DNA from: Bryobacteraceae bacterium
GTDB lineage: Bacteria; Acidobacteriota; Terriglobia; Bryobacterales; Bryobacteraceae
Reading direction: 5' to 3'
Length of the DNA: 36,649 nucleotides
Assembly: GCA_025980435.1 (NCBI GenBank)
Contig: JAICXK010000016.1
Span: 1-36,649, forward strand
Shown here: piece by piece, positions 1 through 36,649 of the stretch
Layout of the letters: the number at the start of each line of letters is the position of its first letter
Position numbering within the stretch: position 1 is the first letter of the stretch
The notes under the pieces: model-generated
Databases searched by the model: none
Told to the model about the DNA's origin: nothing
Seen by the model: the letters and a program-made list of their open reading frames with translations, nothing else
Position numbers and translations under genes: made by a program

Positions 1-774
1 TACATGGAGCGGCGGCTGGTGAAGATTCTGGTGGATAACGACTGGATGCTGCGGCGGACGGTGCGGCGGCTGCATGAGGCCGAAATTGCGGGAGACAACA
101 TCGAGCTGATGCAGCGGTATAAAACGACGGCGGAGCGATCCTTTTACCGATCGTTGAATGCGCTGCAGCAGTTGAGGAAGGACTTAATGCGACAGGACAG
201 ACATGCGGAGTGGTGGAAGGACCGGGCGGGCAAGTTAGAAAAAGAGTTGGAAAAGCGACCGCCGGCTCCGGCGGAAGAGCCGAAGGGAAAGCCGGAAGAA
301 CCGAAAGCAAAGGCCGAAACGGCTTTGACGAAAGCGCAGCAGTTGTTCCGGGGACAGAAGAATCCGAAAAAGCGAAAGAAGACTCCGATTCTGGATCAGT
401 GGATCGAGATTGAGATCCAGGACGGAAAGACGGTCACGACGCTGTATCCTCCAAACGAGCAGTTGATCAAACAAGGGCAAGGGATGCTGCCGCCACCCGA
501 AATGGTGTATCGCCGGCTGCATTTTGTGCATGGCGTGCCGGCCGAGTATAACTGGACGACGGACGATCCGGTGACGCGCGAGCGAGGCGGGATGGGGACA
601 CAGCGGATGATGGTGGACACGTGGCTGGAGCTGATTGAGCGGGAGAAAGCCAGCGGAACCGGGCACGTGGGGCCGTGCGGCGGGAATTTGCCCAGGCCGG
701 AGTCACGCGGCGGGTGCGATTGCGAAGTTTGTTCGCATAATCGCGCCATACTCGAGGCGAGAGAGGGCGAATAG
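1..774 (+). CDS. Hypothetical protein, probably 5'-truncated by the window edge
   Basis: The frame is open to the left edge; the first ATG is at 4, with no visible ribosome binding site. The visible 256 residues start with a basic, helical segment (about residues 1-70, with 'RYKTTAERSFYRSLNALQQL'). A Lys/Pro/Glu-rich low-complexity linker follows (about 75-125), then a more globular region, and a C-terminal Cys cluster (C-G-G, then C-D-C-E-V-C). From memory, the helical segment resembles the C-terminal half of a very abundant acidobacterial family of unknown function whose N-terminus carries an 'ARKHG'-like motif. If so, the real start lies upstream of this window. That is inference. No catalytic motif was recognised and no function is proposed. 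Confidence 0.6.
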   Translation, partial: YMERRLVKILVDNDWMLRRTVRRLHEAEIAGDNIELMQRYKTTAERSFYRSLNALQQLRKDLMRQDRHAEWWKDRAGKLEKELEKRPPAPAEEPKGKPEEPKAKAETALTKAQQLFRGQKNPKKRKKTPILDQWIEIEIQDGKTVTTLYPPNEQLIKQGQGMLPPPEMVYRRLHFVHGVPAEYNWTTDDPVTRERGGMGTQRMMVDTWLELIEREKASGTGHVGPCGGNLPRPESRGGCDCEVCSHNRAILEAREGE

Positions 775-806
775 AGGATGCAACGCCGAGCCCTTACAAT
801 AAAGCT

Positions 807-1715
807 ATGGCTTTCTGGCTCCGGCGCCTGGTTGTGGCCGCAGGATTTTGCATTCTAAGCTCCTGTTTGTTGTTCGCGCAGGACTGGAAGACGGCCGAGA
901 ATCTTCCAGGCGTTGATGTGAGCAAGCTGTCCGCCGCGCAGAAGGCGACGGTTCTCAAGGTTCTGCGTGAAGGCGAGTGCTCGTGCGGGTGCAATATGAA
1001 GCTGGCTGAATGCCGGGTAGTGGACCCGTCGTGCTCGTACAGCAATGGGCTGGCAGCGGCCATCGTGGATGCGATCCAGCACGGCAAGAGCGAGACGGAA
1101 GCAATCGCGGCGGCGAATGCCTCAAAGTGGGCGCACGTGCAGGCGCCGAAGCTGCTGGACGATCCGGTTCAGATTCCGACGGCCGGCGCACCGGTGCAGG
1201 GTCCGCAGAACGCGCGGATAACGATTGTCGAGTTTTCCGATTTCCAGTGTCCTTATTGCGCCGCGGCGGTTCCGCAGATCAACGCGATCCTGAAGACCTA
1301 TCCTTCGCAAGTGAAGCTGATTTTCAAGCAGTTTCCGCTGGAAATCCATTCACAGGCGGAACTGGCTGCGGATGCGGCGGTTGCGGCGCAGAAACAGGGA
1401 AAGTTCTGGGCCATGCATGACGCGATGTTTGCAAACCGGAACGATCTTTCAAGACAAAACCTGCTTTTGCTAGCGAAGCAAGCCGGGCTGGATATGAAGC
1501 GTTTCGAGGCCGATATCGACTCGACAGAGGTTCGGGAGACCATCTTACGAGATGTTCAGGATGGCAACCGGGCCGGGGTTGAAGGGACGCCGACGATTTT
1601 CATTAACGGCCAGCGATATAACGGGCCGATCACGGTTGAAACACTGAAGCCGATTCTGGACGCGGAGTTAAAGCACGGCGCGGCAGTGAAGCAGACGGCG
1701 CAGATCAAGCATTAG
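807..1715 (+). CDS. Secreted DsbA-family thiol:disulfide oxidoreductase with Cys-rich N-terminal domain
   Basis: This is a 302-residue exported thioredoxin-fold protein. A signal peptide covers about residues 1-24 (RRLVVAAGFCILSSCLLFAQ). A small domain at about 25-110 carries six cysteines (C58, C60, C62, C69, C76 plus signal-peptide Cys residues), and its ECSCGC..AEC pattern recalls the CcmH-like 'PCB' module of cytochrome c maturation. A DsbA domain follows, with the redox motif C148-P-Y-C151 and the cis-proline loop 'EGTPTIFING' near the C-terminus. The family makes or shuttles disulfides in the periplasm. The haem-rich cytochromes elsewhere in the window would be plausible clients, but that is inference. 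The ATG at 807 is chosen because it gives the signal peptide directly. Confidence 0.88.
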   Translation: MAFWLRRLVVAAGFCILSSCLLFAQDWKTAENLPGVDVSKLSAAQKATVLKVLREGECSCGCNMKLAECRVVDPSCSYSNGLAAAIVDAIQHGKSETEAIAAANASKWAHVQAPKLLDDPVQIPTAGAPVQGPQNARITIVEFSDFQCPYCAAAVPQINAILKTYPSQVKLIFKQFPLEIHSQAELAADAAVAAQKQGKFWAMHDAMFANRNDLSRQNLLLLAKQAGLDMKRFEADIDSTEVRETILRDVQDGNRAGVEGTPTIFINGQRYNGPITVETLKPILDAELKHGAAVKQTAQIKH

Positions 1716-1718
1716 CTC

Positions 1719-2870
1719 TCAATTTCCTTTACGCAATTCGTTAGAGAGGCCGCTCATGCCTTTGTGGCGGTAGATCTCCGAGAGCCGCTGTTCTTCCGGA
1801 GAGTTGGCGAGAGCGCGGCGAAGGATGGGATCGTCGGTGGCCTGCTCGATATCGACGCGCGTGGGAATCCAGAGCTTGCCGTCGGCGAACTCAACATCCT
1901 TCACGAACGCGAGTAGAGCGTCGATACTCATCGGCTGCCCGGTCAAATGAGAGAAGCGCAACGTGCCGGATTCGGTCATTTTGCCGGTTTGCACCGGCTG
2001 CAGATCGAGATTAGCGGGGACGGAGCCGGCGACATATTGGCGGCCGCGCTCATCGCGCACGATCCAGCCCATATCGACAGTGCGAACCGTCTTTCGAGAA
2101 GTGTTACGCAGCTCGACTTCGGGCGAGCGGACTTCGCTGCCGTCTACCTGGGCAGCGCCGCCGAGAGCTTTCACCGGGGAGCTTGGAAACGCCACGGCTC
2201 CGACGGCCAGAGACTGCCGGCGGGCGCGATCCGGGTTGGGAGCGTGGAGCAGCTCCAATCCGAGCTGCTGCGGCGTGAGATCCTGCAAGCCGAAATTCAA
2301 CTCCTCGCGGAGTTCCGCGAGTTTGCCGCTTTCGAGGAGCGCGGCGAGAAAGGTGCGATCGCGCCGGGCCTCCAGTTCATAGACGATGAGAGCGCGCCGC
2401 GACTGGAGTTGATCGGGGCCGTAGGAGGAAAGATCGCTGAAGAGGGCGCAATCGAGCGACACCTGGACGATGGCTCCGCCCGCGCCGGCAGCATTGAAGG
2501 GACGCGACAGCTCCATATCGATGCGAACCGGAAATACTTCTCCGGGATCGATGCGAAGGCTGGGGAGCGTGACGGAGCCTTTACCGGAAGGCGTGATGTC
2601 CTGGGCTTCGACGCGCAGAGTCAATCCGGAAATGGACTTGGTTCCGGTATTGCGGAGAAGCAGCGAGGCATGGAGATCGAGAACCATGGACGCGCCCTGC
2701 ACGCGGGCGGTGGTGAGACCGAGATTGGACGTAACGGGCAAGACGGGCGAATCGCGCGGGAATTCGATGTCGAGCCAGCGTGCGCCGGAATCGGCCGCGA
2801 GCGCGGTGACCGGCAGAAACGACAAGAGCGCGAAAGCGGCTATTCCGAGGTTGTGAGAGCTACTGGCCAT
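1719..2870 (-). CDS. Secreted hypothetical protein, third gene of the sigma/anti-sigma operon
   Basis: This 383-residue protein has a clear signal peptide (residues 1-26, 'LGIAAFALLSFLPVTALAA'). The body looks like beta-sandwich repeats ('LLLRNTGTKSISGLTLRVEAQ', 'VELRNTSRKTVRTVDMGWIVRDERGRQY'). It has no enzyme motif that I recognise. The ATG at 2870 is preferred over the longer open frame because it starts the signal peptide and overlaps the anti-sigma stop by 11 bases, as expected for translational coupling. Its position downstream of an ECF sigma factor and a membrane anti-sigma suggests an envelope function or a role as sensor or target of that circuit. The function is unknown. Confidence 0.75.
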   Translation of the reverse strand: MASSSHNLGIAAFALLSFLPVTALAADSGARWLDIEFPRDSPVLPVTSNLGLTTARVQGASMVLDLHASLLLRNTGTKSISGLTLRVEAQDITPSGKGSVTLPSLRIDPGEVFPVRIDMELSRPFNAAGAGGAIVQVSLDCALFSDLSSYGPDQLQSRRALIVYELEARRDRTFLAALLESGKLAELREELNFGLQDLTPQQLGLELLHAPNPDRARRQSLAVGAVAFPSSPVKALGGAAQVDGSEVRSPEVELRNTSRKTVRTVDMGWIVRDERGRQYVAGSVPANLDLQPVQTGKMTESGTLRFSHLTGQPMSIDALLAFVKDVEFADGKLWIPTRVDIEQATDDPILRRALANSPEEQRLSEIYRHKGMSGLSNELRKGN

Positions 2871-3489
2871 ACACCTTCGTGATGGTGACTTGTCCGGTGT
2901 CGTCGTCGATATAGCGGGCCGACACCGCGGAAGGACCGGAAAGCGAAACAACAGCCGAAGGAGGATGCAGAATGGTCAGTGTTGCGCCCTGAGCGCGCAC
3001 GGCAATTCCATCGGTGGTGGTGCGCAGGACGGTTCCAACCGGCGGCTGCGGGCGATCGAGCGTAACCAGGCGCCGCAAAGAAGAAACGAGGTGATTGGTT
3101 TCTTCGCGCGGTATGTGCGTCATCCATCCCCCGATGAAGAGCCCCGTAAGCCCTAAGGCGAACGCGACACGGTACAGGATAGTGCGCTTATGGCCGATTT
3201 TTTCGATACAGCGGGCGGCGGAGAGGCCGACGGCGATGTTGCCGAGCATCTCACGCTCCAGCCGGGTCCAGTCGGCGATGGCTTCGAAGCCGGTAAGTGT
3301 TTCGGTTTGCGCCTCGTGCTGCAACTCCGTTTTCGCGGAGTGAAAAAGGGACAGGCTCCGTTCGCATTCCGGGCAGTGTTTAACGTGCCGGCTGATCCGC
3401 CAGCGTGCTCCACGCGGGAGGTCGCCGCTGGAGAAGAGCGCGAGATCGGTTAACGCGGGGTGGCCGGGATGATGGGTTTCGCCGGTCAC
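2860..3489 (-). CDS. Membrane anti-sigma factor with zinc-finger-like N-terminus
   Basis: The 209-residue protein has an N-terminal H35-x3-C39-x2-C42 pattern ('RHVKHCPECERSL') typical of zf-HC2/ZAS anti-sigma domains, which hold the cognate ECF sigma factor. A single membrane helix lies at about 103-123 ('LYRVAFALGLTGLFIGGWM'). The C-terminal outer part of about 85 residues is beta-rich. The start overlaps the sigma factor stop by 4 bases (ATGA), and the end overlaps the next gene by 11 bases, so the three genes form one operon. The assignment as anti-sigma rests on the Cys/His motif, topology and adjacency. The signal it senses is unknown. Confidence 0.82.
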   Translation of the reverse strand: MTGETHHPGHPALTDLALFSSGDLPRGARWRISRHVKHCPECERSLSLFHSAKTELQHEAQTETLTGFEAIADWTRLEREMLGNIAVGLSAARCIEKIGHKRTILYRVAFALGLTGLFIGGWMTHIPREETNHLVSSLRRLVTLDRPQPPVGTVLRTTTDGIAVRAQGATLTILHPPSAVVSLSGPSAVSARYIDDDTGQVTITKVYGQ

Positions 3490-4109
3490 AACGGTTTCTT
3501 CGCCTCCAGATAACGCTTGAACTTGATCCGGGCATTCGCGATGTGGGAGCGGACGGTCGCGGTGGAGCAGTTCATGTGGGAAGCAACCTGATCGGCCGGC
3601 ATATCTTCGACATCGCGCAGCAAAATAGCCATACGCTCACGTTCAGTGAGAGTGGCGAGGCCGCCATCGAGATGCAATTTGCGCTCGCCGCGAAGGAGAA
3701 GCTGCTCAGGGGTCTCGTGGGAATTGGGGGCGTTGGCGAGATGATTTACATCGACGAAAGAGGTTCTTCGCGTTCGGCGCAGGAAGTCGATGGCTGTATT
3801 GGCCGCGATTCGGGAGAGCCAGTGGGCGGCCTTGTCAAGGTCCTTAAGCTGGGACTGCCGTTGGAGGGCCTTGATGAAGGTTTCCTGAGTCAAGTCCTGG
3901 GCATCGTCCACGTTGCCGACGATGCGATAGATGAGGAGGAAGATCCGGCGGAGGTTCTGCTGGAGAAACTGGGCCTGGGCATCCGATTCGGCCTGGATCT
4001 GCGAGTCTGAAATAGGGTGCAAGGGCTCGCTCACAGGCCGCTCCCAAAGCAGAAAAGGGTCCGCGGCGGCGTCGAGCGTGGATGCGGTACTGTTCTGGAC
4101 GGATCCCAT
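3486..4109 (-). CDS. ECF-type RNA polymerase sigma factor
   Basis: The protein is 207 residues with the two ECF domains. Region 2 covers about 45-110, with 'YRIVGNVDDAQDLTQETFIKAL', the -10-binding/core-binding helix pattern. Region 4 covers about 145-200, with 'LLRDVEDMPADQVASHMNCSTATVRSHI', a helix-turn-helix that reads -35 elements. There is an N-terminal extension of about 40 residues before region 2. The next gene is its probable anti-sigma factor, overlapping by 4 bases. The gene diverges from the thiolase, and the roughly 75-base gap between them must hold both promoters. ECF factors usually activate their own operon; I did not identify a convincing autoregulatory promoter by eye. Confidence 0.93.
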   Translation of the reverse strand: MGSVQNSTASTLDAAADPFLLWERPVSEPLHPISDSQIQAESDAQAQFLQQNLRRIFLLIYRIVGNVDDAQDLTQETFIKALQRQSQLKDLDKAAHWLSRIAANTAIDFLRRTRRTSFVDVNHLANAPNSHETPEQLLLRGERKLHLDGGLATLTERERMAILLRDVEDMPADQVASHMNCSTATVRSHIANARIKFKRYLEAKKPL

Positions 4110-4184
4110 GCCCCTCGAAGAGAATGACGAACTCGCCTCGAAAACGTGCAGGGCCGCCCCGTCATGAACGCTATCTTAAAGTAT

Positions 4185-5348
4185 ATGAGGCCCGTTGCAG
4201 TGATAGGCATAGGAAAGACCGCTTTTGGCGCTTTTCCGGACCGGGACCTGCGTTCGCTGGCGGTTGAGGCGATCGAGCACGCGCTGGCAGACGGCAACGT
4301 GGCGCCCGCCGGTGTGGAAGCGTTTTACCTGGGCAATTTCGCAGGTCCATCGTTTGTTGGCCAGAACCACCTTGCGCCGTATGTGGGCTCGGCGGCGGGT
4401 TTCGAGAGTATTCCCTGCACCCGTATTGAAGACGCGTGCGCATCGAGCGGTTCCGCATTTTTTCACGCCTGGCAAAACGTGGCGGCGGGCATTTCGGATG
4501 TGGTGGTTGCGGCGGGGGTAGAGAAGATGACCTCGCAGAGCACGCCACGCGTGACGGAGATTCTGGCGGGGGCGGGGGATATGGGGGGTGAAGGGAGAGC
4601 GGGTGCGACGTTTCCAGCCTTGTTCGCCATGATTGCGCGACGCCACATGCATCAATACGGCACGACGCGCGAACAACTGGCCGCGGTTTCGGTGAAGAAT
4701 CATGCCAACGGCGCAAAGAATCCACAAGCGCATATGCGCAAAGTGATCACGCTGGAGCAGGCGCTAGCGGGTAAACCGGTGGCGGAGCCGCTGACGGTTT
4801 ACGACTGCTCGCTGATCAGCGACGGAGCGGCGGCGGTGGTGATTGTTCCGCTGGAACGCGCGCGGGAATTCACATCGCGGTTTGCAAAGGTGCTGGCGGT
4901 TGCACAGACCTCGGATCATGTGGCGCTGGATACGAAGGCGGATATCACTCTATTTCCGGCAGTGAAATCAGCCGGGGAAAGGGCTTACAAAATGGCGGGC
5001 CTCGGCCCGAAGGAGATTGACGTGGCCGAACTGCACGATTGCTTCACGATCGCGGAAATCGTCGCGAGCGAGGATCTGGGCTTTGTCGAGAAGGGCAATG
5101 GCGGTCCGTTCGCCGCGGCGGGATGTACGGCGATTGGCGGGCCGATACCGATCAATACGAGCGGCGGATTGAAGTCGAAGGGGCACCCAGTGGGCGCGAC
5201 CGGAGTGGGACAGATCTGCGACATCGTGATGCAATTGCGCGGCGATGCGGGCGAACGCCAGGTAGCGCGGCATCATATCGGGCTGGCGCAAAATCTGGGC
5301 GGCTCGGGCGCGACCTGCGTTGTGACGATCCTGGAAGCGGCGAAATGA
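4185..5348 (+). CDS. Thiolase-family acetyl-CoA acyltransferase (lipid-transfer-protein type)
   Basis: This is a 387-residue thiolase-fold enzyme. The triad is visible: acyl-accepting Cys85 in 'EDACASSGS', His334 in 'KGHPVGATG', and the C-terminal Cys378 in 'NLGGSGATCVV'. The N-terminus 'MRPVAVIGIGKTAFG' matches the SCP2-like/archaeal acetyl-CoA acetyltransferase group more than FadA or AtoB. The family condenses or cleaves acyl-CoA units. The ATG at 4185 is chosen on this homology; ATG 4164 and GTG 4146 are in-frame alternatives and none has a strong ribosome binding site. The stop overlaps the start of a small OB-fold gene (ATGA), so the two products probably work together. The specific acyl substrate cannot be read from sequence. 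Confidence 0.88.
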   Translation: MRPVAVIGIGKTAFGAFPDRDLRSLAVEAIEHALADGNVAPAGVEAFYLGNFAGPSFVGQNHLAPYVGSAAGFESIPCTRIEDACASSGSAFFHAWQNVAAGISDVVVAAGVEKMTSQSTPRVTEILAGAGDMGGEGRAGATFPALFAMIARRHMHQYGTTREQLAAVSVKNHANGAKNPQAHMRKVITLEQALAGKPVAEPLTVYDCSLISDGAAAVVIVPLERAREFTSRFAKVLAVAQTSDHVALDTKADITLFPAVKSAGERAYKMAGLGPKEIDVAELHDCFTIAEIVASEDLGFVEKGNGGPFAAAGCTAIGGPIPINTSGGLKSKGHPVGATGVGQICDIVMQLRGDAGERQVARHHIGLAQNLGGSGATCVVTILEAAK

Positions 5349-5575
5349 ATCCTGAATCGCGCGACGGCATGGTGTATACGGAAACCATTGTGCATTCGCC
5401 TCCGGAACAGTATGCGGCGGATGCTCCGTATCAGCTTGCGATCATCGATCTGGACAGCGGCGGGCGTTTGACCGTGCGGGTGCTTGGGAAGAGCGCGGAA
5501 GAGCGGGCGCACATCGGTGACCGTGTGGCGTTTGTCGAAGAGAAGAACGGAGTGGCGTACTACCGGAAGGGGTAG
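5345..5575 (+). CDS. Small OB-fold (DUF35 C-terminal-like) protein coupled to thiolase
   Basis: The 76-residue protein begins 4 bases inside the thiolase stop (ATGA). The sequence 'VYTETIVHSPPEQYAADAPY', followed by 'LAIIDLDSGGRLTVRV' and 'HIGDRVAFVEE', matches the OB-fold half of DUF35/ChsH2-type acyl-CoA-associated proteins. These partner thiolases or MaoC-like hydratases and are thought to bind CoA esters. The usual N-terminal rubredoxin-like zinc ribbon (two CxxC pairs) is absent; there is no cysteine at all. It is therefore a minimal OB version. A role as thiolase partner or stabiliser is inferred from coupling. Confidence 0.75.
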   Translation: MNPESRDGMVYTETIVHSPPEQYAADAPYQLAIIDLDSGGRLTVRVLGKSAEERAHIGDRVAFVEEKNGVAYYRKG

Positions 5576-5579
5576 AGGC

Positions 5580-5668
5580 GAGTGTCTTCTTTCTAGTGCC
5601 ACGATCAGCAAAGCTGTTTCGGGAATCGGCGACACTAACGATGAGTACGGAACAGTAGTGCCACGGAC
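5580..5668. mobile_element. Possible insertion-sequence end relic between OB-fold gene and restriction-modification island
   Basis: The non-coding gap holds AGTGTC (5581-5586) facing its reverse complement GACACT (5631-5636), and the word AGTGCCACG twice (about 5595-5603 and 5656-5664). No transposase gene is present. The layout, with a TGTC...GACA bounded segment and short subterminal direct repeats, looks like the terminus of an insertion sequence (IS21-like ends have such repeats). It lies just upstream of genes with base composition unlike their neighbours. This is pattern-based and no IS family can be named with certainty. Confidence 0.3.
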
Positions 5669-5747
5669 CCAGACAAACGTACGGACCACTCGGGGTATTC
5701 AGCGATCCCTCCTTGTCCCTCCTCTTCTCTCCCGGCAGGCCGCACCA

Positions 5748-7373
5748 GTGGAGAGCAAGGGCGTCGTGTATACGAAGCGATGGGTTGTGGAACTGCTGCT
5801 CGATTTGGCTGGTTACCGATCGGAAACGAATCTTGTGGATGCCCAGGCGGTAGAACCTTCTGCCGGTGATGGTTCCTTTCTCGGTCCAATGGTTGAGCGG
5901 CTGATGGAATCCTGCCAGAGGCTCAGCCGCCCTCTGTTGGACTGCCGGAAATCCTTGATTGCGTATGAGCTCGACGATCAGAGCGCGGATCGTGCGCGCG
6001 CTGTTGTTATCCGGACGTTAGCCGGGCGCGGCGTAAATGACAAGGTGGCCGAAGAGCTCAGTGACGCCTGGGTGCGGACAGGCGATTACCTGTTTGAGGC
6101 CACAAATCTTGACGCGGACTTCGTGATTGGCAATCCGCCCTATGTGCGGCTGGAGGACATTCCAGAGGAAACGGCTGCGCTTTACCGGAATGCGTATTCG
6201 ACCATGCGCGGCCGTGCGGATCTGTACATCGCATTTTTCGAGGCGGGGCTGCGGCAATTAAAAGAAGGCGGCGTGTGCGCCTTCATCTGTGCCGATCGAT
6301 GGATGCGCAACCAGTATGGCGCCGGGCTCCGCGAGCTCATCACGTCGGAGTATGGCGTCGAAGTAGTAATGGAGATGCACAATGCCGACGCATTCCACGA
6401 TGAAGTGGATGCCTACCCTGCCATTACCGTGATACGGCGGCGAGACCAGAATGTGACACTCGTTGCGAGCGCCGGACCGCAAACCGAGAGTGTTGCTGCC
6501 CAAGACCTCTCCGCAACCCTGCTGGCGGGCGCACGCCGCGACACGCTGTCAGCGCCGCGGGGCCTGCGCACCGCGGTTGTGGACACGTGGTTTCATGGAT
6601 CGGATCCATGGCCATGCCACTCACCAGAGCAACTGAGGCTTTTAAGACGCCTCGAGGAAGATTTTCCGGCACTAGAGGCTAACGCGAGAGTAGGTATCGG
6701 CGTGGCCACCGGAAACGACGCCATCTTTATAACCAAAGATACAGAACTGGTTGAGCGAACGCGCCTTCTGAAACTGGCTTTGGTGGGCGATATTTGGGAA
6801 GGCACGATGCAGTGGTCCGGGCATTACCTTGTGGATCCCTGGAACAGCGATGGACTCGTGAATCTAGATAAGTACCCACAGTTACGCGCGTATTTTGAGA
6901 CACACGCCGCGGCTCTTAAGAAACGGCACACAGCGTCGAAAAACTCGCGTGGCTGGTACCGGACCATAGATCGCGTGGCTCATGAACTCACTGATAAACC
7001 TAAGCTCTACATTGCCGATATCAAAAACGTGCTCAGTCCCGTGCTCGATCGCGGTGAGACGTACCCGCATCACAATCTCTACTTTGTTCAATCCGATGAT
7101 TGGGACCTCGAAGTACTCGGCGGCTTGCTGATGTCGGCAATCGGCCAATTTTTTGTCGAATCCTACGGTGTGCGCATGCGAGGCGGCTATTTGCGCTTTC
7201 AGGCGCAATATCTCCGGAGAATCCGCGTGCCCGATCCAGAATCCATTTCGAGACCCCAGGCGGAAAAGCTCAGAGAGGCTTTTCGTACACGGAAGAGAGA
7301 AGACGCAACGTGTGTGGCTTTTGAAGTATACGGAATTGGCGCACAGGAGATGGAGATAGCGATTGGACATTGA
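5748..7373 (+). CDS. PaeR7I/XhoI-type N6-adenine DNA methyltransferase
   Basis: The protein is 541 residues when started at GTG 5748, close to the length of M.PaeR7I. It carries the SAM-binding motif I region 'AVEPSAGDGSF' (about residues 34-44) and the catalytic motif IV N129-P-P-Y132 of N6-adenine methylases. The start 'VESKGVVYTKRWVVELLLDLAGY' is family-like. The same frame stays open to 5484, but those extra residues overlap the OB-fold gene and look non-coding; GTG 5658 is an alternative. It overlaps the endonuclease gene by 11 bases. The expected role is to methylate adenine in CTCGAG and protect self DNA. Codon use is more AT-rich than in flanking genes, suggesting horizontal transfer. 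Confidence 0.88.
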   Translation: MESKGVVYTKRWVVELLLDLAGYRSETNLVDAQAVEPSAGDGSFLGPMVERLMESCQRLSRPLLDCRKSLIAYELDDQSADRARAVVIRTLAGRGVNDKVAEELSDAWVRTGDYLFEATNLDADFVIGNPPYVRLEDIPEETAALYRNAYSTMRGRADLYIAFFEAGLRQLKEGGVCAFICADRWMRNQYGAGLRELITSEYGVEVVMEMHNADAFHDEVDAYPAITVIRRRDQNVTLVASAGPQTESVAAQDLSATLLAGARRDTLSAPRGLRTAVVDTWFHGSDPWPCHSPEQLRLLRRLEEDFPALEANARVGIGVATGNDAIFITKDTELVERTRLLKLALVGDIWEGTMQWSGHYLVDPWNSDGLVNLDKYPQLRAYFETHAAALKKRHTASKNSRGWYRTIDRVAHELTDKPKLYIADIKNVLSPVLDRGETYPHHNLYFVQSDDWDLEVLGGLLMSAIGQFFVESYGVRMRGGYLRFQAQYLRRIRVPDPESISRPQAEKLREAFRTRKREDATCVAFEVYGIGAQEMEIAIGH

Positions 7374-8127
7374 GAAGCGGCTGCAACAAGCCGTTCAAAG
7401 CTACTGGGTCGCCCGGGCCAAAAACAAAGAAAAGCAAGTGCAGTCGGGCAAAATCGATGCCGGCACGCGTGGCGAGGTGACGGGCGGCACCCAGATGGGG
7501 GCGCTCGAAGTTTTAATCGCGGATATCCTCTGTAAAGCGGGGCTGAAAAAGCTAGATGTTCGGACCCGAACTGCGCTCGAGCCGCCAGGCTACTTCAGAG
7601 CAACAAAAAAATGGGATTTGATCGTGGTATCAGAAGGCCAGTTCGTTTTGGCAATGGAGCTCAAATCGCAAGCTGGGAAATCGATCGGCAATAACGTAAA
7701 CAATCGGGCTGAGGAAGCAGTGGGAAGCGCCAAGGACATCTGGACCGCATTTAGAGAAGGTCGTTTCGGGAGTTCTCCCGCTCCATTTCTCGGCTATTTC
7801 TTCCTGCTGGAGGATCGCTCAAGTGTGAAGACGCCCGTCTCGAACAAGGAACCGTATTTCGCTGTCGATTCTGTCTTCCGAGGAGAAGTTAAGAAACGCA
7901 AAATGGGGCTGGAAACGTACCAGGGCGTCTCTTACAGTAAGCGGTATGAGCTGCTATGCCGCCGACTTGTTTTGGAACGGCTATACAGTTCCGCCTGCTT
8001 TGTTATGGCCACCAATTCACCAACCACTCAGATTTCACAGCCGGCGGATGACTTGAGCTTTCAGCGATTTGCTGCCGCGCTGCGTGGGCACGCGGTGACT
8101 TTTCTGGAAAGCCAGCGAGGGCGGTAA
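7363..8127 (+). CDS. PaeR7I (XhoI)-type type II restriction endonuclease
   Basis: The protein is 254 residues; R.PaeR7I and XhoI are about 245. It shows the family features 'RGEVTGGTQM' (about 36-45) and a PD-(D/E)xK-type site, D85 ('KKWDLIVV') with E99-L-K101 ('LAMELKSQAG'). Adjacency to a matching methylase makes a complete type II system, predicted to cut CTCGAG. The start is TTG 7363, with 'GGAGAT' upstream and an 11-base overlap with the methylase stop; no ATG precedes the conserved region. A weak start inside the methylase gene may keep endonuclease synthesis low relative to the methylase. CTCGAG occurs in this window (for example 751, 6651, 7576, 10895, 27740, 28081), so protection is needed if the enzyme is active. 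Confidence 0.9.
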   Translation: MDIEKRLQQAVQSYWVARAKNKEKQVQSGKIDAGTRGEVTGGTQMGALEVLIADILCKAGLKKLDVRTRTALEPPGYFRATKKWDLIVVSEGQFVLAMELKSQAGKSIGNNVNNRAEEAVGSAKDIWTAFREGRFGSSPAPFLGYFFLLEDRSSVKTPVSNKEPYFAVDSVFRGEVKKRKMGLETYQGVSYSKRYELLCRRLVLERLYSSACFVMATNSPTTQISQPADDLSFQRFAAALRGHAVTFLESQRGR

Positions 8128-8144
8128 TCGGCGGATAAACATCG

Positions 8145-8164
8145 GCGAACGCAGACCGGTTCGC
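8145..8164. terminator. Weak hairpin between convergent genes
   Basis: GCGAAC (8145-8150) pairs with GTTCGC (8159-8164) in the short gap between the restriction endonuclease and the oppositely oriented TlpA-like gene. There is no T-run on either side, so a terminator role is only suggested by location. Confidence 0.25.
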
Positions 8165-8173
8165 TGGATCATA

Positions 8174-8683
8174 CTACTCTGATTCGAGTCCGGCGCGGGC
8201 CAGCAACCGGCGTAGCGCTCCTTCACCGGCAGCGCCATTCTGGGTTCCGGCGATATTGCCATCGCGGCCAATCAGGACATACAGCGGATAACTTTTCGCT
8301 TCGCAGATGGCGGCCAGAGTAGTGTCCTCCGCAAGAACGATTTTGCAGGAGCGCGGGTACGCTTCCAGATATTTCTTCACTTTGCGCCGGCTTTCGCCCA
8401 TGTTGACGGCGAGAACGATCAGGCCATCTTTATCGAATTCCTTTGCCAGGGCATCGACGGCGGGGGCATCGCTCTTACACGGCGGGCACCAGGTTGCCCA
8501 GAATTCGATCAGGACGACCTTACCGCGCAAAGAGGCGCTGGTCACCCGCTCGCCATCGAGCGTTTTGGCGACGAAGTGAGGGGCCGGTTCACCTGCCGTG
8601 ATGGCCGCCAGCTTACGCGCGCCGAGAGCAAGCAGGAATGAGCAGATAGCGTACCGCCGCGAAATCAATGCCGCTGCATCCAT
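8174..8683 (-). CDS. TlpA/ResA-like exported thioredoxin
   Basis: The 169-residue protein has an N-terminal hydrophobic export segment (about 10-28, 'RYAICSFLLALGARKLAA') followed by an AhpC/TSA-Redoxin-type thioredoxin fold. The redox pair is C66-P-P-C69 in 'FWATWCPPCKSD', and the cis-proline is in 'KSYPLYVLIGRDG'. Proteins of this group reduce disulfides outside the cytoplasm, often for cytochrome c maturation. It is not obviously co-transcribed with the M48 gene upstream, because 92 bases with a repeat-like hairpin separate them. Client proteins are unknown. Confidence 0.88.
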   Translation of the reverse strand: MDAAALISRRYAICSFLLALGARKLAAITAGEPAPHFVAKTLDGERVTSASLRGKVVLIEFWATWCPPCKSDAPAVDALAKEFDKDGLIVLAVNMGESRRKVKKYLEAYPRSCKIVLAEDTTLAAICEAKSYPLYVLIGRDGNIAGTQNGAAGEGALRRLLARAGLESE

Positions 8684-8749
8684 GGTGCATCGATACTAGT
8701 ACAAATGACAGCATCAACACAAGCGCGGACCGTACTAGCGGTTAAAAAA

Positions 8750-8775
8750 CCACTTGCTCAAGCGCGCGGTTCTGA
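8750..8775. repeat. Diverged single copy of the GTGCGCGGTTCTG repeat, with preceding inverted repeat
   Basis: The 26 bases here match the tandem unit at 17855-17880 at about 20 of 26 positions, including the run GCGCGGTTCTG. The copy abuts the stop codon of the M48 peptidase gene, as the last tandem copy nearly abuts the stop of the secreted-protein gene. Just to its left, AGCGGTT and AACCACT (8737-8753 region) form an imperfect hairpin with an A-rich loop. Confidence 0.5.
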
Positions 8776-9831
8776 TTAGAACTCGTTGACGAGATTGCTG
8801 CTGGAGTCACCCGTGTCGGATGGACGGCGCTTCAGCTTTGGCCGGTCCTCTTCATCGCCCTTGGATTTCTTTGAAGGATCGGTTTCGTCCTCGATGGGCG
8901 TGTTGGAGTTCGGGTTGCGGCGAAGCGTTGGCTTGTTCGGATCGTCGGCGGTCTTGTCGGGACGGCGCTCGTTTTCGAGCATCGCGAGACGAGCCTTCAC
9001 GTTATTGAACTCGGACGTGGTGACGACATATTCGGGCTTCGGCTTCAACTCGCTGATTTCCGTCTGGGACTTCTTGATGCGGTCGTCCGTGGGCGGGTGC
9101 GTGGAGAAGAGTTTCGACATGGTGCCGGGTTTGCGCTTCTCAATGGACTCAACCTTTTCGAAGAAGTCGACAAAGGCGGTAGGATCGTAGCCGGTCTTGT
9201 ACATGTACTGCACGCCGAGAAAATCGGCTTCGGCTTCCTCGCCGCGGTTGAACTTGAGGAAGGCCATGGGGACCAGCAAACCGGAAGCTTCATAAATGCC
9301 GTATGCGGCTGCGCCACCCATGAAGATGAGGGGGATGGTGGCGAGCTGGGCGATCTGGCCCCGAGTAGCATTCCGGGTACCGTGGCGGGCAGCAACATGC
9401 GCAATCTCATGAGCCATCACGCCGGCAAGTTCAGCTTCGGAATCAGATTTGAGAATCAGGCCCGAATCTACAAAGAAGAACCCGCCAGGCAGTGCGAAGG
9501 CGTTAACAGTAGGATCTTCGAGAACCTTGATAGTAAAGGGAACCTTCGCATCGGAGTTGCGAACCAGATTCTGGCCGATGCGGTTGACGTACTCGGAGAT
9601 GACCGGGTCGTTGATGACTTTCGATTGCCGTTCCACCTGCTGTGCCAGTTGTTTGCCCAGGGCGATTTCGCGCTCGAGGGAATAGAAATTGACTTTGCCG
9701 CTGACGTTACGGTCGCCAATGGCATCGGGATCCTTTTCCTTGTTATCGCGGGAAAAAGCGGTGTAAGGCGTGGCAAGGAGCAGCGCCAGGGCAAGGCTGA
9801 CGGTAGCTCTCAGAGGGGAAAAACGCCGCAT
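8776..9831 (-). CDS. Exported M48-family metallopeptidase (BepA/YfgC-like)
   Basis: The protein is 351 residues. The ATG at 9831 follows a good AAAGGAG box 6 bases upstream; the frame extends further but without support. A signal peptide covers about 1-27. The zinc site is H141-E-I-A-H145 with the third ligand E201 in 'EEAEADFLG', and 'ALPGGFFFVDSGLI' (about 113-127) is the typical strand before the active helix. The C-terminal 90 residues are charged and Pro/Asp/Lys-rich. The family degrades or remodels misfolded outer-membrane proteins in the periplasm; that role is inferred from family. The gene is divergent from the aminotransferase operon. Confidence 0.92.
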   Translation of the reverse strand: MRRFSPLRATVSLALALLLATPYTAFSRDNKEKDPDAIGDRNVSGKVNFYSLEREIALGKQLAQQVERQSKVINDPVISEYVNRIGQNLVRNSDAKVPFTIKVLEDPTVNAFALPGGFFFVDSGLILKSDSEAELAGVMAHEIAHVAARHGTRNATRGQIAQLATIPLIFMGGAAAYGIYEASGLLVPMAFLKFNRGEEAEADFLGVQYMYKTGYDPTAFVDFFEKVESIEKRKPGTMSKLFSTHPPTDDRIKKSQTEISELKPKPEYVVTTSEFNNVKARLAMLENERRPDKTADDPNKPTLRRNPNSNTPIEDETDPSKKSKGDEEDRPKLKRRPSDTGDSSSNLVNEF

Positions 9832-10009
9832 AGAAACTCCTTTACGACCAACTCCAGTATAAAGCCAACCAGCGGGCATCGGGATGTCTTGAGGCAGCAT
9901 TAAACGCTGTCCCCGGCAACATAACGGCGAGATCTCACCTCCACCCATTCAGCTCGACCGGGACCGCTGCGCTGCCGGGGGCAGCCAGGAGATTCATAAA
10001 CGTTAACGT
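9832..10009. promoter_or_regulatory. Divergent intergenic region with palindrome before the aminotransferase start
   Basis: This 178-base gap must hold promoters for the M48 peptidase (minus) and the aminotransferase operon (plus). The perfect 10-base palindrome ACGTTAACGT occupies 10000-10009, directly against the ATG at 10010. A small hairpin GCTGCC/GGCAGC lies at 9971-9985. CAGGAG at 9986-9991 is too far from the start for a normal ribosome binding site. No convincing -35/-10 pair was picked out by eye. Confidence 0.35.
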
Positions 10010-11185
10010 ATGCTCGAATGGATGGGTTTCGAAAAAGTGGGGCCTGCGGTGGAGGAGAGCGCGGCAGTGCGCTTGCATCAGCAGTATGCGAGCGAATTCC
10101 CGGTCACACAAAATTTGGTGTACCTGAACCATGCTGCGGTGGCTCCCCCGTGCCGGCGAGCGGCTGAAGCGATGAAGGGCCTGGCGGACGATGCCTGCCG
10201 GTTCGGCACGCTGCATTACGACAAGTGGCTGGAAACATATGAGGGGCTCCGGCGGGGGGCAGCGCGGCTGATCAACGCGTCGCCGGAGGAGATCGCAATT
10301 GTAAAGAACACTTCCGAAGGCATTTCGACGATCGCCGTCGGGTTGGAATGGAGGCCGGGAGACCGGGTCATCGCTTTCCGCGAAGAGTTTCCATCGAATT
10401 ACTATCCGTGGCTGCGGCTGGAGAAGCGGGGAGTGAAACTGACGTGGCTATCGATCTACGATCCATTGGAAAAGATTGCCGCGGCGATTCCCGGCGCACG
10501 GCTGCTGGCGACGAGTTACGTGAACTATCTGAGCGGATTCCGGACGGACCTCAAAGCCATTGGCGAACTGTGCGGGCAGCACGAGTGCTTTTTCTTCGTG
10601 GATGCGATTCAAGGAATGGGGGCGTTCCCGATTGATGTGGAGGCGTTCCACATAGACGCCCTGTCGGCCGACGGACACAAGTGGCTGCTGGGGCCGGAAG
10701 GGAACGGGATCTTGTACGTGCGCAGGAAATGGCTGGATGCGATTGAGCCGGTAGAGTTCGGATGGACGAACCCGGCAAGTTACACGGACTACAGCTCACG
10801 TGACATGACGTTACGGCCCGATGCGGGGCGATACGAGTGCGGAACATTGAACACGATCGGGTGCTACGGGCTGCGGGCGGCTATCGATTTTCTGCTCGAG
10901 GTGGGCATGGAACGCATCACGGCGGCGGTATCGCAAATCGCGCGTCAACTTGCGGCGGGAGTGCAGGCGAAAGGGTATGAACTCATCACGAAGCGGGATG
11001 GGGAAACAGGATCGGGCATTGTGACGTTCCGGCATCCTCACATCGACGCGAGCCGCATTGTAGGCGAGCTGAAGAGGAATGGGATTGTGGCTTCGCCGCG
11101 ACAGGGTTGGGTACGAGCCTCGCCGCATTTCTATGTAAGTTCTGAAGCGATTGAACAGACTCTGAAAGTGCTTCCGAGCGCATAA
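10010..11185 (+). CDS. Class V aminotransferase (cysteine desulfurase-like fold)
   Basis: The protein is a 391-residue PLP enzyme. The Schiff-base lysine is K224 in 'SADGHKWLLGPEGNGILYV', with the preceding Asp pair in 'CFFFVDAIQGMGAF' binding the pyridine ring. 'YLNHAAVAPPC' near the N-terminus is typical of the isopenicillin N epimerase/CsdA-like branch. It lacks the clear mobile-loop catalytic Cys of cysteine desulfurases, so an aminotransferase, epimerase or lyase is more likely. It is the first gene of a plus-strand operon: its TAA is followed at once by the ATG of the GH78 gene. The connection to the sugar genes is unclear. Confidence 0.87.
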   Translation: MLEWMGFEKVGPAVEESAAVRLHQQYASEFPVTQNLVYLNHAAVAPPCRRAAEAMKGLADDACRFGTLHYDKWLETYEGLRRGAARLINASPEEIAIVKNTSEGISTIAVGLEWRPGDRVIAFREEFPSNYYPWLRLEKRGVKLTWLSIYDPLEKIAAAIPGARLLATSYVNYLSGFRTDLKAIGELCGQHECFFFVDAIQGMGAFPIDVEAFHIDALSADGHKWLLGPEGNGILYVRRKWLDAIEPVEFGWTNPASYTDYSSRDMTLRPDAGRYECGTLNTIGCYGLRAAIDFLLEVGMERITAAVSQIARQLAAGVQAKGYELITKRDGETGSGIVTFRHPHIDASRIVGELKRNGIVASPRQGWVRASPHFYVSSEAIEQTLKVLPSA

Positions 11186-13582
11186 ATGAAGACCTCCTCG
11201 TTATTACTTTTGCTGATGGCACTCAGCGGGGCCGCGCAGACGCCCAAGCCGCTGGTTCCGAGCTGGGCGGCGCAATGGATTGACGTTCCGGGCGTCTCGC
11301 CGTATGACTATGGCGTGTACCATTTCCGGCGGACGTTCGAGTTGGAGAAAAAGCCGGAGCATTTTGTGATTTACGTTTCCGGGGACAACCGCTATCAGTT
11401 GTTCGCAAACGGGAAGCGGGTTTCGTGGGGTCCGGCACGAGGCGACCTGAAGCACTGGCGTTATGAAACGGTGGATATCGCTCCGCAATTACGCTCCGGT
11501 AAGAACGTGCTGGCGGCGGTGGTATGGAACGACGGGCGATATCGAGCGGTTGCGCAGATTACGAACCAAACCGGATTCGTGCTACAGGCCGAACGCCCCG
11601 AAGATGCGGCAGTGAATACCAGCCGCGGGTGGAAATGTGTCCAGGACAAGGCATACTCTCCGCAGCCGATTCCGGAAGATCAGGCAACGGGATACCACGC
11701 AATGGCTGCGAACGAGCATGTCGACGCCACTTTGTATCCGTGGGGCTGGGAGCAGCCGGATTTCGACGATTCGGCATGGGTTCCGGCGCATGAATTGAGC
11801 CACGGCGCGCCGCGCGATGCGCAGGACGGACCCAACCGCTGGATGCTGGTGCCGAGCGCCATTCCTTTGGAGGAGCAGGCTCCCGAGCGGCTGAAAGCGG
11901 TGCGGGAAGCGACCGGGTTGCAAGTACCGGCGAGTTTCCTTTCCGGACAAGGTGCGCTGCAAGTGCCGCCGCACACAAAAGGCGTGATGCTTCTGGATCA
12001 GAGCTTCCTGACAACGGCATATCCGGAGCTGATCGTAAGCGGCGGAAAGGGCGCGGCGGTAGAGCTGCATTATGCCGAAACGCTCTATATCCAAAAAGGC
12101 GGACACGGGCAGCCGGCCATCAAGGGCAACCGGAATGAAGTAGCAGGAAGGCACTTTTACGGTCCGTGGGATACGTTCGTTGCGGATGGCGGCTCTCACC
12201 GGCTGTACCGGCCGCTGTACTGGCGGACCTATCGGTACATCCAGCTTCATATCGAAACGCAGAATGAGCCACTAACGCTGGAGGATCTGCGGGGCGTTTT
12301 CACGGCTTATCCGTTCAACCGGCACGGCGAGTTTGAGACCAGTGACGCGGCTGAGAACCAGGAATTGCAGCGGATTCTGTCGACCGGTTGGCGCACGGCG
12401 CGATTGTGCGCGCATGAAACGTACATGGACTGCCCGTTTTACGAGCAGTTGCAGTACGCGGGAGACACGCGAATTCAAGCGATGGTTTCGCTTTATATGA
12501 CCGGCGATGCGCGCCTGATGAAGAATGCGATTGCGCTGCTGAACTCCTCGCGCACGGCCGAGGGCGCGACGTACAGCCGCGCGCCTTCCTATCTGCAGCA
12601 GTACATCCCGCCATTTTCGCTGTGGTGGATCGGGATGGTGCACGACTACTGGATGTATGTGGACGATCCGCAGTTTGTGAAAGAGATGCTGCCGGGAGTG
12701 CGGGCGGTGCTCGAATTCTATGGCCGGTATCAGAAGCCGCATGGATCTCTGGAGCATATGCCTTGGTGGAATTTTGTGGATTGGGTGAAGCAGTGGCCGG
12801 GCGGAGTGCCGCCCGCGAACGCAGACGGTTCGTCCTCGACGGCGCTGGATTTGCAGTTAACGATGGCGTACCGGTGGGCCGCGGATCTGGAGAGAGCGCT
12901 GGGCAAGCGGGCGCTGGGAGACGAGGATGCGTCGTCGGCGGACCAATTGAAACAGGCCGTTCTAGCCGCGGATTGGGACGCAGGTCGCGGGCTCTTCGCA
13001 GATCAACCTGAGCACCGGACGTACTCGCAGCAAGTGAACACGCTGGCGGTGCTGGCCGGCGTCGTTTCGGGAGAACAGGGCCGCGGGGTGATGGAGAAGA
13101 CGATTAGCGACCAGACTCTGGCGCAATCCTCCATCTACTTTCGCGCTTACACGAACGGCGCGCTGCGAAAAGTTGGACTAGGCGACAAATATCTGGACAT
13201 GCTTTCTCCATGGCATGACATGCTGCAGCAAGGGCTGACAACCTGGGCCGAATGGGACGGTCCGGACGCGCGATCGGATTGCCATGCCTGGGGGGCCAGC
13301 CCGAATTATGAGCTGATCCGGACCGTTGCGGGGATTGAATCGATGACGGCGGGATTTCGTAGCGTGCGGGTTGCGCCGAATTTAGGCAAGCTGCATGAGG
13401 TAAACGCGCGCATGCCGCATCCGGCCGGCGAGATTCGGGTAAGCCTGAAAGAGCAGAACGGTAAGTTATCGGCGGATGTGGATTTGCCAAACGGAGCCAC
13501 GGGCGAATTTGACTGGAAGGGAGCGAAGCGCGGGTTGAGAGAGGGGAAAAATCATCTGGAGCTGACGGCAACAAAGCCATGA
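11186..13582 (+). CDS. Secreted alpha-L-rhamnosidase-like glycoside hydrolase (GH78)
   Basis: The 798-residue protein has a signal peptide (residues 1-18, 'SSLLLLLMALSGAAQ'). N-terminal beta-sandwich domains follow ('YHFRRTFELEKKPEHFVIYV', 'FANGKRVSWGPARGDLKHWR'), then an (alpha/alpha)6 barrel. The signature 'MDCPFYEQLQYAGDTRIQ' lies at about 412-430, and a probable catalytic Glu is in 'TTWAEWDGPDARSDCHAWG' (about 685-705). A final beta domain ends the chain. GH78 enzymes release terminal alpha-L-rhamnose from plant or microbial polysaccharides; related enzymes act on other L- or deoxy-sugars. The ATG abuts the aminotransferase stop, and the end overlaps the next gene by 4 bases. Exact substrate is uncertain. 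Confidence 0.87.
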   Translation: MKTSSLLLLLMALSGAAQTPKPLVPSWAAQWIDVPGVSPYDYGVYHFRRTFELEKKPEHFVIYVSGDNRYQLFANGKRVSWGPARGDLKHWRYETVDIAPQLRSGKNVLAAVVWNDGRYRAVAQITNQTGFVLQAERPEDAAVNTSRGWKCVQDKAYSPQPIPEDQATGYHAMAANEHVDATLYPWGWEQPDFDDSAWVPAHELSHGAPRDAQDGPNRWMLVPSAIPLEEQAPERLKAVREATGLQVPASFLSGQGALQVPPHTKGVMLLDQSFLTTAYPELIVSGGKGAAVELHYAETLYIQKGGHGQPAIKGNRNEVAGRHFYGPWDTFVADGGSHRLYRPLYWRTYRYIQLHIETQNEPLTLEDLRGVFTAYPFNRHGEFETSDAAENQELQRILSTGWRTARLCAHETYMDCPFYEQLQYAGDTRIQAMVSLYMTGDARLMKNAIALLNSSRTAEGATYSRAPSYLQQYIPPFSLWWIGMVHDYWMYVDDPQFVKEMLPGVRAVLEFYGRYQKPHGSLEHMPWWNFVDWVKQWPGGVPPANADGSSSTALDLQLTMAYRWAADLERALGKRALGDEDASSADQLKQAVLAADWDAGRGLFADQPEHRTYSQQVNTLAVLAGVVSGEQGRGVMEKTISDQTLAQSSIYFRAYTNGALRKVGLGDKYLDMLSPWHDMLQQGLTTWAEWDGPDARSDCHAWGASPNYELIRTVAGIESMTAGFRSVRVAPNLGKLHEVNARMPHPAGEIRVSLKEQNGKLSADVDLPNGATGEFDWKGAKRGLREGKNHLELTATKP

Positions 13583-14598
13583 AAGCGTTTTGCATTACCG
13601 AGCCAGGTAAAACCGAACTGATTAACTTGCAGCAGCCGCGCCCTGCGGCCGACGAAATTCTTTTGAAGTCGCGGCTCATCGGGATGTGCGGGACAGATCT
13701 GAGCACGTTTCGCGGAAAGAATCCGCTGGTGACGTATCCGCGCATTCCGGGTCATGAGATTGCGGCCACGATCGTAGAAACGGGCGCGGAAGTGCCCGCG
13801 GAATTTCAAGCCGGAATGGATGTTACGGTTTATCCGAACACGAACTGCGGGGCGTGCGCATCGTGCCGGCGAGGCCGCACGAATGCGTGCAAATTTAATC
13901 AGACTCTGGGGGTGCAGCGCGACGGCGCGATGAAGCGATTTTTCACGATACCGTGGCGGAAGGTGTATGCATCGCACGGGCTCTCGCTCCGGGAATTGAG
14001 CCTGGTGGAGCCGCTGGCGGTGGGGTTTCATGCGGTGGAGCGGGCGCGAGTGACGGCGGCAGACACAGTAGCGGTAATTGGATGCGGAACGGTGGGGCTG
14101 GGCGTGCTGGCGGGCGCGGTTTCGCGGGGAGCAACCGCAGTGGCGATTGACTTGGAAGATGAGAAACTGGCCCTTGCCAAGCAGGTGGGCGCGCAATATG
14201 CGATTCACGGAAGCAGGCAGAATCTGCATCAAGAGTTGGAAGCGCTGACAAACGGGCTGGGGCCGGATGTGGTGGTGGAGGCGGTCGGCACATCCCAGAC
14301 GTATCGAACCGCGGTGGAAGAAGTAGCGCATACCGGAAGAGTGGTGTACATCGGTTGGGCGAAAGAGCCGGTTCCTTACGAGACGAAGCTGTTTGTCCAT
14401 AAAGAGCTGGACATTCTGGGATCGCGCAATTCGTTGGCTGAGTTTCCGGCGGTGATTGCCATGCTGGCGGAAGGGCGGTTTCCGGTAGACGCGACCATCT
14501 CGGCAACCGTGATGCTGGAAGGCGCGGGAGAGGCGCTGCAGCGGTGGAGCGAGTCGCCGGGCGCATACACGAAGATTCTGGTGAACATGGATGAGTAG
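13579..14598 (+). CDS. Zinc-dependent medium-chain alcohol/polyol dehydrogenase
   Basis: The protein is a 339-residue MDR-family NAD(P) enzyme. Catalytic zinc ligands are C37 and D40 ('GMCGTDLS') with H59-E60 ('PGHEI'). Structural zinc is bound by C90, C93, C96 and C104 ('NCGACASCRRGRTNAC'). The Rossmann motif 'VIGCGTVGLGVLAG' is near the middle. It resembles threonine, sorbitol and L-galactonate dehydrogenases. Because it sits between a GH78 hydrolase and an L-galactose/L-fucose dehydrogenase-like reductase, with 4- and 8-base overlaps, oxidation of a sugar acid or deoxysugar acid is the best guess, for example an L-galactonate- or L-fuconate-type step. Confidence 0.85.
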   Translation: MKAFCITEPGKTELINLQQPRPAADEILLKSRLIGMCGTDLSTFRGKNPLVTYPRIPGHEIAATIVETGAEVPAEFQAGMDVTVYPNTNCGACASCRRGRTNACKFNQTLGVQRDGAMKRFFTIPWRKVYASHGLSLRELSLVEPLAVGFHAVERARVTAADTVAVIGCGTVGLGVLAGAVSRGATAVAIDLEDEKLALAKQVGAQYAIHGSRQNLHQELEALTNGLGPDVVVEAVGTSQTYRTAVEEVAHTGRVVYIGWAKEPVPYETKLFVHKELDILGSRNSLAEFPAVIAMLAEGRFPVDATISATVMLEGAGEALQRWSESPGAYTKILVNMDE

Positions 14599-15535
14599 GA
14601 TGACGTACCGGCGGCTGGGCCGCACGGACTTGCAGCTTTCGGCGATTGGCTTTGGGGCCGCGCCGCTGGGCGGAGAGTACGGAACGCTCGATCAGGCAGA
14701 GGCGGAACGCGCGGTTCACAAGGCGATCGATGAAGGAATCACGTTTTTCGACACCGCTCCGTATTATGGGCGTACCGCATCGGAAGAACGGCTGGGAAGA
14801 ATGCTGGAGGGCCGGCGCTACCGGGTTGTGCTGGCGACCAAGATCGGGCGCTACGACAAGGCGTCCTTCGACTTTTCGGCCGGGCGAGTACGGGCCAGCG
14901 TCGATGAATCGCTGCGACGATTAAGGACAGATCACATCGATCTGATCACGGCGCACGATATCGAGTTTGGCGACCGCGAGCAGGTAGTTCATGAGACGAT
15001 CCCGACGCTTCGCGAAATTCAGAAGACCGGCAAAGTGCGATACGTAGGGATTTCGGGGCTGCCCTTACGCATTCTGGCGGATGTGGCAGTGCGCGCGAAG
15101 GTGGACAACGCGCTTTCGTACTGCCACTACAACCTGCTGCTGCGGGATCTGGACACATATCTGACGCCGGTGGTGAAGGAGCAGGGGATCGGGTTGATCA
15201 ATGCGTCGCCATTGCATATGGGCGTACTGACGGCGCAGGGCGCGCCGCCGTGGCATCCGGCGCCGGACAGCGTGAAACAGGCGGGGCGAGATGTAGTGAA
15301 CCTGTTGGAACGGCACGGTGTGTATCCGGCGATTGCAGCTCTACGATTCTCCTTGAATCATCCGTACGTGTCGTCGACGCTGGTCGGGATGTTGTCCACT
15401 CTGGAAGTGGAAACAAATCTGAAGGCGCTCGATTTCGAAATGCCTCCGGACCTGCTGAAGGAAATCGACACGATGGTTGCTCCGGTGAAGGATTTAACCT
15501 GGCCATCGGGGAGACCGGAAAACAGCGACGCATAA
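14591..15535 (+). CDS. Aldo/keto reductase, L-galactose/L-fucose 1-dehydrogenase-like
   Basis: The protein is a 314-residue (beta/alpha)8 oxidoreductase. The AKR tetrad is D54, Y59 ('FFDTAPYYGRT'), K84 ('VLATKIGRYD') and H122 ('LITAHDIEFG'). The stretch 'IPTLREIQKTGKVRYVGISG' and 'HDIEFGDREQVVHETI' closely follow the plant L-galactose dehydrogenase / bacterial L-fucose dehydrogenase branch, which oxidises the sugar at C1 to the lactone. ATG 14591 overlaps the dehydrogenase stop by 8 bases; ATG 14600 is an alternative. It is the last gene of the operon started by the aminotransferase. Confidence 0.87.
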   Translation: MSRMTYRRLGRTDLQLSAIGFGAAPLGGEYGTLDQAEAERAVHKAIDEGITFFDTAPYYGRTASEERLGRMLEGRRYRVVLATKIGRYDKASFDFSAGRVRASVDESLRRLRTDHIDLITAHDIEFGDREQVVHETIPTLREIQKTGKVRYVGISGLPLRILADVAVRAKVDNALSYCHYNLLLRDLDTYLTPVVKEQGIGLINASPLHMGVLTAQGAPPWHPAPDSVKQAGRDVVNLLERHGVYPAIAALRFSLNHPYVSSTLVGMLSTLEVETNLKALDFEMPPDLLKEIDTMVAPVKDLTWPSGRPENSDA

Positions 15536-15569
15536 TCCGCCTGTATGGGAGGCTGTGATACCGCGCGAC

Positions 15570-15591
15570 CCGCTTGCTTGCGCGCGGCTCA
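15570..15591. repeat. Diverged repeat copy in the gap after the sugar operon
   Basis: CCGCTTGCTTGCGCGCGGCT (15570-15589) resembles the tandem unit at 17815-17908 with a short deletion. CCGCGCG at 15561-15567 can pair with CGCGCGG at 15581-15587, giving a hairpin downstream of the aldo/keto reductase stop. The rest of the 130-base gap (15536-15665) holds only the AGAGAAGG ribosome binding site of the next gene. Confidence 0.4.
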
Positions 15592-15665
15592 GAAACAAGA
15601 CCGCCAGGGAGGGCAGAGCTGTGTGTAGTGTCGCTACCGGTATTTGAATCTAAAAAGAGAAGGTA

Positions 15666-16736
15666 ATGATTTACCGTTTCCGACTGCTGGCGGGACCGCT
15701 ACTCGCCCTGCTGGTAATAGCCCTGCTGTTCTGGTACTGGAAGAGCCGCCCCCAAGCACCGAATCAACCGAGCGCATCGCCTGCAAACCGAACTCAGGCA
15801 GGCAGCGCGTCAATTCCTGCTGCAGAGGGGGCCGCAACCCGAATTCACGCACACAATTTATTGCTGCGGAAGGGGCCGAACTTTCATGTGTATGTGAGAT
15901 GGCTCGATGGGCGACTGGCGCGTACTCGCCGCAACATAAACCCTTCGTTCGATCGTCCAGAGTCCTTCGATCTCGACATTCAAACCGGCGTTATTCGAGT
16001 CAACATTGGCGATATCGGTCACTACATCGGAAGTTCTGTGGCCAATTCGCCAATTAAGAATGTGACTCTCCTGGCGGATGGCCCAAATCTGAAATTAACG
16101 GGTATTGTTCACAAGATAATTCCCTTGCCCGTCCAAGTGATCGCATCCGTATCGGTCGCGCCAGACGATCGAGTGCGTATTCACATCATCAAGATCGATG
16201 TCTTGAAATTGCCGGTAAAGGGTCTGCTAGGGCTTTTACATATTTCTGCGGCAGATCTGGTCAAAACGAACATTGACGGCGTGGAGATACAAGGAAACGA
16301 TCTGCTGCTCGACACACACAAGCTGCTGCCGCCGCCTCATATCCGTGGGCAGCTCACGCAAGTATCGGTCGATAGCCCCGACATACAAGCCATCTACGGT
16401 CATGCAGCAGAAGACGTTGAGCGCGTGGAGCTGTGGCGCAATTTCTTCAGCTTGAAAGGAGGCACAATCGACTTCGGGAACCTCAGCATGCATCCGGTCA
16501 ACATCATGATGATCGATATTTCCAGCAATCCGTGGTTCGATCTCGACCTGGTCAATTACCGCGAGCAGTTCGCCAGCGGCTACACGCGGATGACCGCCGA
16601 TTCGGGACTACAAATGTTTATCCCCGACCTGCGCGACATCTCCCCGAAACCTGCCCAGACAAATGACAGCATCCAGTGGTTCAAAGACCGGAACATTCCG
16701 CCGCCGTCGCAGATCACTGCTTCCGCGACACACTGA
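15666..16736 (+). CDS. Membrane-anchored hypothetical protein
   Basis: The 356-residue protein starts from ATG 15666 with a good AGAGAAGG box. One N-terminal hydrophobic helix (about 7-25, 'LLAGPLLALLVIALLFWYW') looks like an uncleaved anchor. It is followed by a Pro/Ala-rich linker and a long soluble domain rich in beta-strand-like valine/isoleucine alternation ('IPLPVQVIASVSVAPDDRVRIHIIKIDVLKL', quoted here only to show hydrophobic alternation in parts). The C-terminal 'NPWFDLDLVNYREQFASGY' looks conserved. There are no cysteines in the mature part and no catalytic motif that I recognise. The gene stands alone, convergent with 6-phosphogluconate dehydrogenase. Function unknown. Confidence 0.75.
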   Translation: MIYRFRLLAGPLLALLVIALLFWYWKSRPQAPNQPSASPANRTQAGSASIPAAEGAATRIHAHNLLLRKGPNFHVYVRWLDGRLARTRRNINPSFDRPESFDLDIQTGVIRVNIGDIGHYIGSSVANSPIKNVTLLADGPNLKLTGIVHKIIPLPVQVIASVSVAPDDRVRIHIIKIDVLKLPVKGLLGLLHISAADLVKTNIDGVEIQGNDLLLDTHKLLPPPHIRGQLTQVSVDSPDIQAIYGHAAEDVERVELWRNFFSLKGGTIDFGNLSMHPVNIMMIDISSNPWFDLDLVNYREQFASGYTRMTADSGLQMFIPDLRDISPKPAQTNDSIQWFKDRNIPPPSQITASATH

Positions 16737-16753
16737 GGAAAGTTGGAATAAAA

Positions 16754-17737
16754 TCAGCCGCCGGTGGGGCGTTCGATGTGGCCGCCGAACTTGTAGCGCA
16801 TGGCTGAGAGCACCTTTTCGGCAAAGGTGTGCTCCCGGCGCGAACGGAAACGGGTGAACAGGGCAGAGGCGAGCACTTCCACGGGGACGGCCTGTTCGAT
16901 GGCGGCTTCAATGGTCCAGCGGCCCTCGCCGGAGTCCTCCACGAATCCACTGTAATTCGAGAGATCGGGATTCTCGGCGAGCGCCATCGCCGTCAAATCG
17001 AGCAGCCAGGATCCGATGACGCTGCCGCGCCGCCACAGCTCCGCGATATCGGCGACATTGAGAGTGAATCGCTCATCATCCGGGAGGTCTTTCGAATCTT
17101 TATGGACGAGGACATCGAACCCTTCAGCATAGGCCTGCATAACACCGTACTCGATGCCGTTGTGAACCATCTTCACGAAATGGCCGGAGCCGGGCGCCCC
17201 GGTTCGAAGATAGCCCTGCTCGGCGGTACCGCCCATTTTTTCGCGGCCGGGAGTTCGTTCGATGTTCCCGAGGCCCGGAGCAAGCGTTTTAAAAATCGGC
17301 TCCAATTGCCTGAAGGCCTGTTCTTCCGCGCCAATCATCAGGCAGTAGCCGCGCTCAACTCCCCACACGCCGCCGCTGGTTCCGGCATCGACATAGTTGA
17401 TCCCCTTCTTTTTGAACTCGGCGGCGCGACGGATATCGTCCTTGTAGAAGCTGTTGCCGCCGTCGATGATGGTGTCGCCGCTCTCCATGAGCGCCGCCAG
17501 GTTCTGCACGGTTGTTTCAGTAGGATTACCGGCCGGAACCATGACCCAGACAGCGCGCGGCTTCGAGAGTTTGCGCACCAGATCCTCCAGCGAACTAGCG
17601 CCGTCCGCGCCTTCGCTTGCCAGCTTCTTCACATTGGCCGCGTTCACATCGAATACGGCACATTTATGGCCGCCTTTCTGTAAGCGGCGCACCATGTTTG
17701 CGCCCATGCGCCCCAGACCTATCAGCCCAAGCTGCAT
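16754..17737 (-). CDS. gnd: 6-phosphogluconate dehydrogenase, decarboxylating (short, NAD-type)
   Basis: The protein is 327 residues, the length of the short YqeC/GndA-like class rather than the roughly 470-residue class. Its Rossmann start is '[17 protein letters not shown]'. Substrate loop '[18 protein letters not shown]' lies at about 117-134, and the catalytic Lys189 with Asn193 is in '[17 protein letters not shown]'. It oxidises and decarboxylates 6-phosphogluconate to ribulose 5-phosphate, supplying pentoses and reduced cofactor. The first-residue ATG at 17737 has GGAGACAAG upstream. No sugar-acid kinase or zwf gene is next to it here. Confidence 0.94.
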
Positions 17738-17800
17738 CTTGTCTCCTCGATACGTTAGTTTAGCGGGATGTGAGATTCGGCTCGGCCGCTTCGCGCCTTC

Positions 17801-17908
17801 GTGCGCGGTTCTGTTGCCGCTTACTGACGTGCGCGGTTCTGTATGGGTAGAAGTCCGCTTACTGACGTGCGCGGTTCTGTTGCCGCTTACTGACGTGCGC
17901 GGTTCTGT
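17801..17908. repeat. Tandem array of a 26-28 base repeat with core GTGCGCGGTTCTGT
   Basis: Three nearly identical units lie at 17815-17842, 17855-17880 and 17881-17908, and a partial one (GTGCGCGGTTCTGT) is at 17801-17814. Each full unit reads CCGCTTACTGAC followed by GTGCGCGGTTCTGT. The array fills the gap between the start of 6-phosphogluconate dehydrogenase and the stop of the secreted-protein gene. Read on one frame it would encode a repeated 'LTDVRGSV' peptide, but no gene supports that. It belongs to a dispersed intergenic repeat family (see 8750 and 15570). Confidence 0.85.
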
Positions 17909-17910
17909 AT

Positions 17911-18954
17911 TTAGTGCCGGTAATTGGCGATGAGCTTATCACCGGATTGCGGGGTCACAGCCATGCTGACGAAATTGATGGTCGCGCCGCTGAGAGTGAA
18001 GTCGCCGTTTAACTGTAAAAGCACGCCATTCTTATAGAGCTGCAGACTGCTGGCGGGATTGGGGGCCGCGGCGAGGCTAAAGGAGAGATTGACGCCGTTC
18101 GCGACGCCGCCGGGAGCTTCGCCGTCGGCGAAGCTGACGGTTCCGGAGGCTCCGGCCATTCTGTAGTAGGCCTGCAGGATGTCTCCGGTCTGCGGAATGC
18201 TGCCGGAGCTGAACGTAATTGCCGTACCGACCAGAGTGAAATCAAGCCCGCTTAACTGGATGAGACCATTCCGGTAAAGGTTGAGGCTGGTGGATGGCGC
18301 GGGTGTCTGCGCAAGAGTAAAGGATGAGTTCGAACCGTTCACGACGCCGGCAGGTGTTTCGGCATCTACAAAGGCTGCGTTGGTGGTCGTTCCTGAGGCA
18401 CCGAGACCGGTCACCTGAGTGGTCAGGGAATTGAGCGAAGCGTTGATGGTAGCGAGGTCTGCGCTGAGGTTCGTCACCTGGCTGATGGAGATCGGCAACG
18501 TAGCGTATTGCGTACCGCCCGAACCTCCGGATCCGGTGGAACCCCCGCCGTTATTGCCGGAGCCGCCGCCCTGTGTTGAGGATTGCCGCACCTGGCTAAG
18601 CGTCAGCGGCGTGGGACTCGGCGGAACTTGCCAGATTTCAGACCAGGTGACGAGACCGTCATTGCTGTTGTAGACCGCCTGATAATAGGTTCCCGCCGAT
18701 GCCGTGGTTGTGGGCACCAGCAGAACAGAAAGAGCACCATTATAGATTTTGGCCGAAGTGCTGAGAGGCGACACGGTGCCGCCGGACGGACCGGTGAAGC
18801 CATTCCAGGTAATGATGACGGTTCCGGTGAACGGCGCGCCGTTTGCGTTATAAACCGTGTCTCTTATCTGCGTCAGGGATTGCGCAACGGCGCAGGTGGT
18901 GATCAGCGTCGAGCTGATGAAAATTGCCGATAACAGATGGCGGAGTTTGACCAT
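17911..18954 (-). CDS. Secreted protein with two phage-tail-fibre-like repeats
   Basis: The protein has 347 residues. A signal peptide covers 1-24 ('[19 protein letters not shown]'). A beta-sandwich-like domain (25-118) includes '[17 protein letters not shown]'. A Gly/Ser-rich linker lies at 127-148, a short coiled-coil-like heptad stretch at about 158-183, and then two homologous repeats at 195-265 and 275-346. Both repeats share the order E-(T/A)P-x-G-V-x-NG, SF-x-L, P-x-P, S-L-x-LY-x-NG, DFTL, G-D, Y(Y/-)R. Repeats of this shape are familiar from phage tail fibres and some adhesins. Start: ATG 18954 with GAGGC upstream. Likely an extracellular binding or structural protein; ligand unknown. 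Confidence 0.78.
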
Positions 18955-18975
18955 GATGCCTCACGTGAGAGTTAC

Positions 18976-18990
18976 CGTACAACTTGTACG
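18976..18990. promoter_or_regulatory. Perfect inverted repeat upstream of the fibre-like gene
   Basis: CGTACAACTTGTACG is a perfect 7-base inverted repeat around a single central base. It lies about 22 bases before the start codon of the secreted repeat protein, a position where an operator or a 5'-UTR element would act. A second dyad, CGTCAG-AAT-CTGACG, is further upstream at 19099-19113. The binding protein is unknown. Confidence 0.4.
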
Positions 18991-19162
18991 GGCGACTTCA
19001 GTCAAGCATGCGCATGGCAGCGCCTGGTTGCGGCGCAAGGCGGAATTCGCCGGCCAGAATACCAGTAACTATCTGTAGTTGAGGGCCTTAACGAAACTCG
19101 TCAGAATCTGACGAAAGTTGTGACTGGCTGCGCGGGACGCCTACTGAGCATGAGAATAAGAA

Positions 19163-19208
19163 GGGCCGAGCAGGCGCTCGGCCCGCAGACGCGGCGGTCT
19201 GCCCCCAC
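19163..19208 (-). terminator. Tandem double hairpin and probable rho-independent terminator of the dihaem cytochrome gene
   Basis: Copy A of the double-hairpin family. GGGCCGAG (19163-19170) pairs with CTCGGCCC (19177-19184), and GCAGAC (19185-19190) with GTCTGC (19197-19202). The constant edge, GTGGGGGC in minus-strand sense, abuts the cytochrome TAG stop. On the minus strand the distal 8-base GC stem is followed by CTTCTTATTCT, a T-rich tract, so it can terminate transcription. Confidence 0.7.
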
Positions 19209-20573
19209 CTATAACGAGAGGACGTATTGCACAACATCGCGCTTCTCCTGCTCAGTCAAGCCGAGGCTCATGCAAGAGTTGTAATGGTCGACCACGTCGT
19301 GGAGGGTGCGGAACCGTCCATCGTGATAGAAGCCTCCCTTTTGATGGGTGAAGATGCCGGCCAGCGGCGAGGTGCGATAGCTGTGATCGGGCGCGCGATT
19401 GGCCTGGAAATCGTCAATGCAGATATCGGAGGGAGGATGCAGATTCCAGCCCGGCTCGGTCCAGAGCGGCTCGACGTGACAGTTATTGCATTTGGCTTTA
19501 CCGCTGAAGAGTTCGTCGCCGCGTTTGGCTGCCGCGGGGTCGAAGTCCCGTCCCGGTTTGGGGCGCGGTGCGGCGATGGCGAGCTGGTAAAACTGCAACG
19601 CCGGCAAGGTCTTGGTGATCAGGTCGTCATCAGGATTAATATGCGGCAGATCCCCGAACCCGTTGGCAGCAGCGATGGGGAATTGCATCGCATTGTTCAG
19701 GCGCGGATCGAAAAAACGCCCCTTGCCGTGCATCTCCAAATTGGCAACGAAAGCGTTCCAGTGCGGCACGGATCCCCATCCGGTCCAGGTGTGCAGATTG
19801 ACGCCCGCCAGGCCGAAGGCCGGCGGAATCAGCACTGCGGCAGATTTACCATCCGGACGGAAGCCCTTGCCATCCAGAAAGACCTCGGCATCAAACTTGC
19901 CGGGCCCCCAAGCGTTCAACACTTGCCGGAGGGTTGCGACATTGACGTCAAGCAGATCGGCAACGGGTTGGAGATTCGGGGCGAGTGAGACGATCGCGCC
20001 GACGTTGAGGTCGCGATTTGCCCAACCATCCAGCCGGCGGCCAATGCCAGGGGCTACGGAGTTATCCACTGTTGAGTGGCACAGGGCGCACTGGATTCCT
20101 ATTGATTTAAGCGTTCCCGAGGCGTTAAAGACGCCGGTCAAACCGACTACCGCATTGCTGCGAAGCAGGGCGAGGGTGATGGCCGGGTCGTTCGCGTCGG
20201 CCTGACTCAGGATCATCCGGTTCGCCCCCGGCGCCTCGTGCAGCATCATCCGACCTTTCAGCGCAGGCAGCAAGGCGTCGATATCGACCTTCAAGCCGAC
20301 GGAGAGGGCCTGGGCAGGAGTAAGGCCGGGGCCGACACCGCCGAATGCTTTGCCTTCGATGGCCTCGTGCAATTTCAGTGTGCCGCCCCAGAAGTCTTCG
20401 TCCCCGAACGTATCGAAGCGGAAGATCCGGCGGCCTTGATGAATCATCTTTTCCGCATTCGCAATTTGCGGATCTTCGGCCGCGAAGGCGCTTCGACGCA
20501 TGCTCAACTGAGAGACGCCGAGCGCGCCAACCGCGAGGAAGCCTGCAAGCGCAACGATCGATTTCCTGGACAT
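19209..20573 (-). CDS. Exported dihaem c-type cytochrome
   Basis: The protein is 454 residues from ATG 20573 (AAGGGG box; a GTG two codons upstream is less likely). A signal peptide spans about 1-32. There are two haem-binding CxxCH sites, C162-A-L-C-H and C-N-N-C-H near residue 361. The C-terminal segment 'TSPLAGIFTHQKGGFYHDGRF' followed by 'LHDVVDHYN' resembles the distal part of MauG/dihaem peroxidase-like and SoxA-like cytochromes. The unusual long N-terminal part precedes the first haem. A periplasmic electron-transfer or peroxidase-like role is inferred; there is no partner dehydrogenase beside it. The gene is followed by a good terminator hairpin. Confidence 0.85.
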   Translation of the reverse strand: MSRKSIVALAGFLAVGALGVSQLSMRRSAFAAEDPQIANAEKMIHQGRRIFRFDTFGDEDFWGGTLKLHEAIEGKAFGGVGPGLTPAQALSVGLKVDIDALLPALKGRMMLHEAPGANRMILSQADANDPAITLALLRSNAVVGLTGVFNASGTLKSIGIQCALCHSTVDNSVAPGIGRRLDGWANRDLNVGAIVSLAPNLQPVADLLDVNVATLRQVLNAWGPGKFDAEVFLDGKGFRPDGKSAAVLIPPAFGLAGVNLHTWTGWGSVPHWNAFVANLEMHGKGRFFDPRLNNAMQFPIAAANGFGDLPHINPDDDLITKTLPALQFYQLAIAAPRPKPGRDFDPAAAKRGDELFSGKAKCNNCHVEPLWTEPGWNLHPPSDICIDDFQANRAPDHSYRTSPLAGIFTHQKGGFYHDGRFRTLHDVVDHYNSCMSLGLTEQEKRDVVQYVLSL

Positions 20574-20748
20574 GTTCACCCCTTTCCCGAAGTGGCAATG
20601 ATGTCCTTATAGAGAGAGAACGGAAGCTAAGGTGACCGGTCTTGTGTTGCGGATTTGTAAAAGTTTATGCGAGGGTTGTTCACAACTCTTTTACATCGGG
20701 AACAGATACCGAGTGGCGCATCCGACTGCTCTAACGAGTAGGTCGCAT
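20574..20748. promoter_or_regulatory. Divergent intergenic region with inverted repeat
   Basis: This 175-base gap separates the minus-strand dihaem cytochrome and the plus-strand DUF5818-like gene and must contain both promoters. GTAAAAG (20657-20663) and CTTTTAC (20688-20694) are perfect 7-base inverted repeats 24 bases apart, with an inner GTTG...CAAC pair. This could be an operator or an RNA hairpin. I could not assign -35/-10 boxes with confidence. Confidence 0.35.
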
Positions 20749-21102
20749 ATGAAACAGATCGTATTGATTACCGCGCTGTTGGCGCTGACGTCGCCTGGAT
20801 TTGCTCAGAATAAGAGCGATACGTTCACCGGAGAGATTATGGATAAGCCGTGCGCCGAGATGGGCTCGCACGCGAATATGATGAAACAAGAAGGCGCAAA
20901 GGATGCCAAGGATTGCACCTTGAAATGCGTCAAGAGCGGCGCTCCCTTTGCTCTATTTGACCCAGCTACAAAGAAGGTGTATGTGATTGATGGTAAGGAC
21001 AAGGTTGAGCCATATGCCGGCCAGCATGTTCAGATTACGGGAACGTATGATGATAGTACTCAGCTTCTTCACGTGAAGAGCATCGCACCGAGCTCAAAGT
21101 AG
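20749..21102 (+). CDS. Small exported DUF5818-like protein
   Basis: The protein is 117 residues from ATG 20749. The longer open frame to 20632 lacks support; this ATG begins the signal peptide (1-21, 'QIVLITALLALTSPGFAQ'). The mature part reads 'FTGEIMDKPCAEM', then 'KDCTLKCVKSGAPFALFD', 'KVYVIDG' and 'AGQHVQITGTYD'. This order of Cys-containing segment, 'C-T-x-x-C-V-K-x-G' and 'G-x-x-V-x-x-T-G-T' matches small secreted acidobacterial proteins grouped as DUF5818. An OB-like beta barrel is likely. Function unknown. It lies between two cytochrome genes but is on the opposite strand. Confidence 0.75.
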   Translation: MKQIVLITALLALTSPGFAQNKSDTFTGEIMDKPCAEMGSHANMMKQEGAKDAKDCTLKCVKSGAPFALFDPATKKVYVIDGKDKVEPYAGQHVQITGTYDDSTQLLHVKSIAPSSK

Positions 21103-21126
21103 CGCGGAGATGATGGCCCACGCGGA

Positions 21127-22335
21127 TCAGTTCACTCTCCAGGCCGATACGTTCTTCCAGCTATCGAGTTGCTGTGTTGCCCAAGCGAGACTCTTGTCTT
21201 TGTGACAACTCGTACAGGGGTTCGGAATCTTGTAGGCGTCCGTCATCGCAGGGGAAATGAACCGAAAGGTGTGACTGCGCACATTTTGATCGGCGAGGGT
21301 TTGTTCGATCTTCGGCATATGGCACGCGATGCATTCGCCGCCGGGGCTGCCGGGCTTATGGTGTGTGTGCTCTTCGATCGTACTTGTGTGTGGTCCGTTC
21401 GGAGTGCCCGGGCCGTGGCATTCGAGGCACATCACGCTGGCCGGCTTAATGAGTAGCGCCTCATTCCCAGTGCCATGCACATCGTGGCAACTGAAGCACT
21501 TTATGCCGCGGGTGTACATCACGCTTTGGACGAAATCGTTGCCCTGCATGCGGTTCTTGTGCGCGGTGCCGTCGGGGAAATACATAAACGTGGATTCGCC
21601 AAGTTTGTGCTCTTCGAGTTTCCAGAAATCCTGCAGCTTCCCGCCCATGTGGAAGCCGACGGGCCAATCGTAGTACTTGCCCTCGATAGGGTTCTTCAGC
21701 GGCTGTCCCTGGGAATGGCACTGGATGCAGGTGTCGTTCGCCTGAACGAAATTGAGGCGGGCGGGATTGATAATGTTGGCGCGCGAAGGACGCGAAACGT
21801 GCAGGCTGCCTGGCCCGTGACAGCGCTCACAGCCGACGTTCCATTCGGTGACCGTCTTCGTTTTGATGTTGTAATTCACGGAATGGCAGCCATCGCAGAG
21901 CGGGCCAGTGGGGCGCTTGAAGTTGTCCGGCGGGTAGAGAGGAGCCCACCAATCGGTCCCATTCTTAACAAAATACGGCCGCCAGATCTGGTGTGCGATG
22001 TCCCATTGGGCGGGCAAGACAAAATAGTCGTCGCCAATTTTTTTGAAGTAGCGCTGCTTCCACCGGCTTCCGTACACAAGGGCGATATCGGCCCGAGTAA
22101 ACGTAACGAGCGGATTGGGCTTTGACAAATCCGGCAGAATCGCGTCCGGGTGAGTTTTGGGATCGCGAACGACGTTGGCCATGCGGGTCGTCTTCCAGCG
22201 ATCGTAGATTTGGGGATGACAGGTTCTGCAAGCCAGGGATCCAACGAAATGCGCAGTGGACGGGTTCGCGGGGGTTTGTGAAAATCCAACTGCACAGGTA
22301 AGGCATAACAGCGGAACAACTCTATTGAGGTCCAT
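21127..22335 (-). CDS. Exported octahaem c-type cytochrome (cytochrome c554-like family)
   Basis: The protein is 402 residues from ATG 22335 (GGGAG box 5 bases upstream), with a signal peptide at 1-19. Eight CxxCH motifs are visible in order: CRTCH, CDGCH, CERCH, CIQCH, CFSCH, CLECH, CIACH and CTSCH. 'YGSRWKQRYF', 'GTDWWAPLYPPDNFKRPTGPLCDG' region and 'GKYYDWPVGFHMGG' are long conserved stretches of a multihaem family common in acidobacteria and deltaproteobacteria. Multihaem c554-like proteins transfer electrons in the periplasm or reduce nitrogen or sulfur oxyanions. No quinone oxidase or reductase subunit is adjacent, so the partner is unknown. Confidence 0.88.
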   Translation of the reverse strand: MDLNRVVPLLCLTCAVGFSQTPANPSTAHFVGSLACRTCHPQIYDRWKTTRMANVVRDPKTHPDAILPDLSKPNPLVTFTRADIALVYGSRWKQRYFKKIGDDYFVLPAQWDIAHQIWRPYFVKNGTDWWAPLYPPDNFKRPTGPLCDGCHSVNYNIKTKTVTEWNVGCERCHGPGSLHVSRPSRANIINPARLNFVQANDTCIQCHSQGQPLKNPIEGKYYDWPVGFHMGGKLQDFWKLEEHKLGESTFMYFPDGTAHKNRMQGNDFVQSVMYTRGIKCFSCHDVHGTGNEALLIKPASVMCLECHGPGTPNGPHTSTIEEHTHHKPGSPGGECIACHMPKIEQTLADQNVRSHTFRFISPAMTDAYKIPNPCTSCHKDKSLAWATQQLDSWKNVSAWRVN

Positions 22336-22393
22336 ACGGGCTCCCAGAGCAGTGTACATGGGAATTCTGAAAGATGGCTGAAATGCGGGGAAT

Positions 22394-22437
22394 GCGGGCA
22401 CTGAACTGCCCGCCAGCACGATGAATCGTGCGCCACG
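22394..22437 (-). repeat. Tandem double hairpin, copy D
   Basis: GCGGGCA (22394-22400) pairs with TGCCCGC (22407-22413), and GCACGAT (22416-22422) with ATCGTGC (22425-22431). In minus-strand sense the element starts with C-GTGGCGC immediately after the TAA of the iron alcohol dehydrogenase and lies before the octahaem cytochrome start. There is no T-tract, so simple termination is less likely than for copy A. Confidence 0.65.
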
Positions 22438-23586
22438 TTACAACGATTGTTCGGCTACTTCGGCCAGTTCGTCTGGGGTGAGGGCAATTGGATTTGCCTT
22501 CGTGCTATTTGCGCGGCTGGTTTTCTCGACGAGTTCGGGGATCTGTTTCGCTTTGAAGCCGTACGCGCGGAGCGGCGGAATGGAAAGCCGCGAAACCAGG
22601 TCCACCAGCCAGGCGATGGCATCCTCCGCTTCGGCTTGTTGATGACCGGTCAGGATGCAGGCGATGTGGCGATACCGCTTGAGCGCTTCGTGATCGGGCG
22701 CGCGGCTGCGAAGAGCGCGAATATTGATGGCGACGCCGGCAGGAAGAACCGCGGCGCAGAGCGCGCCATGCGGGGCGTGGAGCATGCCTCCCAAAGGCGC
22801 GGCAAAACCATGGACCACGCCGAGCCCGGCATTGGCCAGAGCGAGACCGCTGAGCAGGCTGGCGTAAGACATCGATTCGCGAGCATCGCGGTTCCGACCA
22901 TCGTGAAAGGCGGCGGGAAGCGACGAGGCCACCCGCTGCATACCTTCGACACAGAAAAGATCCGTGATGGCGTTGGCGCGTATCGACACGTAGGGCTCAA
23001 TCAACTGAGTAAGAGCGTCAAGGCCGGTTGCGGCGGTGATGCGCGCCGGGAGGTCGAAGGTGAGCTCGGGATCGACGAGAGCAATTCTGGCGAACAGGAG
23101 GGGGCTGCGAAGGCTAGCCTTCACTCCGTGTTCTGGCGAGTCGAGAACGGCATTGCGGGTGACTTCGGCCCCGGTACCCGCCGTTGTGGGGACAGCAATC
23201 CAGGGCAGGGGAGAGTGCTGGAGCGGCTGGCCGCGCCCGATGACTTCCAAGTAATCGAGCGGTTCGCCGGAATTCGTTGCAAGCGCGGCGATCGCTTTGG
23301 CAGCATCCATCACGCTGCCGCCACCGATGCCGATGATCATTTCGCAGCCGCGCGCGGCGGCCGCACCTTCTCGCACTAAACTTACTGACGGCTCCTGGGG
23401 AACGCTGAAACTGGAGCAGGCGACGCCCGATTGTTCGAGGGCGGAAAGCAGCGGAGCGGTTCGTTCGGGATTAGCGCCAGTGATGACCAGCGCCCGGGTT
23501 CCGAATTCCTTCGCGAGCGCGTGAAGCTGCCGGCGCGCGCCGCAGCCGAAGAGAATGCGCGCCGCTGTTGCGAATTGGAATTGCAT
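22438..23586 (-). CDS. Iron-containing alcohol dehydrogenase (maleylacetate reductase-like group)
   Basis: The protein is 382 residues from ATG 23586 (AAGGTG box). The NAD-binding segment is 'IIGIGGGSVMDAAKAIAAL'. The metal-binding and substrate region includes 'VPTTAGTGAEVTRNAV' and the His-rich 'VVHGFAAPLGGMLHAPHGALCAAVLP'. It belongs to the Fe-ADH family, whose members reduce aldehydes, ketones or maleylacetate. The preceding gene, 16 bases away, is an ABM-domain protein, so the pair probably forms an operon. That would fit aromatic or quinone breakdown, but the substrate is not determined. Confidence 0.88.
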   Translation of the reverse strand: MQFQFATAARILFGCGARRQLHALAKEFGTRALVITGANPERTAPLLSALEQSGVACSSFSVPQEPSVSLVREGAAAARGCEMIIGIGGGSVMDAAKAIAALATNSGEPLDYLEVIGRGQPLQHSPLPWIAVPTTAGTGAEVTRNAVLDSPEHGVKASLRSPLLFARIALVDPELTFDLPARITAATGLDALTQLIEPYVSIRANAITDLFCVEGMQRVASSLPAAFHDGRNRDARESMSYASLLSGLALANAGLGVVHGFAAPLGGMLHAPHGALCAAVLPAGVAINIRALRSRAPDHEALKRYRHIACILTGHQQAEAEDAIAWLVDLVSRLSIPPLRAYGFKAKQIPELVEKTSRANSTKANPIALTPDELAEVAEQSL

Positions 23587-23602
23587 CGAACACACCTTGC
23601 GC

Positions 23603-23908
23603 TTACCAGGCAGTGTCACCGGGAAACACATTGCTGTATTTGACGCTCGAACGCGGTTCGGCCATCATACCGGCGACTTTGTCCCGCCAAGCCTTGTAAT
23701 GGGCCGTTTCCTTGTGAGCGGCGGGCGCGCCAGGAGTGCGGTACACCTCGACCAGAACGAAGCGGGACGGATCGTCGGAATGCTGAAGAACGTCGAACCG
23801 GGCGATACCGGGTTCCTGGACGCTCTTTTGAGCATTTTCGATGGTTGCGGCGCGAAACTCTTCGATATGCTCGGGGAGCACATGGATGTGAACATGAACG
23901 AGCAACAT
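23603..23908 (-). CDS. Antibiotic biosynthesis monooxygenase (ABM)-domain protein
   Basis: The protein is 101 residues from ATG 23908; the upstream open frame overlaps the next gene on the other strand and is not supported. The ferredoxin-like ABM fold is recognisable from '[16 protein letters not shown]', '[24 protein letters not shown]' and '[15 protein letters not shown]'. It is like LsrG, YgiN and other small cofactorless oxygenases or isomerases. It is the upstream member of a probable two-gene operon with the iron alcohol dehydrogenase. Function beyond the fold is inferred. Confidence 0.85.
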
Positions 23909-23963
23909 TGGTTCTATTGTGCTAAACGGGTCTCCATGATTTGCCCGTACGTATACTTCAGGT

Positions 23964-24371
23964 ATGGCATGCCCGTATTTCGAACCGCAACGAGCGGCGG
24001 CGGCGCAGCGGAACCGAGCGCGGCTGCCTCTCATTGAGGAACAGGAAGGCCTTTGCCGCGCGGGCGCGGAACCTGTAGAAGCGCCCCAACCAATGCGCTT
24101 CCGGTATTGCAACCAGGGGTACTCACGCGGAGCATGCGAGCACTTTCCGCCGCACGAGATTCGATCCGCATTGCGCTACGACTTCGTGGGCCGAACGGAA
24201 ACGGAACTCAAGGTCATGATTATTGAAGAACAAGATTACGCCCCGACCGAATGGCGCCTGGTCCGGTATTCGACCGGCAGCGAACGGCTGGAACCGGAAA
24301 TCGCCGAACCTTGCACGCGCGCACAGGTGGTAGCGTTCTGCCGGAGTTATGTCAGCCGTTTTTTTGCATGA
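23964..24371 (+). CDS. Hypothetical protein with Cys motif, coupled to thioesterase
   Basis: The protein is 135 residues. It contains a possible metal- or cluster-binding set of cysteines (C3, then C30, C49 and C58 in '[17 protein letters not shown]') and a beta-rich C-terminal half ('[22 protein letters not shown]'). There is no signal peptide. The ATGA overlap with the thioesterase gene indicates translational coupling. I recognise no established domain; a small zinc- or iron-sulfur-binding protein is possible from the Cys spacing. Confidence 0.7.
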
Positions 24372-24904
24372 ACATGGACTCGAACTCCCTGACGGTAGAA
24401 CAGGTGAAGGGCCGCGGCGCCACTCGCGCGGTCCGCGAAACGCAAGCGGAATATGCGGAGATTTGCCTCCCGAACGACGCGAACCTGCTTGGCAACATGC
24501 TCGGAGGGCACGTAATGCACCTGGTGGATCTTTGCGGCGCGATCGCGGCGATGCGGCACTCCCGCTGCACGGTCGTAACGGCGTCCGTGGATCAGATGAG
24601 CTTTCTGCACCCCGTTCGCATCGGGGAATTAGTGACGCTGAAGTCGCAGGTGAACCGGGTATTCCGTACCTCGATGGAAGTGGGCGTCAAGGTATGGGTC
24701 GAGAACCTGGTTACCGGTGAACGGCGGCACACCTCCTCCGCTTACCTGACGTTCGTGGCTCTAGACCGGGCGGGCAATCGCGTCGTGCTGGCTCCGGTAG
24801 CGCCGGAGACGGAAGAGGAAAAACGGCGATTCGCGGAAGCAGCCGAGCGAAGAGCATACAGGCTGGCATGCAAAGCCAAAACGAAGAGTAATCCGGATGA
24901 ATGA
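24368..24904 (+). CDS. Acyl-CoA thioesterase, hotdog fold (YciA/BFIT-like)
   Basis: The protein is 178 residues from ATG 24368, which overlaps the previous stop by 4 bases. The single hotdog domain includes 'CLPNDANLLGNMLGGHVMHLVD', where the conserved Asn and Gly/His precede the long central helix, then 'VTASVDQMSFLHPVRIGELV' and 'MEVGVKVWVENLVTGER'. It hydrolyses acyl-CoA to acid and CoA in the cytoplasm. The basic C-terminal tail (about 150-178) is typical. Substrate chain length is not readable. Confidence 0.92.
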   Translation: MNMDSNSLTVEQVKGRGATRAVRETQAEYAEICLPNDANLLGNMLGGHVMHLVDLCGAIAAMRHSRCTVVTASVDQMSFLHPVRIGELVTLKSQVNRVFRTSMEVGVKVWVENLVTGERRHTSSAYLTFVALDRAGNRVVLAPVAPETEEEKRRFAEAAERRAYRLACKAKTKSNPDE

Positions 24905-24934
24905 AGCCGTTCCGGCGCTATTCCGGTTCGGCTT
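24904..24934. terminator. Hairpin at the convergent thioesterase/hfq ends
   Basis: AAGCCG (24904-24909) pairs with CGGCTT (24929-24934), extended by CCGG/CCGG across a TT/TT internal loop. It spans the thioesterase stop and the last codons of hfq. The plus strand continues TTGTACATGTATTT. It may limit read-through between the convergent genes. Confidence 0.35.
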
Positions 24935-25220
24935 TGTACATGTATTTAATGCAATGTTTGAAGAGCAGCAGATTGGGCGCGCCGGTGCGATTCAGCTTCA
25001 GACAATCGCGGTCGTACCATTCGATTACGCCTTCCAGTTGTTCGCCGTCGTTTAAGGCGATGACCATGTGGGTTTTCCCCTGCATCTGCTTGGAATAGTA
25101 GAACTGCTCGGCGTTGGTCTGATCCGGCGGGGTGCTTTTTTTGCCGCTCGCGCTGGGCGGCCGACGAATGGCTTCCTTGTTTTCCGTACTACGAATTGGT
25201 TTCCTGATGAGCGATTCCAA
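24918..25220 (-). CDS. hfq: RNA chaperone Hfq, acidobacterial type with N-terminal extension
   Basis: The protein is 100 residues. The Sm core begins at about residue 36 with 'NAEQFYYSKQMQGKTHMVIA'. Sm1 is 'LNDGEQLEGVIEWYDRDCLKLN' region, and Sm2 ends 'LLLFKHCIKYMYK', keeping the KH pair found in Hfq. The first 35 residues are a basic, probably disordered extension. The start is TTG 25220, with a strong GAGGAG box 6-8 bases upstream; no ATG precedes the core. Hfq pairs small RNAs with mRNAs. The 'WYDR' variant differs from the enterobacterial Sm1, so RNA-face preferences may differ. The upstream 79 bases hold a CGATAG/CTATCG hairpin (25258-25280) and an AT-rich stretch, a possible promoter. 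Confidence 0.85.
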   Translation of the reverse strand: MESLIRKPIRSTENKEAIRRPPSASGKKSTPPDQTNAEQFYYSKQMQGKTHMVIALNDGEQLEGVIEWYDRDCLKLNRTGAPNLLLFKHCIKYMYKAEPE

Positions 25221-25299
25221 ACGCCTCTCCTCTTGTTTCCGCTATATGTAAATTACCCGATAGTGCTGAGTTTGCTATCGCGGCGCCCGCAATGTTCAA

Positions 25300-26349
25300 T
25301 TAGGTGCGGGCCAAAATCGGACGGTTACGCAATTTAATAATCATAGCGTCGAGCGCTGCTAATTTCTGTATATTCCTTCGTACCATAAGCACAAGCTCGT
25401 CTACAGAATGGACGGCGCGCTCTGCCCAGCGATAGTCCACGCGCGCCGAAAGTGCTTCTATTCTCTGCCGGATATCCCGATTATTTTCGGGCGGCCGGCC
25501 ATACAGCGCATGCAGAACATCTTCAAGGATGCCATACGCCAACTTCAAGTACAAATCCAATTTTTCGGATTTTCGCGATGCAAACGATTCCGAGTGCTGT
25601 ACCCAGACGGGCCACTGGGTCAGGCCTCCAGCGCACTCGAAAGCGGCCAGGAGAAGCGCCCGGCGCTCGCGAAACTGGTCGAGGTCAAGGGTGGCGGCGA
25701 TGCCCGGGCTGCCTCCGGACAGCGCGATGCGGGTCTCCGCTTCGGGAATTTTACGCGCCGAGGCGAATTGAAGCATTTCCTGATCGGTGAGCCGGCCCAA
25801 CTCCAGAACGATGGCGCGGGAGCGGATGGTGGGCAAAAGATCGTACAGGTTTTCGGCGGTAGCGAAGATGATGAGATGCTCGGGGGGCTCTTCAAGTACC
25901 TTGAGGAGCGAATTGGCGGCCTGTTCATTCGCGCGATCGAGATGATCAATCAGGAAGACGCGGTATTTGCCGCTAAGAGGCTTAAACTGGGCGCGTTCGC
26001 GGAGAAGCCGCATTTGCTGGATACTGATCTGGCGGAGCGGGCCGTCCGGCGCGAAGGTGACAAAATCCGGGTGAGTGTTGAACAGCAACGGATCGTCAGC
26101 GCGTTTTTCGGCGGGCCATTTTTCGCGCTGCTCGATCAAATCGAGGTTTGCCGCGAGACTCAAGTCATCCTGTTCAATTTTGGACGGGCTGCCAAGGAGT
26201 GCGGCGGCAAAGCGGCGAACGAGCGTCGCCTTGCCGATGCCTTGCGGACCGCTGACGAGGACCGTTTGCGGTATGCGGCCGGCCTGGAGCGCCTGGGCCA
26301 GTGTCGCGGCTGCCTGTGAATTACCGAAGAAATCCGGGAAGGGGCCCAT
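25300..26349 (-). CDS. holB: DNA polymerase III subunit delta' (clamp loader)
   Basis: The protein is 349 residues from ATG 26349. The AAA+ domain carries the P-loop-like 'VSGPQGIGKATLVRRFA' and the Walker-B-like 'YRVFLIDHLDRANEQAANSLLKVLEEPPEH' region, with 'IRSRAIVLEL' as the sensor-like SRC region. The cysteines that bind zinc in many delta' and gamma subunits are absent. The subunit helps load the sliding clamp at replication forks. The gene follows tmk by 16 bases, the common tmk-holB order. The longer frame to 26592 overlaps tmk and is not used. Confidence 0.9.
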   Translation of the reverse strand: MGPFPDFFGNSQAAATLAQALQAGRIPQTVLVSGPQGIGKATLVRRFAAALLGSPSKIEQDDLSLAANLDLIEQREKWPAEKRADDPLLFNTHPDFVTFAPDGPLRQISIQQMRLLRERAQFKPLSGKYRVFLIDHLDRANEQAANSLLKVLEEPPEHLIIFATAENLYDLLPTIRSRAIVLELGRLTDQEMLQFASARKIPEAETRIALSGGSPGIAATLDLDQFRERRALLLAAFECAGGLTQWPVWVQHSESFASRKSEKLDLYLKLAYGILEDVLHALYGRPPENNRDIRQRIEALSARVDYRWAERAVHSVDELVLMVRRNIQKLAALDAMIIKLRNRPILART

Positions 26350-26365
26350 CCGTACTTCTATTGTC

Positions 26366-27031
26366 TCAATGCGACGCTGAGGGCAGCCGGGGAGAAACGA
26401 GGGACCAGACGCGCTGCGCAACATCGCCGGGTTCGCCGCTTCCATCAATGATGCGAAAGCGCCCGGGATGGAGGCTCGCGATCCGGCGGTATCCAGCGTC
26501 CACGCGGCGATGGAAATCCAAGGATTGCCGGTCGATGCGCGATTCACCTGCTCCCGACGGGTTGCTCTGATTGCGGGCGTGGGCGCGAGCAAGGGCCGCT
26601 TCCACGTCGAGTGAGACGCAAAGCGTCAGGTCAGGCGCCAGAGAGCCCAGGGCAAGATGCTGAGCGGCAAAGACCAGGTCGAACCCGAGGCCGCGGGCCT
26701 CTCCCTGATAAGCCAGGGTGGAATCTGTAAAGCGGTCGGACACGACGATTTCGCCGCGCTGGAGGGCGGGGGCGATGATTTCGACGGCGGCCTGCGCACG
26801 AGAAGCGAACATCAGGAGCAGTTCCGTCATGGGCGCCATTTCCTGATGCGCGGGATCGAGGAGAATGCGGCGGATCTGCGCGCCGATGGCAGTTCCGCCC
26901 GGCTCCTGATTTTCGGCGACGGTATAGCCGCTGTCGCGCAACCGAGACACCAGGAGGCGCATTTGGGTGCTCTTGCCGCTGCCCTCGGTGCCTTCAAGGC
27001 TGATGAACAGGCCGGGAGGGTGAGGCATCAT
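26366..27031 (-). CDS. tmk: Thymidylate kinase
   Basis: The protein is 221 residues. It has P-loop 'GTEGSGKSTQM' (14-24), the DRY/DRF motif 'VVSDRFTDSTLAYQG' that binds dTMP, and a lid region with 'GAGESRIDRQ'. It phosphorylates dTMP to dTDP. ATG 27031 gives 'MMPHPPGLFISLEG'; ATG 27028 is one codon later. It lies upstream of holB in the same direction. The gap to the uracil-DNA glycosylase gene holds double-hairpin copy C. Confidence 0.95.
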   Translation of the reverse strand: MMPHPPGLFISLEGTEGSGKSTQMRLLVSRLRDSGYTVAENQEPGGTAIGAQIRRILLDPAHQEMAPMTELLLMFASRAQAAVEIIAPALQRGEIVVSDRFTDSTLAYQGEARGLGFDLVFAAQHLALGSLAPDLTLCVSLDVEAALARAHARNQSNPSGAGESRIDRQSLDFHRRVDAGYRRIASLHPGRFRIIDGSGEPGDVAQRVWSLVSPRLPSASH

Positions 27032-27035
27032 GCCA

Positions 27036-27075
27036 GCGGCCTGTGAGGCCGCCGCAGGCCGAGGGCCTGCCCCAC
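27036..27075 (-). repeat. Tandem double hairpin, copy C
   Basis: GCGGCC (27036-27041) pairs with GGCCGC (27047-27052), and GCAGGCC (27054-27060) with GGCCTGC (27064-27070), followed on the plus strand by CCCAC. In minus-strand sense it starts GTGGGGC, 8 bases after the uracil-DNA glycosylase stop, and ends 4 bases before the tmk ATG. No T-tract follows, so it may act as an RNA-stability or processing element inside the operon. Confidence 0.6.
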
Positions 27076-27082
27076 AAGAGGA

Positions 27083-27772
27083 TTAATCATAGACGAAATG
27101 GAGGAGCACTTTGAGATCTTCCCAGGCTTCGCGCTTGGCCTGCTGGTTGTATTGGCGCAAGAGATAGGAGGGATGATAGGTGATCATCACGGGGATGCCG
27201 CGCCATTTGTGCCACTTGCCGCGCAATTTGGTGATGCCCTCTTTCGGATTGAGAAGCGCCTTCATGGCCGTGGAGCCGAGTACGCAAATCGCCTTCGGTT
27301 GGACGGCCAGGATTTGACGGAATAGAAACTGACCGCAGATTTCCATTTCATCGGGAAGGGGAGTGCGGTTGTCCGGCGGTCTGCACTTGACGACATTGCA
27401 GATGTAGACATCGCCGCGGCGGATGGGGATGCCCTCTTTCGAAGCGGTATTTTCGATCATCTGCGTGAGCAGTTGCCCGGCGCGCCCGACAAATGGCAGG
27501 CCCTGTTCATCCTCGTCCGCGCCCGGACCTTCGCCAACGAAAACAAGCGGCGCGCGCTCGTTACCGGAGCCGAACACGATCTTCTGACGCCCTTCGCTGA
27601 GGCGGCAGCGCTTGCAATCGCCCAGGTCCAGTCGAATCTGATCGAGTGTCTCGTTGGCGGGCGCCAGGGGCGGCAGGGCGATCTCAGGCTGAACTGCCGT
27701 GTGTTTGTAAATGGAATCTATACCCAAATCGCGATAGAACTCGAGGTAGCTGTGAATCTGTTCTTTTTTCAT
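27083..27772 (-). CDS. Uracil-DNA glycosylase, family 4 (iron-sulfur)
   Basis: The protein is 229 residues. Motif 'FVGEGPGADEDEQGLPFVGRAG' region and 'MITYHPSYLLR' are the family-4/5 active-site segments. Four cysteines that can hold a 4Fe-4S cluster are present: the pair in 'DLGDCKRCRLSEGRQ', then 'CNVVKCRPP' and 'AICVLG' region. It removes uracil from DNA. Its stop precedes tmk, and its start overlaps coaBC by 4 bases (ATGA). N-terminal residues 1-40 ('QIHSYLEFYRDLGIDSIY') are an extra segment common in acidobacterial and delta forms. Confidence 0.92.
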   Translation of the reverse strand: MKKEQIHSYLEFYRDLGIDSIYKHTAVQPEIALPPLAPANETLDQIRLDLGDCKRCRLSEGRQKIVFGSGNERAPLVFVGEGPGADEDEQGLPFVGRAGQLLTQMIENTASKEGIPIRRGDVYICNVVKCRPPDNRTPLPDEMEICGQFLFRQILAVQPKAICVLGSTAMKALLNPKEGITKLRGKWHKWRGIPVMITYHPSYLLRQYNQQAKREAWEDLKVLLHFVYD

Positions 27773-28980
27773 GTCGCGTGAAGCGAAAGCCGCAACGTCG
27801 CGACCTGATCGAGAATGCGTTCGGCGATGGTTTCCTTCTCCGCGGGGCCGGCGTGAACGACGTGGCCCGAATGGCTAATGATATCGACTTCATTCCGATC
27901 GGATTCAAAGCCCAAGCCATCGCGATTGACAAGATTGGCTACCAACATGTCGCACTTTTTGGCCTTCATTTTGCGGCGAGCTTCTTCGAGGAGGTTTTCG
28001 GTCTCGGCGGCAAAACCGATCAACAGACGATCGCCCTTCCGCTGGCCGACCTCGGCGAGGATATCGGGAGTGGGATCAAGCTCGAGCGAAAGGCGAGCGG
28101 CGGTCTTCTTCAACTTCTGCTGGGGCGCGTTGGCCAGATAGTAATCCGCCACGGCCGCAGCCTTAATCACGATCGAGGCGTCCTGAAGCTGCTCCAAGAC
28201 AGCAGCGCGCATTTCCTGGGCGGTGCGAACCGAGATCCTCTCTACATTAGCGGGGGGCGGCAAATTGACCGGACCCGAGATTAGGACCACGCGCGCGCCA
28301 CGGCGGGCAGCGGCTTCGGCGAGCGCATAACCCATTTTGCCGCTGGACCGGTTGCTGATGTAGCGAACGGGATCGAGCGATTCCTGGGTCGGTCCGGCAG
28401 TGATCAGGAGCGTCTCGCCCTCGAAATCGCGTTTGCGCCGCTCCAGGGAATCCACCCGATCGGCAATGCGTACGGGGTCGGGCAGGCGGCCCGCCCCGAT
28501 AGTTCCACAAGCGAGCCAGCCCTCGTCGGGATCGACGATGGAACAACCGCGGCCGCGAAGCACGTCGAGATTCGACTGCGTGGCGGGGTGTTCCCACATG
28601 GCGGTATTCATTGCGGGGGCAAGGACAACCCGTCCGGTGAAGGCGAGATAGAGCGTGGTCAGAAAATCGTCCGCCAATCCTTGGGCAAATTTAGCCAGCA
28701 GATCGGCGGTAGCGGGGGCGACGATGAGAACGTCGTTCTCCTGCGCGACGGCAATGTGTTCGACAGCGCTCGAAAGGATGTCTTGCGAATCCGGCGCAGC
28801 CCACAAACTCGTAACTACTTTGCGCCCCGTCAGTGCGGCAAAGGTGAGGGGCTGAATGAATTCCTGGGCCGCACGGGTCATGACGACCTGAACATCGTGG
28901 CCGCGCTGCTGGAGCGCGCGCACAAGCTCGGCTGCTTTGTATGCGGCGATCCCGCCGCCCACTCCCAGAACGGCGCGCAT
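27769..28980 (-). CDS. coaBC: Bifunctional phosphopantothenoylcysteine decarboxylase / phosphopantothenate-cysteine ligase
   Basis: The protein is 403 residues. The N-terminal flavin-dependent decarboxylase (CoaC, 1-185) has 'GVGGGIAAYKAAELVRAL', the catalytic-His region 'AVEHIAVAQENDVLIVAPA', 'PAMNTAMWEHPAT' and the active-site Cys in 'GWLACGTIGAGRLPD'. The C-terminal ligase (CoaB) has 'ITAGPTQESLDPVRYISNRS' and 'SSGKMGYALAEAAARRGA', then 'IKAAAVADY' and a Lys-rich 'QQKLKKTAA'. Together they make 4'-phosphopantetheine for coenzyme A. The gene lies just after rpoZ, a common bacterial order. Confidence 0.96.
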   Translation of the reverse strand: MRAVLGVGGGIAAYKAAELVRALQQRGHDVQVVMTRAAQEFIQPLTFAALTGRKVVTSLWAAPDSQDILSSAVEHIAVAQENDVLIVAPATADLLAKFAQGLADDFLTTLYLAFTGRVVLAPAMNTAMWEHPATQSNLDVLRGRGCSIVDPDEGWLACGTIGAGRLPDPVRIADRVDSLERRKRDFEGETLLITAGPTQESLDPVRYISNRSSGKMGYALAEAAARRGARVVLISGPVNLPPPANVERISVRTAQEMRAAVLEQLQDASIVIKAAAVADYYLANAPQQKLKKTAARLSLELDPTPDILAEVGQRKGDRLLIGFAAETENLLEEARRKMKAKKCDMLVANLVNRDGLGFESDRNEVDIISHSGHVVHAGPAEKETIAERILDQVATLRLSLHAT

Positions 28981-28986
28981 GAAAAA

Positions 28987-29223
28987 CTATTCGGCTAGCG
29001 CCTGCTCTTCTTCCTGGACCGGATCGGCGTAGGGGACGAGGCCGCGCCTGACCTCCTCCATCGCTAAAACAGTTGGTTTGCGATTGGTTGCGGGAAGCAC
29101 GCTGCGCTGTCCGTTCTGTAACTGGCGCGCTCGCTTCGCCGAAACGATGATGAAGCGATAGGTGCTGGCATCGCCGTCGTCGGGGATGCTGTACATTGCA
29201 TTTGTTCTTGGTCTGTGTGCCAT
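28987..29223 (-). CDS. rpoZ: RNA polymerase omega subunit
   Basis: The protein is 78 residues, with 'YRFIIVSAKRARQLQNGQR' and 'KPTVLAMEEVRRGLV' matching the conserved core of omega, which binds the beta' C-terminus and assists polymerase assembly. The acidic tail 'DPVQEEEQALAE' is usual. It lies between gmk and coaBC, the standard gmk-rpoZ-coaBC order. ATG 29223 is used. Confidence 0.93.
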   Translation of the reverse strand: MAHRPRTNAMYSIPDDGDASTYRFIIVSAKRARQLQNGQRSVLPATNRKPTVLAMEEVRRGLVPYADPVQEEEQALAE

Positions 29224-29263
29224 GTCTACTCCAATGCGGGCCGGTTGCGGCGCGCGGTATTGC

Positions 29264-29890
29264 TTAAATCAAAGATGATGACCGGACCTCAAAGCTCTTG
29301 AGGATAGGCCGGATCTGCTGCTCCATACGGATCCTGCGGACCCGCTCGGCTTTTATGACAGCCGCCAGCGTCGTAGTGGATTCTTCCACCTGGTGGTTTA
29401 CCAGAACATAGTCATACTGCTGGTAATTTCGAATCTCTTCAGCGGCTTCATGCAGGCGGCGCTGAATCACGTCTTCGGAATCCTCCGATCGCACGCGCAG
29501 CCGCTGTTCCAGGATGTCGCGGGACGGAGGCAGGATGAAAATCGTGACCGCCTCTGGAATCCGTTCCTTTAATTGTCTCGCACCCTGCACGTCAATGTCG
29601 AGAATGAGGTCCTTGCCCTCCGACTGCGCCTGTTCGAGCACTTCCCGGTTGGTTCCGTAGAAGTTGCCGAAGACCTCGGCATGCTCCAGAAATTCGCCCT
29701 GGGCGACCCGGGATATGAATTCCGGGCGCGAAATATAGACGTAATTTTCACCAGGTTTCTCTGTTCCGCGCGGTTTTCGCGTTGTATAAGAGACCGAGAA
29801 GCGCAATCCCGGATCAACACCCATCAGACGCGCAACGAGCGTCGATTTGCCGGAGCCGGAGGGGGCCGAAATAATAAAGACTGTGGTCAT
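29264..29890 (-). CDS. gmk: Guanylate kinase
   Basis: The protein is 208 residues from ATG 29890, giving 'MTTVFIISAPSGSGKSTLVA' with the P-loop at 8-17. GMP-binding residues are in 'SVSYTTRKPRGTEKPGENYVY', and 'DIDVQGARQL' is the Walker-B-like segment. It converts GMP to GDP. A longer frame from TTG 29950 overlaps the yicC stop by 8 bases and would add 20 residues with no family match; neither start has a strong ribosome binding site. Confidence 0.94.
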   Translation of the reverse strand: MTTVFIISAPSGSGKSTLVARLMGVDPGLRFSVSYTTRKPRGTEKPGENYVYISRPEFISRVAQGEFLEHAEVFGNFYGTNREVLEQAQSEGKDLILDIDVQGARQLKERIPEAVTIFILPPSRDILEQRLRVRSEDSEDVIQRRLHEAAEEIRNYQQYDYVLVNHQVEESTTTLAAVIKAERVRRIRMEQQIRPILKSFEVRSSSLI

Positions 29891-29942
29891 GCGTTGGGGG
29901 CCGCGGACGCCGTCGAGCCGCCGGGCCTCTTGTAAAGAGTAG

Positions 29943-30851
29943 TTACTCAAGGTTCAGGGCTTGCTCTCGTATTCTTTCGATATTAGCCTTCAGGCCGAGG
30001 GCGAGATTGGTGATCCGCAGGCCGGGTTCACCGGCGCCGGAACTTTTCGACAGCGCGGTATTGGCTTCACGATTCATTTCCTGCAGCAAGAAATCGAGGC
30101 GCTTGCCAACTTCGCCACCTTCAGCAAGCATTCGCCCTAGCTCGGCTGTATGAACCGACAAACGCGTCAACTCTTCTTCGATATCGGACCTGTCACCGAG
30201 CAGAGCGGCTTCCTCAATTATGCGCGTTTCCGGAATGCCTGAGCCGCTGAGGATCTCTGTCATTCGCTCGCGCAGGCGGGCCCGCCAATGCGGCAAAGCG
30301 CTGGCACGAATAGAGCGGATCTCGTGAATGGCGTTCTGAATCAGGCCTACTTCGCGCTGTAATTCCACTCGCAAAGCATTGCCTTCGCGCTCGCGGTGAG
30401 AATTCAACTCAGCGGCGCAGGCGGAAATCGTCTCCAGCAGTTCCGGTTGAATCGCCTGGTTCAGGCAGCCGGATCCATTGACAGCTTCGAACACGCCGGG
30501 AAGCGTGAAGAGCGCGTTGAGATCCGGCTCGCACTTCAGTTGGAAATCTTCACAGACCTGGCGGAAGGCAGCCAGGTAGCGATCGAGGGCGGCGCGATTG
30601 TAAGCAGCGGCGGAATGCTCCGGAGGCGCCAGAGAGACGCGAACCTCCACGTGTCCCCGCCGGATGCACTCTTTCAGCCGCGCCCGCATGGCATTTTCGA
30701 AGAGCGCGAATTCGCCGATCTGATAGAAGTGCAGGTCGAGCCCGCGATGATTCACGCTACGCAGACTGATGGTCAATTCACCGGCACCGGTCGCACGGCG
30801 GACGCTGGCAAATCCGGTCATGCTGCGAACCGGGGCGGGGAGAGTACTCAT
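29943..30851 (-). CDS. yicC: YicC-family endoribonuclease-like protein
   Basis: The protein is 302 residues. 'VRSMTGFASVRR' at the N-terminus and 'RSVNHRGLDLHFY' are the YicC-N signature, and 'EEAALLGDRSDIEEELTRLSVH' is the C-terminal DUF1732 core. YicC proteins are RNases linked to small-RNA turnover; that activity is known for the E. coli relative and is assumed here. It lies upstream of gmk in the usual yicC-gmk-rpoZ order. ATG 30851 is used; ATG 30821 ('MTGF') is an alternative. Confidence 0.93.
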   Translation of the reverse strand: MSTLPAPVRSMTGFASVRRATGAGELTISLRSVNHRGLDLHFYQIGEFALFENAMRARLKECIRRGHVEVRVSLAPPEHSAAAYNRAALDRYLAAFRQVCEDFQLKCEPDLNALFTLPGVFEAVNGSGCLNQAIQPELLETISACAAELNSHREREGNALRVELQREVGLIQNAIHEIRSIRASALPHWRARLRERMTEILSGSGIPETRIIEEAALLGDRSDIEEELTRLSVHTAELGRMLAEGGEVGKRLDFLLQEMNREANTALSKSSGAGEPGLRITNLALGLKANIERIREQALNLE

Positions 30852-30874
30852 GCGGGTGGCTCCGATTGAGGAAA

Positions 30875-30920
30875 GCCGGACGAGGGCGTCCGGCTGCGGA
30901 CCAAGGGGTCCGCCCCACCT
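30875..30920 (-). repeat. Tandem double hairpin, copy B
   Basis: GCCGGAC (30875-30881) pairs with GTCCGGC (30888-30894), and GCGGACC (30896-30902) with GGTCCGC (30907-30913), followed by CCCACCT. In minus-strand sense it starts AGGTGGGGC, 31 bases after the msbA-like stop, and lies before yicC. Both stems are perfect 7-base pairs and differ from the other copies in sequence. Confidence 0.65.
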
Positions 30921-30951
30921 GGCGCCATCATCACCTTTAGCGGCCGGATCA

Positions 30952-32778
30952 TTAATCTATCACTGCCGCCGTATCGGCATGCTGCAGATCGTGGAGGCGA
31001 TGGTACAAGCCTTTAAAGCCGAGTAACTGCTCATGAGAGCCCGATTCGGCAATCTTGCCGCTTTCGAGCACAATAATCTTGTTGGCCTGGCGAATGGTGG
31101 ATAGCCGATGCGCGATGACCAGAACGGTGCGGCGCTTCATGAGCGCGGTCAAGGCCTGTTGGACGAGGCGTTCGGATTCTGTGTCAAGGTGGGAAGTGGC
31201 CTCGTCGAGGATCAGGATGGGAGCGTCTTTCAGGAGCGCACGGGCGATAGCGAGGCGCTGACGCTGGCCACCGCTGAGGCGGATGCCGCGCTCGCCGATC
31301 AAGGTGCGATAGCCTTCGGGCAATTCTCGAATAAAATCGTGGGCCAAGGCCGTCCGGGCAGCGGCAAAGACCTCTTCTTCACGAGCATCGGGCCGCCCGT
31401 AGGCGATATTGTCAAAAACCGTGTCGTTGAAAAGAAAGGTCTCCTGCGCCACAATGCTGATGTTTTCGCGCAGGCTGGTGAGGCGTATATCGCGCACGTC
31501 CCGTCCGTCGATCTGAATGGAACCGGCTCTAATGTCATAGAAGCGAGGGACCAAGTTCACTAACGTGGTTTTACCGGCGCCGCTTGGGCCGACGAGCGCG
31601 ACGACTTCGCCCGCCTTCACATCGATGTCAATATTGTCGAGTACGATGCGATCGGGAGCGCCAGGGTAACTGAATCGAACGCCATCGAAACGGATGGTTT
31701 TGTCAAACCGGGAAAGGCGGACTGCATTGGGCCGGTCAATTACGCCCGGCTGAGTATCGAGGTACTTAAATACCCGGAGCGCCGCGCCGATACCCTGTTG
31801 AAAAATGTTGTGGATGTTTGTAAGCCGCTTGATGGGTTCGTAAAGCATGACCAGCGCGAGGACAAAGCCGGTGAAGGTGCCAGCGGTCATGGCGGCGTTC
31901 TTAGCCTGCAGGCGGGCGACGGTGAGGAGCAGAATGATAGTCAATGCCCCGAAGATCTCAATAATCGGCGAGGCGAGGGCCTGGTGGGCGACGTACTTCA
32001 AGTTGCCGGTTTTGAGACGCTGGGCGGCCAACCGGAATCGTTTTGACTCGTAGTCCTCGGCGCCGAAGCTTTTCACGACCTGATGCCCGCTGATGGTCTC
32101 CTGCAGAATTTGGGTCAAACCGGCGGCCATGTCCTGGGCATAGCGCGTGGTGCTGCGAATCCTGCGCCCCAAGCGGATGGTGAGAAACGCGACGACGGGG
32201 AAGACAAGAAGGCTGATCAGGGACAGTTTCCAATCGATGGAGATCATCGCGAGGAGAAGAAACAGGGCCGTGAAAATCTGCCGCAGCCAATCGGCGAGCA
32301 TGGTAGAGACGGAGATCTGAATCCGGTCTATGTCGTTCATGATGGATGACATGATGCGGCCGGTGGTCTCGTTTTCAAAGAAACGCGCATCCTGGTGGAG
32401 CACGCGGTCGAAGACCTCCTGGCGCAGGTCCATGATGGCGCTAATGCCAACCCAGTTCACGAGATAGTTGCCGAGATAATCGCAAACGCCCTTGGCGACA
32501 AAGCAGATCAGTATGCCGAAGGCGACCATGGTCCAGATGTTGTGCACAAACGAGGGGACAACATCATTCAGATAGACGTTGATATGAGTGTGCGGGACGG
32601 AGAACAGCAGCGCCGGGGCGTCCGGCGTTTCGGGCTTCAGAACGCGCTCGAAAACCAGCGGGATGAGCTTGACCAGCAAGCCTTGCGAGAGGCCGACCAC
32701 AGCCATGAAGAGCACGGACGCCAGTAAGGCGGGTACATAGGGCCGGGCGTAGCGGAGCAGCCGGTACAGCTCTTTCAA
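30952..32778 (-). CDS. MsbA-like ABC transporter (fused membrane and ATPase domains)
   Basis: The protein is 608 residues. An ABC type-1 exporter membrane domain with six predicted helices occupies about 15-330 (for example 'VPALLASVLFMAVVGLSQG', 'IFTALFLLLAMISIDW', 'LSLISLLVFPVVAFLTI'). The ATPase domain has Walker A 'GPSGAGKTT' near 390-396, the signature 'LSGGQRQR' near 500, and Walker B 'ILILDEATSHLD'. The closest match is MsbA, the lipid A-core flippase. Its start overlaps the glycosyltransferase stop by 4 bases, and the gene beyond that is Trm112-like, recalling the msbA-lpxK-ycaR region of proteobacteria. The lipid substrate is inferred. Confidence 0.88.
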   Translation of the reverse strand: MKELYRLLRYARPYVPALLASVLFMAVVGLSQGLLVKLIPLVFERVLKPETPDAPALLFSVPHTHINVYLNDVVPSFVHNIWTMVAFGILICFVAKGVCDYLGNYLVNWVGISAIMDLRQEVFDRVLHQDARFFENETTGRIMSSIMNDIDRIQISVSTMLADWLRQIFTALFLLLAMISIDWKLSLISLLVFPVVAFLTIRLGRRIRSTTRYAQDMAAGLTQILQETISGHQVVKSFGAEDYESKRFRLAAQRLKTGNLKYVAHQALASPIIEIFGALTIILLLTVARLQAKNAAMTAGTFTGFVLALVMLYEPIKRLTNIHNIFQQGIGAALRVFKYLDTQPGVIDRPNAVRLSRFDKTIRFDGVRFSYPGAPDRIVLDNIDIDVKAGEVVALVGPSGAGKTTLVNLVPRFYDIRAGSIQIDGRDVRDIRLTSLRENISIVAQETFLFNDTVFDNIAYGRPDAREEEVFAAARTALAHDFIRELPEGYRTLIGERGIRLSGGQRQRLAIARALLKDAPILILDEATSHLDTESERLVQQALTALMKRRTVLVIAHRLSTIRQANKIIVLESGKIAESGSHEQLLGFKGLYHRLHDLQHADTAAVID

Positions 32779-33686
32779 GCGTGGGCCTCTTCGAACATGC
32801 GCAGGCGTTCCAGCGCCGCGATCACCCGGGAGACGCTTACATTTTGAAATCCTTCGGGCGCGACAATGATCTCGCTGCCGGTTCGCCAGGGACCCCAGAT
32901 GGCGGGATTTGACTTGCTGAAGAGGACAACGCTCGGGATTCCGAAAGCCGCGGCGAGGTGAGCCGGTCCGCTGTCGTTGCCGATGAACGCGACTGCCCTG
33001 GAAAGAATCGCTTTCGCGTCGCCAAGCTTTCCCTGGACCACCTGGTGCGCGCGGAAGGCGGTAACATCATCAAGCGGGCCGGCAAGAAAGACCGGATTGA
33101 TATTCCAGAGCTTCAGGTAACGGGCGACTTCGCAGAAGCGTTCATGCGGCCATTGCTTCTCCGGGCCTGAAGCAAACGGGTGCAGGACGGCATAGCGGCC
33201 CTTGAGAGGAGATTCGGTTGCGAACACCTGGGCTCGCGGGATCTCTTGCACCGGAACGCCAAGAGCGAAGAAGGCGGAAGCCAGGTGCTCCGCGGTGTGA
33301 ACCGTGCGATTCACGTTTAAGATGCGCTGCGCCCGCGCGATTTTGAAATTGTAGGCAAGGGTGGTGCTGTGATGCGCGAAGCCGGCGCGCCAGGGTGCGC
33401 CGGAGAGAGCGGTCATCCATTGGCTACGGGTGCCGCCATGAAGGTTTACGCACAGGACGGGCTGGTGGCCACGAACACCGCGCCAGGTGGGTGGAAGGAT
33501 GCCGATTCCGGGGTTCCCTTCGAAGACAGGCGCGAAGCGCCCTTCGACAGAGACCGCGATATTCAGGTCGGGACGGAAGGACTTTAGCAAGTGCAGCGCG
33601 GGCGTCGTGAGAACGCAATCGCCCAGAGAGCGGAGGCGAATCACGGCCACACGGGAGCCTTCCGGCAGTTGCTCCAGAACGGTCAT
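32775..33686 (-). CDS. Glycosyltransferase family 9 (heptosyltransferase-like)
   Basis: The protein is 303 residues. The GT-B N-terminal start is 'VAVIRLRSLGDCVLTTPAL', the standard GT9 motif. The C-terminal donor site includes 'AFIGNDSGPAHLAAAFGIPSVVLFSKSNP'. GT9 enzymes add heptose or other sugars to the lipopolysaccharide core in the cytoplasm. It is coupled (4-base overlap) to the MsbA-like exporter and starts right at the stop of the Trm112-like gene, so an LPS or lipid-glycan assembly role is likely. The sugar transferred cannot be read. Confidence 0.92.
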   Translation of the reverse strand: MTVLEQLPEGSRVAVIRLRSLGDCVLTTPALHLLKSFRPDLNIAVSVEGRFAPVFEGNPGIGILPPTWRGVRGHQPVLCVNLHGGTRSQWMTALSGAPWRAGFAHHSTTLAYNFKIARAQRILNVNRTVHTAEHLASAFFALGVPVQEIPRAQVFATESPLKGRYAVLHPFASGPEKQWPHERFCEVARYLKLWNINPVFLAGPLDDVTAFRAHQVVQGKLGDAKAILSRAVAFIGNDSGPAHLAAAFGIPSVVLFSKSNPAIWGPWRTGSEIIVAPEGFQNVSVSRVIAALERLRMFEEAHA

Positions 33687-33857
33687 TTACGGCTCGATGG
33701 TGGCTTGATCTTTCAGCATGATCGGGATGTCATCCCGAATCGGATAAACGCGCTTGCATTCGACGCATTTCAGTCCGCTACCGTCTTCCTTCAGAACAAC
33801 TTTAGCTTTGCATACGGGGCAGACCAGGATATCCAGAAGTTCCTTGCTAACTGCCAT
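33687..33857 (-). CDS. Trm112/YcaR-family zinc-ribbon protein
   Basis: The protein is 56 residues, read directly from the minus strand: ATG at 33857, TAA at 33689-33687, the base before the glycosyltransferase ATG. It begins 'MAVSKELLDILVCPVCK' and continues with 'LKCVECKRVYPIRDDIPIML', the compact CxxC...CxxC zinc ribbon of the Trm112-like (YcaR) family. The family includes methyltransferase partners, and in gammaproteobacteria the gene sits beside msbA and lpxK. The same neighbourhood here supports the call. Confidence 0.9.
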   Translation of the reverse strand: MAVSKELLDILVCPVCKAKVVLKEDGSGLKCVECKRVYPIRDDIPIMLKDQATIEP

Positions 33858-33997
33858 AGAATCCTTCTAGTTTAACAGCGCGAGGGGGAGCTGAACCGGA
33901 CCGGTCGAGGCATGCCTCAGACGATCAGGCGCCGAGCCGCCGGCCCGGGCATATGGCGCGATTCTCGGCATCGTTGAAGCTCCGAAGATATGACCGT
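33858..33997. promoter_or_regulatory. Intergenic region with clustered palindromes
   Basis: There is no gene in these 140 bases. They contain the perfect 12-base palindrome GAGGCATGCCTC (33907-33918) and ACCGGACCGGT (33895-33905, one central base), plus GC-rich inverted words further right. This is the gap between the nucleotidyltransferase stop and the Trm112 start, both minus strand, so it should hold the promoter of the long housekeeping block. No clear -35/-10 was identified. Confidence 0.35.
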
Positions 33998-34567
33998 TCA
34001 GTCACGCTGACGGGTCTGAGCTAGCCGTTCGCGCAGAGTATCCGAAAGACCGGCTTCCATTTCGGGCGTGATAAGACCGGCCTCGTCCAGGTCTTTGATA
34101 TGCGCTTCATCTTTGGCCCGGAAGCTGGTTAATTTCATGCGGACCAGGTCCGCTAGCGGAATAACGCGGATGCCTCGTAGCTTCCGAAACTCGCCCAAAT
34201 CAGGCACCCGTTCCGGATATTCGGGCCGAACTTTTTCGCCAGTGAGAACCAGGTGAACGGCCCTGCGCGCGGACGGCGATTCGCTCTGCACGAGCATATC
34301 GACCCCACCTACCCGGCGGTATTCGAATCCCAGCGGCTCAACCGCCGCAGCAATGCGCTGCAGATCTTCCCGGCGGACCGCGATGTCGATGTTCCGGGTG
34401 AGACGCCCGGCGTCCGGCTGGACTTCCTCAACGTAGAGATAAGTCGCCAAGCCGCCGACAACCCGATAATCGATTCCGGCCGACGAAAAGGCCTTCTCCA
34501 ACGCTTCCGCTAAATCAAAGAGTTGCTCCACGCGCTTCTCGAAGAACGTATTGACGAGGGTTGGCAC
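33998..34567 (-). CDS. Nucleotidyltransferase-domain protein (AbiEii/MNT-like)
   Basis: The protein is about 189 residues from GTG 34567. The nucleotidyltransferase core shows 'YRVVGGLATYLYV' (the GG-x-A motif) and 'RLTRNIDIAVRREDL' (Asp-x-Asp-like metal site, D-I-A-V with the preceding Asp). The following 'IPLADLVRMKLTSFRAKDEAHIKDL' is typical of AbiEii/AbiGii-type and related nucleotidyltransferases. The open frame runs to 34684, inside the rnpB gene, so the true start must lie nearer; GTG 34567 and GTG 34531 are candidates and the choice is weak. No antitoxin-like gene lies next to it. The biological role is unknown. Confidence 0.75.
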   Translation of the reverse strand: MPTLVNTFFEKRVEQLFDLAEALEKAFSSAGIDYRVVGGLATYLYVEEVQPDAGRLTRNIDIAVRREDLQRIAAAVEPLGFEYRRVGGVDMLVQSESPSARRAVHLVLTGEKVRPEYPERVPDLGEFRKLRGIRVIPLADLVRMKLTSFRAKDEAHIKDLDEAGLITPEMEAGLSDTLRERLAQTRQRD

Positions 34568-34618
34568 AGCTAGCTTGATTATCTCTTGCTGGTGAATCAG
34601 GCTGCGGATTAGAAAAAG

Positions 34619-35011
34619 GCCTGCGCGGTTTGTAAGCCGGTTTCTGTTCCCGCTACGTTTTGCAACACAGCAGGCGGCAACCATTCGTCTAGGCCGCCCA
34701 TTGCTGGGAGGCTCAAGCGACCTACCCGGAAGTCGTAACGGAGCGGGCCGCTCCTGCTCCCCTATTTGGTCTTGCTTCGCATGGGGTTTTCCCTGCCAGC
34801 CCGATTACTCGGGCCGCGGTGCGCTCTTACCGCACCATTTCACCCTTACCCGCCGGAGACCGGCAGGCGGTATATTTTCTGTGGCACTGTCCGTAATCTG
34901 CGTTTCCGCAAATCCCCGGCCGTTAGCCGGCATGCTGCCCTGAGAAGACCGGACTTTCCTCCCGGTTCACTCGCGAACGAATGAACCCGGTGGCTGCCCA
35001 ACCGCGCAGGC
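34619..35011 (-). ncRNA. rnpB: RNase P RNA (bacterial class A)
   Basis: The conserved core GAGGAAAGTCCGG (minus strand, near 34955-34967) and the 3' end ACAGAAACCGGCTTACA (34631-34647) are both present. The terminal stem P1 pairs GCCTGCGCGGTT (5' end at 35011) with AACCGCGCAGGC (3' end at 34619). The core GGTAAGGGTGAAA and GGTAAGAGCGCACC segments lie between. Length is about 393 bases. The transcript is followed by CTTTTTCT, a terminator-like T-run. The RNA is the catalytic part of RNase P, which trims tRNA 5' ends. It is divergent from mtaB, with only 40 bases between them. Confidence 0.95.
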
Positions 35012-35051
35012 AAAACCATTCTCCCACTAAACTCGAATAGAAGGGGCGCTA

Positions 35052-36353
35052 TTGAAGAAGGTATTCATCCAGAGTTTCGGATGCCGCGCTTCGCAGGCCG
35101 ACGGCGCCGGTATCGAGGCCTCGTTACAGGATCGCGGGTTCATCGCGGTGCGAGATGCGGGCGCCGCAGACCTGGTCGTCGTAAATACCTGCACGGTTAC
35201 GCACGGAGCGGATGTGGACGCGCGCCGAGTGATTCGCGGCCTGCATCGCCATCATCCTCAAGCGGAAATTCTGGTCACAGGCTGCTACGCGCAGCGGGCT
35301 CCGGAAGAACTGGCGGGCATTGCGGGCGTGCGCTGGGTGATCGGAAATTCGCACAAGACACAGATTGCGGAAATCGTTTGCGCCGATGCGGCGGAGGCGT
35401 ATCACGGACAGGTTCTGGTCAGCGACATCAACGGAGCCCAGGCGTTTCAAGCGACGCCGGTCCGGGACATTCGCGAAGATCGCACACGTCCGAACCTGAA
35501 AGTGCAGGACGGGTGCAGCAATCGCTGCTCATTCTGCATTATTCCGAGCGTGCGCGGCAGGAGCCGGAGCGCCGGGCTGGAAAGCGTGCTGGAACAGGTA
35601 CGGAACCTGGCCGGGCGTTACCGCGAAATTGTGTTGAGCGGCATCAATCTGGGCCGTTGGGGCAGGGATCTGCCGGGCGGCTTGCGATTCGTGGACCTGC
35701 TGCGGGCGATTCTGCGCGAGACCGAGATTGAGCGGCTACGCATCAGTTCCGTTGAGCCGATGGACTGGAGCGAAGAGCTGTTCCGGCTCATGGCCGATGA
35801 GCCGCGCGTAGCCAGGCACGCGCATTTGCCGCTGCAATCCGGCTGCGACGCGGTGTTGAAGCGAATGTTCCGGAAGTACCGCACACGGCATTATGCAAGC
35901 CGTCTGGAGATCGCGCACAAGGTGATGCCGGAGGCTGCCATCGGGGCGGATGTGATGACGGGCTTCCCCGGGGAGAGTGAAACCGAATTTGAGGAGAGCG
36001 TGCGATTTATCGCAGAGCAGCCGTTCACCTACCTGCACGTATTCACATATTCAGAACGGCCGGGAACCGTGGCGGCAGAACGGGGCGAGCCCGTGCCTGT
36101 GACTGTGCGGCACGAACGGACGAAGGTGTTGCGCGCGCTTTCGGAGCGAAAGAATCTGCAATTCCGAAAGGAGTTGATCGGCAAGACGCTATCCGCCGTG
36201 ACACTGGAACAGCGCGGTATGGCACTCACAACGAATTTCGTGAGGGTGCAGATGACGCACGTGCGCGAGCCGAATCGTCTTGTTGACCTGGAGATCGGCG
36301 CAATCAGCGATGCAGGGCTACGGGAACGGACGCCATTTCCCGTTCTGCCGTAG
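35052..36353 (+). CDS. mtaB: tRNA t6A37 methylthiotransferase
   Basis: The protein is 433 residues. The N-terminal UPF0004 domain has three cluster cysteines, C11 ('SFGCRASQ'), C47 ('VNTCTVT') and C78 ('VTGCYAQ'). The radical-SAM motif C155-x3-C159-x2-C162 is in 'GCSNRCSFCIIPSVRGRSRS', and the C-terminal part (about 370-425) is TRAM-like. This is the MtaB branch of the MiaB family, which adds methylthio to threonylcarbamoyladenosine at tRNA position 37. The start is TTG 35052 with an AAGGGG box 6 bases upstream. Confidence 0.93.
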   Translation: MKKVFIQSFGCRASQADGAGIEASLQDRGFIAVRDAGAADLVVVNTCTVTHGADVDARRVIRGLHRHHPQAEILVTGCYAQRAPEELAGIAGVRWVIGNSHKTQIAEIVCADAAEAYHGQVLVSDINGAQAFQATPVRDIREDRTRPNLKVQDGCSNRCSFCIIPSVRGRSRSAGLESVLEQVRNLAGRYREIVLSGINLGRWGRDLPGGLRFVDLLRAILRETEIERLRISSVEPMDWSEELFRLMADEPRVARHAHLPLQSGCDAVLKRMFRKYRTRHYASRLEIAHKVMPEAAIGADVMTGFPGESETEFEESVRFIAEQPFTYLHVFTYSERPGTVAAERGEPVPVTVRHERTKVLRALSERKNLQFRKELIGKTLSAVTLEQRGMALTTNFVRVQMTHVREPNRLVDLEIGAISDAGLRERTPFPVLP

Positions 36354-36374
36354 CTTTGCGGTACGAATAGGGGA

Positions 36375-36649
36375 GTGGAAACGGCAGTTCAGATAAAAGC
36401 GCCGCGGGGAAGTACGCGGACCTGCCGCGGCTGGCACCAGGAAGCGGCACTACGGATGCTGATGAACAATCTGGATCCGGAGGTCGCGGAGAAGCCCGAC
36501 GAGCTGATTGTCTATGGCGGTACCGGGCGGGCGGCGCGCAACTGGGAGTGCTTCCATGCCATCGTGCGCTCGCTGGAGAGCCTGGCGAACGATGAGACCC
36601 TGCTGGTGCAGTCGGGAAAGCCGGTCGGCATTTTCCGCACGCATCCCGA
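36375..36649 (+). CDS. hutU: Urocanate hydratase, N-terminal part (cut by window end)
   Basis: The first 91 residues are visible. '[20 protein letters not shown]', '[20 protein letters not shown]', '[14 protein letters not shown]' and '[16 protein letters not shown]' are the strongly conserved N-terminal urocanase sequence, including the NAD-binding region. The enzyme converts urocanate to imidazolonepropionate in histidine degradation. The only in-frame start after the mtaB stop is GTG 36375, with AGGGG nearly touching it. The gene continues beyond the window. Confidence 0.92.

Follow-up and report, generated by a model that had tools for sequence, protein, structure and literature searches.

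The four double-hairpin elements of this acidobacterial DNA are, to judge from sequence, REP-type non-autonomous mobile repeats of a RAYT (TnpA-REP) transposase of the HUH fold that is encoded elsewhere in the genome, a reading to which we assign a probability of about 0.92; most likely, a domesticated RAYT spreads the repeat through the genome. An earlier note on this DNA had proposed a dispersed, REP-like mobile hairpin repeat, and further genomic copies, covarying stems and an association with RAYT genes bear this out. A tip common to both hairpins of one element seems to be new: in the literature on RAYTs and REPs that we searched, which lay largely outside subscription journals, we found neither this shared-tip rule nor related work on RAYT elements with two hairpins or a double hairpin.

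Four elements in the window

The window, a 36,649-nucleotide stretch of a Bryobacteraceae contig, holds four copies, E1 to E4, that all follow the plan set out in the earlier note, lying on the minus strand with a GTGG-type foot and then two tandem hairpins. E1 (19163..19208, minus strand) directly follows a TAG stop and consists of a foot with one additional G (GTGGGG), a first hairpin (GCAGAC..GTCTGC) with a single mismatch at its tip and a second hairpin (GGGCCGAGC gcct GCTCGGCCC), the tips being of gccg/gcct type. E2 (22394..22436, minus strand) begins 1 base after a TAA stop with the foot GTGGC, followed by GCACGA ttca TCGTGC, the bases TG and GCGGGCA..TGCCCGC; its tips are ttca/ttca and its second hairpin has a single mismatch at the tip. 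E3 (27036..27075, minus strand), 7 bases 3' of a stop, reads GTGGG, GCAGGCC ctc GGCCTGC, G and GCGGCCT cac AGGCCGC (tips ctc/cac), and E4 (30875..30918, minus strand), 33 bases 3' of a stop, reads GTGGG, GCGGACC cctt GGTCCGC, A and GCCGGACG ccct CGTCCGGC (tips cctt/ccct). The distances from stop to foot are thus 0, 1, 7 and 33 bases, short as claimed for E1 to E3 and, for E4, beyond the range of 0–31 that had been given. E3 and E4 each sit in a short gap between two genes of one orientation: a uracil-DNA glycosylase-like gene precedes E3 and thymidylate kinase immediately follows it, and an ABC transporter gene precedes E4 and yicC immediately follows it. Two weak matches inside open reading frames in a perfect-stem scan of the window (12793, plus strand; 23324, minus strand) were dismissed.

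By eye, the window copies fall into about three RAYT/REP subfamilies, E1 and E4 resembling the elements of RAYT locus L031, E3 those of L028 and E2 those of L026. The stems of E1 to E4 would differ on account of this mixed origin, and also because constraint seems to be limited to pairing, foot and tip.

Copies throughout the host genome

The element is dispersed. A scan for a foot plus two hairpins (score of at least 12) found 17 elements in 458,867 bases from 40 other contig stretches, compared with one in the reversed sequence and a mean of 3.4 with five other feet; four of the 17 adjoin RAYT genes (loci L186 and L193), and at least one (L178) resembles a chance match. A covariance model search of the host genome, in which 150 of 4221 candidates were scored, gave at least 73 matches at E≤10 and at least 52 below 0.001. 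Since MAFFT alignments of all copies displaced the stems, the first model was seeded from four copies. E1, which is not among the members of model R1, matches it at E 0.0055 in the whole host genome; E4, itself part of R1, matches at 1.8e-8 in the same search space, and E3 at 0.0018 in a 149-kb search. Model R2 was built from matches that include E1, E3 and E4, hence its matches on E3 and E4 are not independent. E2 is not among the listed matches of either model, both of which cover the GTGGC type poorly. With our home-made gene caller, 28 of 33 host copies lie outside called genes. Overall, a GTAG or GTGG foot 5' of a hairpin is combined with high copy number and a mainly intergenic position. 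The target site shows a weak T bias only, T making up 36–58% at each of the first five bases of the 3' flank (50 host copies).

Pairing is kept while sequence varies

The suggestion that pairing rather than stem sequence is maintained was evaluated at sites chosen by foot and outer 4 bp alone, with no selection for inner pairing. Perfect complementarity extends through the inner 3 bp at 59 of 68 sites from 80 protein-fetched RAYT loci, where shuffled partners give 11.7, and at 13 of 14 host-genome sites fetched without structure model or pattern, where they give 3.7. The figure of 33 of 34 for host loci is weaker evidence, as that set includes loci fetched with a structure model. Among 63 model matches, a set whose matches and alignment are biased towards structure, 98.6% of cells are paired and 13 of 15 pairs have changed on both sides. 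The earlier note had staked its proposal on further copies in the genome and on covariation of stem differences in a larger set, and both were found.

RAYT genes and their elements

A REP-associated transposase, which the earlier note had suggested looking for, is present: the host genome has nine Y1_Tnp genes, and seven have elements nearby; six of these are flanked on both sides, often with overlap of the 3' end of the gene, and the seventh has two elements upstream. These RAYTs carry the HUH (NHVH), FWQ and YIExNP motifs of TnpA-REP proteins; the five scanned all match NCBIfam REP_Tyr_transpos, two above and three below the curated cut-off. The RAYT profile matches the sequence of the E. 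coli REP-RAYT structure 4er8 at E 3e-7, and the best fold match of a predicted RAYT model is again 4er8 (E 4.4e-8).

For a wider comparison, 80 of 461 confirmed candidates from a protein search were taken, and 157 RAYT loci in all were reduced to 123 non-redundant ones by dropping short and near-identical rows and a host RAYT whose frame is cut by a stop (L032). Of these, 114 have room on both sides, with elements on both sides in 36, on one in 29 and on neither in 49. The linked elements number 134, against 3 in reversed sequence, and are mainly inverted around the gene (50 upstream plus, 54 downstream minus, 18 upstream minus, 12 downstream plus). They are concentrated in one RAYT clade (61 of 76, as against 4 of 47 outside it); many RAYTs without such an element fall outside this main clade and may depend on a different repeat. 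Tree distance between RAYTs is correlated with distance between their elements (Mantel r 0.49, 0/5000 permutations; 45 RAYTs, with L119 and L125 dropped for irregular stems), although the element beside one RAYT (L085) is of the type that goes with a different clade. Very long-stemmed elements were left out of one RAYT–element comparison.

Among 81 genomes of the family, elements (E≤1e-4) occur in 33 of the 36 with a RAYT (E≤1e-20) and in 15 of the 45 without (Fisher 6e-8); in those 15 the RAYT has possibly been lost, left unassembled or scored below the cut-off. Across the phylum, R2 gave a match in 6 of 149 genomes (43 candidates scored per genome; no other member of the host's family in the listed sample), and the five besides the host had one or two weak matches each, which we take as noise.

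The two hairpins of an element share their tip

Within the one RAYT clade, the first loop base is identical in both hairpins of 50 of 61 linked elements, where 31% is expected globally and 56% from shuffles within clades set by hand from the tree (0/5000 permutations each). Disagreement is seen in nine of the 61, with A in the first hairpin and T in the second, and in two others. Host copies not fetched by a model agree in 18 of 22 (null 37%, 0/5000). Among 17 host GTGGG/GCGG copies the first loop base is clearly coupled (12/3000), loop identity weakly (98/3000) and the closing pair not at all (972/3000). The closing base pair, coupled globally and only weakly within clades (136/5000; 420/5000; 245/3000), was rejected as the coupled unit.

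Matching tips suggest that one enzyme reads both hairpins. The two hairpins might instead be a single REP hairpin that was simply duplicated in tandem, with tips alike through shared descent or gene conversion and no dual recognition, an account that competes with the reading of two hairpins by one protein and leaves the REP/RAYT assignment untouched. The likeness of the tips and the G-rich, GC-closed stems with which both hairpins start are what a duplication would leave behind, but basal stem positions b2–b4 are no more alike than chance, and conversion confined to a few tip bases is improbable. Furthermore, the first loop base has changed at least 12 times on the tree in one hairpin and at least 10 times in the other, yet the two match in 50 of 61; phylogenetically independent pairs on well-supported branches, 2–3 per base and too few for significance, are concordant or neutral. 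A second hairpin follows 17 of 18 strict hairpin-1 units compared with 806 of 4000 random positions in a lenient test, which also speaks against this account. We regard duplication alone as unlikely, though it retains some weight. REPs being defined as single-hairpin units, the near-constant second hairpin makes this a variant of the REP/RAYT kind rather than a canonical REP.

Dual reading by one enzyme leads to a more specific and tentative proposal, to which we give somewhat less than even odds: one RAYT would sit on each element as a dimer and recognise both hairpins by one pocket that reads the first loop base, formed around the helix that follows the HUH strand (in the numbering of the folded L031 RAYT, residues 114, 118 and 125, together with 85), and tip base and pocket would change together, giving RAYT/element pairs that are orthogonal to one another and a recognition code that can be read. 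Such a code would, for example, couple loop C with His 85 and a residue 118 that is small or aliphatic, whereas residue 118 would often be aromatic where the loop base is G or T. The first loop base covaries with residues of the presumed DNA-binding helix at borderline family-wise significance (best columns 0.018–0.07 in a first analysis and 0.036–0.07 in a second, whose profile left out the four RAYTs outside the main clade that have an element); columns outside the helix score equally high (41 in the first analysis; 82 and 147 in the second, corresponding to 85 and 150 of the folded protein).

Position behind genes and possible roles in RNA

The mobile reading envisages that the strand folds when single-stranded, in replication or transcription, that a RAYT, probably as two subunits, binds both hairpins via their tips, reading the first loop base in each, and that it would cut beside the foot and join the strand elsewhere, insertions mostly surviving directly behind gene ends. 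The same positions could suit double-hairpin transcription terminators or stabilisers of mRNA 3' ends that are kept gene by gene. Indeed, 23 of the 28 host copies outside called genes follow one or more gene 3' ends, and no copy was seen with divergent gene starts on its two sides (six having one called neighbour only; home-made gene caller); in 17 cases against 7 the copy reads in the same direction as the gene on its 5' side. The note's statement that a single copy has a T-tract also holds, in that E1 alone has a clear T-rich tail, E4 having TTT; a U-tract after the hairpin, as in an intrinsic terminator, is accordingly no general feature, being present in one of the four window copies. Against this role, E3 and E4 stand between close codirectional genes, copies flank RAYTs mainly as inverted pairs, and neither the GTGG foot nor the coupling of tips has a rationale in a terminator. 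Equivalent junctions in relatives, moreover, are empty: no element precedes yicC in 29 relatives or lies at thymidylate kinase in 13, which indicates that copies come and go. Around E2's gene, none of eight scanned loci of relatives has one (taken without synteny check and leaving out L217–L219). We consider the terminator explanation very unlikely, with an RNA-level side effect of the elements being possible.

Covarying stems would fit a family of structured regulatory RNAs (riboswitch-like, or attenuators), but such a family is scarcely credible given the varied neighbour genes, the same empty junctions (0/29, 0/13) and the Rfam search, in which RNase P alone matched at gathering score in the whole window. 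A regulatory role conserved at these genes, the alternative left by the earlier note, thus finds no support. The mobile reading also accounts for a puzzling class of perfectly paired, sequence-variable hairpins behind genes of these acidobacteria, as mobile DNA and not as conserved regulatory RNA.

Comparison with known systems

These elements bear on how a RAYT singles out the repeats that belong to it and on what keeps the REP families of one genome apart. Tens of RAYTs with diverged tips and two hairpins each form a natural experiment with a built-in replicate, and because the tip rule singles out one base and one protein helix, a recognition code becomes testable with few oligonucleotides.

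In the available text of two studies (PMC8266576, PMC6006769), REP/RAYT systems (REPtrons) have a GT(A/G)G foot, and group 3 REPs are perfect short hairpins. Our elements share the GT(G/A)G foot 5' of a perfect hairpin, the HUH/Y1 transposase with NHVH, FWQ and YIExNP, the dispersal, the flanking of the transposase gene and the tendency of a transposase towards its own repeat type (PMC8266576, PMC6006769). The REPs described there consist of one hairpin, which is either short or long and bulged and in some cases has a foot at each end, or of two such units (PMC8266576, PMC6006769), whereas here one foot serves two tandem hairpins with a common tip. In PMC8266576, the first loop base of a Stenotrophomonas REP is critical for its RAYT, and a Marinomonas REP has enriched loop bases T12, T13 and A15; if T12 pairs with A15, as the authors suggest, the loop begins with T13.

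TIRtrons (TIRYT), as PMC3733652 presents them, likewise have inverted repeats around the transposase, and double palindromes occur among their TIRs. The TIRYT groups named there include an acidobacterial one with Koribacter versatilis, one TIR of which is repeated; the second stem-loop of a Pseudomonas TIR is called 'unrelated', and most TIRs are unrelated to REPs (PMC3733652). Unlike those TIRs, compared here by their text description, our elements have a plain GTGG/GTAG foot and a second hairpin with the tip of the first, although some acidobacterial TIRs of that study may be this very element.

With IS200/IS605 elements such as IS608 and ISDra2, the RAYT has the TnpA fold in common, as far as its predicted model indicates. 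In IS200/IS605, a dimer uses two hairpins per reaction. These hairpins lie at the two ends of the IS, whereas here both lie in one element of 40–47 nt. The tip bases of IS200/IS605 hairpins are contacted (PMC8266576).

Double-hairpin elements in the window

The elements described here and their transposases are a two-hairpin variant of the system formed by short mobile hairpin repeats (REPs) and REP-associated tyrosine transposases (RAYTs), as the earlier note had guessed in calling the elements REP-like. Four elements of 40–46 bases lie on the minus strand of the window, E1 (19163-19208, foot GTGGGG), E2 (22394-22436), E3 (27036-27075) and E4 (30875-30918), and share one plan. The foot GTGG(G/C) leads into a GC-closed, fully paired hairpin of 6-7 bp, and 0-2 bases separate this from another fully paired hairpin of 7-9 bp. 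The same note placed them 0-31 bases past minus-strand stop codons; the position after stops holds and the range is corrected by the measured distances of 0, 1, 7 and 33 bases (E1 to E4). By Pfam, an iron alcohol dehydrogenase gene precedes E2, E3 stands between a uracil-DNA glycosylase gene (before) and a thymidylate kinase gene (after), and E4 between an ABC transporter gene (before) and a YicC gene (after). A bacterial class A RNase P RNA occupies 34617-35009 on the minus strand.

Copy number and pairing

The assembly comprises 416 contigs and 5.14 Mb, and its contig C45 is the window. A scanner for the foot plus two hairpins found 17 elements in 459 kb of this genome (40 other contig stretches), compared with 1 in the reversed sequence and a mean of 3.4 with five wrong feet; by extrapolation, the genome may hold roughly 190 copies. 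A covariance model built from four copies gave at least 73 matches at E ≤ 10 and at least 52 at E < 0.001 among 150 scored of 4221 candidates. In genome G080 (C6, C42, C124, C189 and C227, for instance) and in the present one, several elements stand about 100 bases or less from the end of a contig, so that the repeats seem to break assemblies; both the copy numbers and the counts of RAYTs may be too low.

Pairing is kept and stem sequence is not, as the earlier note had suspected from the four copies. When sites at 80 protein-fetched RAYT loci (of 461 confirmed candidates) were chosen by the foot and outer four pairs only and the inner three pairs then scored, these were perfectly complementary in 59/68 sites (11.7 with shuffled partners), with 13 different inner triplets. 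Own-genome sequence fetched with no structure model or pattern gave 13/14 (3.7 shuffled), and own loci obtained through the structure model, a biased sample, gave 26/26. In 63 model hits, where both hits and alignment lean towards structure, 98.6% of cells were paired, both sides had changed in 13 of 15 pairs, and two-sided changes filled 248 cells (61 when shuffled, at most 26 when slid).

Association with RAYT genes

The genome carries nine Y1_Tnp genes, seven of them with elements alongside. Six (loci L026, L027, L028, L029, L031 and L032) are flanked on both sides, the downstream element often overlapping the 3' end of the gene, and the seventh (L033) has two elements, both upstream. The L029, L032 and L033 genes look broken (incomplete profile match or inner stop), and L030 is a two-piece remnant without an element. 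The Y1 transposase of L025 (C187:14902-15225) belongs to another type, its frame contains MARLARVVAVGVAHHITQRG, and it has one weak element candidate nearby and none that convinces. Five scanned RAYTs match the NCBIfam REP-associated tyrosine transposase family, two exceeding its cut-off; the RAYTs also match 4er8, the structure of the E. coli RAYT with its REP, both in sequence and in predicted fold (pLDDT 88.5). The nearest named transposase matches come from Bryobacterales, Solibacter and Sulfopaludibacter MAGs, which suggests that the host is a related acidobacterium.

The 80 protein-fetched loci hold 92 elements, versus 2 in reversed sequence; among the 71 with 200 bases on each side, 23 have elements on both sides, 17 on one and 31 on none. 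Adding 70 loci from further relatives and seven own loci (157 loci, 123 non-redundant RAYTs) gave 134 elements versus 3 in reversed sequence, and 114 non-redundant RAYTs with room on both sides divide into 36, 29 and 49. Most elements are inverted around the gene, their feet pointing outward (up+ 50, down- 54, up- 18, down+ 12). One RAYT clade (SH-aLRT 88) has elements in 61/76 cases, compared with 4/47 outside it. Across 81 family genomes, where counts saturate at 79 scored candidates, elements occur in 33/36 genomes with a RAYT and 15/45 without (Fisher 6e-8, Spearman 0.68); in a phylum sample of 149 genomes (43 candidates scored per genome), only the present genome has more than two matches. 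Behind the RAYT of L095, at about 2063-2458, six regularly spaced elements, of two alternating kinds with opposite orientations, resemble a BIME cluster.

Placement and mobility

A crude gene caller places 28 own copies outside genes; 23 of these come after one gene end or more, and no copy was seen between divergent starts. Location after gene ends is described as typical of REPs in the part of the literature consulted (PMC3733652). There is room for possible effects of the elements on transcript ends.

No element precedes yicC in 29 other yicC loci (junctions displayed for 24, most with a transporter end visible just before yicC; one chance-level scanner match in L162 lies elsewhere), and none was found at thymidylate kinase in 13 other loci (junctions displayed for six) or at the alcohol dehydrogenase gene in eight scanned loci, whose synteny is unchecked. 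The window elements would therefore have arrived recently, or have been lost elsewhere, rather than being conserved components of these genes.

Identical 44-bp element cores recur across different contigs, and 6 of 8 copies of one core type ride within a larger repeat. A 168-bp repeat has 20-bp terminal inverted repeats enclosing two double-hairpin elements that face each other; copies lie at C116:1729-1896, C193:9437-9604 and C56:125-292 (L039, L040 and L048), with single ends on C4, C82, C230, C343, C349 and C385. It has 9-bp target duplications, one reading as 10, and several insertion sites resemble, by eye, the hairpin 1 tip of another double-hairpin element. It looks like a REP-targeting, REP-carrying MITE; no long autonomous parent showed among its 12 end matches, followed at all sites but C343 and C385.

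Subfamilies and the matching of tips

Across 45 RAYTs, distance on the RAYT tree predicts the distance between their elements (Mantel r 0.49, 0/5000 permutations), and the foot GTGGC is almost confined to one RAYT clade. By eye, from their feet, stems and tips, E1 and E4 look like the elements beside the L031 RAYT, E3 like those of L028, and E2 like those of L026 and of the GTGGC clade. The window thus seems to contain three RAYT/REP subfamilies, which would explain why the four stems differ. Downstream of the L085 RAYT, which belongs to the L031-like clade, lies an element of the type seen in a different clade (GCAGCCA atcc / GCCGCCT ttc); elements may thus insert next to a RAYT that is not their own, or recombine.

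When each RAYT is represented by a single element (61 in all), both hairpins carry the same first loop base in 50 (C-C 21, T-T 20, G-G 9), against 31% expected under free and 56% under within-clade shuffling (0/5000 each); in nine of the eleven others this base is A in the first hairpin and T in the second. Coupling extends to the second loop base (82% versus 51% free and 74% within-clade), the two top stem pairs are coupled largely between clades, and stem positions 2-4, near the base, show no coupling between hairpins. Among 38 distinct own-genome copies the first loop base agrees in 82% (39% expected), and among those not fetched by the model in 18/22 (37% expected, 0/5000). The window elements read c/c (E4), c/c (E3), t/t (E2) and g/g (E1), the last two if one tip mismatch is allowed in each. 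Given RAYT distance, the two tips remain correlated (partial Mantel r 0.44, 0/5000). The tree requires at least 12 changes of the first loop base in hairpin 1 and at least 10 in hairpin 2, with only 2-3 independent pairs per base on well-supported branches, which leaves a strict phylogenetic test underpowered.

Proposed recognition of the tips

PMC8266576 reports that, in a Stenotrophomonas RAYT/REP, SELEX and mutation show G13, the first loop base, to be essential; in that of Marinomonas the essential bases are T12, T13 and A15, and T13 comes first in the loop provided that T12 pairs with A15. Its authors propose that such bases are read by a helix corresponding to the DNA-binding helix of the E. 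coli protein. Within RAYT clades, loop base 1 is tracked by, among others, residues 111, 115 and 122 (114, 118 and 125 in the folded L031 protein), which all fall in a predicted helix (108-127), probably roughly on one face, and by residue 82 (85); residue 147 (150), outside this helix, scores similarly. Family-wise p values are borderline, both for hairpin 1 of the 61 elements (0.036 for residue 82, 0.10-0.18 for the helix residues) and for the 50 agreeing elements (0.041 for residue 82, 0.054 for residue 115). The matching tips suggest that one RAYT pocket would read both hairpins of an element, and hence that two subunits would do so, or one pocket in turn.

Relation to known systems

Double palindromic repeats near such transposases had already been mentioned (PMC3733652); the matching-tip rule had no earlier description in the literature searched. 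In the same source, the second stem-loop of Pseudomonas double palindromes is called unrelated, whereas in the elements studied here both hairpins share their tips.
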